NCBI GenBank assembly: GCA_020199835.1
Contig: JAIVJV010000004.1
Coordinates: forward strand, 124,001 to 188,000
Direction: 5' to 3'
DNA: 64,000 bases
Source of the DNA: Acidobacteriota bacterium
GTDB taxonomy: Bacteria > Acidobacteriota > Blastocatellia > Pyrinomonadales > Pyrinomonadaceae
The notes beneath the pieces were generated by a model. That model saw only the letters and a program-made list of their open reading frames with translations, was not told the origin of the DNA and made no database searches. Made by a program: the position numbers and the translations under genes. Within the stretch, counting starts at the first letter, position 1. Each line of letters begins with the position of its first letter. This document shows positions 1 through 64,000 of this stretch, piece by piece.

Positions 1-807
1 GCCGGAAAAACGACTACAGTCGAGATCCTCGAAGGGCTCACGCCGTCCGATGAAGGCACGGTCGAGTTGCTGGGCCAAAACTGGAACAGCGGCCGCGACA
101 ATCGAGCACTGCGTGAACGTATCGGCGTCCAACTCCAGGAAACACAACTCGCCGAGAAAGTGACCGTCGTCGAAACGTTGCGACTGTTTCGCAGTTTCTA
201 CGCACGCGGCCACGACGTTGAAGAAGTCATTCGCACGGTCGCACTCGAAGAAAAACGAAACGCGCGCGTAGGCAAACTCTCCGGCGGTCAAAAACAACGA
301 CTCGCCGTCGCATGCGCGCTCGTCAGCGATCCCGAACTCCTGTTTCTCGACGAGCCGACCACCGGACTCGATCCGCAAGCGCGTCTTTCGCTCTGGGACA
401 TAGTGGAAAGGTTTCGCGATGGAGGCGGCACGATTCTTTTGACCACGCACTACATGGAAGAAGCGACACGTCTTTGCGATCGCGTCGCGATCATGGACCA
501 CGGAAAAGTAATCGCGCTCGGCACCCCAGCGGAGTTGATCGAATCGCTCGGCGCGGATCAAGTCATAGAGTTTAGCGTCACGAATCCACTTACGGATGAA
601 CCACTGACGAATCTTCCCGCGGTCACTAATCTGCACAAAAGAGGCGATGTTTACGCGCTTACTGTTTCGGAGATCGGTGTTGCGTTGCCTGGGTTGCTCG
701 CTGAAATCAAACGACAGCAGTCGGAGCTTGTCACGCTCACAACGCACCAGGCGACGCTCGAAGACGTATTTGTCAGTTTAACTGGGAGAATGTTGCGTGA
801 TAGCTGA
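1..807 (+). CDS. ABC-2 type exporter, ATP-binding subunit (5' end outside window)
   Basis: The reading frame is open from base 1, which already lies inside the Walker A loop (AGKTTT is the first thing seen), so the start is upstream of the window. The rest of the nucleotide-binding domain is complete: signature LSGGQKQRL, Walker B LLFLDEPTTGLDP and H-loop TTHYMEEA. The ~80-residue C-terminal extension is typical of DrrA/CcmA-like subunits of drug, lipid or polysaccharide exporters. The stop overlaps the permease start by 11 bp, so the two are translationally coupled and form one cytoplasmic-ATPase plus membrane-permease unit. The substrate cannot be told from sequence. Confidence 0.93.
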   Translation, partial: AGKTTTVEILEGLTPSDEGTVELLGQNWNSGRDNRALRERIGVQLQETQLAEKVTVVETLRLFRSFYARGHDVEEVIRTVALEEKRNARVGKLSGGQKQRLAVACALVSDPELLFLDEPTTGLDPQARLSLWDIVERFRDGGGTILLTTHYMEEATRLCDRVAIMDHGKVIALGTPAELIESLGADQVIEFSVTNPLTDEPLTNLPAVTNLHKRGDVYALTVSEIGVALPGLLAEIKRQQSELVTLTTHQATLEDVFVSLTGRMLRDS

Positions 808-1885
808 AGCAAAAGAGACTCGAGCGAGTGAAGTGAAGTCTCAATCGCTTCATCCGCTGTTCGAGCTGACCGCGATGCGCGTACGCGAGTTTCTGCGCGA
901 GAAGGAAGCAGTGTTTTGGGTCTTCGTCTTCCCCGTGCTAATGACGTTTGCACTCGGCATCGCTTTTCGCAACACCGCGCCCGAGAAAACACCGGTGGCG
1001 ATCGAAGCATCCACCACCGATACCAGAGCAAGCGAGCTTGCCGGCGTGTTGTCGCGATCTGAAGAAATCACCGCGACTGTGGTGACTCCCGACGAAGCCT
1101 CGCGAGCATTGCGAAGCGGTAAAGTCTCTATAGTGGTCAAACCGCAGGATGACACTTTCGAATACCGTTTCGATCCCACGCGACCAGAAAGTCGTGCAGC
1201 GCGACTCCTCGTTGACGACGTTTTGCAACGCGGCAAAGGCCGAACCGACGTGGCCCAAATCGCAGAACAGAAGGTCACAGAACCCGGTGCTCGTTACGTC
1301 GATTTCCTGGTGCCGGGACTGATCGGCATGAACATGATGGGCAGCGGCTTGTGGGGCCTGGGCTTCACGATCGTGATCGCGCGTTCGCGAAAACTGCTCA
1401 AACGGTTCGCGGCGACGCCGATGCGGCGTTCGCATTACCTGCTTTCGTTCATGCTGTCGCGTCTCATCTTTCTGGTACTCGAAGTCGCGGCTGTGATTGT
1501 CTTCGCGGCGCTTGCTTTTGGATTTACGGTGCGTGGCTCATGGCTGAGTCTCGGTTTGATCACAGTGCTCGGAGGTTTTACGTTCTCGGGCATCGGATTG
1601 CTGGTCGCCGCGCGACCGACAACGATCGAAGGCGTGTCAGGCCTGATGAACTTCATCATGTTGCCGATGTGGTTGCTTTCAGGCACGTTCTTCTCGTCCG
1701 AACGGTTTCCTGAAGTTCTGCAACCGTTCATCAAAGCGCTTCCCCTAACCGCGCTCAACGACGTGCTGCGCGCGCTCATGAACGAAGGCGCGACACTCGC
1801 GTCGATGTGGATTCCGATCAGTGTATTGCTTGCCTGGTGTCTGATCAGTTTTGTTGTTGCATTAAAAATCTTTAAGTGGCAGTGA
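797..1885 (+). CDS. ABC-2 type transporter permease
   Basis: Inner-membrane partner of the preceding ATPase (362 aa). One membrane segment lies near residues 35-55, followed by a large extracytoplasmic loop (about 60-180) and then five or six hydrophobic helices from about residue 170. This is the ABC2_membrane topology (one helix, big loop, helix bundle). The motif ending in LLKRFAATPMRRSHY is the usual cytoplasmic coupling region before helix 3. The start codon is GTG inside the end of the ATPase gene. It is probably a simple two-gene exporter operon; the substrate is unknown. Confidence 0.9.
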   Translation: MIAEAKETRASEVKSQSLHPLFELTAMRVREFLREKEAVFWVFVFPVLMTFALGIAFRNTAPEKTPVAIEASTTDTRASELAGVLSRSEEITATVVTPDEASRALRSGKVSIVVKPQDDTFEYRFDPTRPESRAARLLVDDVLQRGKGRTDVAQIAEQKVTEPGARYVDFLVPGLIGMNMMGSGLWGLGFTIVIARSRKLLKRFAATPMRRSHYLLSFMLSRLIFLVLEVAAVIVFAALAFGFTVRGSWLSLGLITVLGGFTFSGIGLLVAARPTTIEGVSGLMNFIMLPMWLLSGTFFSSERFPEVLQPFIKALPLTALNDVLRALMNEGATLASMWIPISVLLAWCLISFVVALKIFKWQ

Positions 1886-1907
1886 GGAACCAAAGGAGGG
1901 CAAACCA

Positions 1908-3389
1908 TTGAGTAAAAAGGTTAACAGACGGACATTCGTAAAACTCACGGGCGCAGCCGGACTCGTTTCCGCCACCGAGATGCCTTCGCTCGGCGGCTCG
2001 AACACTGTTCCGCAGGGCAGCTCGGCCAGATCGGGAGACGCGTTGCGCGACTTCCCGCGAGGTTTTATCTGGGGAACAGCAACGGCCTCTTATCAGATCG
2101 AAGGCGCGGTGAAAGAAGATGGCCGTGGTCCATCGATCTGGGACACTTTTTCGCACACACCGGGCAAGGTCGTGAACAATGCCACGGGTGACGTTGCAAA
2201 CGACCACTACCATCTTTATAAAACCGACGTGCAGTTGATGAAAGCGTTGGGCGTCAAAGCATATCGATTTTCGATCGCCTGGCCGCGCGTGTTTCCCAAT
2301 GGTGATGGACCACCGAATCCGAAAGGACTCGATTTCTACAACCGGTTAGTAGACGAATTACTCGCGAACGACATCCAGCCCTTCGCCACGCTTTATCACT
2401 GGGACTTGCCGCAGTCGTTGCAGGATCGTTTCGGCGGCTGGGAAGGACGCGAGACTGCAAAAGCTTTCGCCGACTACGCCGGTTACGTCACGGCGCGGCT
2501 GACCGATCGCGTGAAGCATATCTTCACCATCAACGAGTTTGGGGCCTTTATAGAAGTTGGCTATCGCTGGGGCATCCATGCGCCGGGACTGAAGCTCACG
2601 GGATTGCGTCTCAACCAGACGCGTCATCACGCAGTGCTCGGACACGGTCTCGCCGTGCAGGCCATTCGCGCGAGTGCGAAGAGTGGGACCAGGGTCGGTA
2701 TCGCGGAAAACATCACGATTCCGGTGCCCGTCGTCGAGACACCCACGCATGTTGCCGCGGCAGAGAGTGCGATGCGCGAGATGAATGCGCAGTATCTCAC
2801 GGTGATAATGGAAGGGAAGTACACTGACTATTATTTGAAGTCGGCGGGAGCAGATGCGCCAAAGTTCACGCCCGAGGAGTTAAAGACGATCTCGAGCCCG
2901 CTCGACTTCGTCGGCATCAACGTTTACACGCCGCAGTTCGTACGCGCCGACGCGTCTTCGCCCGTTGGTTACGCTCAAGTTCCGCATCCGAAGTCTTTTC
3001 CACACGCGCCTTCATTCTGGCTGTTCATCGCGCCCGACGCGCTTTACTGGGGCCCGCGCCACGTCGCGAAGCTTTGGAACGCGAAGGAGATCTACATCAC
3101 TGAGAACGGTTGCTCGGCTTCGGACGAACCGGCCGCAGATGGAAAAGTTTACGACACCGATCGCGTGACGTACTTGCGCAGCTATCTCACGCAGTTGCGT
3201 CGCGCGACGGCCGAAAACGTGCCGGTGCGGGGTTATTTTCTGTGGAGTTTGATGGACAACTTCGAGTGGGCCGATGGTTATACAAACCGTTTCGGCATTC
3301 ACTATGTTGACTACGCTACGCAGAAGCGAACGCCAAAGCTGAGCGCGGATTTCTATCGCGAGGTCATCGCCCGCAACGCGGTTGTGTAA
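1908..3389 (+). CDS. GH1 family beta-glycosidase (beta-glucosidase), Tat-exported
   Basis: A 493-aa family 1 glycoside hydrolase that should cleave beta-linked glucosides or galactosides. The TTG start is chosen because AAAGGAGG lies 8 bases upstream. The N-terminus NRRTFVKLTG is a Tat signal, so the enzyme probably acts in the periplasm, whereas most bacterial GH1 enzymes are cytoplasmic. The catalytic core starts near residue 50 (FPRGFIWGTATASYQIEGA). The acid/base Glu is E210 in T-I-N-E-F and the nucleophile is E399 in YITENG. The acid/base motif is normally T-x-N-E-P; here Phe replaces Pro. The C-terminal sugar-binding stretch with NFEWADGYTNRFG is intact. It follows the ABC exporter by 22 bp but need not be functionally linked. 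Confidence 0.93.
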   Translation: MSKKVNRRTFVKLTGAAGLVSATEMPSLGGSNTVPQGSSARSGDALRDFPRGFIWGTATASYQIEGAVKEDGRGPSIWDTFSHTPGKVVNNATGDVANDHYHLYKTDVQLMKALGVKAYRFSIAWPRVFPNGDGPPNPKGLDFYNRLVDELLANDIQPFATLYHWDLPQSLQDRFGGWEGRETAKAFADYAGYVTARLTDRVKHIFTINEFGAFIEVGYRWGIHAPGLKLTGLRLNQTRHHAVLGHGLAVQAIRASAKSGTRVGIAENITIPVPVVETPTHVAAAESAMREMNAQYLTVIMEGKYTDYYLKSAGADAPKFTPEELKTISSPLDFVGINVYTPQFVRADASSPVGYAQVPHPKSFPHAPSFWLFIAPDALYWGPRHVAKLWNAKEIYITENGCSASDEPAADGKVYDTDRVTYLRSYLTQLRRATAENVPVRGYFLWSLMDNFEWADGYTNRFGIHYVDYATQKRTPKLSADFYREVIARNAVV

Positions 3390-3783
3390 AGAGCGCTGCT
3401 GGGTTAGTTCTGAGGGGTCGAGAGCTTAATCCAGTTCTCGACCACTTTGTCACGCACAGGGAAGTGTCGCCAGTAGTCTTTTAGGCGTAAGCAACCAATC
3501 AGGATCTACACAACTCTAACGCCCCGCTGTCTACCAAATTCGCCGACCCGGAGACAGCGACTTTCCCCAACACAATTTGACGGACCGAAGTCTATCGAGT
3601 GGTGACGTGTGCGCAGGACTTCACTCGTAATCCGCACGGTTCGAGTAAGTCTTAGTGTGGCGTCCCAGAGGGTGGGAGCGGATTCAAATAAGGGTGCTCC
3701 GCTCCCGCTCGTTCACGATGAGATCCTGGGCATCTCCGTGCCGCCCGCTTCGCGTATCGCCGCGATGCCGGTAGCATTGGCTC
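3390..3783. other. Non-coding stretch of ~390 bp with a possible gene remnant
   Basis: No convincing gene lies between the GH1 gene and the next coding region. On the minus strand, positions 3404-3508 translate without a stop into a protein-like tail (DYWRHFPVRDKVVENWIKL then a stop at 3404), closed upstream by a TAG, which could be the decayed 3' end of an old gene. The rest of both strands gives only short, compositionally random frames. No clear promoter or terminator was identified. Confidence 0.3.
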
Positions 3784-4410
3784 ATGTCGTCTCTCAGGCG
3801 AAGATGGTCGGGAAGGATCTTCCTTGTAGCCGTCGTTGTTGTTCTTATTCTCATAACAGTCTGGCTGGGACTGGCGCAAAACTGTCCGAGCGTAGGCATC
3901 GCTCTCACCAGTCGAGCTCGACATCTTCATCGTCTAAAAAACCGAACTGCTTTTCCGCAAGCTGTGGATTTCGATCCGAACGTCACACTTGAAAAGTTAC
4001 TCGCGCCGGGCGACGACACTAACCGTTGGTCCACCGATCGTGCAGCCCGCGTCGAAGGTGAAGTGATCGACATCGCCTATGCCGGCAGTGAAGCGACAAA
4101 CTGCTTCAACCCGAATCGCCGCGACATCCACATTCTGATCGCCACTCACAAAGGCGCTGCGAAAAACGAACAGGTAGTGCTGGAAGTTACGCCGAATTGG
4201 GGAGACTGGGCGTCTGCCCAAGGACTCGATTGGACTGAGCAAACTCTGCACTCCCAGCTCGTGGGCCGTTGGGTTCAATTCGAAGGCTGGTTATATTTTG
4301 ACGTGGGCCATGCGGAGGAATCCGAGAACACTGCGCCGCGCAACCCCGAAAACTGGCGCGCCACCGCGTGGGAAGTGCACCCGGTGACGAAGTTCACCGT
4401 GATCAGATAA
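3784..4410 (+). CDS. Membrane-anchored hypothetical protein with a conserved C-terminal domain
   Basis: A 208-aa protein with a basic N-terminus and one hydrophobic segment (residues 11-30), which looks like an uncleaved anchor or signal peptide. The soluble part (about 80-208) has a beta-strand-rich pattern: RVEGEVIDIAYAG, DIHILIATHKGA, VQFEGWLYFDVGH and a terminal WRATAWEVHPVTKF. I recall this order as a recurring uncharacterised bacterial domain, with a GxWLxxD..H block and a W-E-x-H-P-V end, plausibly an OB-like fold. No catalytic residues are evident. The single Cys after the helix could matter if the protein is lipid-modified, but no good lipobox is present. Function unknown. Confidence 0.65.
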   Translation: MSSLRRRWSGRIFLVAVVVVLILITVWLGLAQNCPSVGIALTSRARHLHRLKNRTAFPQAVDFDPNVTLEKLLAPGDDTNRWSTDRAARVEGEVIDIAYAGSEATNCFNPNRRDIHILIATHKGAAKNEQVVLEVTPNWGDWASAQGLDWTEQTLHSQLVGRWVQFEGWLYFDVGHAEESENTAPRNPENWRATAWEVHPVTKFTVIR

Positions 4411-4452
4411 TTCTCTGTCCAGGCGGTCAGCTTAAAGGTTGCTCTGAGCGAG

Positions 4453-4995
4453 CTACTCGTTGTCGAGCAGTCGCGTGGTGTGCTCGGTGACGCTGGGGCG
4501 TTGGGCGAGTTCGTTCGTACGCACTTGTCCGCGATTCGGCAAAGGAGGCGCGGCGGCCGCCGGAGGTAATGAGCCGTGGGCCGGCGCGTGTCCAAACGTT
4601 GAAGTCTGGAAAGACCCAGGCGGCAACGCCGGCTGAACCCCGCCCGGATGTTTTACCGGCTCGGTCTTGCTCATGAAGATTCGAGCGTAAAGCATCCAGG
4701 CCAGCGCGACAAAAAACAGGAAAAACGGAATGACCAGCGGTCCGGGTTCATCTCCCACTATGCTTATTATCAGGAAAATGGGGAAAAGTGCGCCCGCGAA
4801 AAACATCAATTTTCCCGCGCGCCGGATGTTCTTACGGCGGCGCGAATCCGGTGCGACCTGAACTTCCTCCGCAACTCTCAACGGCGGGCGACCCCCGACA
4901 AGCCACTCCATCAGGCCAGTGAGAGCGAGGCCGCAACGCGAGCAGTACCGCATTTCATCAGAGACTTGTTGCTGGCCGCAGCTGGGACAATACAT
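4453..4995 (-). CDS. Zinc-ribbon domain membrane protein
   Basis: A 180-aa protein that opens with a zinc ribbon (residues 1-25): CPSCGQQ...CSRCGLAL gives two CxxC knuckles for one structural zinc. A basic stretch (RRRKNIRR) is followed by two hydrophobic segments (about 63-82 and 88-106). The C-terminal 60 residues are Pro/Ala/Gly-rich and probably disordered. Such zinc_ribbon_2 plus membrane-pair proteins are common in Acidobacteria and lack an assigned role. It converges with the preceding plus-strand gene, leaving a 42-bp gap. Confidence 0.75.
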   Translation of the reverse strand: MYCPSCGQQQVSDEMRYCSRCGLALTGLMEWLVGGRPPLRVAEEVQVAPDSRRRKNIRRAGKLMFFAGALFPIFLIISIVGDEPGPLVIPFFLFFVALAWMLYARIFMSKTEPVKHPGGVQPALPPGSFQTSTFGHAPAHGSLPPAAAAPPLPNRGQVRTNELAQRPSVTEHTTRLLDNE

Positions 4996-5169
4996 AGACG
5001 CCTTATGTAAAGGTGATTCTAACCGAACGCAGCAGAGTACGGTAAGCCACGGCGCGATGTTCCCGCGTCGTGCGTTCCTTGTTCCAAACCCGAACTAGCG
5101 ACGCTACATCTACGGCGTGTCTACGGCGTTCGCTCGGCGACCTGCCACGGGTCTGATACCATCTCCCGT

Positions 5170-5391
5170 ATGACAAAGGTTAGCAAGGGTCGCGAGGACG
5201 CTGACGTACGGCAGGGCGGGGACCAGATGAGCGAAGCCGAGATCGACTACAACGTCATGGGATCGTTCCCGGCGAGCGATCCGCCATCGTGGACACTCGG
5301 CGTGCGGCCGCGTAAAACTTCGCGCGACGAGTTTGAGGGCGAGAAGCCGTCGCCACACGATCCGTCGCACCAGAACGAACCACCCGAGTGA
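5170..5391 (+). CDS. Small hydrophilic protein with FPASDPPSW motif
   Basis: A 73-aa charged protein without membrane segments. It carries MGSFPASDPPSWTLG at residues 29-43, which resembles a short conserved block in many small bacterial proteins of unknown function; the rest is low-complexity (Glu/Lys/Pro). It lies 25 bp upstream of the aldo/keto reductase start, same strand, so the two may be co-transcribed. The motif and position argue for a real gene; the function is unknown. Confidence 0.6.
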   Translation: MTKVSKGREDADVRQGGDQMSEAEIDYNVMGSFPASDPPSWTLGVRPRKTSRDEFEGEKPSPHDPSHQNEPPE

Positions 5392-5416
5392 TTGGGCGCG
5401 TCCGGAGGTACACAAA

Positions 5417-6301
5417 ATGCGCGAAGCAACCCAGCTCAACCATGCGCCGAAAGTAAGAACCACGTTGTTGCCTTCGGGTCGATCGATGCCTGTGCTTGGC
5501 CAGGGCACGTGGCGCATGGGGGAGGACCATGCGCGCAGAAAAGCAGAAGTCGCCGCGCTTCGTTTGGGTTTGGACCTCGGCATGAACCACATCGACACCG
5601 CTGAGATGTATGCCGAAGGCGGCGCCGAAGAAGTCGTTGCTGAAGCGATTGCTGAACAGCGCGCGGACGTGTTTGTTGTCACGAAAGTTTACCCGCATAA
5701 CGCAACGCGACACGGAGCGGTTGAGGCGTGCGAAAGAAGTCTGCGACGGTTGCAGACTGACTACATCGATCTTTATTTGCTGCACTGGCGCGCTGACGTA
5801 CCGCTGTCCCAGACGTTCGAAGCGTTTCAGTCTTTGAAGGAGTCGGGAAAGATTCGCGAGTACGGCGTGAGCAACTTCGATGTTGCTGACCTGGAAGAAT
5901 CGTTCGGTATATTCGGCGGTGACGAGATCGCCAACAATCAGGTGTTGTACAACCTCGGGCATCGCGGGATTGAGTGGGACCTGATTCGCTGGTGTCGCGC
6001 GCGACGCATTCCGATCACTGCCTATTCACCCATCGGCCATAACGCCGATGAACAGAAACAAATTCTCGGGAATCGCGCGGTGAAGGCGGTGGCGTTGAGA
6101 CACGGCGTTACGGCTGTTCAGATTGTGCTCGCGTGGCTGATGCGACAGCCCGACGTCGTCGTTATTCCGAAAGCAGTTCGGCCGGAACACATTCGCGAGA
6201 ATCGCGCCGCGCACGATCTCAAACTCACAGAACGCGAATTCAAAGAGTTGGACCAGGCGTTCCCGCCTCCGACTCGAAAGATCCCGCTCGAGACCTCGTG
6301 A
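5417..6301 (+). CDS. Aldo/keto reductase
   Basis: A 294-aa NAD(P)H-dependent oxidoreductase of the aldo/keto reductase superfamily, reducing aldehydes or ketones in the cytosol. The catalytic tetrad is visible: D60 and Y65 in DTAEMYAEGG, K90 in VFVVTK and H123 in LYLLHWRAD. The cofactor-binding C-terminal part (VVIPKAVRPEHIREN) is intact. The frame is open further upstream, but the ATG at 5417 is preferred: GGAGG lies 10 bases upstream and it removes an overlap with the previous small gene. It resembles the DkgA/YeaE-like group; the physiological substrate is not identifiable. Confidence 0.92.
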   Translation: MREATQLNHAPKVRTTLLPSGRSMPVLGQGTWRMGEDHARRKAEVAALRLGLDLGMNHIDTAEMYAEGGAEEVVAEAIAEQRADVFVVTKVYPHNATRHGAVEACERSLRRLQTDYIDLYLLHWRADVPLSQTFEAFQSLKESGKIREYGVSNFDVADLEESFGIFGGDEIANNQVLYNLGHRGIEWDLIRWCRARRIPITAYSPIGHNADEQKQILGNRAVKAVALRHGVTAVQIVLAWLMRQPDVVVIPKAVRPEHIRENRAAHDLKLTEREFKELDQAFPPPTRKIPLETS

Positions 6302-6374
6302 TCCGCTCCGGTGTGGGTAGCACGGTTGGGGAGCACGAGGGTAATCCCTTTTCGCAGAGATTCCGCTGCCGGAG

Positions 6375-6644
6375 ATGATCTTCAAGTATGACGCGACAGC
6401 GTGGAAGTACGTGCCCGCCAATCACCTGTTTCCCGATTACACGCTGCGCGGAATCGAGCAGGACATCGCGCAACTACGCGACGACGACCGCAACTATCTC
6501 TCAAAGCGACTCGACATTTTGCTGCGTTACGTTTTGGCCGGCAAGTGGAACGAGGGTTGGGCGTTCTTCAACCGCGAGTATCAACGTCCCGACAAACAAG
6601 AGATCAAAAATCGCGTCGTCAGAATCCTCAAACAAAAGCTGTAG
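6375..6644 (+). CDS. Small hypothetical protein (89 aa)
   Basis: An 89-aa soluble protein, rich in aromatic and charged residues, with a predicted helical middle (YTLRGIEQDIAQLRDDDRNY) and a basic C-terminus. No motif I recognise. The ATG has only GGAG directly adjacent to it, so the start is uncertain. Codon use resembles its neighbours and no competing frame is better. It converges on the ATP-grasp gene with a 34-bp gap. Confidence 0.5.
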   Translation: MIFKYDATAWKYVPANHLFPDYTLRGIEQDIAQLRDDDRNYLSKRLDILLRYVLAGKWNEGWAFFNREYQRPDKQEIKNRVVRILKQKL

Positions 6645-6678
6645 CACGAATAACTGATTCCTTCGGCTTCTACGTTTC

Positions 6679-7725
6679 TCAGCCCACCGCCGAAAACCGG
6701 GAGCCGGTAACCGTAGCGCCTCGCGTAACCTCCTCCTCGAGAAAATCAACCAGTCTTGCGTGCGGGTCGAAGCCGACCACGCGCGTTGCGTCAGCGACGA
6801 AGTTTGAAAGCGCGTTGATGTCGTAATAGAGCAGCGAACCGTCGCGGTCATCCACGATGTACTCAACGCCGCCCACGTCGATTTGCGCGGCTTGAACGAT
6901 TCGTTCCACGGAACGGATCACATTCAGCGGCGGGTCGAACGCTTCCACCCGCAAACCGGATCGCGGCGCATCGCTCGGACACGCGGCTCGCGCCAGTTCA
7001 ACGCCATCCGTGGTTTGGCAAATGTCTGCCGGGCAGAGATTGAACGTATCGCCGGTGGTGAAAACTTTGATCGCGTAGAGATATTTACCGCCGAGTGTTT
7101 CAACACGCGTGATGTGTCCGCCGCGCGGAGGAATGCACTCCTGGACCAGCGCCGTCTGATCGATACCGAGATTGAGTTTGTCGTTTTCGATTGCGGCCGC
7201 GAGTTTGTGTCGTGAATCAAAACGCACGATACCGGCGCCACTGCCACCGATGTTGGCTTTTACGAGGATGGGGAACCGCAGATCTTTTGCAGCCGCCAGC
7301 GCGCGAAACGGAGCGTTTATTATGACGGCTCGCGGGTAAGCGAGTTTGAGCGACCCGAGCAACGAGAGTTGACGCGCCTTGGAGATCTCGACGGCGAAAG
7401 CTTTTTCACCATTGATGACTCGCGTGCCGAGACGTTCCAGGTGATTCAGGTATTGAAGCGTGTAGAAGATTCCGTGACCGTGGCTCCGCAAGTATGCCGA
7501 AGGGCTCATGCGGTTGAACAGAACCGCGTATGGTTTTTTGTTCTCGCCCGGATCGTAACTGTGCGTGGTGGCGTCGAGCTTCGCGTAGGGAATCGCCCGA
7601 CGATTGAGTTCCGCGAAGAGTGGTCGAAACCAAGCTCGATGCTCGTAATAGATGGCCAGGTCTGGTGCCTCGTAGTTTGTTGAATGGAAGCCGGTTGTAA
7701 AGTTGCCGAACGTTGTGTTGCTCAT
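6679..7725 (-). CDS. RimK-like ATP-grasp ligase
   Basis: A 348-aa cytosolic enzyme with an ATP-grasp core: FPILVKANIGGSGAGIVRF (about 150-170) supplies the ATP-binding Lys and the glycine-rich loop, and the last third (GVEYIVDDRDGSLLYYDINA) has the acidic Mg-binding residues of the RimK/glutathione-synthetase clan. Such enzymes join a carboxylate to an amine or thiol-bearing amino acid through an acyl-phosphate; substrates here are unknown. AAGGAG precedes the ATG. Its mRNA leader contains a Cys-rich small ORF and an antiterminator/terminator pair (see separate entries), so expression is probably raised when Cys-tRNA is scarce. That hints, by inference only, at a cysteine- or thiol-linked product. 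Confidence 0.85.
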   Translation of the reverse strand: MSNTTFGNFTTGFHSTNYEAPDLAIYYEHRAWFRPLFAELNRRAIPYAKLDATTHSYDPGENKKPYAVLFNRMSPSAYLRSHGHGIFYTLQYLNHLERLGTRVINGEKAFAVEISKARQLSLLGSLKLAYPRAVIINAPFRALAAAKDLRFPILVKANIGGSGAGIVRFDSRHKLAAAIENDKLNLGIDQTALVQECIPPRGGHITRVETLGGKYLYAIKVFTTGDTFNLCPADICQTTDGVELARAACPSDAPRSGLRVEAFDPPLNVIRSVERIVQAAQIDVGGVEYIVDDRDGSLLYYDINALSNFVADATRVVGFDPHARLVDFLEEEVTRGATVTGSRFSAVG

Positions 7726-7764
7726 CGCCTTCTCCTTGCTAATTGCCGTTCAGGGCAAACAAAA

Positions 7765-7788
7765 AGGGCCGCTCGAATGAGCGGCCCT
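7765..7788 (-). terminator. Intrinsic terminator in the ATP-grasp leader (attenuator)
   Basis: On the minus-strand transcript a perfect 10-bp stem (AGGGCCGCTC / GAGCGGCCCT, loop ATTC) is followed directly by TTTTTGTTT. It lies 39 bp upstream of the ATP-grasp start codon, not downstream of any minus-strand gene, so it can only act as a leader terminator. Its 5' arm and loop (CCGCTCATT) are exactly complementary to an upstream segment, AATGAGCGG at 7835-7843. Pairing those two would destroy the terminator, which is the layout of a transcription attenuator. Confidence 0.8.
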
Positions 7789-7813
7789 GGTGAATGTTGA
7801 TGATTGCTGGATC

Positions 7814-7927
7814 TTACGTCACATACACTTTAGTCCGCTCATTTGCCGGCCTACAACAACAGAAACAAGCACACACCTGCACGCTTATGCGAATGGTGGC
7901 GTGTGGATGTTTAGTTGAAGTTGACAT
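7814..7927 (-). CDS. Putative Cys-rich leader peptide (37 aa)
   Basis: A short ORF in the 5' leader of the ATP-grasp gene. Codons 19-25 read CACFCCC: five Cys codons in seven. Codons 29-31 (N-E-R) are the antiterminator strand AATGAGCGG. A ribosome stalled on the Cys run would leave that strand free to pair with the terminator 5' arm, whereas a moving ribosome would cover it. The peptide stops 25 bp before the terminator stem. The ATG lies about 22 nt after the predicted transcription start and has no Shine-Dalgarno sequence, so translation may be weak or leader-like. This is a cis-acting peptide by inference from layout; no homolog is claimed. Confidence 0.6.
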   Translation of the reverse strand: MSTSTKHPHATIRISVQVCACFCCCRPANERTKVYVT

Positions 7928-7955
7928 GATCGCAATACTTTTGCGGAGGCTCAGA

Positions 7956-7985
7956 AAAATACTCCAGTGTCTGGAGGTATGTCAA
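7956..7985 (-). promoter_or_regulatory. Sigma70-type promoter for the ATP-grasp leader
   Basis: On the minus strand TTGACA (7985-7980) and TATTTT (7961-7956) are separated by 18 bp, predicting a start near 7949. The spacer is almost filled by a dyad, CTCCAG-TGT-CTGGAG (7962-7976), so a regulator bound there would sit between the -35 and -10 elements. The dyad also lies just upstream of the divergent rtcB promoter. Confidence 0.55.
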
Positions 7986-7997
7986 CGTAGTTTGCAC

Positions 7998-8003
7998 TAT
8001 ACT
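7998..8003 (+). promoter_or_regulatory. Probable -10 element of rtcB
   Basis: TATACT lies 18 bp upstream of the rtcB ATG. No good -35 hexamer sits at the right distance; the dyad at 7962-7976 occupies roughly that place, which would suit activator-dependent transcription. The 5' leader would be only about 10 nt. Confidence 0.35.
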
Positions 8004-8021
8004 TTGAAACGAGGTTGAACC

Positions 8022-9200
8022 ATGCCGTACGAGAAGGTAACAATCGGTGGTGCTCACAGCGACATTCTTTCGTGGGCCAATCACGAGTTTTCTATAGAAG
8101 AGCAATCGATGTTGCGCAACGTCTCGCGCTTGCCGTGTTTGTTCAAGCACGTCGCCCTCATGCCTGACGCACACCTGGGCAAAGGCAGCATGGTTGGTTC
8201 GGTAGTCGCCACGAAGGACGCGGTGATTCCCGCGACCGTCGGCGTCGATATCGGTTGCGGCATGATGGCCGTGAAGACGCCTTTCAAGAGCGGCATTCTC
8301 GACGGAAAGTTGAAAGATTTGCGACTCGCCATCGAGCAAGCGATTCCGACAGGTTTCAGCGAGTACGGCGAATCGGTTGACGAGTCGTCTTATTGGGAAG
8401 GCTGGAAAGACTTCGCGGATCTGCATCCAGGCGTTCGCGATCGCAAAGCCAAAGCGATGAAGCAACTGGGTACGCTTGGCGGCGGGAACCACTTCATCGA
8501 AATCTGTCTCGACACTGAAAACTTCGTTTGGTTGATGCTTCACTCCGGCTCGCGCAACATTGGTAAGGAACTTGCCGACCGTCACATCTCGACCGCGAAG
8601 TCGTTGTGGAAACTGTCGGAGCTTCCCGCGCCCGATCTCGCTTACTTCATTCAGGGCACGCCCGAGTTTGCGGCTTACTGGAAGGACTTGAAGTGGGCCC
8701 AAACGTATGCGATGAAAAACCGAGAGATCATGATGGCGCGTTTGCTGGAGGTATTTAACAAGCTGTTCAATCACCGTCAGCCGTTCAAACCTGAGCTTCA
8801 GGTGAACTGCCATCACAACTACGTTGCGCTCGAGGAGCATTATGGCGAGAAGGTTTTCGTCACGCGCAAGGGCGCCATCAATGCCGACAAAGACGCGTTT
8901 GGCATCATTCCCGGTTCGATGGGCGCGAAGTCGTACATCGTCAAGGGACGCGGTTCGGCGGAGAGTTTCAATTCGTGCTCGCACGGCGCGGGCCGCAAGA
9001 TGTCTCGCGGCGCGGCGAAGCGAGCTTTTACGAAAGCCGACCTGGAGTGCCAGACCGCGGGTGTTGAATGTCGCAAGGACGCGGGTGTGCTGGATGAAAT
9101 TCCGGGCGCTTACAAGTCAATCGAGAAGGTGATGAAGAACCAGGAAGATCTGGTTGAGGTCGTTGCCGAGATCAAGCAAGTTGTTTGTGTGAAGGGCTGA
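8022..9200 (+). CDS. rtcB: RtcB family RNA-splicing ligase
   Basis: A 392-aa GTP-dependent RNA ligase that joins 2',3'-cyclic phosphate (or 3'-phosphate) ends to 5'-OH ends through a covalent His-GMP intermediate. Mn-binding and active-site blocks are present: DIGCGM with C79, GGGNHFIEI near 150-160, HHNYVALEEH near 265 and SHGAGR with the guanylylated His at 321. It is about 90 residues shorter than E. coli RtcB (408) or archaeal RtcB (~480, with intein-free core), which matches the compact bacterial subgroup used in RNA repair. No rtcA or archease gene is adjacent. It diverges from the attenuated ATP-grasp gene. Confidence 0.93.
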   Translation: MPYEKVTIGGAHSDILSWANHEFSIEEQSMLRNVSRLPCLFKHVALMPDAHLGKGSMVGSVVATKDAVIPATVGVDIGCGMMAVKTPFKSGILDGKLKDLRLAIEQAIPTGFSEYGESVDESSYWEGWKDFADLHPGVRDRKAKAMKQLGTLGGGNHFIEICLDTENFVWLMLHSGSRNIGKELADRHISTAKSLWKLSELPAPDLAYFIQGTPEFAAYWKDLKWAQTYAMKNREIMMARLLEVFNKLFNHRQPFKPELQVNCHHNYVALEEHYGEKVFVTRKGAINADKDAFGIIPGSMGAKSYIVKGRGSAESFNSCSHGAGRKMSRGAAKRAFTKADLECQTAGVECRKDAGVLDEIPGAYKSIEKVMKNQEDLVEVVAEIKQVVCVKG

Positions 9201-9224
9201 GGTTTTTGGACCATCAGCCTTCAC
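9189..9224. terminator. Hairpin between convergent rtcB and DUF2306 genes
   Basis: An 11-bp stem with one bulged G (GTGAAGGGCTGA / TCAGCCTTCAC) and a 13-nt loop overlaps the rtcB stop. There is no U-tract on either side, so it may be a processing or stability element rather than a strong terminator. Confidence 0.4.
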
Positions 9225-9239
9225 GGCACACTGAACCCG

Positions 9240-9926
9240 CTACCGCGTCTGTGGCAACGCATCTTTAGTCACGATCGTATCAACGTTCTTCCTGACCGGC
9301 GCTTTCGCTGGCGCGCCAGAGAGCGCGGCGCGGATCTCACGCCAGTGGATCGAGATGTCCGCAAAGACCAGGGCCATCGCCAGACAGGCCCAGATGATCG
9401 CCTGCACGATCTCGACGCCAAGCGCTTCCCATCCGGTGATACCCATCACAAACCGCGCCGCGATAAACACCAGCGCAAGCGCGTAACTACGTGTGGCCCA
9501 CTGCCGGTGCAGCGCGATCTTCCGCTTGAACGCAAACAGAAACGCCAGTGCGGTCGCAGTCATCACCATCGTGGCGTCCACGACTCCCAAAACTGTGAAC
9601 GAACGCGGCGCGCCCATCCGCTCCTGATAATACTGAATGTATGCACCCATCGGCGCCATCAGCAGCGCGCCGGCGACGTACATCCGGCCCATCACCCGGT
9701 GTGCCTTCGGAAACCGCTGTCTCATCCGTTCGGAAAACTGCAACGGCGCAAACAGCAGCACGATCGCGCCGAAAATACCGTGCGGCAGCAACCACCACTT
9801 AAACGCTTCGTAGCGTTGCCATACCGGATTCTCCGGTTCGACGAGAAAGCGTTCGTTGTGATACAGGACGTAAAGGCTGGCCAATCCAATTAAGGTAAAC
9901 GTTACATACTTAGCGTTGAGCTTCAT
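9240..9926 (-). CDS. DUF2306 family membrane protein
   Basis: A 228-aa integral membrane protein with about five hydrophobic segments. It matches the DUF2306 pattern: a His early in helix 2 (PHGIFGAIVLLFAPLQF), HRVMGRMYVAG and a later RHRQWA-like block (HRQWATRSYAL). Conserved His residues in such helices suggest a heme- or quinone-linked role, but the family is uncharacterised. The ATG at 9926 is chosen over an upstream frame extension because GAAGGAGT lies 7 bases before it. Confidence 0.8.
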   Translation of the reverse strand: MKLNAKYVTFTLIGLASLYVLYHNERFLVEPENPVWQRYEAFKWWLLPHGIFGAIVLLFAPLQFSERMRQRFPKAHRVMGRMYVAGALLMAPMGAYIQYYQERMGAPRSFTVLGVVDATMVMTATALAFLFAFKRKIALHRQWATRSYALALVFIAARFVMGITGWEALGVEIVQAIIWACLAMALVFADISIHWREIRAALSGAPAKAPVRKNVDTIVTKDALPQTR

Positions 9927-9980
9927 CGGGGACTCCTTCGGGGTTCCTCTTCCACTCTTTAACGCGAACTTTCGCTGCAA

Positions 9981-11237
9981 TTAGGTCCATTCCGTCTCTG
10001 CGAGGCGCCGGCGAATGTAGTTCCGCTCAACGTGGTTGGTTGACAACGAGAGCGCTCGCTCATACGCGGTGTGTGCCTCACCGAGACGCTCAAGCCGGCG
10101 CAGCAGATCGGCGCGGGCGGCGTGATACAAGTAATAGTCTTCCAGCTTGCCACCCGCGCCGGCAGCGTCGATCAAAGCAAGACCTTCTTCAAATCCCTCC
10201 GCCATCGCCACTGCCGCGGCGTGGTTCAACGCAACCACCGGAGAGGAAGAGATGCGCCGCAACTCGTGGTACAACGCGACGATCTGGCGCCAATCAGTTT
10301 CGGCGGCCGTTTTGGCTTCGCAATGAACGGCGGCGATCGCCGCTTGAAGCTGGTACTTGCCGACACGTCCCAGCGACAGCGCGCCTTCGACCAACCCGAC
10401 GCCTTCTTCGATTGCCGCGCCATCCCAGAGGGAACGATCCTGCTCTTCGAGTGTGACCAGTTCGCCGCGATCGTTGACGCGAGCTTTACGCCGCGAGTTT
10501 TGCAACAACATGAGCGCGAGCAGACCGATGTTTTCCGGTTCGGTTGGCAGGAGTTCGCAAAGCAAGCGTCCGAGACGAATCGCTTCCGCGCACAGATCGT
10601 TGCGTACCAGGTGTTCGCCGGCGCTGGCGGCGTAGCCTTCGTTGAAGATGAGATAGATCACGGCTTGCACCGCAGCTAAACGATCCTGAAGCCGCTCGAG
10701 TGCGGGAATTTCATAAGGGATGCGCGCGAGGCGGATCTTTTGTTTGGCGCGCACGAGACGCTGGGCCAGGGTTGTTTCTGAAAGGAGAAACGCGTGCGCG
10801 ATCTCGGTGGTGGTGAGTCCACCGAGTGTCCGTAGCGTGAGTGCAACCTGTGCGTCGCGACTCAGCGACGGATGGCAACAGGTGAAGATTAAACGCAGGC
10901 GATCGTCAGGATATTCGACCGCTTCCTCGATCGAAGCTGGTTCGGCAAACGGCTGGAGGCGCACCGTTTCATACTCGATCTCCGATTGTTTGTCGGCTCT
11001 GGTTTTGTCGCGACGGAAAGCGTCGAGCAGTTTTCGCTGTGCGACGGTAGTCAACCATGCGCCGGGATTGCGCGGTGGACCATCACGTTGCCAACTCGAC
11101 GCCGCGGCTACGAAGGCCTCGTGTAACGCTTCCTCAGCGAGATCAAACGAGCCTGATTGGCGGATGAGTGTGGCCACGATTCGGCCGTACTCTTCACGGA
11201 AGACTCGTTCGAGTGTTGCGCTCGCTCCATCCAACAT
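9981..11237 (-). CDS. ECF RNA polymerase sigma factor, ECF42-like, with TPR C-terminal domain
   Basis: A 418-aa sigma factor. Residues ~10-75 are region 2 (VFREEYGRIVATLIRQ, DLAEEALHEAFVAA), ~110-165 region 4 (LTLRTLGGLTTTEIAHAFL, SETTLAQRLVRAKQKI). The remaining ~240 residues form a helical TPR-like domain (DUF6596). This long C-terminal extension in place of an anti-sigma factor defines ECF42, a group repeatedly found next to DGPF/YciI genes, as it is here. It probably directs a small stress or detoxification regulon. An upstream TTG (11273) also gives an open frame, but the ATG at 11237 matches the family N-terminus better. Confidence 0.88.
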   Translation of the reverse strand: MLDGASATLERVFREEYGRIVATLIRQSGSFDLAEEALHEAFVAAASSWQRDGPPRNPGAWLTTVAQRKLLDAFRRDKTRADKQSEIEYETVRLQPFAEPASIEEAVEYPDDRLRLIFTCCHPSLSRDAQVALTLRTLGGLTTTEIAHAFLLSETTLAQRLVRAKQKIRLARIPYEIPALERLQDRLAAVQAVIYLIFNEGYAASAGEHLVRNDLCAEAIRLGRLLCELLPTEPENIGLLALMLLQNSRRKARVNDRGELVTLEEQDRSLWDGAAIEEGVGLVEGALSLGRVGKYQLQAAIAAVHCEAKTAAETDWRQIVALYHELRRISSSPVVALNHAAAVAMAEGFEEGLALIDAAGAGGKLEDYYLYHAARADLLRRLERLGEAHTAYERALSLSTNHVERNYIRRRLAETEWT

Positions 11238-11287
11238 CGAAGCGAGCGTTACACAATCGCCCGACCCGCGCAATCCCGGTCAAATCT

Positions 11288-11653
11288 TTAGGCAGCTGCT
11301 TCGGCCGCGTGTTCGACAAGGGGTCTGACTTCGATCGTGCCAGTGCGTGCTGAAGGGATTCGGGCAGCGATGCTGGTCGCCTCGTCGAGATCTTTGGCTT
11401 CTATCAGGAAATACCCACCGAGTTGCTCGTGTGTCTCGGCGAACGGCCCGTCAGTGACTAAATCCTTGCCGTCGCGCACGCGCACCGTCGTAGCCGTCGT
11501 AATCGGTTGCAACTCGGAACCGCTCAAGAACTGGCCGCGTGATTCCAGTTCGCCACGCAGATTCCTGTATTCGAGGTAAACCTGCTGGCGCTCCGCGTCC
11601 GTGATTGCGTCCCAACTCTGTTCGTCGTGGTAAATCAGCAACATGTATTTCAT
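11288..11653 (-). CDS. YciI-like DGPF-domain protein
   Basis: A 121-aa YCII-related protein with the characteristic VTDGPFAETHEQLGGY block (about 65-80) and the opening MKYMLLIYHDE. These are small cytosolic dimeric alpha+beta barrels, of unknown catalytic role, that are genetically linked to ECF42 sigma factors. AAGGAG precedes the ATG. The sigma gene follows on the same strand, so the two form an operon in which the DGPF protein is likely the target or partner of the sigma factor. Confidence 0.88.
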   Translation of the reverse strand: MKYMLLIYHDEQSWDAITDAERQQVYLEYRNLRGELESRGQFLSGSELQPITTATTVRVRDGKDLVTDGPFAETHEQLGGYFLIEAKDLDEATSIAARIPSARTGTIEVRPLVEHAAEAAA

Positions 11654-11735
11654 CAGTCTGCTCCTTCATCAAATAACTTGCTTACAACCCTACGACGCAC
11701 GAGGATCCCGAAATCGACAATCAATCGGAAAAAAT

Positions 11736-12119
11736 TTACCCGGCAGTTTGCCGCGCACCTGGCGTTCGCAAATACGCGATCAAAAACAGCACACCTAAAA
11801 GCGAATCCACCATCGCCGCGCCCAGAATGAAGCCCGAGACGCGTTGCTGAAGGTAGAGTATCGCCACCGGTATACCGAAACTCACCTTCTCGACGATCGC
11901 GGGGAGCATCAACGGCCGATACCGCACCGGGTCGCGCGACAGCACCAGAAAAACCAGTTGCCATGCAACAGCAATCCCGATAAAACCGTAGTAGTACTCC
12001 GGGTGAGTGATCGGCGGCGGGTAATCACGGCCCGTCTGCTCTTCCATGAAGTACAACGGCAACAAAACAATCAAACCGTAAATACCGGCAACCAGAAAAA
12101 CGATTCGCGCGAATCTCAT
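11736..12119 (-). CDS. Four-helix membrane protein, unknown function
   Basis: A 127-aa protein with four hydrophobic segments (about 3-22, 45-63, 73-95, 97-117) and a periplasmic loop containing [21 protein letters not shown]. The P-P[10 protein letters not shown] block looks conserved-family-like, but I do not recognise the family by name. The ATG at 12119 is preferred to an upstream one because GAAGGAGT lies 9 bases before it. Head-to-head with the DinB gene. Confidence 0.7.
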
Positions 12120-12202
12120 GAAACCAACACTCCTTCGAACACAATCTTTCTTAAGTTTAAATGGCAGTATAAACTGGCGATCCAACCTCTCTGGAGGCAA
12201 TC

Positions 12203-12721
12203 ATGAACCTCGCGGATATCAAACGTCTGTTTAATTACACGGAGTGGGCAAACGATCTGGCGATGGACGCAGCGGCCAGGCTGCCCGATGAGAATCTGCG
12301 TCGCGACGTGGGCATCAGTCACGGCTCGATCTTCGGCACCCTCGTTCACATGGCGGGCGCCGAATGGATCTGGTTGGAAAGATGGCATGGACATTCGCCA
12401 TCGAAAACTGAGGCATGGTCATTATGGTCCACCGAAGCTTGCGCGGATCTCAGTGGTTTGAAAGAACACTGGCGCTCCGTGATCGACCGGCGCGCGCAGT
12501 TTGTTTCCAGCATCGATGAAGAACGACTCGCGGCTGACTTTCATTACAAACTACTCAACGGCGATGAGAGTTCGATGCCGCTGATCGATCAGATGCAGCA
12601 CGTCGTCAATCATGCCACGATGCACCGCGGCCAAATCGTCGGCATGATCCGCCAGTGCGGCATCGACCCACCAGCAACCGACTTGCTCTTCTACCTGCGA
12701 CGTGAAATCTCTCCGAAGTAG
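12203..12721 (+). CDS. DinB family protein
   Basis: A 172-aa four-helix-bundle protein of the DinB/YfiT superfamily. It starts with the typical LFNYTEWANDLAM, and the three metal-ligand His positions are in HMAGAEWIWLERWHG and NHATMHRGQI. DinB proteins bind a divalent metal and often act as thiol-S-transferases or in stress detoxification; the substrate here is unknown. CTGGAGG lies 7 bases before the ATG. It converges tail-to-tail with the S9 peptidase. Confidence 0.88.
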   Translation: MNLADIKRLFNYTEWANDLAMDAAARLPDENLRRDVGISHGSIFGTLVHMAGAEWIWLERWHGHSPSKTEAWSLWSTEACADLSGLKEHWRSVIDRRAQFVSSIDEERLAADFHYKLLNGDESSMPLIDQMQHVVNHATMHRGQIVGMIRQCGIDPPATDLLFYLRREISPK

Positions 12722-12727
12722 CGGCGA

Positions 12728-14845
12728 TTAACGCTCGCTGATATTGCTCGGCTCGTCGAGGTACTTCTTCAGCCAGCCGTGGACTTCCTGATACCAGTAG
12801 CGGCTGTTCTCGCCCTTCAGAATCCAGTGGTTCTCGTCGGGCCAGATGATCAGCCGACTCGGAACGCGCAAGCGTTGCAGCACGCTCCAGTTTTCGAGCG
12901 TCTGATTGAGCGGCACGCGAAAGTCGTTCTCCCCAACCGAAAGCAGTATCGGCGTGCGAAACTTCGCAGCGAAACGGATCGGATTCTGCTCGCGCCACAC
13001 CGCGCCTTGTTCCCACACTGGACCACCGTTGTTTACTTCACGCAAATAGATCGTGTCGCTGGTGCCCCACTGTGATTCGAGATTGATCAAACCAGCGTGA
13101 CTGATGAGCGCCTTGTAACGCGTCGTCGTAGCTTGCATCCAGTTCGCGAGGTGTCCGCCGTAGCTCGCGCCGGCCGCTGCCTGTCGCGAACCATCCACAA
13201 ACGAGTAAAGGCGAATCGCCTCGTCGGCCGCTTCGTTGATCTCGTTACCCGGTCCCTTGAACGGATCACCCTGAATGCTCTGCGCAAACGCCTCGCCGAA
13301 TCCTGTCGAGCCTGAATAGTTCGTCAACAACACGACGTAACCCGGTCGCGACAACATGAAATAGTTCCAGCGCAGTCCCCAGTTGTCGCGCCACATGGTG
13401 TGTGGACCGCCGTGCATCAGGATGAGCAGCGGATACTTCTTTCGCTCATCGAAGTTGGGCGGCAACGCGATCATGTTGTGAATACGTTTGCCTGCTTTGC
13501 TGGTGAACCAGAAGTGACGCAGCGGTTGCCAGTCGATCTTTGCGACCTGCTCGGCGTTGAACGCCGTCAACGGCTGCTGCGTCTTCGATTTCAGATCCAG
13601 ACGAAACAGTTCGGGCGGATTGATCGCGCTTTCCCACGTGGCGATGAGGATGTTGGATGATGCTTTCGCCGGGATTTTCAGGCTGGTGTAAACACCGCGC
13701 ATCATGTCCAACGCGAGCGTAACGTTACCGCCGTCCGCCGCCAGCGTGTAGAGCTTTTCGTTCCCCGCTTCTTCCGCAGTGAAATAGATCGAGCGGCTGT
13801 CGGGCGTGAATGCATAACTACCAACGGCGCGATCAAAGCTCGTAGTGAGAACCACGGGCTGTCCGGCTTCCGGCCATGAAAGCTTCGCGAGCCGATCGAG
13901 GTTGTAGACTTTCGTATCGCTTCGTGGGTTGAAGATCGCGTACAGTGCCTTGCCGTCGGGACGGAACGTCGGCCGACTAAAACTGTCACCGCTCGTCGTC
14001 AATCGAACCGGCTCACCACCGGAAGTCGATACTTTGAAGAGCGACGTGTTCGTCATTGCATATGCCGCCGCGTCGCGATTGGTTGTGGCGACGAACACGA
14101 TCGCGTTGCCGTCGGGTGTCCAAACCGCATCGAGCTCGTCAGCGGAATCAGTGCTGCGACCACCAAAGCCACGCTCGTTTACGAGCTTTGTGCCCGCGAG
14201 TAGATCTTTCGCTTTCGCGCCGGGATCGAGAGTTTGCACAAAGAGATGGGCTTGCATTTCGTCGAGCCAACGGTCCCAATTGCGAATCGGAAACTTGTCG
14301 TAAACTCGCACGCGATACTTTTGCGCTTTGCGCTCAGCCCCCATCTTCTTATTCGCCTCGTCGTCAGCAGCGCCGGGGTAAACCGTGCTGACAAACAGCA
14401 GCGCCTTGCCGTCCGGTCGCCACTGCGCCGAACGTGCGCCAGTGGAAAGGGAAGTGACTCGCACCGCCTCACCGCCATTCGCCACATCCAGCACGTACAA
14501 CTGGCTCGCCTCATCACCTTCGCGTCTCGCTGAGAACACGATCTGCTTGCTGTCGGGACTCCACGCGACTCCGCTTTCGCCGCCTTTGCTGAACGTCAAT
14601 CTTCGCGGCCGTGCGCTGCCGTCCGCGGAAACGATCCACAAGTCCGAGACCTGATCCTTTTCTTCGTATGCAGGTTCGACGAGGGAGAACACGACCCACT
14701 TCCCATCGGGACTCGGCGCCGGCGCACCGACGCGCTTCAGCGCCCACATCGTTTCGTGCGTTAGTGGAACCTTGTTTTGTGCTACGGCGAGCGGCGTGCT
14801 CGCAATGACAAGAATGACGATGGGTAGCAGTCTCTTGATTAACAT
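12728..14845 (-). CDS. S9 family prolyl oligopeptidase-like peptidase, secreted
   Basis: A 705-aa serine peptidase. A signal peptide covers residues 1-23 (cleavage after VAQ), so it acts in the periplasm or outside. Residues ~30-420 are WD40-like (PD40) propeller repeats (PSPDGKWVVF, WSPDSKQIVFSA, WRPDGKALLFVS). The C-terminal alpha/beta hydrolase carries the triad S561 (GASYGGHL), D641 (ENDFRV) and H673 (DENHW). It resembles acylaminoacyl/dipeptidyl peptidases that trim short peptides and is likely nutritional. The ATG at 14845 has AGGAGG 6 bases upstream and gives a proper signal peptide; the frame extends a few codons further without an RBS. Confidence 0.92.
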   Translation of the reverse strand: MLIKRLLPIVILVIASTPLAVAQNKVPLTHETMWALKRVGAPAPSPDGKWVVFSLVEPAYEEKDQVSDLWIVSADGSARPRRLTFSKGGESGVAWSPDSKQIVFSARREGDEASQLYVLDVANGGEAVRVTSLSTGARSAQWRPDGKALLFVSTVYPGAADDEANKKMGAERKAQKYRVRVYDKFPIRNWDRWLDEMQAHLFVQTLDPGAKAKDLLAGTKLVNERGFGGRSTDSADELDAVWTPDGNAIVFVATTNRDAAAYAMTNTSLFKVSTSGGEPVRLTTSGDSFSRPTFRPDGKALYAIFNPRSDTKVYNLDRLAKLSWPEAGQPVVLTTSFDRAVGSYAFTPDSRSIYFTAEEAGNEKLYTLAADGGNVTLALDMMRGVYTSLKIPAKASSNILIATWESAINPPELFRLDLKSKTQQPLTAFNAEQVAKIDWQPLRHFWFTSKAGKRIHNMIALPPNFDERKKYPLLILMHGGPHTMWRDNWGLRWNYFMLSRPGYVVLLTNYSGSTGFGEAFAQSIQGDPFKGPGNEINEAADEAIRLYSFVDGSRQAAAGASYGGHLANWMQATTTRYKALISHAGLINLESQWGTSDTIYLREVNNGGPVWEQGAVWREQNPIRFAAKFRTPILLSVGENDFRVPLNQTLENWSVLQRLRVPSRLIIWPDENHWILKGENSRYWYQEVHGWLKKYLDEPSNISER

Positions 14846-14942
14846 GAGTGTCCTCCTGAAGATGACGGCTGGCGCCGAAATCATACCGGAGCACTGCTAC
14901 AATCGGCTACTTCCTACGAGATTGAGGCGGCGTCTGAGCGGG

Positions 14943-15869
14943 CTATACGTCCGCCGGCTGGAGCGCTCGTTTGCGACGCGGCGAGATCTCACGCCACACG
15001 CGCGATGCGAGTCCCTTCGCGTGAAGGTGCAAGGCCGCGAACAAACATCGCTGCGCGCGCAACACTTGTCCGTGCGAAACCGAACGGCCCGCTTCCCATA
15101 CCAAGTGACTCGCCATGTTTTCTGAAAATTGTCGCGATGCACTCTGTTGCAACCCCGACGGCGCGTCGATGGCTCGCGGCAGCTTCAACCAATGTTCGCG
15201 AAACTGTCTTGTAGCTAACGAGACCATCTCCACCGCACCAGCGCTTGTTTGATCCGAACCTGGCGACGGCCGCCGCCACCTAACCACGGGTTGCTCAAAC
15301 GCAATCACCGGGTATAGCGCGGCCAGCCGTATCCATAGATCCCAATCATCGATGCCGGCGATAGAACGTTCGAACATTCCCGTGCCGGCAAGACACGAAC
15401 GCCGAAACACAACCGACCCGCTCGGGATGAAGTTTTGGGCCAACAGTTGCCAGAACAGATCGCCGCTCGGACAGTGCTGCGGGTAGCGGTCGCGCCCGCC
15501 GCGATCGGTTCCGCTGCTGAAGAGCGCTTGCGCATAAATCAAAGCGGCTTGCGGCGTTTCGCGAAGGCGTGCGACTTGCAGATCGAGCGTGCCCGGCAAG
15601 CGAACATCGTCGTCGTCAAGCAGGGCGATGTACTCTCCCGAACTCGCCAGCACGCCTGCGTTGCGCGCGCCTGCGACTCCCTGGTTCTGGTCCAGTCGAA
15701 CGTAAGTGATGTTCTTAAGGGCGCGACACACCGCGGCGGTTTCGTCAGTTGACCCATCGTCAACGACGACGACTTCCACGTCCGTCCCCGCAGCCAACGC
15801 ACTTTCAATCGCGCGCGGCAACAACTGCGGACGGCTGTGTGTCGGGATTACAACGCTAACCGTGGCCAT
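14943..15869 (-). CDS. GT2 family glycosyltransferase
   Basis: A 308-aa family 2 glycosyltransferase with a GT-A fold. VSVVIPTHSRPQLLPRAIESAL opens the nucleotide-sugar site, EVVVVDDGSTDETAA gives the conserved acidic residues, and YIALLDDDDVRLPGT carries the DxD motif near residue 95. It is cytosolic or membrane-associated. Its start overlaps the end of the next gene upstream by 14 bp, placing it third in a minus-strand glycan operon with a GT4-like enzyme and a PIG-L-like protein. Acceptor and sugar unknown. Confidence 0.9.
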   Translation of the reverse strand: MATVSVVIPTHSRPQLLPRAIESALAAGTDVEVVVVDDGSTDETAAVCRALKNITYVRLDQNQGVAGARNAGVLASSGEYIALLDDDDVRLPGTLDLQVARLRETPQAALIYAQALFSSGTDRGGRDRYPQHCPSGDLFWQLLAQNFIPSGSVVFRRSCLAGTGMFERSIAGIDDWDLWIRLAALYPVIAFEQPVVRWRRPSPGSDQTSAGAVEMVSLATRQFREHWLKLPRAIDAPSGLQQSASRQFSENMASHLVWEAGRSVSHGQVLRAQRCLFAALHLHAKGLASRVWREISPRRKRALQPADV

Positions 15870-17019
15870 TTTCGTGTTTGCGACGGGCGAACTGCGCGAT
15901 CGGCCGCAGAACCTTGTTCATCAACGGAACGCGACCGAGTTGATTTCTCAATCGCAGCGTTGGCGAATTCACCAGCATCGTTTCAAGCTGTGCCTGCTTA
16001 CCTCGCACAGCCAGTGTCATCCATCGCAGATACTCGGCCACTGCCCGATTCTCTTCGGCAGCATCGATCGCGGGAAGTTCGCGAAACTCCGCCATCACTT
16101 CGCCATAGAGATTGATGACGTCATCAACAAGACTTTCAAGATTCGACGCCTCACGCACTCTCAGCGACACTTCCATCGCGTCGGCCGCGTCATAGCGCTC
16201 GATTTGTTTGAGCAGTGTGTCCGCGTCAACCTTCTCGCTAAGAGTGCGAATACCGAAATTCAATCTCCTCAGTCGCTCGAGGTCGGTGGTCGTTACCAGT
16301 GGTCCACATCCCGCAGCATCGCAAAGAATCACGGCCGTGCCGACCGTCAGGGCTTCAAGCGCGCACCGCGCCTTTGCGAACACCAGATCGTAATTGCCAA
16401 GCAGAGTTTCCGGGTTAGTTGCTGAAGCGTTTATTCCTGAGCCGACGACGTCGAGTTTAATATCGGCCCGCTTGCATGCCTCACGCACAGCGTTCAGGTG
16501 TGTCCAGTTGTTTGCGTTGTTGCTGAAAACGAGTGCGCGAACAGGTTTTGCCGGCAGAGGTTCGCGAGCCGTAAACCGTTCGAGGTCCGCCGCGTGCAAC
16601 TGCACCCGAACGCGTTCTTCCGGGATTGCGTGTTCCAGCACCAGCCGGTCGCGGCAAGTGTCGTCAACTGCCACATAACGGAGAATGCGCGGATGCACGG
16701 GCGGCGCTGAGATCCAGTCAGTCCAACTGTGACAATAGAAAACCGCGGGTACGTTTTCGAATTGCAACAGCGACGTTATGAGCTCGGTGTTGTGATTGCC
16801 GTGAATAACATCCGGAACCGCGCCGACGCGATTCAGATTGTCGACTACGGGCACGGTGGCGCGCCGCAACTCGTCTGCGATGTGGCCCAACTCCGGTGCA
16901 TAGACAATCGGATAGTGTCCTTTGCGCAAGAGTCCGAGTGCGAGATCGCGCACGTATGTTTCGGTGCCTGTCAGTGTCGCCAGGGTCGCATTCGCGATCA
17001 GGACCTTAAGCCCGGACAT
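15856..17019 (-). CDS. GT4-like glycosyltransferase
   Basis: A 387-aa protein with a GT-B architecture. The N-terminal Rossmann half starts KVLIANATLATLTGTETYVRDLA, a typical acceptor-side opening. The second half has RALVFSNNANNW and the NYDLVFAKARCALEALTVGTAV block, where the E in a glycosyltransferase-1 family binds the nucleotide sugar. Overlaps both neighbours by 14 bp, implying translational coupling. Likely makes a surface glycan. Confidence 0.82.
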   Translation of the reverse strand: MSGLKVLIANATLATLTGTETYVRDLALGLLRKGHYPIVYAPELGHIADELRRATVPVVDNLNRVGAVPDVIHGNHNTELITSLLQFENVPAVFYCHSWTDWISAPPVHPRILRYVAVDDTCRDRLVLEHAIPEERVRVQLHAADLERFTAREPLPAKPVRALVFSNNANNWTHLNAVREACKRADIKLDVVGSGINASATNPETLLGNYDLVFAKARCALEALTVGTAVILCDAAGCGPLVTTTDLERLRRLNFGIRTLSEKVDADTLLKQIERYDAADAMEVSLRVREASNLESLVDDVINLYGEVMAEFRELPAIDAAEENRAVAEYLRWMTLAVRGKQAQLETMLVNSPTLRLRNQLGRVPLMNKVLRPIAQFARRKHENGHG

Positions 17020-17863
17020 TGACCGCTCCTCTCACGTGAGCATCAAGCGCTTCAGCCAGTGGCAGCATGTGTTCACGATAGCGCAGCACGTGTGTATAGC
17101 GTCCGGCGCTGACTTGCCGTTCGCCGTATTCTTCGTAAAAGGGAGTCGCGTCTTTGTTCGGTTTAATGCCATTGACGTTAACCGGCCGCAGACACTCGAC
17201 GCGGAAGTTGTTTGCGGTAGTGACACCGTAAGTCGAGCGTGAACGTTCGTTGAGAATCGGATCGCTTGTGAAGCCTGTGTTGACCGTGCCGTTGAGCGCG
17301 GCTTCAACTTCGGCGTGCAACTCGGGATAGTTTCGCGCCGCCGAAACTTTTCGCGCGAACGCAGCGTCGTCGAGATTCAGCCAAATTGGACCGTCGCGCA
17401 GTTCGTCAGAACAATTCGCGGGCGCGCCTGCGAGCTTGAAGTCGTAGTTGGGAACGTCTCGATCTCGTTTGAGCTTTACCAAGGTGACTGCGGCGTTGAT
17501 GATCAAGCGGCAGATGTCGTGTGCCGGGTTGTAGCCCTCTTCAGCATCGCCCGCGATACACGTAACGTTCTTGTTCATCAGGGTCGCAGCGAGTCGATCC
17601 ACGATCGATATGAACGGACTATGCTCGAAGTTCAGGACGGCGTTGTAAAGGTCCACGTCGCTCATGTGCGCGTAGACGGGACCCGGAACAGCTCCGTTTG
17701 CGTGCAGCACGCGAGTGGTAGAATCAATGCGCGAACGACCGGTGTGGCCGGAACCGTCAGTAAGAACCCAAACTTCCGGCCGGTACGTTTCGAGCCAATG
17801 GTGCACTCGCAACTCGTGACCCGGATGGGCAATGGCTAAGATGGCAGTCAAATCGTTTCTCAA
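17006..17863 (-). CDS. PIG-L/LmbE-like protein with altered metal motif
   Basis: A 285-aa protein resembling PIG-L (LmbE) de-N-acetylases, which remove acetyl from GlcNAc-type sugars with a zinc-bound His/Asp/His site. The opening AIAHPGHELRV (residues 10-20) is in the place of the usual A-H-P-D-D-E, so the catalytic Asp is replaced by Gly-His. A second His-rich block (EEGYNPAHDICR, ~110-122) could supply the other ligand. Activity is therefore uncertain. First gene of the three-gene glycan operon. The start is TTG (17863 or 17851), because the HPGHE motif lies close to the N-terminus; either way it overlaps the divergent methyltransferase start. Confidence 0.7.
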   Translation of the reverse strand: MRNDLTAILAIAHPGHELRVHHWLETYRPEVWVLTDGSGHTGRSRIDSTTRVLHANGAVPGPVYAHMSDVDLYNAVLNFEHSPFISIVDRLAATLMNKNVTCIAGDAEEGYNPAHDICRLIINAAVTLVKLKRDRDVPNYDFKLAGAPANCSDELRDGPIWLNLDDAAFARKVSAARNYPELHAEVEAALNGTVNTGFTSDPILNERSRSTYGVTTANNFRVECLRPVNVNGIKPNKDATPFYEEYGERQVSAGRYTHVLRYREHMLPLAEALDAHVRGAVNVRA

Positions 17864-18512
17864 GTCTCGCTTTCCGCGAGCAGTTGCTGTGTATCGTGAT
17901 GCACGACAGGTGTGGAGTCCTTCGCTGACGCGCGTCTTCTCTGAAATCTACCACACAAACGCGTGGCAGGATCCCGAGTCAGTTTCCGGTAGAGGTTCAA
18001 CCTTAGCTAGGACCGGCGTCATTATGTCTCACCTGCCGTTGCTGCTCCAAGAACTTAATGCGGAGACGTTACTCGATGCCGCGTGTGGTGATCTCAACTG
18101 GATGCGATACGTCAAACTGCGCTCCGTCAAATATATCGGTATTGATGTGGTGCCCGATCTAATCAGCCGAAACCGTCAGCTCTACGAGAATCAGCAACGA
18201 ACGTTTGCAGTGTTGGACATCACGCGAGACCCGCTGCCGAATGCAGACGTTATCCTGTGTCGCGACTGCCTGATTCACCTTTCATTCCGGCGCACTGCGG
18301 CGGCAATCGCAAATTTCAAAAAGACTTCTGCGACACATCTACTGTGCACCACGCATACGACGATCACGGAAAACATGGACTGTCCTGATGGAAATTGGAG
18401 AAACGTGAATCTCGCGCGGCCGCCGTTTGATTTTCCTGAACCGTTGCGATCAATTGTCGAGGATGCGGAGTCAGGCAAGTGCTTGGGCGTTTGGCGCCTC
18501 CAGGATCTTTAA
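17832..18512 (+). CDS. Class I SAM-dependent methyltransferase
   Basis: A 226-aa methyltransferase. Motif I is LLDAACGDLNWM (about 75-86), motif II YIGIDVVPDLI, and motif IV VILCRDCLIHLSF. The DAACGDLNW form, with a following Trp, is typical of small-molecule or glycan methylases found beside glycosyltransferases. Its first 32 bp overlap the start of the divergent PIG-L-like gene, and its last 42 bp overlap the convergent glycosyltransferase, so it is wedged between two minus-strand genes. Confidence 0.87.
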   Translation: MAKMAVKSFLKSRFPRAVAVYRDARQVWSPSLTRVFSEIYHTNAWQDPESVSGRGSTLARTGVIMSHLPLLLQELNAETLLDAACGDLNWMRYVKLRSVKYIGIDVVPDLISRNRQLYENQQRTFAVLDITRDPLPNADVILCRDCLIHLSFRRTAAAIANFKKTSATHLLCTTHTTITENMDCPDGNWRNVNLARPPFDFPEPLRSIVEDAESGKCLGVWRLQDL

Positions 18513-19625
18513 CATCAACCGATCAATCGCTTCGCCGAAAGTCTCTCGGCTGAAGCGCCGGCTTGCGATCACTGCTTGTTGGCCCAAACGGCGGCGCAGT
18601 TCGGCATCGTTTGCGAGTCTTTGCGTGTAAGCAGAGAGTTGATCCAGGTCATTCCAGCAAAAACCGTCAACTTCGTTGGTCACGATCTCCGTCTGGCCAC
18701 CTGACGCGTACACCACCGGCACTGCCGCAGCCGACATCGCCTCGACGGTCGTAATGCCGAAATGCTCCTGTTTTCCGGGATAGCTGTCGGTTTGAAATCC
18801 GAATCCTGTCGCGTGCCAGTAGATCGCTGCCTTGCGATAAAGCTGGCGCAACTCTTCGCGCGGCGAGTTGAAGTGAAAGAAAACCGGAAAACCCTGCGCA
18901 CTGCGTACGAGTGAATCAGCAAAAGTCGTGTCGCCGCCGCGACTCCCGGCAAAGTGAAGCGTCCACCCTTCGCGATGAAGCTCGGTCATTTGTTTGAACG
19001 TATTCAACAGTACGCCCTGGCTTTTGTGGTGTCGCTCGTCTTCGTTACTGTCGGCGAGAAATCTACCGACGTTCAAAATCATCTTCTCTTTCGGCGTGGA
19101 CGGTCCCATGTCGTCGCACGGTGGATAAATGACGTGCGTATCGCGTTGCCAGCGGCGGCGCACCCACTCCGCTGAGTACTGTGAAATCGCCACCACCGTC
19201 GAATACGAATCGATCACCGCACGTTTCGGCTGCGTTGTTGAGTGAGGAAACATACACATGAAAAGCCCGTGTGGCGCAGGACTCAACAGTTCGCTGCCGT
19301 AGCTGTTATTAATGAAGACGTCGAGATCAAGTTTTCGTAGTTGCTGATAGTGATCCTGTGACACAGTCGCAGTGCTGTCACGGCGGAGCCTGCCGAGAAG
19401 CTTCGGCACTGGTCCAGGATTGTCGAGCGGATTGATCCTGATTCGGCTGAGATCGACACCAAAGAAATTTCCAAGCTTCGATTTGTCGAGTGGTTCAGCG
19501 CAGAAGAGTGAAACGTCGTTAGTGAGACTCAGATGTTCGGCCAGGACCAGCGCTAGTTTTTCCCCGCCACCCATCGCACGCATGTGCAGGTTGTAGATAC
19601 CGACATTGCGCTTCATCCGCGCCAT
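18471..19625 (-). CDS. GT4 family glycosyltransferase
   Basis: A 384-aa GT-B glycosyltransferase. The N-terminal half starts NVGIYNLHMRAMGGGEKLALVLAEHL, with the glycine-rich acceptor loop. The C-terminal half has MILNVGRFLADSNEDERHHKSQ and FGITTVEAMSAAAVPVVYASGGQTEIV, the E-x7-E nucleotide-sugar motif of GT4. It is similar to ALG11/mannosyltransferase-like enzymes that extend lipid-linked glycans. The frame continues upstream past the next small gene; the ATG at 19625 is the first start downstream of that gene's stop. Confidence 0.88.
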   Translation of the reverse strand: MARMKRNVGIYNLHMRAMGGGEKLALVLAEHLSLTNDVSLFCAEPLDKSKLGNFFGVDLSRIRINPLDNPGPVPKLLGRLRRDSTATVSQDHYQQLRKLDLDVFINNSYGSELLSPAPHGLFMCMFPHSTTQPKRAVIDSYSTVVAISQYSAEWVRRRWQRDTHVIYPPCDDMGPSTPKEKMILNVGRFLADSNEDERHHKSQGVLLNTFKQMTELHREGWTLHFAGSRGGDTTFADSLVRSAQGFPVFFHFNSPREELRQLYRKAAIYWHATGFGFQTDSYPGKQEHFGITTVEAMSAAAVPVVYASGGQTEIVTNEVDGFCWNDLDQLSAYTQRLANDAELRRRLGQQAVIASRRFSRETFGEAIDRLMLKILEAPNAQALA

Positions 19626-19665
19626 TGTACTCGTGGCCGCGGATCCTTCGCTTGCAATAAACATT

Positions 19666-19926
19666 TCAAGACCGGGAACGCCGTTGCGTGGACGGCGTCC
19701 TGGTCTTTTTGGTTTTACCAACTTCCACTAAAAGCTTCTTCGCTTCTTCGGCCTGCCACAACCCATTTTTCAGGCGGCGCCGCGCCTGGCCGATGTTCAG
19801 TTGGCTCAAGGATGCCTGCGCATCCTGGATCGCTTTGATCGTAAAGTTCAAGCGCTGACACACTTCACGCAGTCGATCCAGCTCGGGATCGTCCGAGGGC
19901 GAAGGTGCGAACCCGACAGCGCTCAT
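19666..19926 (-). CDS. Small coiled-coil protein (86 aa)
   Basis: An 86-aa protein with two long amphipathic helices (DPELDRLREVCQRLNFTIKA and ASLSQLNIGQARRRLKNGLW) and a basic tail. No known domain was recognised. It lies 40 bp upstream of the GT4 gene on the same strand and may share its transcript. The TTG codon just before the ATG gives a one-residue longer alternative. Confidence 0.5.
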   Translation of the reverse strand: MSAVGFAPSPSDDPELDRLREVCQRLNFTIKAIQDAQASLSQLNIGQARRRLKNGLWQAEEAKKLLVEVGKTKKTRTPSTQRRSRS

Positions 19927-19989
19927 CAAGGCAACTTAGCGCCGCGATTTTCGCTTGGCAATGCGAACTACGCCGGTACCGATGCAGTT

Positions 19990-20076
19990 ACCTGGGACCG
20001 CAGGCGTCCCGCCTGCATACGTGTGGAGAGAACCAGCCTTTCGAGCTATGCAGGCGAGACGCCTGCGGTCCCAGGT
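19990..20076. repeat. REPIN-like inverted pair of REP hairpins
   Basis: Two 29-bp arms (19990-20018 and 20048-20076) are inverted copies that differ at one base, separated by 29 bp. Each arm contains its own perfect hairpin, GCAGGCG-nnn-CGCCTGC, flanked by the conserved tail CTGGGACC / GGTCCCAG. This is the architecture of a REP doublet mobilised by RAYT-type transposases. It ends 2 bp before the aceA stop codon, so it may also serve as that operon's terminator or 3' stabiliser. Confidence 0.7.
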
Positions 20077-20078
20077 TA

Positions 20079-21362
20079 TCAGGCCGCTACAAACTGCGCT
20101 TCCTCGGTTGACCCGGTCAGCGCCGTGGTCGATGAATTACCGCCGCCGACCACTTGCGTAATGGTGTCGAAATAACCGGTTCCGACAAACGCCTGGTGCT
20201 TCACCGCGCGATACTGGCTATCCGCTTCGCGTTCAAATTCCGTCGCCTGGAGCTTCGCGTACGCGCTCATGCCGGAGGTGCGATAGCCCTGCGCGAGTTC
20301 AAACATCGCGAGATTCAGCGCGTGGAAACCCGCCAGCGTGATGAACTGAAACCTGTAGCCCATCAGTCCCAGCTCTTTTTGAAACTTCGCGATCGTGTGG
20401 TCGTCGAGCTTCTTCTTCCAGTTGAACGACGGCGAGCAGTTGTAAGCCAGAAGCTTGCCCGGAAACTCCGCGTGAATCGCGTGCGCAAAACGCTTCGCGT
20501 CGTCGAGATTCGGTTCGGACGTTTCGCACCAAACCATGTCCGCATACGGCGCGTAAGCGAGTGCGCGCGCAATAGCCTGGTCCAAGCCCGGTTTGACCGT
20601 GTAGAAACCTTCGGTGGTCCGAGTACCAGTTAGGAACGGATGATCGCGTTCGTCAATGTCGCTCGTGAGTAGACCGGCGCCGTCAGCGTCGGTGCGCGCA
20701 ACGAGAATCGTGTCTACGCCCATCACGTCGGCAGCCAGCCGTGCGGCGATCAGTTTCTGAATAAACTCCTGCGTCGGTACGAGAACTTTGCCGCCCATGT
20801 GGCCACATTTCTTGCACGACGCGAGTTGATCTTCGAAGTGCACGCCCGCTGCGCCCGCTTCGATCATCGCTTTCATCAACTCAAACGCATTCAGGTTACC
20901 GCCAAAACCGGCTTCTGCGTCGGCAACGATCGGCGCGTACCAGTCGATCCCGTTGCGATTTTCCGCGTGGTCGATCTGATCGGCGCGTTGCAACGCGTGG
21001 TTGATCTTGCGCACCACCTCCGGAACGCTGTTGGCCGGATACAGGCTCTGATCCGGATACATGTGACCGGCAAGATTCGCGTCGGCCGCGACCTGCCAAC
21101 CGCTCAGATAGATCGCCTTTAAGCCCGCCTGCACCTGTTGCACTGCCTGGCAGCCCGTCATCGCTCCGAGCGCAGGCACGTATGGTTCGCTGTGCAGCAG
21201 ATCCCAGAGACGTTTTGCTCCGCGCTCAGCGAGCGTGTATTTGATCTCGACCGTACCGCGCAGCTTCATAACATCTTCGGCGGTGTAGCCGCGGGTGATT
21301 CCGTGCCAGCGTTCGTTCGTGGCCCATTCTTTTTCCAGTGCAACATGATCGTGAGTTTTCAT
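20079..21362 (-). CDS. aceA: Isocitrate lyase
   Basis: A 427-aa enzyme that cleaves isocitrate to succinate and glyoxylate, the first glyoxylate-bypass step. The catalytic K-K-C-G-H-M-G-G-K loop is at about 183-191, with the nucleophilic Cys. Substrate and Mg residues are in [24 protein letters not shown] and [13 protein letters not shown]. Length matches the short bacterial type (E. coli 434). GGGGGAGG precedes the ATG. It lies 27 bp downstream of aceB in the same operon, allowing growth on acetate or fatty acids. Confidence 0.97.
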
Positions 21363-21389
21363 CGTTCACCTCCCCCTGTTTTATCGTAA

Positions 21390-22928
21390 CTAGCTTGGAT
21401 CAAACTGCTGATTTCGAATTAACGACTCGCTCATGTGACGCGCCGTCTTGTAGTTCTCAATCACGGGCGGTTCAGCGTCAGGGGGAAGTTCGCGCAAGAT
21501 GCGATCGAGTTCCTCGTCAAACATCTGCGTGACTAACTGATCTGTGTTTTGCACTCCGTGCCGCATGCGCTGCGCGATCATCAGGCGATAGATGCGATCG
21601 GTCGCGAGGTCTTCCATGTAGCCATCGAGCAGACTGGCGCCTTTGCCGTTGAGCACGCCGTTGCGGTAACGAATGACGGTGCGGATCGCCGCGCGCGTTC
21701 CGCTTTCGCTGATGCTGCCGACACCTTTCGGCGTCGGCCGCAAATCGGGTTGCGCCGGCGCGTCGGGTTTTCGCGCCTGCACCTGGTTTGGACAAGGAAA
21801 CTGCTGCACCGCGATCTCGTTCTGGTCCGGATGTCCGGTCCACGCGCCGTCCATCAGGCAGTTCGCTTCGTTCTTTTTGTCCGCCGCGAGCACGCGGAGC
21901 GCGCGTTCGTTTAGTTCCGCATCCGTGCGGCTGGGATACAACGCGGTCATGCCGCCGATCGCGAGGATGCCGTGCTTGTGACATGTCTCAGCCAACAGTT
22001 CGCGCAGGTTTTGGAAGAACGGCACGTCGTGCGGAATCGTGTTTCGGTCGGGCAGGATCCAGTCCGGATCTTCAAGGTTGAAATGGATCAGACTGGCCAT
22101 GTAATCCCAGCGCCCGAGATTCAAACCGATGATGTGATCGCGCAGGTTGTAGATGAACTCTTCCATCTGATACGCGATCGGATGCGACTCCACGAGCGCC
22201 ATGCACTTGATGTAACCATGTGGCAACTCTTTCGCCTCTTCGATCGCGCGAAACAGGTCGCGCCACCACAGTGCTTCTTCTGCCGACTCGGATTTCGGAA
22301 TGTAAAAACTGAGCGGATGTCGCAGACGATCGACGTCAGCCTGGTAAGCAACCAACGCGACGTCGAACAGCGACGCCGACATCAACTCGTCTTTGAAGAT
22401 CCCTGCCTGGTTGAGGTGCAAACCGCGCGGCCGAACAAAGGTTACCGTGCTGCTTTCGTTGATGCCGGCGGTGCGGTTTCGTTTCGCGTCAAAGTAGGTG
22501 AGCTCGCCTCGCAAAGCCGCGTTGACGTTATCGATGCCGGTGCGCAGGTTGGACCACGTGTTCGCCATGGAATCTTCGAGGTCCAGCATCACTCCGGGCG
22601 CGCCGGAGTTGAGCATCTTCACGACGAGTTCCGCGTCGTCTGCCGGCCCGGTCATCTGGTTGCGCTGATCCGAGCACCAGGCTGGCAACGGGATCGTCCA
22701 GTCGGTCGTGGTCGCTTCGGATGGAGCCAGGTAGTTTGGCTTTTGACCTTCATGCGCCGCAGCCAGGACTATCGTGCGCTGGCGAGCGAGGGCCTGCTGT
22801 CGGGGAGTCAGCGCCTCGTGAAGTGGCGCTAAAAAGGCGAAAAAACCTTCCGGAAGCTCAGTCGCCGGATCGAAGCGCGGCGGCGCGATATTGAACTGTG
22901 TTCCGTATTGTGAACGAGTGCTCGACAT
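21390..22928 (-). CDS. aceB: Malate synthase A
   Basis: A 512-aa cytosolic malate synthase condensing glyoxylate with acetyl-CoA. Active-site blocks are TFVRPRGLHLNQAG (Arg and substrate pocket), VMLDLEDSMANTW (Mg ligands), and MDGAWTGHPDQNEIA with the catalytic Asp. Isoform A length (~530) matches; isoform G would be ~720. It is first in the aceBA operon, divergent from an IclR-type regulator that most likely controls it. Confidence 0.97.
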   Translation of the reverse strand: MSSTRSQYGTQFNIAPPRFDPATELPEGFFAFLAPLHEALTPRQQALARQRTIVLAAAHEGQKPNYLAPSEATTTDWTIPLPAWCSDQRNQMTGPADDAELVVKMLNSGAPGVMLDLEDSMANTWSNLRTGIDNVNAALRGELTYFDAKRNRTAGINESSTVTFVRPRGLHLNQAGIFKDELMSASLFDVALVAYQADVDRLRHPLSFYIPKSESAEEALWWRDLFRAIEEAKELPHGYIKCMALVESHPIAYQMEEFIYNLRDHIIGLNLGRWDYMASLIHFNLEDPDWILPDRNTIPHDVPFFQNLRELLAETCHKHGILAIGGMTALYPSRTDAELNERALRVLAADKKNEANCLMDGAWTGHPDQNEIAVQQFPCPNQVQARKPDAPAQPDLRPTPKGVGSISESGTRAAIRTVIRYRNGVLNGKGASLLDGYMEDLATDRIYRLMIAQRMRHGVQNTDQLVTQMFDEELDRILRELPPDAEPPVIENYKTARHMSESLIRNQQFDPS

Positions 22929-23084
22929 AAAGTGGCGAGAGGTTTAGCATGCGTTTCCAACCCCTGCAATATGATAATCAAAATGGTGAACGCCTTTTCA
23001 TTTCCAGAAAGGTAGGAGAAACCAGCGTTTTGAAGGTTTATATTGAAAAAGGGGGGTCTGCGGTCTTTTGGCCCAGTTAGGATG

Positions 23085-23100
23085 GTTCAGGATGGTGAAC
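23085..23100. promoter_or_regulatory. Candidate operator between aceB and iclR-type gene
   Basis: GTTCA-GGATGG-TGAAC is a perfect 5-bp inverted repeat in the 204-bp divergent spacer, 33 bp before the regulator start. ATGGTGAAC recurs once more at 22984-22992. IclR proteins bind short dyads in such spacers, so this is the best candidate for the regulator's own site; nothing is proven by sequence alone. Confidence 0.35.
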
Positions 23101-23132
23101 AGTATTTTGGTTTGAGGAAGTAGGGGAAAAGA

Positions 23133-23954
23133 ATGGCACGAGTAGCGATTGCACATAATGCGGAACCGGCGAAACGGCGCGAAACAAACCGAGAACAAGT
23201 GACTTCAGTTGAACGGGCGCTTTCGATTCTCGAACTCCTCGCCAGCCGAAATCACGGCCTCAGCTCGTCGGAGATCAGCCGCGCGGCGAAAGTGCCGAAA
23301 AGCTCGACCAGTTACCTGTTACGGACACTCGTGGGCCGTGGCTACGTGCATCGTGACGCCGAAACCGGTCAGCACACGCTCGGCATACGGGTGTTGAGTC
23401 TCGGTGGCCAGGCGATGCAGGGCATGGCTTTGCGCGACCTTGCGATGCCGCACTTGCGACAGATCGTAGAGACCACGCGCCTGGGTTCGCATCTCGCGAT
23501 TCTCGACCACGGCGATGCCGTTTACATCGAACGGATCGAATCGCCCGGTTTCATCAAGATGGACATCTGGAATGGAAGACGTGTCGCCCCGCAAGCGACG
23601 GCCGTTGGCAAGGCTCTGATCTGTCAGTTGAGTCGCGAAGAGGTGCAGGAGATCGCGGGACTTCATCCGCTGCGTCAGGTGTCACCCCGAACCATCGTCA
23701 CGCTGCCGCATCTATTCGAGGAACTCGCCGCGATTCGCCGCCGCGGTTACGCCATCGACGACGAGGAGCACGCGGTCGGCGTGCGCTGTGTTGCCGCGCC
23801 CGTGTTTGCGGCCAGCGGTGAAGTGGTCGCAGCCATCGGCGTGAGCGGTACTGTCAGTCAGGTCAACGACGACTATCTCCCGTCACTGGGCAAAATCGTC
23901 CAAACCGCGGCCCTGAAACTCTCAGCGCAACTCGGCGGCCGCCGCAGCCGTTAA
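23133..23954 (+). CDS. IclR family transcriptional regulator
   Basis: A 273-aa regulator. The N-terminal winged helix-turn-helix runs from about 28 to 90 (SVERALSILELLASRNHGLSS..., recognition helix VPKSSTSYLLRTL). The GAF-like effector domain (~100-270) includes the YIERIESPGF and DDEEHAVGVRCVAAPVF blocks typical of the family. It is divergent from aceB-aceA; in enterobacteria IclR represses the same genes and responds to glyoxylate or pyruvate. The same role is likely here by context, although activation cannot be excluded. Confidence 0.92.
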   Translation: MARVAIAHNAEPAKRRETNREQVTSVERALSILELLASRNHGLSSSEISRAAKVPKSSTSYLLRTLVGRGYVHRDAETGQHTLGIRVLSLGGQAMQGMALRDLAMPHLRQIVETTRLGSHLAILDHGDAVYIERIESPGFIKMDIWNGRRVAPQATAVGKALICQLSREEVQEIAGLHPLRQVSPRTIVTLPHLFEELAAIRRRGYAIDDEEHAVGVRCVAAPVFAASGEVVAAIGVSGTVSQVNDDYLPSLGKIVQTAALKLSAQLGGRRSR

Positions 23955-24166
23955 TCCACTAATCACTGCTGCGTTCACGGGCGATTTTGTGGGCCCGCCG
24001 TAGTCCCGTCGTACGGTCATTTTGAACGTAAATATGCGGTGTTTGTTGCTCCTGGCAGGCACAACTTTTCCCCTGTTTGGACCATCGTAACGGGTCGCCT
24101 TTTTCCGGTGTCTAGCTAAGAGCTGGGTTGATTTTTGCGTTTCAAGAATTTGGAGGAATTTGCCGT

Positions 24167-24997
24167 TTGAACTTGAAGAATATTGTTCCCCCGGGTATTT
24201 CAAAAGACGCGCTTTGGCTCGGCGTCGTTGCGTTTACCCTCTTTTTAGCCGTTTCCGTTAATGCGCAGCAACCCGTGGCATCCCCCGCCAGTCCGCCAGC
24301 GGCGAAGACGAGCGCTGCCGAAGCCAAGAGTGAGCTCAAGACCGGTTTGAGCGAGCTTTCGACGCTTTATCAGAACGAGGTGCAGCGTCTCGAAAAACAG
24401 CAGCAGACATCAAAAGAACTCTATGACGACGGACTGATTTCGCGGCTCGAGTTTGAGAAGGGCGAAAAGGCGTTGGCTGACGCGCGTGCGAAGGTTGAAG
24501 ACGTGGCGCGACAGATCGCGGCCGCAAACCAGCCGGCGTCCGTGTTGACCGCTGATGTCGGCGCGGCGATGGATTCGCCGTCGAATATCGCGTGGACAAC
24601 GGGGAACAGCAGAATCGACGGTCTGATTCGTCAATACGGCACGCAGTACGGTGTCGATCCTTATCTGATCTACTGCTTGATGTCGCAGGAGTCGAGCTTT
24701 GTCTCGTCTGCGACGAGTTACAAGGGCGCGCAGGGATTGATGCAGCTCATGCCCGGAACTGCGGCTCGTTACGGTGTTACTAATCCTTACGACGTGGCGC
24801 AGAATATCAAGGGTGGCACGCGTTATTTGAAAGACTTGCTGAAGATGTTCAACGGGCGTGTCGATCTCGCGCTCGCGGGATATAACGCGGGTGAGGGCGC
24901 GGTGATGAAGTATGGCAACACCATTCCGCCTTACAATGAGACGCGTAACTACGTGCGCGTGATCCTTAAGCGTTACACCAAAAAATCAACCTCCTGA
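24167..24997 (+). CDS. Lytic transglycosylase (SLT domain), secreted
   Basis: A 276-aa periplasmic muramidase that cuts the peptidoglycan glycan strand to form 1,6-anhydro-MurNAc. A signal peptide spans residues 1-34 (cleavage near VNAQQ). Residues ~55-120 form a coiled-coil/SHOCT-like helix (YDDGLISRLEFEKGEKAL). The C-terminal SLT domain contains the catalytic Glu in LMSQESSFVSSA, the GLMQLMPGTA loop and AGYNAGEGAV. TTG at 24167 is chosen because GGAGG lies 10 bases upstream and it gives a good signal peptide; the frame is open for 13 more codons. Confidence 0.9.
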   Translation: MNLKNIVPPGISKDALWLGVVAFTLFLAVSVNAQQPVASPASPPAAKTSAAEAKSELKTGLSELSTLYQNEVQRLEKQQQTSKELYDDGLISRLEFEKGEKALADARAKVEDVARQIAAANQPASVLTADVGAAMDSPSNIAWTTGNSRIDGLIRQYGTQYGVDPYLIYCLMSQESSFVSSATSYKGAQGLMQLMPGTAARYGVTNPYDVAQNIKGGTRYLKDLLKMFNGRVDLALAGYNAGEGAVMKYGNTIPPYNETRNYVRVILKRYTKKSTS

Positions 24998-25010
24998 AGC
25001 TGCACAGCTA

Positions 25011-25046
25011 CCCGCGCGGACTTCTTCAGTTCCGCGCGGGCTCTTT
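25011..25046. terminator. Terminator hairpin between convergent transglycosylase and MBL genes
   Basis: A perfect 10-bp stem, CCCGCGCGGA / TCCGCGCGGG, with a 10-nt loop, followed on the plus strand by CTCTTT. It lies between two convergent genes and can serve both; the U-tract is modest. Confidence 0.6.
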
Positions 25047-25986
25047 AGATCTCCATCAGGTCCTTTCCCACTACCACTTGTCCTTTGAAGTGTTTCCTGA
25101 CATCGGCTGACCACTGCTCGTCAGTGATCGTTTGATCGTCGCCCGGAACGAAGTGCGACAGCACGAGCGTTTTCACGTTCGCAGCGGCCGCGATCTTGCC
25201 AACGTCTTCCGGCAGTGTGTGCGACGCGAGCAGGTGCTCGCGCAGTCTGGTCGCGTTTGGCAAACGCCGCACGAGTGCTTCGACGGCCGGCAGGTACATC
25301 ACTTCATGCACCAGCACGTCAACGCCTTTGGCGAACTCCGCTAACGCCGGCGCGTACGCAGTGTCGCCCGAGATCACCACCGAACGATCGTGCGCGTCAA
25401 AACGATATGCATAAGCATGCAGAATCGGTGGATGGGGCACGAGGCACGCACTGATCTTCACATCGTCGTTCGTCAACACTGTTCCGGCTTGCTCGAGCTC
25501 ATGCGTGAAAACCAATTTGCGCGGGTCTGCACGGCCTTCGTCCTTGATGCGTATGTCGATGTCAAGCTTTGCGTATTCAAAAAAGCTGCGGGACATGTCG
25601 ATGAGTCCGGGTGGACCATAAGCGTCAATCTTGATCGGAAGGCCGGTGATCCACGCGTTATAGAGCAACGGGCCGAAGTCGAGGTTGTGATCGGAATGGT
25701 TGTGAGTGACGAAGATGTAACGCAGACGGTTGAGTGCGACGCCGGCTCTGAGCAGTTGTTTCGACGTGCCATAGCCGCAGTCGACGACGTATGGAACGTC
25801 GTTGATGACAATGAGTGTTGAAGCGTTGTTGCGTGAGGCTGGTTCGACCTTTGGTCCACCTCGCGTGCCGAGAAGCACGATCCGCGTCGGCTTCTTTCGT
25901 TGGCCAAAACTGGTGCGCGGAAGCAGTGCTGAAGCGACGACGAAACCTGAAGCGGCGCTGAGAAATTGTCGACGGTTTTGCGGCAT
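25045..25986 (-). CDS. MBL-fold metallo-hydrolase, Tat-exported
   Basis: A 313-aa metallo-beta-lactamase-fold enzyme. The N-terminus NRRQFLSAASGF is a Tat signal, so it folds before export. The dinuclear zinc site is in THNHSDHNLDFG (about 94-105), later His in SGDTAY and LSHFVPG. The arrangement resembles RNase Z/arylsulfatase-like secreted hydrolases (GxSDxx omitted). Substrate unknown; phosphodiester and sulfate esters are possible. Confidence 0.88.
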   Translation of the reverse strand: MPQNRRQFLSAASGFVVASALLPRTSFGQRKKPTRIVLLGTRGGPKVEPASRNNASTLIVINDVPYVVDCGYGTSKQLLRAGVALNRLRYIFVTHNHSDHNLDFGPLLYNAWITGLPIKIDAYGPPGLIDMSRSFFEYAKLDIDIRIKDEGRADPRKLVFTHELEQAGTVLTNDDVKISACLVPHPPILHAYAYRFDAHDRSVVISGDTAYAPALAEFAKGVDVLVHEVMYLPAVEALVRRLPNATRLREHLLASHTLPEDVGKIAAAANVKTLVLSHFVPGDDQTITDEQWSADVRKHFKGQVVVGKDLMEI

Positions 25987-26120
25987 CTGTGGTCTGCTCC
26001 GACGTGTCCCCCACCATGGCCCGTATTTCGCTTAGCAGCAGTTGAACGAACCCTTACTGTAAGCAAGTGTGACGCGGATCTACAAACGTGGATCTTGCAA
26101 GACGTGTTGGATGAAACTGC

Positions 26121-27676
26121 ATGGCCCGTCGAACAGAACAGTTAAGCGTCGGACGTCGACAGGTTACGGTCTCCAACCTGGACAAAGTACTGTATCCGGG
26201 CACACGCTTCACCAAAGCCAGAGTCATCGACTACTACGTCAAGATTTCCAAATACCTACTCCCGCACTTGAAAGATCATCCGGTCACGCTCAAACGCTTC
26301 CCCGATGGCGTGTTCGGCGAGGCTTTTTACGAGAAGGACGCGCCGTCATTCACGCCTTCCTGGGTCAAGACGGCCTCCGTGCCAAGGCGCGAAACAGCCG
26401 GCACTGATATCCGTTACATTGTCATCAACGATTTGCCTACACTCGTGTGGGCCGCCAACTACGCAGCACTCGAACTCCACCCGTTCCTTCATAAAGCAAC
26501 ACGCCTCGATCGTCCCACGTCAATCGTCTTCGATTGCGATCCTGGCGAAGGCGCCGAATTTCTCGATTGCGCCCGAGTCGCACTGATGTTGCGCGACGTG
26601 CTGAGAGAACTCGGCTTCGAATCCTATGCAAAGGTCTCCGGTTCGAAAGGTTTGCAGGTCTACGTTCCACTCAACTCACCAGTCACCTACGAGGAGACGC
26701 AACCACTCGCGAGAGGCATCGCACAACTTCTCGCGGAACGCGAACCAAAATCAATCGTCTGGCAAATGCCAAAACGGCTGCGCGCAAAGAAAGTCTTCAT
26801 CGATTGGAGTCAGAACACGGATTACAAGACAACGGTCAGTGTCTATTCCTTGCGCGCGAAGATCTATCGGCCGTATGTCTCAATGCCCGTCGAATGGGAC
26901 GAACTGTCAAACGCATTGAAGAAGCGCAACTCTGATTCGCTCTTCTTCACACCCGAAGAAGCAATCGAACGCGTTGCAAACGTGGGCGACCTGTTCAAGC
27001 CGGTGCTGACGCAAAAGCAAAAGTTTCCCACAGAACTCCGCCGCTACTTCGAGCAACAACAACATTCACCGAAATCACGGAGCACTGAAGCCCTCAAGCC
27101 TTACGCGGCTAAACGCGACTTCAGCAAAACAGCGGAGCCGAAACCAACCGTGCCCAGAGGCAGCCGGCAGGGAAGTCGGCGCCGTTTCGTGATCCAGAAA
27201 CACGCTGCGAGTCATTTGCATTACGACTTCCGTTTGGAGATGCACGACGTGCTGAAGTCCTGGTCCGTACCGAAAGGTCCGCCCTTCAAGAAAGACGAGC
27301 GACGGCTTTCGATGCCGACAGAAGATCATCCGATCGACTATCTGGACTTCGAAGGCATCATTCCGAAAGGACAGTACGGCGGTGGGACCGTGATGGTGTG
27401 GGACATCGGCACGTATGAACTTATCGAGGGAAACTACTACAAGGAGTGTTGCGCTTTCATTTGAACGGAACGAAGCTGAAAGGCGAGTGGACCCTGAAGC
27501 GTTTCGCTGAAGGACGAGACGACGGCGACACGCGCGATAAGTGGCACTTGATCAAGACCGGCAAAAACGCGCGCGCAGTATCGAGAAAGCGCCACGATCA
27601 ATCCGCCTTAACCAACCGAACAATGGTCGATATCGCTTCGGCTGCTGACGCCGTGTGGCAGAGTAATCGACGATGA
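26121..27676 (-). other. Placeholder for strand check: see plus-strand LigD entry
   Basis: No minus-strand gene is supported over this interval; the coding content is the plus-strand LigD polymerase-phosphoesterase described in the next entry. Confidence 0.05.
26121..27676 (+). pseudogene. ligD: LigD-type polymerase/3'-phosphoesterase (POL-PE), frameshifted
   Basis: End-joining protein with two LigD modules. Residues 1-310 are the primase-like polymerase: VSNLDKVLYPG, FDCDPGEG (catalytic acidic pair), SGSKGLQVYVPL and DWSQN. From ~350 the phosphoesterase domain begins: FVIQKHAASHLHYDFRLE, LKSWSVPKGP, DHPIDYLDFEG and GQYGGGTVMVWD. Just after NYYKE the frame breaks at ~27443-27446 and stops at 27462-27464. 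The next frame continues the domain (VLRFHLNGTKLKGEWTLKRF) to 27676. A single lost G would explain it (AAGGAG-G-TGTTGC). This is a real mutation, an assembly error or, less likely, frameshifting; no slippery heptamer is present. The ligase gene overlaps the end by 4 bp (ATGA). Confidence 0.85.
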
Positions 27677-28665
27677 AAACGGATCTGCGACAACTGCCAA
27701 AAGCTCGACTCGACTTCATCAAGCCGATGCTGGCGAAACCTGCGGCGCAACTGCCGGCCGGTTCGAATTGGGTCTACGAGTTGAAGCTCGATGGTTATCG
27801 CACGCTCGCTCTGAAGCAACGTAATGTCGTGACTCTCTTCTCGCGGCGCGGCAACACCATGAACCTGCACTTTCCCACCCTCGCGGCCGCGTGCGCGTTT
27901 CTGCCAAACGACACGATCGTTGACGGCGAAGTCGTCGTGTTGGACCAGAGCGGCAGACCTTCGTTCTCGGCGTTGCAGCACTCCCGGTTCACACCCGACG
28001 CGCTTTACTTCTACATTTTCGATCTGCTCGCTTACCAGGGAAAAGATCTTCGCAAACTCCCGCTTACGGAGCGCCGTCGTTTGCTGGAAGGTCACGCGTT
28101 GAAAGGAATGCGCGATCCAGTTCGTTTGTCCGCGGTTTTCAACCACAGTCCGAAGGCACTGATCGCGGCGGCGAAGAAAGCCGGACTCGAAGGCGTAATC
28201 GCAAAACGCGCGGACAGTAGATACGAAACCGGTGAGCGCAGCGGCGCGTGGGTGAAGTACAAAACCAACAAAGGCCAGGAACTCGTCATCGGCGGCTACA
28301 AGCCCGGGCCGAACGGTTTCGACTGCCTGCTGGTCGGCTATTACGAAGCCCGGAACTTGATCTTCATTGCAAAGATCCGCAACGGTTTCACGCCTGCGTT
28401 GCGGCGAGAAATAGCCGCGAAGTTCGGACCCCTCAGAACGTCACAATGTCCGTTTGCCAATCTTCCTGAGCCGGCAAGCGCACGGCGTGGCGAAGCGATC
28501 ACTGCGGAGGTCATGAAGCACATTCAGTGGTTGCGCCCGAAACTCGTCGCGCAGATTGAGTTCACCGAGCGGACTGAAGGGAATCATCTGAGGCATTCAC
28601 GATTTGTCGCGCTACGCGATGACAAAGCCGCTCGTGAAGTCAGAAAAGAGACCGCATATAGCTAA
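27673..28665 (+). CDS. ATP-dependent DNA ligase (LigD LIG module as separate protein)
   Basis: A 330-aa ATP-dependent DNA ligase, the third LigD module as its own gene. Motif I is YELKLDGYR with the adenylated K38, followed by LFSRRGNTMN (motif Ia), DGEVVVLD (motif III), FYIFDLLAY, EGVIAKRADSRY (motif IV) and WVKYK (motif V). The C-terminal OB fold has ELVIGGYKPG. It joins nicks or double-strand ends with the polymerase-phosphoesterase encoded upstream. The order POL-PE-LIG is as in mycobacterial LigD but split. No Ku gene is in the window. Confidence 0.92.
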   Translation: MKTDLRQLPKARLDFIKPMLAKPAAQLPAGSNWVYELKLDGYRTLALKQRNVVTLFSRRGNTMNLHFPTLAAACAFLPNDTIVDGEVVVLDQSGRPSFSALQHSRFTPDALYFYIFDLLAYQGKDLRKLPLTERRRLLEGHALKGMRDPVRLSAVFNHSPKALIAAAKKAGLEGVIAKRADSRYETGERSGAWVKYKTNKGQELVIGGYKPGPNGFDCLLVGYYEARNLIFIAKIRNGFTPALRREIAAKFGPLRTSQCPFANLPEPASARRGEAITAEVMKHIQWLRPKLVAQIEFTERTEGNHLRHSRFVALRDDKAAREVRKETAYS

Positions 28666-28786
28666 ACCTGCCGCTCGTCGGTACGCTAAGAGACATAGCC
28701 ATCAACACAGTTTTTCCGAGTCATCTGTGTTCTTTTGTGACGTTTTGTCGTTAGATTGGACTCCATCTCAACGGGGGTTCGAAGAT

Positions 28787-30742
28787 ATGAGCACCGGAAC
28801 TGAGCGTCGCAGCACCTGCCGCCGCACTGAAGACATTTATCGCAAAGCCATCGAGGACATACGAGATTACGCAATCTTCATGATTGGGCCCGACGGCCTG
28901 ATCACTAACTGGAACCTCGGAGCCCAGCAGATGCTGGGCTACACCGAAGAAGAGGTCATTGGCAAAGACGCCGCCAAGTTTTTTATTCCCGAAGACCGGG
29001 CGAAAGGTGTTCCGGAACAAGAGATGGCGACTGCTGCGACTGAGGGGCGCGCGGAAGATGAGCGGTGGCACATTCGCCGCGACGGCTCGCATTTCTGGGC
29101 GAGCGGCATCATGACGCCGGTCAGAGACGAGACGGGCAAGCTGATTGGATTTTCGAAGGTCATGCGAGACATGACCGAACGAAACAAGTTAACCCAGGAG
29201 CGCGACCGTTTCTTCGCGCTGTCCATGGACATGTTGACCATTGTTCATTTGGACGGCCGGCTTCAGCGAGTGAATCCGGCGTTTCAAAAAGTGTTGGGCT
29301 ACTCCGAAGAAGAACTGCTCTCGCGAAAAATCTTCGAATTGGTTCATCCGGATGACCGGGCAAAGACCATGAGTGGATACGTGGACCTCGGTAGGGGCAA
29401 GCCGGTCAAGCACATGGAGAACCGTTTGGGATGCAAGGACGGAACGTATCGGTGGGTGGCGTGGAGTTATTTCCCCGTGCCGGAGGACGGGCTTGCGTTT
29501 GGAGTCGGTCGCGACGTGACGGAACTTCGGCGGATGCACGAAGTGTTGCGTCTGCGTGCGGAAGAATTGGAGAACGCGAACCGTGTCAAAGATGAGTTTC
29601 TCGCAACGATGTCGCACGAACTGCGAACGCCGCTGACTTCAATACTCGGATGGTCGCGGTTGTTGCACTCGAATCAACTCTCCGACAAGGACAAGGAGCG
29701 TGCGATTCAGATCATCCAGCGAAACGCGGAAGCACAGTCGAAGTTGATCGAAGATCTGCTCGACGTTTCGCGCATCATCACTGGCAAACTAAAGATCGAG
29801 TTTCAACCGGTGTCGTTTGCAGCGATCACTGACACCGCGCTGAGTTCATTGCGACCGGCGCTTGACGCGAAGCAGCTTAAGCTCGAAGCGTCGATCGATC
29901 CTGCCGCCGGTCCGATCTCGGGAGACCCCGCGCGGTTACAACAGATCGTTACGAACCTGCTCTCGAACGCGATTAAGTTCACGCCGAACGGCGGGAAGAT
30001 CGATGTGCGCCTGCAACGCACCGACGCGCACGTGCGGCTCGATATAAAAGATACCGGAGTAGGAATATCGCCCGAACACCTGCCGCATATTTTTGAACGA
30101 TTCAAACAGGTTGATTCGTCGAACGTTCGCGCGCATGGCGGTCTTGGACTTGGGTTAGCCATAGTCGATTACCTGGTGCGTCAGCAGGGTGGAGCCGTGT
30201 TTGCAGCGAGTGGAGGCCCGGGTACGGGGTCGACGTTTAGCGTGGAGTTTCCGTTGACGTCATCAGAAGTCATCGGCGATTCGCGTCAGGCGGAAGGGGT
30301 TCCGCAACGACCGCTGGCGGTGTTGGAACGCGCAAACTCTACGATAGACGCCAGCTTACAAGATGTGCACATTCTGGTAGTGGAGGACGATCCTGACACG
30401 CAGGAGCTGCTCAAGACAGTTTTACGACGACACGGTGCGAACGTGACGACGGTTAGTTGTTGTAGCGACGCGCTCGCGGAAATCGCGTCGTCCAAACCTG
30501 ACGTAATCATCAGCGACATCGGAATGGCAGGTGAAAACGGGTATGAACTAATCAGGAAGATTCGATCGATGGATCCGGACACGGGAGGGCATATCCCGGC
30601 GATTGCGTTAACGGCATACGCGGGTGCGACCGATCGTCGCCGCGCGTTGTTGGCGGGGTTTCAAACTCACCTCGCGAAACCAGTCGAACCAGATGATCTG
30701 CTGGCGGTGATACTGAGTCTTACTTTTCAGCAAGAGGCCTGA
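28787..30742 (+). CDS. Hybrid sensor histidine kinase/response regulator (PAS-PAS-HisKA-HATPase-REC)
   Basis: A 651-aa soluble signal protein without membrane segments, so it senses a cytoplasmic cue. PAS domains at about 18-130 and 140-250 (each with PAC tail). HisKA has the phospho-acceptor H277 in ATMSHELRTPL. HATPase_c shows LLSNAIKFTPNGG (N box), DTGVGI (G1) and GGLGLGLAI (G2). A receiver domain (about 528-648) has DD534-535, the phospho-acceptor D577 (IISDIGM) and the conserved Lys in HLAKPV. Having both a transmitter and a receiver, it likely feeds a phosphorelay with a separate HPt protein. The frame runs 61 codons upstream of the chosen ATG, which has GGGGG at a suitable distance. 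Confidence 0.92.
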   Translation: MSTGTERRSTCRRTEDIYRKAIEDIRDYAIFMIGPDGLITNWNLGAQQMLGYTEEEVIGKDAAKFFIPEDRAKGVPEQEMATAATEGRAEDERWHIRRDGSHFWASGIMTPVRDETGKLIGFSKVMRDMTERNKLTQERDRFFALSMDMLTIVHLDGRLQRVNPAFQKVLGYSEEELLSRKIFELVHPDDRAKTMSGYVDLGRGKPVKHMENRLGCKDGTYRWVAWSYFPVPEDGLAFGVGRDVTELRRMHEVLRLRAEELENANRVKDEFLATMSHELRTPLTSILGWSRLLHSNQLSDKDKERAIQIIQRNAEAQSKLIEDLLDVSRIITGKLKIEFQPVSFAAITDTALSSLRPALDAKQLKLEASIDPAAGPISGDPARLQQIVTNLLSNAIKFTPNGGKIDVRLQRTDAHVRLDIKDTGVGISPEHLPHIFERFKQVDSSNVRAHGGLGLGLAIVDYLVRQQGGAVFAASGGPGTGSTFSVEFPLTSSEVIGDSRQAEGVPQRPLAVLERANSTIDASLQDVHILVVEDDPDTQELLKTVLRRHGANVTTVSCCSDALAEIASSKPDVIISDIGMAGENGYELIRKIRSMDPDTGGHIPAIALTAYAGATDRRRALLAGFQTHLAKPVEPDDLLAVILSLTFQQEA

Positions 30743-31542
30743 ACGGCGAGCATTGAGACTGAGCCGCCGTCGATTCCCTGTACGGGAAAGGTGATGGGGT
30801 CGTGCGGGCGTGTGGCGCCGAGGACGTAGAGCAATGGCAGGTAGTGATCGGGTGTTGGGATGGCGAGCAGGGCGTCGCGGCCGAGAGAGTCGTAGTTGAT
30901 GAGCGCGTCGAAGTTGGCGCCGTTGGCCCCCGTAGTAGCGGAGGTCATTAATTCTTTCGCCTGCGCTTCAAACCGCACTACCCAATCGTAAGGCTCGGGA
31001 GTGTGACGGCCCCACGCGTACGTGTGCAGGTTGTGGACCAGGTTGCCGCTGCCCATGATCAAAACCTGCTCCTCACGCAACGTTGCTAATCGCTTTCCGA
31101 GTTCGAAGTGAAAAGCGGGCGGCTGTGTTTCGTCGATACTCAATTGCACTACCGGTACATCTGCTGACGGATACACGTGACGCAACACGGACCATGTGCC
31201 GTGATCGAGTCCCCACGAGTGGTCCAACTCCACCGCGAGCGGCGCCAACAACTCCTGAACCCGCCGCGCAAGCTCAGGCGAACCCGGCGCACGATACTGC
31301 ACCTGATACAACTCACGCGGAAAGCCGCCGAAGTCGTGGATCGTGCGCGGCTCTGCCATTGCGGTGATGAGCGTCGCGGGCAAGTACCAGTGCGCGGACA
31401 CGCAAAGCACCGCCCGCGGACGTGGAATGGATTTCCCGATCGTCGCCCACGCTTCGGTCCAATCGTTATCCTGAACCGCGTTCATCGGGTTGCCGTGACC
31501 GAAAAAGATGGCCGGCATCGTTTGGTTTGCGGCAGCGCTCAT
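30727..31542 (-). CDS. DODA-type extradiol dioxygenase (LigB/YgiD family)
   Basis: A 271-aa protein of the class III extradiol ring-cleavage dioxygenase family. The opening MPAIFFGHGNPMNAV supplies the first metal His. The second is in SAHWYLPATL, and further ligand and acid residues are in LDHGTWSVLRHVYP and GSGNLVHNL. The closest recognised type is 4,5-DOPA dioxygenase (YgiD), which opens a catechol ring with non-heme Fe or Zn. The real substrate is unknown. The last 16 bp overlap the end of the convergent kinase gene. Confidence 0.9.
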   Translation of the reverse strand: MSAAANQTMPAIFFGHGNPMNAVQDNDWTEAWATIGKSIPRPRAVLCVSAHWYLPATLITAMAEPRTIHDFGGFPRELYQVQYRAPGSPELARRVQELLAPLAVELDHSWGLDHGTWSVLRHVYPSADVPVVQLSIDETQPPAFHFELGKRLATLREEQVLIMGSGNLVHNLHTYAWGRHTPEPYDWVVRFEAQAKELMTSATTGANGANFDALINYDSLGRDALLAIPTPDHYLPLLYVLGATRPHDPITFPVQGIDGGSVSMLAVQASC

Positions 31543-31545
31543 TAT

Positions 31546-32112
31546 TCACTGAACCCACGCGGCAGTCTTCAGCGCCCACACGCTATCGGGATATTTCTGT
31601 TGAAACTGGCCCGGCAGCTCACCCAGGACGGTATGATCGTTCGTCAGTTTGTAATGGCTGACCCCTTTCCAGTAAAGGGCTTCAGGCGCGGCTTTGCTGT
31701 TCGGATTACGATCGAGCACCGCTGTGTATCTGCGTTCCGCCTCAGCCCAGTTCTTACTCATGAACGAAACGCGCGCGAGGGCCATCTCCAACTGCGCGCG
31801 AAACTCGTCCGGCGGCAGATAACCCTCGATGCGATGGCGTTCCTCTCCTTTGGGATCGAGTATGAGCACAGTCGGTGTCCACACAGCGTCGAAGCGATGG
31901 AAATACGCGGGATTTTCTTTGATGTGAGCTGAGAGATTTACGAAGTTGTCGTTGATGAAGGCAGAGGTTTCGTCGTTGTCGTACGATTCGGCTTCCAGCC
32001 GAACGCATGCGCCTCAAGCAGGCGCGGCGCTGAAGTCAACGAGAAGTGGTTTTTTACTCGTTTGCGCTTCGCTGAGTGCAGCGTCTGCGTCTTTGATCCA
32101 GTTTACTTTCAT
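31546..32112 (-). CDS. Thioredoxin-like protein with probable selenocysteine (UxxC)
   Basis: The frame from ATG 32112 to the stop at 31546 (188 aa) is interrupted only by TGA at 32014-32016. Codon 33 falls in KPLLVDFSAAPA-U-GACVRLE, exactly where thioredoxins have the first Cys of C-x-x-C; Cys36 is the second. Everything downstream is thioredoxin-like (FINDNFVNL, FDAVWTPTVLILDP with cis-Pro) and then a TPR-like tail. Immediately 3' of TGA, after 10 nt, is a stem TTCGGCT-GGA-AGCCGAA: the apical loop lies 17 nt from the TGA, within the range I recall for bacterial SECIS elements. AAGGGAG precedes the ATG. The alternative is a nonsense mutation; the position and hairpin argue against it. It probably acts as a redox enzyme. 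Confidence 0.75.
31987..32003 (-). promoter_or_regulatory. Candidate bacterial SECIS hairpin
   Basis: On the transcript, TTCGGCT-GGA-AGCCGAA forms a 7-bp stem (8 with a G-U pair) with loop GGA, starting 10 nt after the in-frame TGA. A short stem with a G at the first loop position shortly after UGA is what SelB recognises in bacteria. Confidence 0.6.
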
Positions 32113-32131
32113 TTCTTTGTCTCCCTTAAAG

Positions 32132-32178
32132 GCAAAAATAATAATGGCGCGGGTACTCTACGTTAACGTACCCGCGCC
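32132..32178 (-). terminator. Intrinsic terminator of the cupredoxin gene
   Basis: An 11-bp perfect stem, GGCGCGGGTAC / GTACCCGCGCC (32146-32156 and 32168-32178), with an 11-nt loop and followed on the minus strand by ATTATTATTTTTGCC. It lies between the cupredoxin-like gene and the selenoprotein gene, so the latter needs its own start or read-through. Confidence 0.8.
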
Positions 32179-32197
32179 ATGTTTGCGAAACGATGAA

Positions 32198-32791
32198 TCA
32201 GTGACGATGCGCTTTACCCGTTGCCGGACTCGCTTGCCCGCCGGGCTGGTGAACTTCGATGATGGTCCGCATCCACGGATGGATGCAGCATTGAAACAGG
32301 TGCGTGCCAACCGGAAGTTCCGAACTTCCAGCCGTTGGACCTTGTTCAGTCGCACCCGCGGGAATAAAAACTAACCCTGGAACATTCAGACACTCCGGTG
32401 CAGGAACCGGATTGCCTGAAAGTGCATTCAGGTCCGGAATAAATCCACCGCCGAAAGTAGCGACGGGAGTAAAGGTGTGTGCCTCGCCGCCGCGATTTTC
32501 AATCAAAGTCGGACGGCCAACGTTGACCTGCATGTTGCTCGGTTGATTACGCCATTTGTGGACGTCCTGGGTTTCTTCCAGCTCTTCGATAAACTCCTGG
32601 AACGTGGTGTGACCGTTGCCGATGCAAGTGCCTTCACCCAGCACGGCATTGAAGGTGGTAGGCTCACAATCATCATACATACGGATCTTCTTGTCGCCCT
32701 GAACGGCGCCGGCCGGTGTCGTCAGACTCATCATGGCCATTGCGGCCAACGCGACCCACACGGCGGCTTGAATAGTTAACTTTCGCTTCAT
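32198..32791 (-). CDS. Secreted cupredoxin-like (plastocyanin-like) protein
   Basis: A 197-aa protein with a signal peptide (residues 1-29, cleavage after AGA/V). Near the end, GGEAHTFTPV (H105), then FQCCIHPWMR (C168 or C169, H171, M174), gives the His...Cys...His...Met set of a type 1 copper site. The ~60 residues between resemble other acidobacterial cupredoxins with Cys pairs (DDCEP, GEGTC). Presumably a periplasmic electron carrier or copper buffer. Divergent from the copper operon. GGAGGG lies 7 bases before the ATG at 32791; the frame is open further upstream. Confidence 0.85.
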   Translation of the reverse strand: MKRKLTIQAAVWVALAAMAMMSLTTPAGAVQGDKKIRMYDDCEPTTFNAVLGEGTCIGNGHTTFQEFIEELEETQDVHKWRNQPSNMQVNVGRPTLIENRGGEAHTFTPVATFGGGFIPDLNALSGNPVPAPECLNVPGLVFIPAGATEQGPTAGSSELPVGTHLFQCCIHPWMRTIIEVHQPGGQASPATGKAHRH

Positions 32792-32876
32792 TTTGAACCC
32801 TCCTGACCGCCCGTCCCTTTGTTTATTCTGGGGTGAGGCGCGGCCTAAAAATTTGAATGGTAAGACAGCGTCGAAC

Positions 32877-32905
32877 CCTATACACCTGCCTGCTGAGCTT
32901 GTCAA
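32877..32905 (-). promoter_or_regulatory. Sigma70-type promoter of the cupredoxin gene
   Basis: On the minus strand TTGACA (32905-32900) and TATAGG (32882-32877), spacer 17 bp, predict a start near 32870 and an untranslated leader of about 80 nt. Confidence 0.6.
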
Positions 32906-32913
32906 TAAATATG

Positions 32914-32922
32914 TGCTATAGT
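32914..32922 (+). promoter_or_regulatory. Extended -10 promoter for the copper operon
   Basis: TGC-TATAGT is an extended -10 element 15 bp upstream of the first ATG of the plus-strand operon. No standard -35 is present. The leader would be very short, and the overlapping divergent -35 element suggests joint control by one regulator. Confidence 0.4.
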
Positions 32923-32936
32923 GCGTAGCCTCAATC

Positions 32937-33365
32937 ATGAACAGGCGGTTTGTAGCGACGGCATTCATTGCTCTGACAGTGGTATTCAGTCAGGGTGGTG
33001 GTAGTGCGCTCGCCGCAATCTGTCCTCATCTGCGCTCGTTGAACACCGCTTGTCACGAGATGCAGACGCAGGAAGTTAACGCTAACCATCACGAAGTCGA
33101 GCGTGCGAACGGCCACGCGTTTGATCGAACAGACTCGACCGCGCCGTGTAATCACTGTGCGGTGCACTCGCGCACTAAGCGCGACGATTCCACGTTGCAA
33201 CCGGCGAACACCTCGCAGCGCGCGAGCGATCTGACGATTTCAATGCCAGGATCCGTCGCTGGTCCGCCGCCGCTTTCAAAGGCGATCGCGTGGGTGGCAA
33301 AAGCTCATGGCCCGCCGCGCGACGCCGGTCCACTACATCTCCTCAACAACGTCTTCCGCATTTAG
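32937..33365 (+). CDS. Secreted Cys/His-rich protein, possible metal binder
   Basis: A 142-aa protein. A signal peptide covers residues 1-27 (cleavage near ALA). The mature part has two clusters of possible ligands: ICPHLRSLNTACHEMQ and later CNHCAVHS, with further His between (NHHEVERANGHAF). Together they give four Cys, about seven His and a Met. No known family was recognised. It is the first gene of the putative copper operon, 85 bp before the TolC-like gene, so a periplasmic copper-scavenging role is plausible. Confidence 0.65.
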   Translation: MNRRFVATAFIALTVVFSQGGGSALAAICPHLRSLNTACHEMQTQEVNANHHEVERANGHAFDRTDSTAPCNHCAVHSRTKRDDSTLQPANTSQRASDLTISMPGSVAGPPPLSKAIAWVAKAHGPPRDAGPLHLLNNVFRI

Positions 33366-33450
33366 TTCCCTCCAAAACTAACGTGTCGAACTGTGCGCGC
33401 AGGCAATGGTCTGCGTGAATCTCGTTTACCCATTCCAATAGGGGGAATAA

Positions 33451-34797
33451 ATGAATCCTAAAGCGCTGATCATCCACGCTTTTGCACTGCTGTTTTTACT
33501 GAGTGCAACTGCGTTGGGCCAAGTGGTAAGCGAGCCGCGCCGCGAAGTTATACCCACCGGTCCAGTGATGAAACTGGACGACTTCGAAGCGATGGCGCTG
33601 CAACGCAACCCGACGCTCGCACAAGCCGACGCAGCGATTCGCGCGGCTGAAGGCCGGCAACGGCAGGCGGGTCTTTTCCCCAATCCCGTCGCTGGTTACT
33701 TTCTCGAAGAGCTTGCGTTCCGCTCGCCCGGTGAGACTGCGGAACAAGGCGCCTTCATCGAACAGACGATCCCACTCGGCGGCAAGTTGGGCAAAGCGCG
33801 AAACGTGTTCGCACGCGAACGAGATCAGGTGGTGATTCAGGCCGAAGCACAGCGTCTGCGCATCACCAACTCCATTCGCATGCTGTACTTCGAGACTCTC
33901 GGCGCGCAGCGTTTGGTTGAACTACGCGCTGACTTGTCGCAACTCGCGCGTGAAGCAGTCGCGATCACGAGGGAATTGGCGAACGTCGGCCAGGCAGACC
34001 GGCCGGACCAGTTGGAGATCGAGATCGAAGCAGAGCGCGCGGAGATCGAGTTTCTCAACGCGCAAAACGATTGGACGCGCGCGTGGCAAACACTCGCGGC
34101 GATGGTCGGTAATCCGGCGCTACCGGCAGCGCGTCTCGCCGGCAATCCGGAAGACGATCTGCCATTGTTAAACGAAACCCAGTTGCTCGACACGTTGCTT
34201 CAGCAGAGTCCGGATCTTCGTGTCGCTGCCGCAGGCGTGGAACGTGCGCGGGCAATAGTCGTGCGCGAACGCGCCGAACGCGTTCCCGATCTCTTCCTGC
34301 GTGGCGGTCTGGGTTACAGCTACGAACGATTCGAACCCGTTTCTCCTGCGCTCGTGGGCCAGCGCAAAGGTCTGCAAGGACGCCTCGAGGTCGGCGTAAA
34401 CGTTCCGATTTTCAATCGCAACCAGGGTGGAATTGCGGCCGCAGAAGCGGAGTTGGCGATTGCCGAGCGCGATCTCGAACGCATGAACCTGGAGTTGCGC
34501 ACGCGCTTCGCCGGAGGCTTTCGCGAGTATCGCAACGCGCAGCAACTGGTCCAGCGCTATCGCACGCAGGTGATTCCGCGCGCACGCGAAGCGTATCAAA
34601 TGTATTTAACGAATTTCCGCCAGATGGCCGCGGCTTATCCGCAAGTGCTGATCGCACAACGCACGCTCTTTCAGGTCGAAGTCGAGTATGTGAGAGCGCT
34701 GGTTCAACTGCGTGAACGAGCGATTGGCTTGCGTGGTTTTCTGCTTGACGGCGGTTTGGATCCAATCAGAGGAGTAGAAAGAAATGAGCGACAGTAG
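33451..34797 (+). CDS. TolC family outer membrane efflux protein
   Basis: A 448-aa outer-membrane factor. Signal peptide 1-22. Two repeats of the outer_membrane_efflux domain (LDDFEAMALQRNPTLAQADAAI... and LNETQLLDTLLQQSPDLRVAAAG...), made of long helices that form the periplasmic tunnel of CusC-type channels. Conserved PLGGKLGKARN and PIFNRNQGGIAAAEAEL turn blocks match the copper/silver CzcC-like branch. It is coupled to the multicopper oxidase by a 14-bp overlap. No membrane-fusion or RND partner gene is adjacent. Confidence 0.93.
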   Translation: MNPKALIIHAFALLFLLSATALGQVVSEPRREVIPTGPVMKLDDFEAMALQRNPTLAQADAAIRAAEGRQRQAGLFPNPVAGYFLEELAFRSPGETAEQGAFIEQTIPLGGKLGKARNVFARERDQVVIQAEAQRLRITNSIRMLYFETLGAQRLVELRADLSQLAREAVAITRELANVGQADRPDQLEIEIEAERAEIEFLNAQNDWTRAWQTLAAMVGNPALPAARLAGNPEDDLPLLNETQLLDTLLQQSPDLRVAAAGVERARAIVVRERAERVPDLFLRGGLGYSYERFEPVSPALVGQRKGLQGRLEVGVNVPIFNRNQGGIAAAEAELAIAERDLERMNLELRTRFAGGFREYRNAQQLVQRYRTQVIPRAREAYQMYLTNFRQMAAAYPQVLIAQRTLFQVEVEYVRALVQLRERAIGLRGFLLDGGLDPIRGVERNERQ

Positions 34798-36274
34798 ACG
34801 AGATTTTTTGAAGAAATCGGGATTGCTGGGGGCGGGAATGCTGGCCGGCGGCGGAATCGTTTCCGCGCAGCACCAGGGACACATTCATCCGCCAGAAAAA
34901 AAAGCGCCGCCGCCAAAGCAAGCGACGCCAAAGAAAGCGCCTGCGCGCAGAGAAGCGCCCGCGCAAAAGTCGGAGAGGCGGGAAGAAACAAGGCCAATCG
35001 TGCCGGTTGAAACTCCCGACCTGCCCAAAGTGCCGTTCACGTTGGACAACGGCGTCAAGGTTTTTCATCTGACGGCAGAAGTCGTGAAGACGCAGTTGGT
35101 TCCCGGCAAAGAGATGTACGGCTGGGGTTACAACGGCAGCGTACCTGGCCCAATGATCGAAGTGAACGAAGGCGATCGCGTGCGCATCATTCACCACAAC
35201 AAGCTGCCGGAACCAACGACGATCCACTGGCACGGGCTGGAAGTGCCACCCGAGATGGACGGCGTGCCGTTTATCAGTCAGCCGATGATCGAACCGGGCG
35301 CGAGTTTTACGTACGAGTTCACGCTCAATCAAAACGGCACTTTCTTCTACCACTCGCACGGCGCGATGCAGGAGATGATGGGCATGATCGGGCTGTTCGT
35401 CATTCATCCGAAGACGCCGAACACGCCGTATTGCCATCGGGACTTCGGACTCATCCTCCAGGAGTGGGCGCTGTTGCCGAACAACCCGGTGCCAAACTCG
35501 ATGGCGATGGAGTTCAACTGGCTAACGATCAACGGCAAGGCGGGTCCGGCAACGACGCCGATGCTTGTCAGACAAGGCGAACGCGTCCGGTTGCGTATCG
35601 TGAACCTCGGGATGGACCATCACCCGATGCACATTCACGGTCACCAATTCTTCGTCACCGGCACGGAAGGCGGACGAATACCTGAAACCGCGTGGTATCC
35701 GGGAAACACTGTGCTCGTCGGCGTCGCGCAGTCACGAGATGTGGAGTTCGACGCAGTTCACGTTGGCAACTGGATGTTTCATTGTCACTTACCGCATCAC
35801 ATGATGAACCAGATGATCTCAATGGTTGGACCCATGTCACGCGCCGGCCACGGAACGCAAACCGGCGGCGGCATGGAAGAAGGCATGGGCATCGTGCGCC
35901 AGGGCCACGCGTTGTCGGAAGACATGGCGCCGAAGTTTGGCCGCGGCATGGGTGACACCACTGAACGAGACCGAAACACCTCGAACATCGTTGGACCAAC
36001 CCAGCAGCAGCAACAGCATCAAGGCCACCAGATGAACCCGCAGGACGAAGCGCAGAAGAAACGTGTGCCCGGTTATCCGCAGGACATGATGATGATCATG
36101 GACAAGGAGGTCGCGAAACCGCACACGTACGGACTGCCGCCGGGTTGGACCGCATCAATGATGGGAATGATGACCCTCGTGCGCGTATTGCCGCCGAAGG
36201 AATATGACGAGATTCAGCGACGCATTCGCGAAGGCATCGTCGAAGCCCCAACGCCAGGGCACAAGCATGACTAA
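34784..36274 (+). CDS. Multicopper oxidase with Met/His/Gln-rich C-terminal tail, Tat-exported
   Basis: A 496-aa periplasmic copper oxidase. Tat signal [17 protein letters not shown] (1-25), then a Lys/Pro/Ala-rich linker (~30-70). Copper sites: HWHGLEV (T2/T3), [22 protein letters not shown] and [16 protein letters not shown] (T1 with Cys). This is a two-domain or compact three-domain fold that probably oxidises Cu(I) to less toxic Cu(II). The last ~130 residues are unusual: rich in Met, His and Gln ([14 protein letters not shown]) and a Met-dense end (MMMIM, SMMGMM), likely extra copper-binding surface. Coupled to TolC and to the ATPase gene by short overlaps. Confidence 0.9.
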
Positions 36275-38600
36275 GATCGATCCGGTCTGCCACATGACCG
36301 TCGACCGGGTGAAAGCGGCAGGCCAGGACGAATATAAAGGAGAGACGTATTACTTTTGCAGCACGCATTGTCTGCACAAGTTTCGCGAAAATCCGGAGAA
36401 GTTCTTGACCACGGCCGCAGGGCGACAAATCACACAGATCTCCCGGAAAAAGGAACCACCGGCCGCGGCGCCAGCCGGTCAAAAGATCGAGTACACGTGC
36501 CCGATGCATCCCGAGATCATTCGCGATGCCCCGGGGTCGTGTCCGATTTGCGGCATGGCGCTCGAACCGCGCACCGCAACGCTTGAAGAAGACACTTCCG
36601 AACTCGACGACATGAAGCGTCGCTTCTGGGTGAGCGCCGCGCTCTCGCTGCCGCTGCTCGCCCTCGCGATGAGCGAAATGCTTCCGGGCGATCCGTTGCG
36701 CATGGCTATTGGTGCACGACTCGTAAGCTGGGTTCAACTGCTGCTCGCGGCACCCGTCGTGCTCTGGGGCGGCTGGCCTTTCTTCGTGCGCGCGTGGTAC
36801 TCGATCGTCACGCGCAATCTCAACATGTTTACGTTAATCGGGTTGGGCGTGGCCGTCGCGTTCATCTACAGCCTCGTCGCGACGTTGCTGCCGGAGAACT
36901 TTCCCGCGTCGTTTCGCGATCACATGGGAAACGTGCCGGTTTACTTCGAGGCAGCCGCAGTGATTACGACACTCGTGTTGTTGGGTCAGGTGCTGGAACT
37001 GAAAGCACGCAGTTCTACGAGCGCTGCGCTGCGTGCCCTACTCGGTCTCGCGCCAAAAACCGCGCGGCGCATCCTGCGCGACGGAACGGAAGAGGACGTG
37101 GTGCTCGGTCACGTGATGAAAGGCGATCACCTGCGCGTGCGGCCGGGCGAGAAGATTCCCGTTGACGGCATCGTGTTGGAGGGAAGTAGTTCGGTCGACG
37201 AATCGATGGTAACCGGCGAGCCGATTCCGGTTGAGAAACAAGCAGGCCATCGTGTGATCGGCGCGACAGTAAACGGCACGGGCTCACTCGTGATGCAGGC
37301 GGAACGCGTTGGTGCGGAAACGTTGTTGTCGCAGATTGTGCAGATGGTTGCGGAGGCGCAACGGAGTCGCGCGCCGATTCAAAGACTTGCGGATGTAGTT
37401 TCGGGTTACTTCGTTCCCATTGTGATTCTCATTGCGGTTGTCACGTTTTTTGTGTGGGCCACAATCGGTCCTGAGCCGCGCATGGCTTACGCGATCATCA
37501 ACGCGGTCGCGGTGCTGATCATTGCTTGTCCTTGCGCGCTGGGTCTTGCGACGCCAATGTCGATCATGGTCGCAACGGGGAAAGGCGCGCATGCCGGTGT
37601 GTTGTTTAGAAATGCCGAAGCGATCGAAGTGCTTCGCGAGATCGACACACTCGTCGTTGACAAAACCGGGACGTTGACTGAAGGCAAACCAAAACTCGTC
37701 TGGGTGCAAGGGGCGCCCGGATTTGACGAAACCACCGTATTGCAACTGGCAGCGAGTCTCGAACGCGGCAGCGAGCATCCTCTGGCGGCGGCGATCGTCT
37801 CCGGCGCGGAAGAACACGGTGTGGCGTTGGAGAAAGCGGAGTCGTTTGATTCAGTCACCGGCAAGGGAGTGAAGGGAATCGTAAACGGACATTCATTAGC
37901 ACTCGGCAATCAAGCGCTCCTCGATGATCTCGGCGTCAACGCTCGTGATTTGATGGACCACGCGGAACAGTATCGAGCCGAAGGCCAAACCGTGATGTTC
38001 GTCGTCGTTGAGGGTAAAGCCGCTGGAGTTCTCGGTGTGGCCGATCCAATAAAAGGGAGTACGCCCGAAGCGATTCGGCAACTACACGATCAACGCATCC
38101 GTGTCGTCATGCTTACGGGTGACAGTCGTACTACCGCGGAAGCCGTCGCACGGCGTCTCAACATAGATGAGGTCGTTGCTGAAGTGCTGCCAAACCAGAA
38201 GGCCGAGATCGTGAAGCGGTTTCAAAGCGAAGGTCGAAAGGTGGCGATGGCGGGCGACGGCATCAACGACGCGCCCGCGTTGGCCCAGGCGCACGTCGGC
38301 ATCGCGATGGGCACTGGAACTGACGTGGCGATGCAGAGTGCGGGTGTGACCCTGGTCAAAGGCGACTTGCGCGGCATCGTGCGCGCGATCCGTTTGAGTC
38401 GCGCGACGATGAAGAACATCAAAGAGAATCTGTTCTTTGCGTTTGTTTACAACACGCTTGGCGTGCCGATCGCCGCGGGCGTGTTGTACCCGTTCTTCGG
38501 GCTTTTGTTGAGTCCGATGATCGCCGCCGCGGCGATGAGTTTCAGTTCCGTGTCGGTGATCGGAAACGCTCTGCGACTCAGAACGAAGAACCTCGATTAA
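36267..38600 (+). CDS. copA: Copper-translocating P1B-type ATPase (YHS-HMBD-CopA)
   Basis: A 777-aa inner-membrane copper exporter. Instead of the usual HMA domain it starts with a YHS domain (3-47, DPVCHM...CSTHCLHKF) and then a short heavy-metal-binding domain (75-101, YTCPMHPEI...[11 protein letters not shown]). Eight membrane helices follow. The transport motif is C421-P-C423 (IIACPCALG), typical of Cu(I). Phosphorylation site D465 in DKTGTLT; P-domain [12 protein letters not shown] and [10 protein letters not shown]. The ATG at 36267 overlaps the oxidase stop by 8 bp. It probably pumps Cu(I) to the periplasm for the oxidase. Confidence 0.96.
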
Positions 38601-38700
38601 TTGGCCCGGCGCCCAATCCGCTGTTTATTGAGATCGACCGCGAGGCCGTCACGGCACCAATCCCGTCCCTTAAGCGCCACGACCTAACCCCTTACGAACC

Positions 38701-40503
38701 TCAGTCGGCGCGTGCGAGACGAAACGCCGCCATCTCTTCGCTGTTGCGCACGAGCAGCACGTCGCCGACGAGCACTGGATGGTTCCACGTTTTGCCCTGA
38801 ATCGCCGGCAGCTTTGCGACCTCGTTGAACCGATCGGGCGTGGCCTGGACGAGTGCGAGCTCACCTTCTTCAGAAAGCACCAACAGCAGATCCTGCTCCG
38901 GTAAAAGGACCAGTTGCCCGTTGCCGTACCGCCCGCCTTTCCACTTGCGCTGTCCGTCTTTGAGATCGATGCACGACAGAATCCGTCCGTCGAAACCAAA
39001 CGCGTGGCCTTTGTGCAAAACGAAGTCGTTGAAATAGGGCTTCAAACCGTTTGACGTCCAACGCTCTGCGACGGTCCAACCACCAGTTCCGTTTGTGACG
39101 GCGAGACGGCGCGCGCCCTGTTCCTGGCTCGTGATCAGAACGTCGCCATCGGCAGTCAGCGCTGGTTGCACGATCGTGTTGACGGGCCACTCGTGTTGCC
39201 AGAGTTGTTTGCCGTCACCCGGCGCGACGCTAATCGCGCGCGAGCCGCCCATCATCAGAATCTGTGGCACGCCCGCGATGGTTACGAAATGTGGCGAGCT
39301 GTAACTGCCGCCTGCCTTTGGTCCAACCCAGCGTTGCTTTCCATTCGCAGCGTCGTAAGCGACGAGTTGTCCGGCAGCCGCTACGATGACGGTGTCGCCG
39401 ATCACGAGTGGTGAACTTGAGAAACCCCAGAACGGAGTTTGTGTGTTCGTGTCAGTTCCGACATTGCGTGTCCAGACGACTGCGCCGGTGTTCGCGTCGA
39501 GAACGTTCAGGATTCCGGTTGCGCCGAAACTGTAAACACGGCCGTTGCTGAGCGTCGGTGTTCCGCGTGGACCTGCGCCGGCGTTTGATTCGAAGAAGCG
39601 TGCGTTATCGCGATGTGTCCAGACTGGTTGGCCGTTGCTCATCTTGTAGCAAGCCACGACTTCGTTTTCACCGCGTTGTTCCTGCGTGTAAAAGACGTCG
39701 CCGTTGACAGCGAATGACGACCAGCCGGGACCGATCGGACGCCGCCAGAGTTGTACCGGAGGCGAAGCAGACCAATCAGACTTGATGCGCACGCTGCGTG
39801 CGATTCCGTCACGTCGTGGTCCACGAAAGCCGGGCCACTCGTCGCTTTTTTCGGTTGCCGTCGCGGGCGCGGGTGTTGTTGGTGTTTCCGGTGGAGCGGC
39901 GGCGGTGGGTGTTGCCGCAATAGTCGGAGCTGCGGGCGTTGTTGTCGTGGCCGTCGTGTTCGAAGTCGCAGGTGCTTGGTTAGTTTCAGCAGCAAGCAGT
40001 CGCTCTTCGGGACTCGCGCGCCAACGCCAGCCAAACGTCGCGACGTGATCGCCGTCGATTCCGTTCTGTCTAAATAGCAGCCAACCTAAGCACGCGATCA
40101 GGATCGTTGCGACCATGGTTGCGTGACGTAATCTGTTTGGGAGGTTACGTGTGAGCACTACCCACGCGACGAACGCGAGCGACAAAAAGGGAATGGCGTA
40201 CGCGATCAGCCACGGCACCCACATCGATTCATGTCGCAGCAGCCACGCGATGCCGAGTCCGGCGACCATTAACGCGAGACCGGCCAATCGTTCCAGACGT
40301 TTTGCGCGACTGAAGAAAGCCCACCAGATGATGAGCAGGACGGTTAGTACGAGCGACGACATGACTGCCAGACCGAAACCTTCGATTCCGGGTATGACAG
40401 CTTTCACGCCGAAGCGTGCGATCCATTGCAGTGCGACGATCAGTATGCCGGGCCAGACTCTGAGCGGCTTCTGGGGAGTTTCCCCGGCTTGAGTAGTGGT
40501 CAT
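38701..40503 (-). CDS. PQQ-binding-like beta-propeller repeat protein with membrane N-terminus
   Basis: A 600-aa protein with four to five hydrophobic helices in residues ~20-145, a Pro/Thr/Ala-rich linker (~185-230, low-complexity), and a PQQ-type beta-propeller (~235-600) with repeats such as WPGFRGPRRDGIARS, NVLDANTGAVVWTRN and DAANGKQRWVG. Similar proteins of Acidobacteria and Planctomycetes are secreted or anchored with the propeller outside. No catalytic residues of quinoprotein dehydrogenases were seen, so a scaffold or binding role is likely. The ATG at 40503 is chosen; a GTG 21 bp upstream is an alternative. Confidence 0.85.
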   Translation of the reverse strand: MTTTQAGETPQKPLRVWPGILIVALQWIARFGVKAVIPGIEGFGLAVMSSLVLTVLLIIWWAFFSRAKRLERLAGLALMVAGLGIAWLLRHESMWVPWLIAYAIPFLSLAFVAWVVLTRNLPNRLRHATMVATILIACLGWLLFRQNGIDGDHVATFGWRWRASPEERLLAAETNQAPATSNTTATTTTPAAPTIAATPTAAAPPETPTTPAPATATEKSDEWPGFRGPRRDGIARSVRIKSDWSASPPVQLWRRPIGPGWSSFAVNGDVFYTQEQRGENEVVACYKMSNGQPVWTHRDNARFFESNAGAGPRGTPTLSNGRVYSFGATGILNVLDANTGAVVWTRNVGTDTNTQTPFWGFSSSPLVIGDTVIVAAAGQLVAYDAANGKQRWVGPKAGGSYSSPHFVTIAGVPQILMMGGSRAISVAPGDGKQLWQHEWPVNTIVQPALTADGDVLITSQEQGARRLAVTNGTGGWTVAERWTSNGLKPYFNDFVLHKGHAFGFDGRILSCIDLKDGQRKWKGGRYGNGQLVLLPEQDLLLVLSEEGELALVQATPDRFNEVAKLPAIQGKTWNHPVLVGDVLLVRNSEEMAAFRLARAD

Positions 40504-40577
40504 GCGGCTTAATACTTCCCGCACGACCAGTTTGTTTCGTCATTGTTCGACAGATGAGGACACCGCACAGAGTGGCG

Positions 40578-40663
40578 AACGCTTTCAGCGTTGTGGTGCT
40601 TCCGAACACTGATCCCAGGGTTGAAGCAACCCTGGGCTGAAATTCGTGAACACCTTCGGTGTT
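40578..40663. repeat. Compound element of three TTC-/AAG-loop hairpins
   Basis: Three perfect hairpins in 86 bp: AACGCT-TTC-AGCGTT (40578-40592), CCCAGGGTTG-AAG-CAACCCTGGG (40614-40636), AACACC-TTC-GGTGTT (40649-40663). All have three-base loops related as TTC / its complement GAA. This looks like a dispersed REP-type family different from the element at 20.0 kb. It sits just after the end of the zinc metallopeptidase gene. Confidence 0.6.
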
Positions 40664-40672
40664 AATGCGGGT

Positions 40673-41407
40673 TTACAGACTCGGCGCGCTGAAGGTGTCG
40701 CCCTGGCGCATGTCGCCGGAATCGTATCCGCGCTTGAACCATCGCAGACGCTGTTCCGACGTGCCGTGAGTAAATGAATCGGGCACGACGTACCCTCTCG
40801 ATTGCTTTTGAATGCGATCATCACCAACGGCACTTGCGGCTCGCAAAGCCTCTTCGACATCGCCGGCCTCGAGCACACCCTGGTTCTGCACGTAGCGCGC
40901 AAACATGCCCGCAAAGAAGTCTGCCTGTAGCTCCAAACGCACCGACAGTTGATTCGCTTCGGTTTCACTCATGCGCTGCTGCATAGCATGCACGCGATCC
41001 GAGATACCGAGCAGGTTCTGCACGTGATGACCAACCTCGTGCGCGACCACATAGGCTTGCGCGAAATCTCCCGGCGCACCCATGCGTTGTCGCAGCGTGT
41101 CGTAGAACGCGAGATCGATGTAGACCTTCTCATCGGCGGGACAATAAAATGGACCAACCGCCGAACCGAGTACCACGCCGGTAAATTGCTTTAGCTCTTC
41201 TTCCTCCGCACTCCCTGGCTGTGAGCTTTGCACTTGCTCCGGAGAATTACTCGGAAGCTGTTCCAGCAATTGCTGCGGGTCCGCGCCAAAAAGCAGCGCG
41301 ATGATGATCACGATTACCGTTCCCAACCCGCCGCCAACCGCGACCTTGCCGCCAATGCCACGCCGGTCGTCGATATTCGTACTCTGCCGTTCTCCTCGCC
41401 AACGCAT
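40673..41407 (-). CDS. Neutral zinc metallopeptidase (YpfJ-like)
   Basis: A 244-aa membrane-anchored peptidase of the putative neutral zinc metallopeptidase family. N-terminal single helix (about 23-42, VIVIIIALLFG), then a linker. The zinc site is VVAHEVGHHVQNLLG (HExxH), with the third ligand Glu likely in ETEANQLSVRLELQADFFAG. AAGGAGG lies just before the ATG. Homologs (e.g. E. coli YpfJ) have no clear role; the catalytic domain is predicted periplasmic. Confidence 0.9.
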   Translation of the reverse strand: MRWRGERQSTNIDDRRGIGGKVAVGGGLGTVIVIIIALLFGADPQQLLEQLPSNSPEQVQSSQPGSAEEEELKQFTGVVLGSAVGPFYCPADEKVYIDLAFYDTLRQRMGAPGDFAQAYVVAHEVGHHVQNLLGISDRVHAMQQRMSETEANQLSVRLELQADFFAGMFARYVQNQGVLEAGDVEEALRAASAVGDDRIQKQSRGYVVPDSFTHGTSEQRLRWFKRGYDSGDMRQGDTFSAPSL

Positions 41408-41589
41408 AAGCGTTCCTCCTTCGTGTTCTGCGGAAACTCGCGTGTCTCCGGGTCGTACAAACGATGCGTTCGTGAGTTTTGGATCAAGTTTCGGGCCAAA
41501 CCGGTTTCATGGCAGATTCCGGCGTCCTCCGCCGGGTTTTTGCATGAAATCAGTCCGGCGGAGGTCCACGCCACGCCTATGCGGGCTAA

Positions 41590-42636
41590 TTACTTTTCGG
41601 AAGGATTCTTCTCCTCAGGCACGACCTCGAGCTCCAGTTTTTGTGTGCCCCTGATGACGAGCAACAACGTTTTGTGTCCGATGCGTTCTTCAGTGAGCAA
41701 CTTGTGGAGATCGTCAATGCCGGCCGTCGGTCGACCGTCGAAACCAACGATGAGATCGCCTTCGCGCAGTCCGGCTTTTCTGCCCGGACTGTTTTCCTCA
41801 AACGAAATCACGAGGATTCCGCTTTCGACCGCGAGGTTGTAGTAACGCACGATGCGTCGCGGCACCGGAACGTTCTGTCCGGCGAGTCCGATGTAGCTGC
41901 GGCTTACTTTGCCGTCGCGAATCAAGCGGCTCGCGACGAACTTCGCCGTGTCGATTGAAGTTGCGAAGCAGATGCCCTGCGCCGGCAGGATCATTGCGGT
42001 GTTGACGCCGATCACTTCGCCGCGCGAGTTAACGAGCGGACCGCCTGAGTTACCGGGATTTAGCGCCGCGTCGGTTTGAATCACTGCGTCCATCAACCTT
42101 CCTGAACGCGCGCGAAGTGAACGGCCCAACGCGCTCACGACGCCGGCAGTCACGCTGTACTGGAAACCATAAGGATTGCCGATCGCCAGCACCAATTGAC
42201 CAACCCGGACGTTTTGCGACTCGCCGAGTTGTGCGGGTACGAGGTTCGGCGCGTTGATTCGGATCACCGCGAGATCGGTGTCGGGATCGTCGCCGATCAG
42301 ATCCGCGTGGTATTTGCTTCCGTCGCTGATCGTGACTTCGATCTTCGCAGCGCCGTGGACGACGTGACTGTTCGTGAGAATGAAACCGTCGGGCGTGAAG
42401 ATGAAACCCGAACCGCTGCCGCGCGCTTCGCGCCGATCGCTTGTTCTGCGACTGCTGATGGGTTGTTGTAGTTCGATATAGACGACTGACGGGCTGACGC
42501 GTTCGGCCGCTGTGATTACCGCGCGTGAATAAGCGTCGAGTAACTCGTCGTCAGTAGTTGTGTTAAGGGCCTGGTTTGTTTGTAGTTGGTCTGGGTTAAA
42601 TGGTTCGTCTCTTAAAAACTCAACTGCTTCCCGCAT
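41590..42636 (-). CDS. HtrA/DegP-like serine protease with PDZ domain
   Basis: A 348-aa trypsin-fold protease with catalytic H91 (NSHVVHGA), D121 (DTDLAVI) and S197 (NPGNSGGPLV), followed by one PDZ domain (~255-335, ISFEENSPGRKAGLREGDLIVGFDG). HtrA proteases degrade or refold misfolded proteins. No signal peptide or anchor is visible before the protease domain: the N-terminus is acidic and hydrophilic, so this may be a cytoplasmic HtrA, unlike most. Confidence 0.92.
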   Translation of the reverse strand: MREAVEFLRDEPFNPDQLQTNQALNTTTDDELLDAYSRAVITAAERVSPSVVYIELQQPISSRRTSDRREARGSGSGFIFTPDGFILTNSHVVHGAAKIEVTISDGSKYHADLIGDDPDTDLAVIRINAPNLVPAQLGESQNVRVGQLVLAIGNPYGFQYSVTAGVVSALGRSLRARSGRLMDAVIQTDAALNPGNSGGPLVNSRGEVIGVNTAMILPAQGICFATSIDTAKFVASRLIRDGKVSRSYIGLAGQNVPVPRRIVRYYNLAVESGILVISFEENSPGRKAGLREGDLIVGFDGRPTAGIDDLHKLLTEERIGHKTLLLVIRGTQKLELEVVPEEKNPSEK

Positions 42637-42690
42637 GTTCTGTTAAACCTCTGGTTTGATTTCTGTGTGCTTGAATTTTAGCAAAGCTCG

Positions 42691-43728
42691 TCAACTTCGA
42701 TGCACGCGGTAGGTTTGCAGCAATCCGAGCGTGATGGCGAGGATGACGGGTCCGAGAACGATTCCGAGCAGGCCGAAGACGCTGATGCCGCCGAGTACGG
42801 AAAAGAAGACGAAGAGTTCGTGCAGACGCGTTTGGTTCTTGATCAATCGCGGACGGAGGAAGTTGTCGATCGTGCTGATGACGAGCGCGCCCCAGATGAT
42901 TAGCAAGATGGCTTTCGTCAGGTGACCGTTGACGATTAGGTAGATCGAGAGTGGCACCCAGACGAGAAACGAGCCGAGGATAGGGATCATGCAGATGAAC
43001 GTCATCAGCACTGCCCATAGGAGTGGTGAAGGAATGCCGAGGATCCAGAACGCGATTCCGCCTAAGAAACCCTGGAGCGCGGCGATGCTCAGAACGCCGT
43101 AGACGCTCGCGTTAACGACTTCGCGTGTGCGGCTGATGATGACTTCGCTTTGTGGTTCGCTGAGTGGCAGCGCGGCTGGCAGCTTGTTGAGGATTTTGTC
43201 GCCGTCGCGGAAAAGGTAGTACATCGTGAAGATCACGAAGAACGCTTTAACGATTCCGGTCACGATGTTGCCTGCAACGCTCAGCGAGAAGCCGAGCATG
43301 AATCCACTGACGCGCTGGAGTTGGTTAACCATGAACTCCTGCGAACGGACGGGGTCGATGCCAAAGCGACCCTGGATCCATCCCGCGGCACGGCCGAACG
43401 GGGATGTTTCCGGGTTCATGAGTTGCGGGATTTGCGCCGGGAGATTCGGGACGACTTTCGCGAGTTCGTCCGCGACTGCGATCGTGAGTACGGTGAGTGG
43501 GATGACTGCGAGTAGCACGACGAGTGTGCACGATACGAGTGCGCTGAGCCCGCGGCGGTTGAAACGCCGCGCGAGACGCTGGTGCACGGGATAGAAGACG
43601 ATGACCAATACGACGGCCCACGCGAGTACGCCGATGAACGGGCGGAGCATGAGCCAACAAAGGTATAGTGCGATCGCGGTCGCCACGAGTACGGCGATCC
43701 ACCGCGCCTGGTCGATTTGGTCCTTCAT
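42691..43728 (-). CDS. AI-2E family transporter
   Basis: A 345-aa protein of the AI-2E (PF01594) transporter family, with two hydrophobic helices at the start (about 10-60), a hydrophilic central segment, and five or six helices at the end (LGGISVFGLLGIVLGPVI is the conserved C-terminal block). Members export small molecules or Na+/H+. The ATG at 43728 is taken because it directly precedes the first predicted helix; no clear RBS, and the frame extends 29 codons further. Confidence 0.88.
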   Translation of the reverse strand: MKDQIDQARWIAVLVATAIALYLCWLMLRPFIGVLAWAVVLVIVFYPVHQRLARRFNRRGLSALVSCTLVVLLAVIPLTVLTIAVADELAKVVPNLPAQIPQLMNPETSPFGRAAGWIQGRFGIDPVRSQEFMVNQLQRVSGFMLGFSLSVAGNIVTGIVKAFFVIFTMYYLFRDGDKILNKLPAALPLSEPQSEVIISRTREVVNASVYGVLSIAALQGFLGGIAFWILGIPSPLLWAVLMTFICMIPILGSFLVWVPLSIYLIVNGHLTKAILLIIWGALVISTIDNFLRPRLIKNQTRLHELFVFFSVLGGISVFGLLGIVLGPVILAITLGLLQTYRVHRS

Positions 43729-43938
43729 GTGAGCGGTAATCGTAGCATTGCAGGCCGCCATAAGTGCAGCGACGATCTCCCAACCCAAACTATTGACTTC
43801 AACTTCGAACTGCACTATCGTCCCGCGTCATAACGGCTGAATACTCACGAGCCTTGCTTACCTGCACACTCGCTGCTCCGATGTGGCTTCGGCTCAACAG
43901 TAAACCCGCTGTGATTACGAACGCGGAGGGATACACGC

Positions 43939-44193
43939 GTGACTAACGACGACCCCGATCAGATCCGTGACGCCGATGAAGTTCGCAACGCCGATCAGGT
44001 TCACGAAACGGTTTACAACGAACTCGACATTGGCCAGGAGCAAGTCAGCTCCAACGAGTGCTGGGATGCCGATGACGAGGCCAGCCCGGACGCGATCGAC
44101 TACAGCGAACCGGAATCGCTCATTCACGCGAATCTCGATCTTGGCGAGGAGCAAGTCACTTCAAACGAGTGTTTCGACGTTGAAGACGAGTGA
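43939..44193 (+). CDS. Small acidic protein with duplicated SNEC motif
   Basis: An 84-aa very acidic protein. Two ~20-residue repeats end each half: LDIGQEQVSSNECWDADDE (~29-47) and LDLGEEQVTSNECFDVEDE (~66-84), each with one Cys. No signal peptide, no known domain. The GTG start has GGAGGG 8 bases before it. It lies 35 bp upstream of the M15-like peptidase gene on the same strand and probably shares its mRNA. The DNA copies are diverged, so the duplication is old and kept at protein level. Function unknown. Confidence 0.65.
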   Translation: MTNDDPDQIRDADEVRNADQVHETVYNELDIGQEQVSSNECWDADDEASPDAIDYSEPESLIHANLDLGEEQVTSNECFDVEDE

Positions 44194-44228
44194 GAGTCTT
44201 CAGTGACGGTTAACGAGGAGCACGAACA

Positions 44229-44639
44229 ATGGCGTGGCGCGTGGCAAAAAGTTTAATACGGTTGCGAGAACAGATAAACGAGATGGCGCCGGACCGCAGC
44301 AAGGCCAGCGACGGCACCATCGGCGACGCAGCGCACGCTTCGCGTAGCTCTGATCACAACCCCTGGGTCAAGGACGGCAACATCGGCGTCGTCACCGCCA
44401 TGGACATCACCAACGACATCGTGCACGGTTGCGACGCGCAAGCACTCGTCGACGCACTCGTCGCGAGCCGTGATCCACGGATCAAGTACATCATCTGGAA
44501 CCGAAAGAAAATCAACTCGCGATTCCAGCCCTGGGTCTGGCGCAACTACACCGGTGTCAACCCACACACAAAGCACTTTCATCTGTCGGTCCAACCCGAC
44601 AAGGCATCGTACGACTCCACCGTGCCGTGGCAACTCTGA
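44229..44639 (+). CDS. M15-like/D-Ala-D-Ala carboxypeptidase-type hydrolase
   Basis: A 136-aa protein resembling the compact peptidase M15 / Hedgehog-like zinc fold. Likely ligands: His in SSDHNPWV, Asp in AMDITND and His in HTKHFHLS. Such proteins cut peptidoglycan stem peptides and are known from phage endolysins. No signal peptide is seen, so it either acts inside, or is released, or has another substrate. GAGGAG precedes the ATG. Paired with the acidic SNEC protein. Confidence 0.75.
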   Translation: MAWRVAKSLIRLREQINEMAPDRSKASDGTIGDAAHASRSSDHNPWVKDGNIGVVTAMDITNDIVHGCDAQALVDALVASRDPRIKYIIWNRKKINSRFQPWVWRNYTGVNPHTKHFHLSVQPDKASYDSTVPWQL

Positions 44640-44757
44640 GCCACGGATTTGAGCCTGTAAACTGACGCGCGAATTCGTCATCCGTTTCATCTGCGGCAAA
44701 AAGTGAGCACTTACTCAACGACGATTAGCATTAAGTAAGCGTCAGCTAGCTAACGCT

Positions 44758-45315
44758 CTATAGTTTATCGGCGGCTTCTTTTAGCTCGCGGAACAAGCGA
44801 GCCAGCTCCGCGGCTTGGTAGTTTGCGTTCAGGCCGCTGGGGTTTGGCAGGACCCAGAGTATTGTGTCGCCAATCGTTTCCTGCTGGGGACCGACTGTGG
44901 CTTTTGGTTGATTGAACGCCGTGCGATAGGCGCCGACACCGAGTACCGCGACCAGGCGCGGTCGATAACGCAGGACCTTCGCGCGCAACTGCTGTCCGCC
45001 GGCAATAATCTCGTCTTTCGTGAGCGCATCCGCGGAGGCCGTCGTTCGCATTACCACGTTAGTGATGCCGTAACCACTCTTCAACAGGGCGCGTTCGTCA
45101 AAGGGCGACAAGATTCTGTCGGTAAAACCGCCGGCATAGAGCGCGGGCCAAAAGCGATTGCCGGGACGCGCGAAGTGATGGCCCACCGCCGCGGTGTAGA
45201 GCCCCGGATTGATCCCGCAGAACAGCACGCGCAGGTCCGGCGCAATCACATCCTCAACCGTCTTTTCGGTCGCCGCAAGAAGCTGCTCTTTAGTAGGTTT
45301 CCACGGTTTCGTCAC
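44758..45315 (-). CDS. mug: G/U mismatch-specific DNA glycosylase
   Basis: A 185-aa uracil-DNA glycosylase of the Mug/TDG family (family 2). Catalytic-loop motif CGINPGLYTAAVGHHFARPG (Asn at the GINPG) and the minor-groove wedge NPSGLNANY are both present. It removes U or ethenocytosine opposite G in the nucleoid as the first step of base-excision repair. Length fits Mug (168 in E. coli). The next gene ends 48 bp further on the minus strand. Confidence 0.95.
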   Translation of the reverse strand: MTKPWKPTKEQLLAATEKTVEDVIAPDLRVLFCGINPGLYTAAVGHHFARPGNRFWPALYAGGFTDRILSPFDERALLKSGYGITNVVMRTTASADALTKDEIIAGGQQLRAKVLRYRPRLVAVLGVGAYRTAFNQPKATVGPQQETIGDTILWVLPNPSGLNANYQAAELARLFRELKEAADKL

Positions 45316-45362
45316 GACGCGAGGCCCCCAGTGAACTATTGTGAAACTATCGGTGTCGAGAG

Positions 45363-47564
45363 CTAGTAGACATCGAAATGCGTTTCACGCGTTGTGCTTT
45401 GCTTCGCGACGCGATCGATGATGGTGATCTTGAGCAGATAACGCCCGGGCAGCAACTCGTTCATCGGGATCTCAGCGGCATAAGGCAGACGTGCGAGATC
45501 TGTCAGGCCGTCAGTGCTGATCTTGCGCACTGCGGTGGTAATGACGGGTTGATCGTCGCGTATCACTTGCACCTGCACGGCCACATCAAGCTTCTGGTCC
45601 GCCGGCGAGGGAAGCGTGTTGTAAGCAAAGAGCAGGAAACGCAAAGTCGAGTCGCGGCCGAAGCGATGACTCGCGCTCAAGGCGACTGGACCATCGAGGC
45701 TGGTCTCGGCCATGCCGGCCGGGTTCGTGTCAGACACATTCGCCACCGGCGTTTGCGTACGTTCGCCGAGCAGCAAACTACTCATCGCGAGCTTCTTCTT
45801 CGCAAGATCGGGAATCTCGATCCATGCGTGCGCGCTGCCGACGCGTCCGCTCTTATCGTCGCGCGCCGCGGCTCGCACCTGATACAGCCCGGGCGGCAAA
45901 TTTGTTGGGTACGTAAACGTGATATCCGACCGGTAATTCTTCGTGGCGTCGAGTGATGGCGCGGTGGTAACGATTCGCTCCATGAAATTCGCTTTCACGC
46001 TACCTTTGTCGTCGAAGTAAACACCACTGAGATCGATGACGGCCTGGATCTTTCCGTCAGGTTGTTCGCCAAACGAAAGAAACTCACCGGGCACTTGAAT
46101 TGCTGTCGAGAGTGTTGGTCCTTTTTCCGCGATGTCGTAGTAATCAACGCTCATGAGGATCGGCAACGCCCGCTCGGGATAAGCGGCGGAGATCGCTTCC
46201 TTGAGTTTCACGGTCGCGATTTTCGGCGGCGCCGGTGGCGCGTCGGGTTTCTTGTTCGAGGCCGCCTCCGGCGCGGGCGGATCGAGATCGAAAAAGCCTT
46301 TGCGAACTCTGACCGTAAGATCGCCGCGGCCGACGAGCTTGACTTCCAGATTCCGGAATCGGCCCTGTTTTTGCGACTCGAGATCGGGCTTCCACGCGAG
46401 CAGATAATACTTTGACGTCTCCCTGATTGCGGGCGCGATGCCTTGCGTCAAATCGTTCGTGTTGAAGAGCGCTTTGCCACCTGTGTCGACGGCGAGTGCG
46501 TGCATGGCGTCCTGCATGGCGGACACTTCACCGAACTTTGCGGCTTGCAGTTGACCGCTTAGATCGAACGCCAGGTCACTGCTTGCGTCGCTGAGCGTGG
46601 CCACCAGCCCGCGCGTGTCCATCGAGTAGATTACGACGCCGTTTTTAGCCGCGGCGTTTGTGATGTTCCGCAGTTTCGACATCGTATCTCCGCGACGGTT
46701 TTCCAGCATAAACCCGCCCGACAGCAGAAACACGACTTTACGTCCCGGCAGCTTGCGTGCCGAACGCACCAGCGATTCGAGCCCGGTAAGCATGTTAAAG
46801 TTCACGTGCGCGCTTTGCGACGTGGTCACCTGGGCGCGATTGCGGACCATTTGCTCGGCGGTCGGGCGAGTGATGCCCGGATTGAGCCGCATTGTTTCGT
46901 TGATAAAGAAGTCGAGGACGCCGCGATCGTTTCGATCGATGAGCAACGCTTCATACTCGCTCATCGGCGGGCGATCGATGTCGCGCACCGAGTAATTGTG
47001 CGGCGTAAGCCGATCGAGCGCCGTGCGCAACACCTGGCGGTCGTTGGTTAGCTGTTGAAGAAAACCGAGTTGACCTGTTGCGGAAGCGATTGCCGCTTGA
47101 TCGTTCTGTCCCATCTGTTTGTCGAGAAAGGCAGCGATCACTTTTTTCGCGGCGCGCAGGCCCGGCAGGTCCATGTGAAAGTCGTCGAGGAAAAAGAACA
47201 CGATGCGGCCGCGATCGAGCGGGACGGGACGTTTTAGGTTGACGGTCGTGGCGCCGCGAGCGGCTGCGAGTTGCGCTTCTTCGTCACTACCTGCGGTAAT
47301 GGTTTCAAAGGCTTGGATCGGGCGCGGCTTACCGTCGATACGCAGTTCAAAGTTTTCTTTCGTCAGCCCGTCAACAAAACGGCCCTGCTTGTCGAAAACC
47401 ATCACGTCGGTCTGGACGAGTTCGGTATAAACACGTACAACCTCATCCGGAGATTTTTGCGTTGGCCGTTGCTTGGTTTGCGCGATGGCTTCGGCACACG
47501 TCAGGAACGTGCACAACAACAGCGTCAGGGGCAGGGAAGCGCGAAGTTTGAAACGCCCACACAT
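45363..47564 (-). CDS. VWFA-related acidobacterial domain protein, secreted
   Basis: A 733-aa protein with a signal peptide (MCGRFKLRASLPLTLLLCTF..., cleavage near AIAQ) and a von Willebrand A-like domain of the acidobacterial type: FVDGLTKENFELRIDGKPRP, IVFFFLDDFHMDLPG (metal-site-like D-x-F), KVVFLLSGG. The C-terminal half is beta-rich with repeated VRAAARDD-type modules and no catalytic site. Lineage-typical of Acidobacteriota. Function unknown; probably adhesion or scaffolding. The start lies only 13 bp from the divergent NatA-like gene, with an alternative ATG (47579) that would overlap it. Confidence 0.9.
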   Translation of the reverse strand: MCGRFKLRASLPLTLLLCTFLTCAEAIAQTKQRPTQKSPDEVVRVYTELVQTDVMVFDKQGRFVDGLTKENFELRIDGKPRPIQAFETITAGSDEEAQLAAARGATTVNLKRPVPLDRGRIVFFFLDDFHMDLPGLRAAKKVIAAFLDKQMGQNDQAAIASATGQLGFLQQLTNDRQVLRTALDRLTPHNYSVRDIDRPPMSEYEALLIDRNDRGVLDFFINETMRLNPGITRPTAEQMVRNRAQVTTSQSAHVNFNMLTGLESLVRSARKLPGRKVVFLLSGGFMLENRRGDTMSKLRNITNAAAKNGVVIYSMDTRGLVATLSDASSDLAFDLSGQLQAAKFGEVSAMQDAMHALAVDTGGKALFNTNDLTQGIAPAIRETSKYYLLAWKPDLESQKQGRFRNLEVKLVGRGDLTVRVRKGFFDLDPPAPEAASNKKPDAPPAPPKIATVKLKEAISAAYPERALPILMSVDYYDIAEKGPTLSTAIQVPGEFLSFGEQPDGKIQAVIDLSGVYFDDKGSVKANFMERIVTTAPSLDATKNYRSDITFTYPTNLPPGLYQVRAAARDDKSGRVGSAHAWIEIPDLAKKKLAMSSLLLGERTQTPVANVSDTNPAGMAETSLDGPVALSASHRFGRDSTLRFLLFAYNTLPSPADQKLDVAVQVQVIRDDQPVITTAVRKISTDGLTDLARLPYAAEIPMNELLPGRYLLKITIIDRVAKQSTTRETHFDVY

Positions 47565-47577
47565 AAAACAGGGAATC

Positions 47578-48495
47578 ATGATGGCAGAATCCGATACAAC
47601 CGTCCAACTCGATAGCGTCAGTAAGAGCTTTGGCGAGTTTACGGCGGTGAGGAAATTGAGTCTGACCGTGCGCAGCGGACGCGTGTTTGGCCTGCTCGGA
47701 CCAAACGGGGCCGGCAAGACGACGACGATTCGGATGATCGTTAACATCACTGCTCCGGATACGGGCACGATCAGATTGTTTGGCGGTCACATCAACTCCG
47801 CGCTTCAGGATCGCATCGGTTATCTCCCGGAAGAACGCGGTCTCTATCGCCGCATGAAGATCGTTGACCAACTGCGCTTTTTCGCGGAGATCAAGAACAT
47901 TCGCCGCAGCGACATTGAAAAGAGGATCGACGAGTGGCTCGCGCGCGTGAAGCTGCCTGATTGGAAGAACAAAAGGTCGATGGAACTCTCCAAGGGAATG
48001 CAGCAGAAGATCCAGTTCATTACCGCGGTGCTGCACGATCCGGATCTGCTGATTCTGGACGAACCATTCTCCGGTCTCGATCCGATAAACGTCGAACTCC
48101 TGAAGGAGATCGTGCTCGACCTGAAACGCTCGGGCAAGACGATCATCTTCTCGACGCACCAGATGGAAGTCGCTGAAAAGATCTGCGATGACATCTGTTT
48201 GCTCAATCGTTCGCAGAAAGTTTTCGAAGGCAGTTTGCGTGAGATTAAAAGCAGCTTCGGCCGCAACGTGGTCGCGGTGCGTTGCGAAGGCGGCGACGGC
48301 GTGTTGCACGATGCGACGCTTGTGAGCAAGCTCGTGCAGCACGCGGACGAAGCGCAGGCGTTGCTGGCCCCGGGTGCGGACGCACAGGTTCTACTTCGCA
48401 GGCTGATCGACTCCGGCGCGAAGATCGGCAAGTTTGAAATGGTCGAACCGAGTCTCAACGACATCTTCATCACAAAGGTCACGGAACACGCATGA
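47578..48495 (+). CDS. ABC transporter ATP-binding protein, NatA-like
   Basis: A 305-aa ABC ATPase. Walker A GPNGAGKTTT (41-50), signature LSKGMQQ (137-143; the normal SGGQ is replaced by S-K-G-M as in NatA), Walker B LLILDEPFSGLDP (157-169), H-loop STHQMEVAE. A C-terminal domain of ~80 aa follows. Two consecutive ATGs at 47578 and 47581. The permease follows with a 4-bp ATGA overlap. Likely a Na+ or drug exporter. Confidence 0.92.
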   Translation: MMAESDTTVQLDSVSKSFGEFTAVRKLSLTVRSGRVFGLLGPNGAGKTTTIRMIVNITAPDTGTIRLFGGHINSALQDRIGYLPEERGLYRRMKIVDQLRFFAEIKNIRRSDIEKRIDEWLARVKLPDWKNKRSMELSKGMQQKIQFITAVLHDPDLLILDEPFSGLDPINVELLKEIVLDLKRSGKTIIFSTHQMEVAEKICDDICLLNRSQKVFEGSLREIKSSFGRNVVAVRCEGGDGVLHDATLVSKLVQHADEAQALLAPGADAQVLLRRLIDSGAKIGKFEMVEPSLNDIFITKVTEHA

Positions 48496-49799
48496 GAAAG
48501 TTTCTCGCGGTACTCAAACGTGAATACATCCAGCGCGTGCGCGCGAAGATGTTCATCGTCTCCACGATTCTGTTGCCCGTAGTGATGTCACTCTTCGGCC
48601 TTGTGCCGGCGATCATTTTGAGCATCGACGCGGGGGGACCAATGCGCGTGGCGGTGATGGATCAAACTGGCAAGATGTACGCGCGTCTCGAGGAGGCGCT
48701 CGCGAGCGAGGAAACGCCGGAGGCAACCGACCGCGGTAATCCTGGTCCTGAAATGGCCGGACGCGCGTTCAAGCTCGAGCAGGTCACTTCCATCGGTCCC
48801 GACGCAGCCGCGCAGCGATCGCAACTCGACGAACGTTTGCGGGCAAAACAACTCGATGGCTACTTGATCCTGCCGCCGGATTTCATGGACCACAGCCGCG
48901 CCGAGTTTTTCAACAACAACCCGGGAGATGTGTTGAGCCGCAGGATCTTGCAGCGAGCTTTGAATCGTGCGGTTCGGGAGCAGCGCCTCGTCGAAGCACA
49001 GGTTGATCCGAAAACGCGGCAGGGACTGTTTCAATCCGTCGAACTGGAATCGGTAAAGATCGGTGCGACCGGTGAAGAACGCGATTCGGGCGGCAGTTTT
49101 ATTCTCGTGTTTGCCGTCGGGTTCATCATGTATCTCGCGATCCTGATGTATGGACAGATAATTCTCGGCGCCGTGATTGAAGAGAAAGAGACGCGCATCG
49201 CCGAGATCCTGTTTTCATCCGTGAAGCCGTTTACTTTGATGATGGGCAAGCTCGTGGGTGTTTCGCTCGTGGCGTTGACGCAGCTTGCTATTTGGGCCAC
49301 GGCGTTCAGTGTGTTTGCGTTGTACGGCGTCAACTTGCTCGCGTCGCGAGGAATGAAAATGACGAGCATTCCCGGCATTCCGTTCGCGCACTACGTTTAC
49401 TTCGCGCTCTTCTTTCTGCTTGGCTACTTCATCTACGCGACAATCTACGCGCTCGTCGGTTCGATGGTGACGACGACGCAGGAAGGCGGCCAGCTCGCGA
49501 TGCCGATCATTTTGATCCTGGTCGTGAGTTTCTATTTGTTTCTGCCGGTGAGCCGCAGTCCTGATTCGTCGTTCTCGTTTTGGGTTTCAATGATTCCGTT
49601 TACGTCACCGGTGGCGATGCTGGTGCGGATCGTTACGCAAACGCCGCCGTTTTGGCAGATCGCGTTGTCGTTGATCATCGGGTTTGGAACGGTGATTTTG
49701 ATTATGTGGATTGCGTCGCGGATCTATCGTGTCGGCATGCTGATGTACGGCAAGCGCGCGTCGATTCCCGAAGCCCTGCGTTGGGCGCGGCAAGCCTAA
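48492..49799 (+). CDS. ABC transporter permease, NatB-like
   Basis: A 435-aa ABC-2 permease. One helix near 20-40, large extracytoplasmic domain (~45-200), then six helices from about 200, including EEKETRIAEILFSSVKPFTLMMGK, the conserved coupling segment of NatB. Partner of the preceding ATPase by gene overlap. The last codons leave 2 bp to the convergent M20 gene. Confidence 0.9.
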   Translation: MRKFLAVLKREYIQRVRAKMFIVSTILLPVVMSLFGLVPAIILSIDAGGPMRVAVMDQTGKMYARLEEALASEETPEATDRGNPGPEMAGRAFKLEQVTSIGPDAAAQRSQLDERLRAKQLDGYLILPPDFMDHSRAEFFNNNPGDVLSRRILQRALNRAVREQRLVEAQVDPKTRQGLFQSVELESVKIGATGEERDSGGSFILVFAVGFIMYLAILMYGQIILGAVIEEKETRIAEILFSSVKPFTLMMGKLVGVSLVALTQLAIWATAFSVFALYGVNLLASRGMKMTSIPGIPFAHYVYFALFFLLGYFIYATIYALVGSMVTTTQEGGQLAMPIILILVVSFYLFLPVSRSPDSSFSFWVSMIPFTSPVAMLVRIVTQTPPFWQIALSLIIGFGTVILIMWIASRIYRVGMLMYGKRASIPEALRWARQA

Positions 49800-49801
49800 G
49801 T

Positions 49802-51118
49802 TTACGCGACCTGGTCCCTATCGAATTCCAGTACGCTGTGCAGTAGCACGTTTGCGCCGTTGGCGATGTCCTGGGGATGCGAAAACTCGCGTGGCGAGTG
49901 ACTGATGCCGCCGACACTCGGCACGAAGATCATGCCGACTGGTCCAAGCCGCGCCATATCCTGTGCGTCGTGACCTGCGCCTGAAGGCATCAGCTTTGTC
50001 GAGAGGCCGAGTTTGCGCGCTGATTCGGTGATGTACGACCGGATAAACTGGCTCGTAGGCGCAGGCGTGTTGACGTTGATCTCTTTGAAGTCAAACTTCG
50101 TCCTGCTGTCGTTAGCGATCTGTTGGGCTTCCGCGTAGATCTTGTCGTAAAGCATCTTGATCTTCGCGGCGTCGAGGTCACGCAGTTCCAGACTCAACAC
50201 CACCTTGCCTGGAATCACGTTCGGCGCACCGGGTAGCGCATTGATTCTTCCCACTGTTCCGACTTGCCGGCCGGGCACACTCGTCACGATCCGGTTCACT
50301 GCCTGAATAAATCTGGCTGCGGCGAGTAACGCATCCTGGCGGTTGTTCATCGCTGTCGTGCCGGCATGATTCGCGAAGCCTTCGATCGTGACGTCCCACC
50401 AGTTGATACCGACGATGCCTTCGACCACGCCGATCTTGATCTTCTCGGTATCGAGCGTGTTGCCCTGTTCGATGTGCAGTTCGATATACGCACCGATTTG
50501 CTTACGCTTCGCTGTGCTCAACTTGGTTGGATCGCCGCCGATGAATTTGATTCCTTCGCGGATCGTTTTGCCGCTGCGGCTTACGAGATCGAGTTCTTTC
50601 TCTGTTAATTCGCCGTTCATCGCACGGCTACCGATCAAGCCGCCTTCTTCGTTCTGAAAAATGACGACTTCGAACGGGTGTCGCAACGTGACGTTCTTTT
50701 CCGCGAGTGTTTGGGCGACTTCGATCGCGCCCATCGAGCCGACAACGCCGTCGTAGTTGCCGCCTTCGGGAACGGTGTCGATGTGGGAGCCGATCAGCAA
50801 CGGCGGCAAGGCAGGAACACTGCCGGCTCGGCGTCCGATGAGATTGCCTGCGGCATCAATCGTGACCTCCAGACGCGCGTCCTTCATTAAACCAATAACG
50901 TATTCGCGGCCCTGTTTGTCAGCGTCGCTGTAAGCAACACGACTGACGCCTCCTTGCGGATTTTTCCCAAACTCCGCGAGCCCGCGTATGTGTTGCGTGA
51001 TTCGGTCGCCGTTGACGCGCAGCGTCTGCTGCTGCTCGTGAAACGCGAGATGGGAAAACTGCAACGAGCCGAGTGTTAGCGCGAGGCTGTAGTTGAAGTC
51101 GCGGCGATTAATCTTCAT
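49802..51118 (-). CDS. M20 family amidohydrolase (allantoate/N-carbamoyl amino acid hydrolase type), secreted
   Basis: A 438-aa zinc hydrolase. Metal residues: GSHIDTVPEGGNYDG, QNEEGGLIGSR, ELHIEQG, SGAGHDAQDM. The lid domain (~210-330, FANHAGTTAMNNRQDAL) fits the hydantoinase/carbamoylase branch that opens ureido groups. N-terminus NRRDFNYSLALTLGSL resembles a Tat signal, suggesting export, which is uncommon for this group. AAGGAA lies 5 bases before the ATG at 51118. Confidence 0.9.
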   Translation of the reverse strand: MKINRRDFNYSLALTLGSLQFSHLAFHEQQQTLRVNGDRITQHIRGLAEFGKNPQGGVSRVAYSDADKQGREYVIGLMKDARLEVTIDAAGNLIGRRAGSVPALPPLLIGSHIDTVPEGGNYDGVVGSMGAIEVAQTLAEKNVTLRHPFEVVIFQNEEGGLIGSRAMNGELTEKELDLVSRSGKTIREGIKFIGGDPTKLSTAKRKQIGAYIELHIEQGNTLDTEKIKIGVVEGIVGINWWDVTIEGFANHAGTTAMNNRQDALLAAARFIQAVNRIVTSVPGRQVGTVGRINALPGAPNVIPGKVVLSLELRDLDAAKIKMLYDKIYAEAQQIANDSRTKFDFKEINVNTPAPTSQFIRSYITESARKLGLSTKLMPSGAGHDAQDMARLGPVGMIFVPSVGGISHSPREFSHPQDIANGANVLLHSVLEFDRDQVA

Positions 51119-51215
51119 GGTTTTCCTTGAGACACTCCAGCGACAGAGGTAGAATCCACGCCGTTCCAGTATCCCCGATCCCATCTTCCTCAAACAAGGA
51201 GATCATAATGAAACG

Positions 51216-51547
51216 TCACGAGAGGCTGAGAAACGATGCAACCTGGTCATCGTGGAAGACGTTAAGTGCATCCACGTAGGCGCGGAGCAGATTTTCTACG
51301 TCTGTGGTGGATCAATTGCCGAGACGAACCCATACAACTTTCGGCGGAGCGCCAAGCAGGAAACTACGTTGATGCATGTCGCTATCTTTTGACACGATAA
51401 CGAGTTCATTGCTCTTGGCGTACTCCCAAACACTCGAGTCATTGGCAGCTTGTTATCCCACTTGCCTAACGTGAACGAAGCAGGGAAAAGATCTGCGAGG
51501 CGGACGACGAGACTAGGTGAGAGATTTTCGTCGAAAAGGAGCTTCAC
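51216..51547 (-). pseudogene. Decayed DUF5615 PIN-like toxin
   Basis: The start MKLLFDENLSPSLVVRLADL is a typical DUF5615 (PIN-like) toxin opening, with the acidic FDEN site. After ~25 residues the frame is lost; the homologous continuation is in another frame (HVRQVG, stop, QAANDSSVWEYAKSNELVIV), and a second stop (TGA in G-N-stop-S-T-T-D-V) follows further on. At least one frameshift and two nonsense changes make it non-functional. Overlaps the DUF433 antitoxin stop by 4 bp. Confidence 0.85.
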
Positions 51548-51771
51548 GCGGCCGGAACCGTCATTAGCTTACGCTCACGGTCCGCGGCAAAAGCAATACA
51601 CGCCTTAAGATCCTCGTGAGTGAGGTCCGGCAAATCGGCCAGGATTTCTTCTTCCGTCATGTCGGAGGCTAGATACTCCAAAACCTCATAGACGGTGATA
51701 CGCAGCCCACGCACACACGGCTTCCCGCCGCGCTTGTCTGGCTCAATAGTGATGTACTTGCGGTAATCCAT
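51544..51771 (-). CDS. DUF433 antitoxin
   Basis: A 75-aa protein of the DUF433 family, usually the DNA-binding or neutralising partner of a DUF5615 toxin. Motifs: ITIEPDKRGGKPCVRGLRIT (pocket), VYEVLEYLASDMTEEEILADL, LTHEDLKACIAFAA. The frame is intact although its toxin is dead. The ATG at 51771 gives the usual family length; a longer start at 51843 is also open. Confidence 0.85.
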   Translation of the reverse strand: MDYRKYITIEPDKRGGKPCVRGLRITVYEVLEYLASDMTEEEILADLPDLTHEDLKACIAFAADRERKLMTVPAA

Positions 51772-51856
51772 CGTCTGGAGATTACGTCCGCTCTCGAGTT
51801 CGGTCAAGGATCTCTGTGCATCTCCTCTGCGGTCTTCTTTCATTCGGAGACAAATT

Positions 51857-53323
51857 TCAACCTGACTTGATCTCGTCCCAGATGAGGGTGTGTCGTGTCT
51901 CGCGCAGCAGGAGGGAGCCGATGATGAAGGTTAGGGCAGCGACGATGATGGGGTAGTAAAGACCGGCGTAGATGTTGCCCGTCTCAGCCACTACCCAGAG
52001 GCCGATCACGGGTAACAGCCCGCCAAAGACGCCGTTGCCGATGTGATATGGCAACGATAAAGACGTGTAGCGTATCTTTGCCGGAAACGCCTCGACCAGA
52101 TAAGCCGCGATTGGTCCATAGACCATCGTCACGAAGAAGACCTGAATAAAGATCAGCAGTATCAGCTTCCACGCAGTCGGCGAACTGAGCAGCGTCGATA
52201 TGTCCGTGTAAGGTAAAACTTCCTGCGCGGCTTGCAGTGCGCCGTTCACTTCCGTCTGCGGCACCAGAGTGGTCGCGCCGGTCTTATTGGGTAGCGAAGT
52301 CACGGTCACGACGTTCGATCCGGCCGCTCGTTGCATCGCCTGATAAATCGGCAGGTACGAAAGCGCCGCGAGCAGACAGCCGGCCATCATGATCCACTTG
52401 CGCCCGATGCGATCCGAAAGCGCCCCCATTACCACAAACAATGGCATTGCCAACAACAGCGCGATCGCCACGATGTATTGCGCGGAACGCGCGTTAACCT
52501 TGAGTACAGTTTGCAAATAAAATAGCGCGTAGAACTGTCCCGTGTACCAAACAACACCCTGACCCGCCGTCGCGCCGAACAACGAGATGAGTACGCGTTT
52601 CAAGTTTTCCCACTTCGTGAACGCTTCGACCAGCGGCCGGCTCGAAGTCATTCCCGCACTCTTGATCTGACTGAAGATCGGCGATTCCTTCATTCGCAAA
52701 CGAATGTAAAGCGAGACGCCGACGAGAAAGATCGAGATGATGAACGGTATGCGCCAACCCCACGCGTTGAACGCTTCGCGCGTCATCGAGTTTTGCACGA
52801 CGATGCTGACGACGAGCGAAAGGAAAAGTCCGAGCGTCGCTGTGATTTGAATGAAACTCGTATAGAAACCACGCCGTTCGTCAGGCACGTGTTCGGCAAC
52901 GTAAACCGCGGCGCCGCCGTATTCACCACCGAGCGCGAGTCCCTGCAACACGCGAATGAGCAACAAAATGATGGGCGCCAGGATGCCGATCGTTGCGTAA
53001 GTCGGCAGGAACCCGATCGCCGCAGTCGCACCGCCCATCACCAGCAACGTCACCAGGAACGCGTATTTGCGTCCAACGAGATCTCCGATGCGTCCGAAGA
53101 ACAGCGCGCCAAACGGGCGCACGACAAACCCGACCGCAAAGGTTGAGAGGTAAGCGATCAGCGCGAGTATGTCGTTACCTTCGGGATAGAAGAGCGGCGA
53201 GATTGTTACCGCGAGACTGCCAAAGATGTAGAAGTCGTACCACTCGATCATGGTACCGACTGCGGATGCGGTGATTACTTGCCAGATCTTGTAATCGTGA
53301 ACTTGATCGGTGGCCGATGACAT
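51857..53323 (-). CDS. MFS transporter, metabolite:H+ symporter (ShiA/ProP-like)
   Basis: A 488-aa, 12-helix transporter. The MHS-family signature EWYDFYIFGSLA is in helix 1, GRIGDLVGRKYAF follows helix 2-3, and GGEYGGAAVYVAEH is in helix 5. A ~60-residue hydrophilic insertion between helices 9 and 10 (about 330-390) is longer than in most members. Likely imports a metabolite such as a carboxylate with protons; substrate unknown. The ATG at 53323 is chosen; an upstream GTG overlaps the next gene. Confidence 0.9.
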   Translation of the reverse strand: MSSATDQVHDYKIWQVITASAVGTMIEWYDFYIFGSLAVTISPLFYPEGNDILALIAYLSTFAVGFVVRPFGALFFGRIGDLVGRKYAFLVTLLVMGGATAAIGFLPTYATIGILAPIILLLIRVLQGLALGGEYGGAAVYVAEHVPDERRGFYTSFIQITATLGLFLSLVVSIVVQNSMTREAFNAWGWRIPFIISIFLVGVSLYIRLRMKESPIFSQIKSAGMTSSRPLVEAFTKWENLKRVLISLFGATAGQGVVWYTGQFYALFYLQTVLKVNARSAQYIVAIALLLAMPLFVVMGALSDRIGRKWIMMAGCLLAALSYLPIYQAMQRAAGSNVVTVTSLPNKTGATTLVPQTEVNGALQAAQEVLPYTDISTLLSSPTAWKLILLIFIQVFFVTMVYGPIAAYLVEAFPAKIRYTSLSLPYHIGNGVFGGLLPVIGLWVVAETGNIYAGLYYPIIVAALTFIIGSLLLRETRHTLIWDEIKSG

Positions 53324-53336
53324 TCGTGGGCGACAG

Positions 53337-54869
53337 TTATTGGGGCGCAGCCGGCAAAATTGCCAGGTCGGCTCGCAACGGACCGAGTTGAGTGGTGCAC
53401 GAGACACGCAACGGCAGACGACGCCTGTCGTCGCTGATCCACATTCGGAGTTGATATTTATCCGGCTCAGGATCGTCGGTTGTGATCGACAGCGCGATCG
53501 CCGGCACCGCCCGTTCTCCTAACTGAATCGTCTCCCGTTTTAACGGAGTGATGAAGAGCGTTTTTGGCTTGTTCTCAACCAGCATCGACACGACACTCTT
53601 GCGACTCGGCGCGAGATTAAGAGTTCGGAGTGCGTAGAAGAATGAAACGTAGTCGTGCGTGCCGACCGGCATTTCGATTCGCCCGCCCTGATCGCTGGTG
53701 GCAACCCCGGTTTCCTGATTGATCGTCAACGTCTGATTCAATCGACGACGGCCTTCGAGCAAATTCATCACGGTGCGAAACGGAAACAGCGCCTGCGGAT
53801 CGACGTACGAGTCGATCGTATCTCGCGCGGTGAACACACGCGACAACTCGTTGGTTGTTTGCGCGTTCACCGTGAGATAAAGACCGTCGCGTTCGAAGTA
53901 GCGCGAACGACCTTTCACCTGGAAGGTCGCGATACCCATCGGCGTCGCACCCGAACCAATGAAGATCTGGTAGTTGAGCTGCTCACCGATGGTGAACGGC
54001 CAGTTCGTATTAACAGTGGGCACGGTAGAAGCCGGCGCGGTCGGGGCGGGAATCGGTCCCGGCGTCACTGCTACTGGCGGTTTCACCTCGGGCGCTGCGA
54101 TCACAGGCGCAACAATCTCTGAAGCTGCGACCTCCACCCGCAAGTCACCATCGCCGATTTCCGCGGTCATCAAAACCGGTACATGACGCTCGTCGTCACT
54201 GAAGTAGACTCTCACGTTTCGCAGCGGTGAGTTACTGATGCGTAGCTTGGTGACGATCGCGTTGAAGGAGCCGACGTTCGTGTTGACCGTGTCGCGGCCA
54301 GTAACTTTCAACTCGACGTGATACTCCGCGGCCTCACCGCGCACAGTAAAGTTGTACGTTCCACCCTGAGCGAGCGGCAGAGCGCGCGCGCGATAAAACG
54401 CGGACAACAGATCGTAAGTGCCGGGAAAACCTTTCTGCTTCGGCGGGATCGCTTCATTGCCGGCGGGTTGGTTGTAGTCCTGCACCGAATCGTTCAAGCG
54501 AGTCGCGTCGCGCGCGATTTCTTCCGAGCGAAACGGCAATCCGGTTGCGGGATCGATGTAGGCAACGTAATCGTTGTTGATGGCCAGGAGGGCGACATTT
54601 ACGACGCCGGTGGTTTCGACGTGCGCGCGGAGCTCGATTGCATCGCGTCCGTGATGCATCCCGCGCGAGACGATGTGAAATTCAGCGTGAGCCGCACTGG
54701 GGAAGTTTGAATACGAGACGTTATAAGTCAGGCGCTCGCCAATTTGGTAGGGCGATTGTGAAAACGGAAATGCGCCGCCGCCGCCGTTCTGTGCGAAAAC
54801 GGGGAAAATCAGCGCGAGTAAAAGAATTATGAGACTTGAAATGATCGGGAGCTTCAAGCTGAGATTCAC
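53337..54869 (-). CDS. DUF3108 domain protein (two copies), secreted
   Basis: A 510-aa protein with a signal peptide (1-26, PVFAQ). Two DUF3108 modules, ~35-250 and ~290-500, recur in parallel: each has a short GE(R/Q)L(T/N)Y...motif (YQIGERLTYNVSY and FTIGEQLNYQIF) and an AEF/ATFQV strand. They are linked by a Pro/Ala-rich segment (~255-290). DUF3108 is a periplasmic beta-domain of unknown function. It is followed by the MFS gene on the same strand. Confidence 0.88.
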   Translation of the reverse strand: MNLSLKLPIISSLIILLLALIFPVFAQNGGGGAFPFSQSPYQIGERLTYNVSYSNFPSAAHAEFHIVSRGMHHGRDAIELRAHVETTGVVNVALLAINNDYVAYIDPATGLPFRSEEIARDATRLNDSVQDYNQPAGNEAIPPKQKGFPGTYDLLSAFYRARALPLAQGGTYNFTVRGEAAEYHVELKVTGRDTVNTNVGSFNAIVTKLRISNSPLRNVRVYFSDDERHVPVLMTAEIGDGDLRVEVAASEIVAPVIAAPEVKPPVAVTPGPIPAPTAPASTVPTVNTNWPFTIGEQLNYQIFIGSGATPMGIATFQVKGRSRYFERDGLYLTVNAQTTNELSRVFTARDTIDSYVDPQALFPFRTVMNLLEGRRRLNQTLTINQETGVATSDQGGRIEMPVGTHDYVSFFYALRTLNLAPSRKSVVSMLVENKPKTLFITPLKRETIQLGERAVPAIALSITTDDPEPDKYQLRMWISDDRRRLPLRVSCTTQLGPLRADLAILPAAPQ

Positions 54870-54966
54870 CGTCGCATGATAGTTTCAAATCAAAACTTGG
54901 GCAAATACGGGAGTTGAGACTTTTTACACGCCCACTGTTGAGGGGAGTTCCGCTTCATTCCCACCA

Positions 54967-55695
54967 TTATCGGGGACTAACTTGTGCGCGCGCCATTTCG
55001 TTAGCGATTTCACGAGCCGCGGCGACTGGATCAGGCGCGCTGGTTATCGGTCGTCCCACAACAAGATAACTCGCCCCGGCGATTAAGGCCGCTGCAGGTG
55101 TCGCGACTCTGCGCTGGTCATCGGCGCCGTCTTTTCCGGCCGGACGTATGCCCGGTGTGACGATGAGGAAGCTTGGATTTACCACCGCGGCACGAATCCT
55201 ACTCGTTTCCTGCGGCGACGCGACTACGCCATCAACTCCTGCATGTTCGGCTAGCTTCACAAGTCGCAACACCGATTCTTCCGGACTCGCGTTGACTCCG
55301 ATTTGCGTCAACGTGTTTGCGTCGATGCTGGTGAGCACGCTGACGGCCAACACTGCCGCACGGGGCGTCTGCTCCTTTGCGGCAACCTCGGTAACTGCTT
55401 CGACCGCAGCGCGCATCATTTCAGCGCCGCCACTCGCGTGCACAGTGAACAGCGAAACGCCGAGTCGCGCAGCCGAACGCGCCGCCCCGCCGACCTGGTG
55501 CGGAATGTCGTGGAACTTCAGATCAAGAAACACCTTTGCTCCTGACGCGACAACGTCTTTCACGATCTGCGGTCCCGCGAGCGTGAACAAAGTCGAGCCA
55601 ATCTTGAACATACCGGCGACATCGCGAAGCTGTTGCACGAGGGCGAGCGCTTTGTCCGGTGTATCAACGTCGAGGGCTACGATCAGTTTGTCCAA
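54967..55695 (-). CDS. pyrF: Orotidine 5'-phosphate decarboxylase
   Basis: A 242-aa TIM-barrel enzyme that decarboxylates OMP to UMP, the last step of de novo pyrimidine synthesis. VALDVDTPDKALAL opens the barrel. The catalytic D58-x-K60-x-x-D63 is in FLDLKFHDIP. The C-terminal phosphate loop is GIRPAG...VVGRPIT. Length fits the bacterial short type. Second gene after pyrD on the minus strand. Confidence 0.97.
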   Translation of the reverse strand: MDKLIVALDVDTPDKALALVQQLRDVAGMFKIGSTLFTLAGPQIVKDVVASGAKVFLDLKFHDIPHQVGGAARSAARLGVSLFTVHASGGAEMMRAAVEAVTEVAAKEQTPRAAVLAVSVLTSIDANTLTQIGVNASPEESVLRLVKLAEHAGVDGVVASPQETSRIRAAVVNPSFLIVTPGIRPAGKDGADDQRRVATPAAALIAGASYLVVGRPITSAPDPVAAAREIANEMARAQVSPR

Positions 55696-55707
55696 GTTAC
55701 CTCCTCG

Positions 55708-56814
55708 TTATTTAACGCGACAGCCAACTGCATCATCGATGTTTGAAAATCCCTCGTGCTTTAAGATTCGTTCCAAGCCTTCGTTGATTTCTCGAACGAT
55801 GCCTGGCCCGCGGTAGATGAAGCCAGTGTACAACTGCACGAGACTCGCGCCGGCCGCAATCTTCTCCCACGCGTCCTCCGCCGTGAAGATCCCACCGACA
55901 CCAACGATCGGAATCTTCCCGTCAGTAGAGCGATACAGATCCGCTACCATCCGCGTAGATCTCTCCTTTAACGGCCCGCCACTCAAGCCTCCCTCGCCAC
56001 AAGCAGCGATTCGCTTTTCATCTGTGGTCAAGTCGTTACGCGCGATCGTCGTGTTTGTCGCAATGATTCCATCCACACGCAACCGAACGAGCACGTCCAC
56101 GACGTCGTCAAGTTGCTCGCGTGAGAGATCCGGCGAGAGTTTCACCAACAACGGCATCGGCCGCTCTCGTTGATGGTGTTCCCGCAACTCGCGATTCAGC
56201 GCCTGCAACTCCGTTAACAGTGATGACAACTGCTCCGACTGCTGTAAGTCACGCAACTGCGGCGTGTTTGGCGAGCTCACGTTAACCGCAACGTAATCCG
56301 CCACGTTATAAACGAGTTCGAAACTCGACAAGTAATCTTCGTTCGCCTGCTCCAAAGGCGTGATCTTGCTTTTACCGATGCTGACGCCGAGCACGCAGTT
56401 TGGGCGTTGCCGTTCGACTCGTCTCTGCCGTTCGACTCGTTTCACGAACGCTGCTGCGCCGTTGTTGTTGAAGCCGGCGCGGTTGATGAGCGCGCGATCT
56501 TTGGGCAAACGAAAGAGACGCGGGCGTGGGTTTCCGGGTTGTGAATGAAAGGTCACCGTGCCGGCTTCGATAAAGCCAAAACCCAGCGCAGCCAGCGCTG
56601 GGAGAGCGACGCCGTCTTTATCGAAGCCGGCCGCAAGTCCCACCGGGTTCTGAAACGTCAGACCAAAACGCGTGACCGGAAGCTTTGGCCCGCAAGCGTA
56701 ACGACGAGCAACAATTTCAGGAGGCAGCAACGATAACGAATGAAGCGCCAATTCGTGAGCGGTCTCAGGCGGGAGACGAAAGAGAATCGGACGCACCAGT
56801 GAGCGGTAGACCAT
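55708..56814 (-). CDS. pyrD: Dihydroorotate dehydrogenase (quinone)
   Basis: A 368-aa FMN enzyme, class 2. N-terminal helices PILFRLPPETAHELALHSL are the quinone-site membrane contact. FMN and substrate blocks are FQNPVGLAAGFDKDG, VSSPNTPQLRDLQ and the catalytic Ser region in VNVSSPNTP. FMN-phosphate loop VGVGGIFTAEDAWEKI. Membrane-associated step from dihydroorotate to orotate. 12 bp before pyrF. Confidence 0.97.
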   Translation of the reverse strand: MVYRSLVRPILFRLPPETAHELALHSLSLLPPEIVARRYACGPKLPVTRFGLTFQNPVGLAAGFDKDGVALPALAALGFGFIEAGTVTFHSQPGNPRPRLFRLPKDRALINRAGFNNNGAAAFVKRVERQRRVERQRPNCVLGVSIGKSKITPLEQANEDYLSSFELVYNVADYVAVNVSSPNTPQLRDLQQSEQLSSLLTELQALNRELREHHQRERPMPLLVKLSPDLSREQLDDVVDVLVRLRVDGIIATNTTIARNDLTTDEKRIAACGEGGLSGGPLKERSTRMVADLYRSTDGKIPIVGVGGIFTAEDAWEKIAAGASLVQLYTGFIYRGPGIVREINEGLERILKHEGFSNIDDAVGCRVK

Positions 56815-57062
56815 GCTTTCGTTCTTTGTACTTGCTGTTTAGTGCTTTGTAAAGCACCTGCGCGACCTTCTTTTAACTTAGTGTAGCTCAATGCAAGATA
56901 AGAGCTCCTTCTTTTCAACGTGGGGCTGTTGGTTCCTACCTGCGTCATGAGTTGTTAGCAAAGAGCTGGAAAGGGTACTTGCGCGTGACCTACGAGCCTC
57001 ATTGAATCTACAATGTCCTGCCGAACAAACGTTCGCTACGACGTTCAACGAAACCAATAATC

Positions 57063-57341
57063 GTGAACGACGAGACACTTCTTAGACGCATAACCGTGAA
57101 CCCCGAGAGTTTTGGTGGCAAACCCATCATTCGGGGGCTACGCATCTCCGTCGAACTCATTCTCAGTTTGCTTGCTCAAGGGGAAACGTCTGAGAGCATC
57201 CTCACGGACTACCCTGATTTGGAACCTGATGACCTCAGGGCTTGTCTTGCTTATGCTCATGCGGTAATCGCGCACGATAAGCTCGATTCCGTCCGTATAT
57301 CAGGCTTAATAGACCGTTGCGCCGGCCGGCTGCTTTGCTGA
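57063..57341 (+). CDS. DUF433 antitoxin (second copy), C-terminus fused to toxin remnant
   Basis: GTG start; residues 1-75 are a normal DUF433 (ITVNPESFGGKPIIRGLRIS, LILSLLAQGETSESILTDY). The last ~15 residues (RISGLIDRCAGRLLC) are the beginning of the downstream toxin, read through because the intervening start/stop has been lost. Antitoxin function may remain. The likely -10 box TACAAT lies at 57008-57013. Confidence 0.75.
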   Translation: MNDETLLRRITVNPESFGGKPIIRGLRISVELILSLLAQGETSESILTDYPDLEPDDLRACLAYAHAVIAHDKLDSVRISGLIDRCAGRLLC

Positions 57342-57656
57342 TTGGCTCCGCAAGCAAGGACATGACGTGGTCGAGTCTCGTGAACTCGGCCAGATCCTGG
57401 GGACAGAGCAGTACTCGATTGGGCAGCCAAAGAGACAAGAATTCTCGTTACCATTGATACTGATTTTGGCGAGCTAATCTACCTCGAAAATCTTTCGCAC
57501 GCTGGTCTCGTCCGCCTACCTGATGTGCCCGCCCGCGAACGACAGTTGATCATGCAGGATTTACTGACGCGCTACGAAACCGAACTGAAAGATGCTGCAA
57601 TTATCACAGTGAGAGGCGACCGTATAAGAATCTCGAAAGGCCCAAGCCAAAGCTAA
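57300..57656 (+). pseudogene. Decayed DUF5615 PIN-like toxin (second copy)
   Basis: After LIDRCAGRLL an extra T near 57334 breaks the frame; the next part reads DWLRKQGHDVVESREL in a second frame, and a missing C near 57390 forces a third frame: ILVTIDTDFGELIYLENLSH to the stop at 57654-57656. With both changes reversed the whole would be a normal ~115-aa DUF5615 toxin. Start also lost. Confidence 0.85.
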
Positions 57657-57736
57657 GCTGGAAAAACCGAGCACTTCTCCCGTTGGCAAAAATGTTTCGG
57701 ATGCGGTGGAGTTCTACCACACCAAAACCACAAAAC

Positions 57737-57765
57737 TTGTCACACTAAAAGCTTCCTGATAGTAT
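57737..57765 (+). promoter_or_regulatory. Promoter of the pyrRBC operon
   Basis: TTGTCA (57737-57742), 17-bp spacer, TAGTAT (57760-57765). The predicted start (~57772) is at or next to the pyrR ATG (57774), so the mRNA would be leaderless or nearly so; there is no Shine-Dalgarno sequence and no room for an upstream pyr attenuator. Confidence 0.6.
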
Positions 57766-57773
57766 CCGCGGAA

Positions 57774-58337
57774 ATGGATTTCATCGAGAAGGCTCGCATT
57801 ATGGATGGCCCGCGCATCAATCGCGCGTTGGCGCGCCTTTCGTCCGAAGTCGTCGAGGAAAATCACGGCGCGGGCGATCTGTTTCTCGTTGGAATCCGCC
57901 GCCGCGGCGTGCCACTCGCCGAACGCATGGCTAACAAAATTGCCGATCTCGAGGGCTCTCGTCCGCCTGTCGGCGTGCTCGACATCACACTCTATCGCGA
58001 CGACCTTTCCACCGTCGGCGCCAAGCCTGTTGTAAATCGCACAGATCTTCCCGGCGACATCGAAAATCACAACATCGTCCTGATCGACGATGTGCTTTAC
58101 ACCGGCCGCACGATTCGTGCAGCGATCGATCAGCTAATCGATTTCGGCCGTCCGCGCCGCGTTCAATTAGCAGTGCTGATCGATCGCGGCAAAGAACACC
58201 GCGAGTTACCTATTCAAGCCGATTACATCGGCAAACTGGTGCCGACAAAGAAGAGCGAGATCATCAAGGTCATGCTCCAGGAATTTGACGAGGAAGAAGG
58301 CGTGGTAATTGTCGAAAGGCCGTCAGAAACGGTCTGA
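57774..58337 (+). CDS. pyrR: PyrR bifunctional regulator / uracil phosphoribosyltransferase
   Basis: A 187-aa PRTase-fold protein. PRPP loop [19 protein letters not shown]-terminal hood [18 protein letters not shown], typical of PyrR, not of Upp. PyrR binds pyr mRNA when UMP is high and promotes termination, in addition to a low UPRTase activity. First gene of the pyrRBC set. The terminator between pyrR and pyrB is the likely target site. Confidence 0.95.
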
Positions 58338-58341
58338 ACGG

Positions 58342-58365
58342 AAGCGGCCAATGGCCGCTTTTTTT
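58342..58365 (+). terminator. Intrinsic terminator between pyrR and pyrB (candidate attenuator)
   Basis: AAGCGGCC-AAT-GGCCGCTT with seven Ts (58359-58365) ends exactly at the pyrB ATG (58366). GGCCG at 58317-58321, in the pyrR end, can pair with CGGCC of the 5' arm and would prevent the terminator. Such competition is how PyrR controls pyr operons by attenuation. Confidence 0.7.
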
Positions 58366-59376
58366 ATGGCTACAGTGCAGACAACTTTTAATCGACGACA
58401 CCTTTTAGGAATCAGGGACCTGGACGCGGGCGAGATCACACACCTGCTCGACACCGCCGAAACGTTCCGCGACGTTTCAAAACGCGAAATCAAAAAAGTG
58501 CCCGCGTTGCGCGGTCGCACCGTGATCAATCTCTTCTTCGAATCGTCCACGCGTACGCGAACCTCTTTCGAGATCGCCGCAAAGCGTCTCTCCGCGGATG
58601 CGGTGAACGTCAGCGTTTCGACGTCCAGTGTCACCAAGGGCGAAACGTTACTGGACACAGCGAGAAACCTCGAAGCGATGGCGCCGGATTGCATCGTTAT
58701 TCGTCATTCGATGGCCGGCGCGCCGCAACATCTTGCACGCATGTGCAACGCGCCGATCGTTAACGCCGGCGACGGTTCGCACGAACATCCCACGCAGGCG
58801 CTGCTCGACGCGCTCACGATTCGCGAATACAAAGGACGCATCGACGGTTTGAAGGTCGCGATCATCGGCGACATCCTCCACTCGCGCGTGGCGCGTTCAA
58901 ACATCTACCTGCTCACAAAGCTCGGCGCGAAAGTGAGCGTCGGCGGTCCCGGCACACTCGTCCCCGAGGAGTTTTCCGGGATCGTGGACAATGGCTTAAC
59001 CATCGAAAAACACTTTCAGGACGCTGTTGACGACGCTGATGTCGTCATGATCCTGCGCATTCAACGCGAGCGACAGGACGCGGCGTTCTTTCCGTCGATG
59101 CGCGAATACGCCGTTCACTACGGATTGCAACCGCGACACCTCGAACGCGCCGCGCCCGACGCGATCGTCATGCATCCCGGCCCGATGAATCGCGGCGTCG
59201 AGATCTCATCAGAAATCGCAGATGGCAGCCGGTCGCTGATTTTGGACCAGGTGACCAACGGCGTTGCGGTGCGCATGGCGGTGTTGTATCTGCTCGCGGG
59301 CGGCAGTCACACCGAGCCGCAGGAAAAAAGTAGTAACGGGCGAGCGAAAAAACAAAAACGAGAACGCAAGGCATGA
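58366..59376 (+). CDS. pyrB: Aspartate carbamoyltransferase catalytic subunit
   Basis: A 336-aa cytosolic enzyme condensing carbamoyl phosphate with aspartate. Carbamoyl-phosphate loop [12 protein letters not shown], the HSMAGAPQH and [13 protein letters not shown] blocks and [10 protein letters not shown] for aspartate binding. No pyrI gene follows, and a DHOase is adjacent. ATG 58366 fits the family start; an ATG at 58351 lies in the terminator loop. pyrC overlaps the end by 4 bp. Confidence 0.96.
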
Positions 59377-60722
59377 AGCTACTGATCGCAAACGGTTACG
59401 TGATCGATCCGGCGCAGCAGGTCAATGCCGGCAGAAACTTGTTGATTGAAGACGGCCGCGTCGCCGGTCTGCTCGGAAGAGGCGAGAGCGTTCCCGAAGA
59501 CGCGCAGGTTCTCGACGCCACAGGCTTGATCGTCGCGCCCGGTTTCATCGATTTGCACACGCACCTGCGCGAACCGGGACAGGAATACAAAGAAACGGTC
59601 GCCACCGGCGCCGCCGCCGCCGTGGCGGGTGGTTGGACCAGCATCTGTGCGATGCCGAACACAGATCCCATCAACGACAATCCCGCGGTCACGCGTTTCA
59701 TCGTGGAACAGGCGCAAAAAGCAAAACTCGCGAACGTTTATCCGATCGGCGCGGTGACGAAAGGCAGCGGCGGCAAGGAACTCGCCGAAATGGGGGAGAT
59801 GAAAAACGCCGGAATCGTTGCGGTTTCGGATGATGGCCGGCCGGTTCCGACGTCGGGAATGATGCGCCGCGCAATGGAATACGCGCGCGGTTTCGATCTG
59901 CCGGTCGTCGATCACTGCCAGGATGCGTCGTTGAGCGCGGGTGGCGTGATGCACGAAGGACGCTGGTCGCTGATTCTCGGATTGCGTGGCATGCCGGCGG
60001 CGGCGGAAGACGTTGACGTGGTTCGGGATTGCGTGCTCGCGAAATTGACCGGCGCGAAAGTTCACATCGCGCACGTCTCAACGCGTGGCGCGCTCGAAGC
60101 CGTGCGAAACGCTAAAAATGAAGGTTTGCCGGTGAGTTGCGAAGTGACGCCGCATCACTGGACACTCACTGACGATGCCGTCGCGGAGTACGACACGAAC
60201 ACCAAGATGAGCCCGCCGCTGCGCAGCCGCGATCACGTTGACGCAATTCTGGCGGCGATGAAAGACGGAACGATCGACGCGATCGCGACCGATCACGCGC
60301 CGCATCATCAGGACGAGAAAGCACTGGAGTTTGATCAGGCGCCGTTTGGCATCACGGGTCTGGAAACCGCAATTGGTTTGGCTTTTGACCTTGTTCACCA
60401 GGGATTGATTGATCTCGAGCGCGTGGTGGAAATGTGCTCTACCAATCCCGCGCGAATCTTCGGACTCGCGGAGCGCGGTTCGCTCGCGAAAGGTGCGCAT
60501 GCGGACATAACGATTCTCGATCCGCAACTGGAGTGGGTCTTCGACGTCAATCGGTCCAAGTCAAAGAGTCGCAACACTCCATTTAACGGCCGCGCGATGC
60601 AAGGCGCTGCAGTCGCAACGATCGTCGGCGGGCGATTGGTCTATCTTCATCCTGACTACACGCGCCTCAACGAACCGCAAGAACGCGGCGCGCTGGCCGG
60701 CGCACATGGATCGAAGAAATAA
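59373..60722 (+). CDS. pyrC: Dihydroorotase (type I)
   Basis: A 449-aa zinc amidohydrolase closing carbamoyl aspartate to dihydroorotate. [15 protein letters not shown] (zinc ligands), [20 protein letters not shown] and [11 protein letters not shown] with the catalytic Asp are all present, so this is an active enzyme rather than an inactive PyrX-type. Type I DHOases often form a complex with PyrB, which fits the ATGA overlap. Last gene of the pyrRBC operon. Confidence 0.96.
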
Positions 60723-60842
60723 AACTCACACTTCCGACAACACAAAATCATTGCTAATCCGGAGACCCCGCCCTAAAATGCTCCGGACTCGTCCCAAGTA
60801 AAATATTCCTGGACCCCCAACCAAACACCCACGGAGGTCACG

Positions 60843-61610
60843 ATGAAGAGTAAGCTTCGCAGCCTTACTGGTATTGCCGCACTCGTCATTATGCTGATCG
60901 CTCCTGTGTGCGTAGCTGATAAAAGCTCCGCCAGGCTGCTGAAGCAACAAGAGCGCTATACCCTGTCCCTCGAGTTGGAATTTTCGAAAAAGGAACAAAA
61001 TTCTCTCGAACACGCTATTTCAGTTCTCTTTGACGTCGGTCCAAACGGATATGCGACGGGATTCCTGGTAGGCAATGGACTTGTCATGACTGCCTATCAC
61101 GTCATCTCGGGCAATCTGAGCACGACGAAGAAAGTAATGCTTGGTTTTCGCCCTTCCGACGAGCTTGGCGTTAAGGTTTATGTCAATGGCTGCCGGGCCA
61201 AGGTGATCAAAGTCGACAAGGAAGCCGACCTCGCCTTACTCGAGATGTGTCGCGGCTCAAAAGACGCAAAGGCTCCGACGTTCCAAACAGCGCCGAACAA
61301 GGACGACAAGCTCTTCCTGATCGCGCGGCCGCATGGTGATAAAGTCGTGAGCCACGGGAGTTTCTACGGAAACTATATGCTCGGCAACCAGGAGTACTGG
61401 TCGGTGAAGATCGACAGCCGCGATGGTTTTTCGGGGAGTCCGGTCTATAACTCGAAAGCTGAAGTTGTCGGTGTGTTTAGCGGTTACGACTGGTCTCAGA
61501 AACTGGCGTTGATTAGCCCGAGCACTCGGGCGCAAAAGCTACTCGAGGAATACCACGAGGAATCCAACGGCGCAGTCGCGCAGCCGTCACAGCCGCCGTC
61601 ACAACCTTAG
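60843..61610 (+). CDS. Secreted trypsin-like serine protease
   Basis: A 255-aa protease with a signal peptide (1-25). Catalytic H86 (TAYHVISG), D129 (EADLALL), S197 (DGFSGSPVY; Ser replaces the usual Gly after GxSG, a common variant). No PDZ domain. The C-terminus is Gln/Pro/Ser-rich. GGAGG lies 5 bases before the ATG. Probably a periplasmic protease of unknown target. Confidence 0.9.
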   Translation: MKSKLRSLTGIAALVIMLIAPVCVADKSSARLLKQQERYTLSLELEFSKKEQNSLEHAISVLFDVGPNGYATGFLVGNGLVMTAYHVISGNLSTTKKVMLGFRPSDELGVKVYVNGCRAKVIKVDKEADLALLEMCRGSKDAKAPTFQTAPNKDDKLFLIARPHGDKVVSHGSFYGNYMLGNQEYWSVKIDSRDGFSGSPVYNSKAEVVGVFSGYDWSQKLALISPSTRAQKLLEEYHEESNGAVAQPSQPPSQP

Positions 61611-61616
61611 GCCGCG

Positions 61617-62585
61617 TCAGTCTCGTTCCAGGTGATTTCTGAGTGAGCGCTTCAGGTGCTCGCGGTGCATGTCCTTGATCAGGTAAAGCTCTGGGATATG
61701 TATGCCGCGCACCTGGCGGCCGGCGATCTGCGCAGAGACGACGAGGTAATTCGCGAGTTGGTTGGCCGCGAGCTGCCAGCGCGGCAGCACGCGATGCTCG
61801 AAGTGAAAGCCCGCCTCCAGTTTTACTCTCAATTTCTCGTCCGACGACCAGCGCTTCATCGAGCTCTGTCCGCCGTGATGAAGCACGACTGCATCCGGCA
61901 CAAACACCAGTTTCCACGGCGATCGAGTGATGCGCCAGCACCACTCGTTGTCCTCGGAGTACATGTGAAATCGTTCGTCAAAGCCGCCGACTTCTTCAAT
62001 CATCTGTCTGCGCGCGCAAATCGCAGCGCCGCTGATCATCGGTACCTCACGCTGCCGATCGTGATCCCAGTGCCGGCCGAGCAATAACTCACCACGAATA
62101 CGCGGCGGCAGCAGGTAATAGAGTTTCAACTGCGAAAGGATCGTATGCCAGACGCGCGGCGGGTTGAAGAACGCGCTGATTTGCAACGAACCGTCAGGAT
62201 TCAGGATCTTTGGACCACAAGCGCCGATCCGCGGATCGGAAAGCATCGTGCGCATCAACGTGTCGATCGTGCCGGGATGGACCTCTGTGTCGAGATTGAG
62301 CAGAAAGACAAACGGTGAGTCGGTCAAGTCAAACGCTTGATTATTTGCGGCGCCAAAGCCTTTGTTTTCGGAGTTGTTGAAGATGCGTAGTTGCTGGTTG
62401 GACTTCAGAAACGCACCTGCTTCGGTCGTTTGCAACTGGTCTAAACTGTTGTCTTCGGAAGCATTGTCGATGATTACGACTTCGTACGTGACGCGAGGCG
62501 CTGAATTGACAATAGTCTCCACGCACCGACTCAACAGATCGCCGCCGTTCCAGTTCACAATGATGATCGACAGATCAGTGTTCAA
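61617..62585 (-). CDS. GT2 family glycosyltransferase (rhamnosyltransferase-like)
   Basis: A 322-aa GT-A enzyme. LSIIIVNWNGGDLLSRCVET opens, YEVVIIDNASEDNS carries the Asp, PFVFLLNLDTEVHPGT the DxD-like motif (D-T-E), and GFDERFHMYSEDNEWCWR is the C-terminal acceptor block typical of WbbL-type rhamnosyltransferases. It makes a cell-wall or LPS glycan bond. Overlaps the preceding GT2 gene by 4 bp. Confidence 0.92.
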   Translation of the reverse strand: MNTDLSIIIVNWNGGDLLSRCVETIVNSAPRVTYEVVIIDNASEDNSLDQLQTTEAGAFLKSNQQLRIFNNSENKGFGAANNQAFDLTDSPFVFLLNLDTEVHPGTIDTLMRTMLSDPRIGACGPKILNPDGSLQISAFFNPPRVWHTILSQLKLYYLLPPRIRGELLLGRHWDHDRQREVPMISGAAICARRQMIEEVGGFDERFHMYSEDNEWCWRITRSPWKLVFVPDAVVLHHGGQSSMKRWSSDEKLRVKLEAGFHFEHRVLPRWQLAANQLANYLVVSAQIAGRQVRGIHIPELYLIKDMHREHLKRSLRNHLERD

Positions 62586-63580
62586 GAGACAAGGTCCTTA
62601 GCGGCGCTCTTAAAACCGTTTGCATACTCGTGATAACGCATCGTCATCAGCTCGCGCAAGATTCTGGGCAGGCGGCTGAGACGCTTCCGCGGCAAGTTGG
62701 CGCGCACGTCGAGATGAAGTGAATAGTCTGCGACGAATGCGAGAGCGCGGGTGCAGTCGAACCAATTCTGCGCGGCAGCGAGGCGTTCTTCAAGCACGGA
62801 GAGTATTCGGTGCAAATCGGCGGCTGAATTTCGCCGTCGCAGCGCTGTTTCGAAACCCTGAAGACCACCGGGTTGCGGTTGCTCTGAGCTGCGCGTTTGT
62901 TTATGCGGCGGAGCGCCGATCTGCTGCCGTTCGTGCTGCCGGTATTTGATCAACGGCTCTTCGATAAAGACCACATCGGCTACTGAGGCGACGGTCAGCG
63001 CGATCCAGCCGTCGTGAATCATTGCGATGTTCGCCGGTATCGGCAACGCAAGTTTTACATAATCGGAACGGAACGCCATGGTCGCCCCGGTCACGGTCCA
63101 ACCCGTGATTAGCACGTCGAGCGACTTGCCGGTGCGAATGAGTTTTTGTTTGTGCGCGTCGAAACCGACCTGGTCCCACATTCGACGGCCGAGGGTGTTG
63201 AGGTTCTTGTCAACGAGTTCGGCGTCAGAGAAGACGAGTCCGGCCTTTGGATGATCGCGTAAGGCTTGTTCCTGAAGCTGCAACTTGTCCGCCCGCCAGA
63301 CGTCGTCCTGATCGCTCAACACAATAACGTCGCCGGTACACAGGCCGATTGCTCGTTCGAAGTTCTTGAGAGAGCCGGTGTTCCGGTCTGAAAAGTAGAG
63401 CGAAACCGGAATTGGAGATGTCCTGGCAAATGATTCCAGCACGCGGCGAGTGTCATCGGTCGACGCATCGTCGCAAACGACGATTTCGTCGGGCACGCGC
63501 GTCTGCTCGGCGATGCTGGCCAACTGCGCAGGCAGAAACTCGGCGCCGTTGTAACTGCACATCGCCACGGAGATTCGCAT
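62582..63580 (-). CDS. GT2 family glycosyltransferase
   Basis: A 332-aa GT2 enzyme: ISVAMCSYNGAEFLPAQLAS, DEIVVCDDASTDDT and the DxD block VIVLSDQDDVWRADK. The SDQDDVW form is typical of rhamnosyl- or glucosyl-transferases acting on surface polysaccharide. The ATG at 63580 matches the family start; the frame is open 59 codons upstream into the oxidoreductase gene. Co-transcribed with the next GT2. Confidence 0.92.
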   Translation of the reverse strand: MRISVAMCSYNGAEFLPAQLASIAEQTRVPDEIVVCDDASTDDTRRVLESFARTSPIPVSLYFSDRNTGSLKNFERAIGLCTGDVIVLSDQDDVWRADKLQLQEQALRDHPKAGLVFSDAELVDKNLNTLGRRMWDQVGFDAHKQKLIRTGKSLDVLITGWTVTGATMAFRSDYVKLALPIPANIAMIHDGWIALTVASVADVVFIEEPLIKYRQHERQQIGAPPHKQTRSSEQPQPGGLQGFETALRRRNSAADLHRILSVLEERLAAAQNWFDCTRALAFVADYSLHLDVRANLPRKRLSRLPRILRELMTMRYHEYANGFKSAAKDLVS

Positions 63581-63614
63581 ACGGCGCATTCTACACGCGG
63601 GCGTAAATCCGTGG

Positions 63615-64000
63615 CTAATAGACCTTTCGCTGTTGCACTCGATCTTTGGTTGCGAGGCTGAAGCGCGGCTCCGGGGTCCCGTGGCCTGAAAGCATTGCGG
63701 TGACGTATTCGCCGACCGTTGGTCCATGCTTGAACCCATGACCCGAGCCGCCGCCAACGAGCCAGACGTTTTCCAGCACCGGGTGACGGTCGATCAGGAA
63801 ATCGCCGTTTGAGGTGTTTTCGTACTGGCAAACGCGTGTTTCGGTGAATGGCGCGTCTGCGAGCAGCGGTACGCGTTGCCGCAGATAATTTCGAACCGCA
63901 TTGGTGAGTTCGGTCGAGACGATCCGTTCACCGTCGTCGGGATCGAATTCTGGTCCATGCTCGTCGATGGCGATCTTAAAACCGCGGTTGTCGAGATCCG
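63615..64000 (-). CDS. FAD-dependent oxidoreductase (DAO family), 5' end outside window
   Basis: The last ~128 codons of a DAO-type flavoprotein. The frame shows FTETRVCQYENTSNGDFLID, then VWLVGGGSGHGFKHGPTVGEYVTAML, the C-terminal FAD-closing block of sarcosine oxidase/MSOX-like amine oxidases, and ends KDRVQQRKVY. The start lies beyond base 64000. 34 bp upstream of the GT2 gene on the same strand. Confidence 0.88.
   Translation of the reverse strand, partial: DLDNRGFKIAIDEHGPEFDPDDGERIVSTELTNAVRNYLRQRVPLLADAPFTETRVCQYENTSNGDFLIDRHPVLENVWLVGGGSGHGFKHGPTVGEYVTAMLSGHGTPEPRFSLATKDRVQQRKVY

Follow-up and report, generated by a model that had tools for sequence, protein, structure and literature searches.

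The window, a stretch of 64,000 nucleotides from an Acidobacteriota genome, holds a real, previously unrecognised selenoprotein gene of a known kind, the thioredoxin-fold UxxC selenoproteins. With a probability of about 0.93, we read this gene as encoding a 188-amino-acid UxxC thioredoxin-like selenoprotein in which a downstream hairpin would direct selenocysteine (Sec) to codon 33, and which would most likely work as a selenol/thiol-disulfide oxidoreductase. The first-pass annotation had proposed a UxxC thioredoxin-like selenoprotein, so far unrecognised, that has a hairpin of SECIS type, and the conserved TGA, the hairpin, tRNA-Sec, SelA and SelD all support it. The features of the locus, in window coordinates, are as follows.

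31546..32112, minus strand: selenoprotein gene, 188 codons plus a terminal TGA at 31548-31546 (translation; orthologues with the same TGA)
32121..32127, minus strand: AAGGGAG, a ribosome-binding-like site (by eye; similar purine-rich stretches lie upstream of orthologues)
32014..32016, minus strand: in-frame TGA, codon 33, read as selenocysteine, position 1 of U-G-A-C (sequence; TGA in 37 of 39 full-length homologues, Cys in 2)
32005..32007, minus strand: TGC, Cys36, resolving cysteine of UxxC (invariant in a 15-row alignment)
31987..32003, minus strand: SECIS-type hairpin of 7 bp with loop GGA, 10 nt after the TGA (sequence, pair counts, synonymous-recoding test)

Translation of the minus strand from the ATG at 32112 down to the terminal TGA ending at 31546 gives a frame of 188 codons with only one internal TGA, codon 33 (32016-32014), in the sequence FSAAPA-U-GAC. 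The earlier description of a single TGA in a continuous frame, at position 1 of a CxxC-type motif, is thereby seen directly; a plus-strand reading of 31546-32112 was rejected as a different, incidental frame. A standard listing of open reading frames yields only a GTG-initiated remnant of 112 amino acids after the TGA (31546-31884), so ordinary gene callers are expected to truncate the gene, as had been claimed. A perfect inverted repeat of 11 bp, with a T-rich stretch behind it, can be made out by eye at 32146-32178 (minus strand), where it separates the selenoprotein gene from the minus-strand gene upstream; it is probably a terminator, which would leave little promoter room for the selenoprotein gene.

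A bacterial selenoprotein is expected to have a conserved in-frame TGA whose position is occupied by Sec or Cys in homologues, and this pattern is found here. Among the 39 full-length homologues in which codon 33 was read, 37 have TGA and two have Cys, which answers the check at position 33 that the first-pass annotation had named. An order-level search of 119 genomes (E <= 1e-10) matched 18 of them, 16 with TGA at codon 33, one with a Cys form (L039, 37% identical, motif CVGC) and one with a C-terminal match that stops short of the site (L040). At the level of the phylum, 396 genomes searched with a profile (E <= 1e-15) returned 70 rows from 65 genomes. The best 26 of these 70 rows are near full length and 25 of them contain one TGA; four of the 25 genomes were already in the earlier count, leaving 21 new members, all with TGA at the aligned codon. 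The sole near-full-length row without TGA (L071) has Cys in the motif CKGC. The other 44 rows, which rank lower, are for the most part confined to the thioredoxin domain and were taken for different proteins; of the four that were read (L076-L079), three have Cys and one has TGA, and TGA is present in 13 of the 44. The TGA among those read (L078, G257:C101) lies inside the match, as DG-U-GGC in a longer thioredoxin-domain protein, and this protein and the 12 other TGA-bearing lower rows are probably further Sec thioredoxins.

Of the two named orthologues, one (80% identical) is from a Pyrinomonadaceae bacterium and the other (69%) from a Blastocatellia bacterium. A scan of contigs of close relatives gave three loci, two of them orthologues with TGA; the third (L022), a DsbH-like Cys protein, was set aside. 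No homologue turned up among plasmids at E <= 1e-12. The more distant Sec members carry PGULGC, PNUIGC or PHUIGC, and one (L069) carries APTUGAC. Compared with the closest orthologue, the part of the gene after the TGA differs at 21, 13 and 72 sites at codon positions 1, 2 and 3, and five further orthologues show the same lean, weaker with distance; from this third-position bias, the sequence after the TGA appears to behave as translated sequence, as expected. In a tree of the 39 members the branches of both Cys forms are long, which leaves room for more than one account of how often, and in which direction, Sec and Cys were exchanged.

The hairpin claimed by the first-pass annotation, 7 bp with loop GGA and starting 10 nt past the TGA, is present at 32003-31987 on the minus strand as TTCGGCT-GGA-AGCCGAA. 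Its pairs are conserved beyond what slid or recoded versions give: pairing is seen in 88.3% of cells across 28 distinct APxUxxC-group stretches of 39 nt, against 23-45% in six slid versions, and 29 sequences preserve 180 of their 203 pairs, where 2000 synonymous recodings drawn from codon usage outside the hairpin region give 119.6 (sd 4.7) and at most 137, with independence overstated in both tests because the sequences are related. The eight most distant Sec members were left out of the pair count. Six or seven of the seven pairs are kept in 23 of the 28 sequences, and four others (L032, L034, L035, L037) have two to four pairs and another folding register. Two orthologues (L030 and L031) combine R38Q (CGG to CAG) with a silent GCC to GCT change, by which the base pair is retained. 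The covariation score is equal in one slid version (0.101 at +1, against 0.102 for the true register). By folding energy alone the signal is weaker (z = -0.85 for this copy; mean z = -1.2, with 24 of 38 sequences below -1, a set that includes the different thioredoxin L078). Judged on these comparisons of sequences, the hairpin is conserved beyond the needs of the protein, less strongly so by folding energy alone.

The genome to which the window belongs (G000; 83% complete, 18 contigs) encodes SelA (547 bits) and SelD (356 bits), the latter with one in-frame TGA of its own, together with four non-identical tRNA-Sec genes that pass the cut-off and all have the anticodon UCA, at the following positions.

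C6:98652-98746: tRNA-Sec gene
C6:100783-100877: tRNA-Sec gene
C11:35942-36036: tRNA-Sec gene
C15:157847-157941: tRNA-Sec gene

The copy on C15 lies at the same place as in relatives. At least two tRNA-Sec genes occur in 14 of the 396 genomes of the phylum sample and this genome has the most; several tRNA-Sec genes per genome have already been described, according to the available part of PMC5330540. The machinery expected by the first-pass annotation was thus found as far as SelA, SelD and tRNA-Sec are concerned, and a SelB over cut-off was not found in this 83%-complete assembly. SelB passes its cut-off in 68 of 80 genomes of the family, and three relatives from the same genus have selB close to a bshA-like gene (by eye), which is 89-97% identical among the three. 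Neither SelB nor bshA appeared at the contig ends and other stretches examined in G000, where the best match to the bshA neighbour is only 33% identical over half its length; a weak SelB match at the edge of contig C14 was rejected, since by eye it reads like the start of EF-Tu. Because this incomplete assembly lacks the bshA neighbour too, the whole selB-bshA block is most simply taken as missing from the assembly, a real loss being the less simple reading.

Across the TGA-form genomes, tRNA-Sec was found in 33 of 37 (8/8 in one set and 25/29 in the other), and not in G087 (62% complete), G345 (90%), G288 (96%) and G143 (95%). In the phylum sample it is present in 22 of 25 TGA-form genomes versus 216 of 371 others (Fisher p = 0.0019, uncorrected for kinship). 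As for the Cys-form genomes, G027 has a tRNA-Sec and none was found in G418.

That a TGA lies one base away from TGC or TGT, and that SelB was not found in this assembly, would suit a nonsense mutation or a misread base in an ordinary Cys thioredoxin, that is, a pseudogene or a base error. This is hardly credible when the same TGA stands in 36 other independently assembled genomes, the sequence downstream shows a purifying pattern and the hairpin is kept; we regard it as already refuted by the conservation of the TGA. The missing SelB would equally suit a UGA read as some other amino acid, through a reassigned code or a suppressor tRNA, or a programmed stop releasing a 32-residue peptide, and Sec decoding is here read from sequence. 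Such readings are very improbable, however: the gene itself terminates in TGA, its genome has SelA, SelD and a tRNA-Sec with UCA, both exceptions among the homologues carry Cys, the expected substitute for Sec, and the coding pattern persists for 155 codons past the TGA.

A different matter is whether the selenoprotein belongs to the neighbouring copper locus, with the role in copper or metal stress that the first-pass annotation had suggested. The gene does adjoin copper-like genes, named by eye as a multicopper oxidase, a TolC-like protein and a copper ATPase, the other neighbour being a DOPA-dioxygenase-family gene (NF007914, 351.8 bits, cut-off 233). But none of seven proteins encoded around it in the window has a match beside any of 39 homologue loci, for which flanks of mostly 1.5 kb (3 kb for two loci) were compared and among which two pairs each stand for one gene listed twice, and as a positive control the same seven queries find the window itself, six of the seven in the control part. 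The terminator-like hairpin seen by eye between the upstream gene and the selenoprotein gene also speaks against a common unit. The copper role was therefore not borne out and is unlikely; since none of the seven recurs, the copper setting looks particular to this genome. Recurring neighbours among the 38 loci compared are lineage-specific only, such as a VKOR-family gene in L056-L058 (Pfam was run on L057 only, 59.1 bits).

The protein scores over the Pfam cut-off of 27 bits for both Thioredoxin_7 (50.5) and Thioredoxin_2 (49.8), and under it for the classical thioredoxin PF00085 (22.1 against 23.5). The TPR models all stay below their cut-offs (TPR_6 24.3/26.3, TPR_2 22.3/27, TPR_16 21.5/32.7) and residues 110-156 give a profile match to the TPR chain of YbgF (2xev), for which reason we call the tail "TPR-like"; the architecture described in the first-pass annotation, a thioredoxin domain with a TPR-like tail, holds in that form. 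Nine NCBIfam models match at E <= 0.001 and none reaches its own cut-off. An AlphaFold2 model built from three sequences was poor (mean pLDDT 66.5, with the active-site stretch under 50), therefore we relied on profile comparison with solved structures, in which 2kuc, a putative disulphide-isomerase, and DsbD C-terminal domains are the solved relatives. Asp26, Sec/Cys33, Cys36 and Trp78-Thr-Pro-Thr81 are invariant in the 15-row alignment. By analogy with thioredoxin, Asp26 would presumably assist in activating the resolving thiol, and the substrate-site cis-proline would be Pro80.

On this basis, tRNA-Sec and SelB would insert selenocysteine at the UGA of codon 33, guided by the downstream hairpin. 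The thioredoxin-like domain, which has the invariant Asp26 and a WTPT loop of cis-proline type, would carry Sec33 and Cys36 as its UxxC redox centre; Sec33 would attack a disulfide or an oxidised thiol of the substrate, Cys36 would resolve the mixed selenenylsulfide, and the TPR-like tail would probably dock the protein to a partner protein. We infer the selenium insertion itself, the partner protein and the direction of the reaction, the function most likely being that of a selenol/thiol-disulfide oxidoreductase. With no signal peptide visible by eye, the 188-residue protein is probably cytosolic. The homologues apparently make up a family without a published entry of its own in which Sec is unusually constant, and we consider it likely that this is an unpublished, Acidobacteriota-wide "APxUxxC thioredoxin with TPR-like tail" family, nearly always with Sec (37 of 39 full-length members), whose members would be cytosolic selenol oxidoreductases with their own docking tail and a near-obligatory Sec.

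The same genome holds a second unrecognised selenoprotein gene of about 350 codons that adjoins its extra tRNA-Sec genes, two of the three tRNA-Sec genes other than the C15 copy lying about 0.4-0.6 kb from its copies. These and the related Sec genes are located as follows.

L043:6981-8036 (contig C6) and L045:6502-7566 (contig C11), minus strand: copies of the second selenoprotein gene in the same genome (in-frame TGA; L081 and L082 in relatives)
L045:9319-9885 (contig C11), minus strand: peroxiredoxin-like gene with an in-frame TGA in W-U-PYC, beside the C11 tRNA-Sec
L098:1137-5637 (G038) and L097:3035-9351 (G037): apparent selenium cassette with tRNA-Sec, the second selenoprotein and a TIGR04553 protein, and with selA in G038

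The motif of the second selenoprotein is PWV(V/I/F)-U-PVI(P/S)DPR, in this genome PWV(V/I)-U-PVIPDPR, and at E <= 0.01 its C6 copy matches nothing in Pfam or NCBIfam. Relatives occur in 12 of 118 genomes of the family; the 12 loci read have U in three (the C6 copy, G037 and G038), C at the aligned site in four (G099, G027, G106, G050) and neither of the two in five. Both G038 and G037 have a tRNA-Sec gene some 0.7 kb upstream of the second selenoprotein gene, along with a protein that passes the cut-off of 250 bits for TIGR04553, putative selenate ABC transporter substrate-binding protein (256 bits in G038, 261.9 in G037), and in G038 selA adjoins them too, a cluster that looks like a selenium cassette. 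The peroxiredoxin-like gene on C11 is a known kind of Sec peroxiredoxin-like protein, with no NCBIfam model over cut-off.

Acidobacteriota are common in soil, and the phylum is little covered in selenium papers. The gene adds to it a Sec-dependent redox protein that standard ORF finding reduces to a remnant of 112 amino acids, and with four tRNA-Sec genes and a further unrecognised selenoprotein the selenium use of its genome exceeds one gene. In most selenoprotein families Cys forms prevail, and a family that nearly always has Sec offers a good case for asking why Sec is kept rather than Cys.

In the open-licence literature we found no paper that treats selenocysteine and Blastocatellia together, and no report of this protein among papers on acidobacterial selenoproteins or on thioredoxin/TPR, judged by title or the start of the abstract. 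As far as the available parts of these papers go, Acidobacteria were credited in 2006 with four selenoproteins of three families (PMC1794560), one acidobacterium that was tested had three known selenoprotein genes and no new one (PMC12013277), and a different thioredoxin-like family (PF13192) was described in Brachyspira (PMC5330540). The catalogue in PMC13188914 comprises 119 families or subfamilies of selenoproteins, and its accessible text lists no entry among them for a Thioredoxin_7/_2 selenoprotein with a TPR-like tail; PF13899, TPR and tetratricopeptide are absent from its main text as available.

By domain, the nearest entry of that catalogue is the "Thiol:disulfide interchange protein" (PF13098, UxxC, WP_011366075.1; PMC13188914 Table 1), which the available part of PMC9312934 also gives. 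Compared by catalogue description, it shares with the window protein the Thioredoxin_2 domain family and the UxxC motif, and, unlike the window protein, it is listed there with no mention of a TPR-like tail. The closest profile and PDB matches are to the C-terminal (gamma) domain of DsbD (1uc7, 2fwe) and to TsoB (NF045694, profile positions 457-569), but the window protein is without their membrane or rhodanese part and reaches 38.8 of the 805 bits set as cut-off for TsoB and 33.9 of 330 for DsbD. The Sec thioredoxins (PF00085, UxxC; 22.1 bits, cut-off 23.5) are alike in motif and general fold, whereas in the window protein one extra residue separates Asp26 from Sec, and about 80 residues form a C-terminal tail. 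The Trx7/PDZ (NF041199) and VPGUxxT (NF041383, NF041382) (seleno)proteins likewise have Thioredoxin_7-like domains able to carry Sec; the window protein reaches 23.0/300, 27.7/275 and 19.0/350 bits with these three models, and the families have motifs of their own, CxxU and VPGU, as given in Table 1 of PMC13188914.
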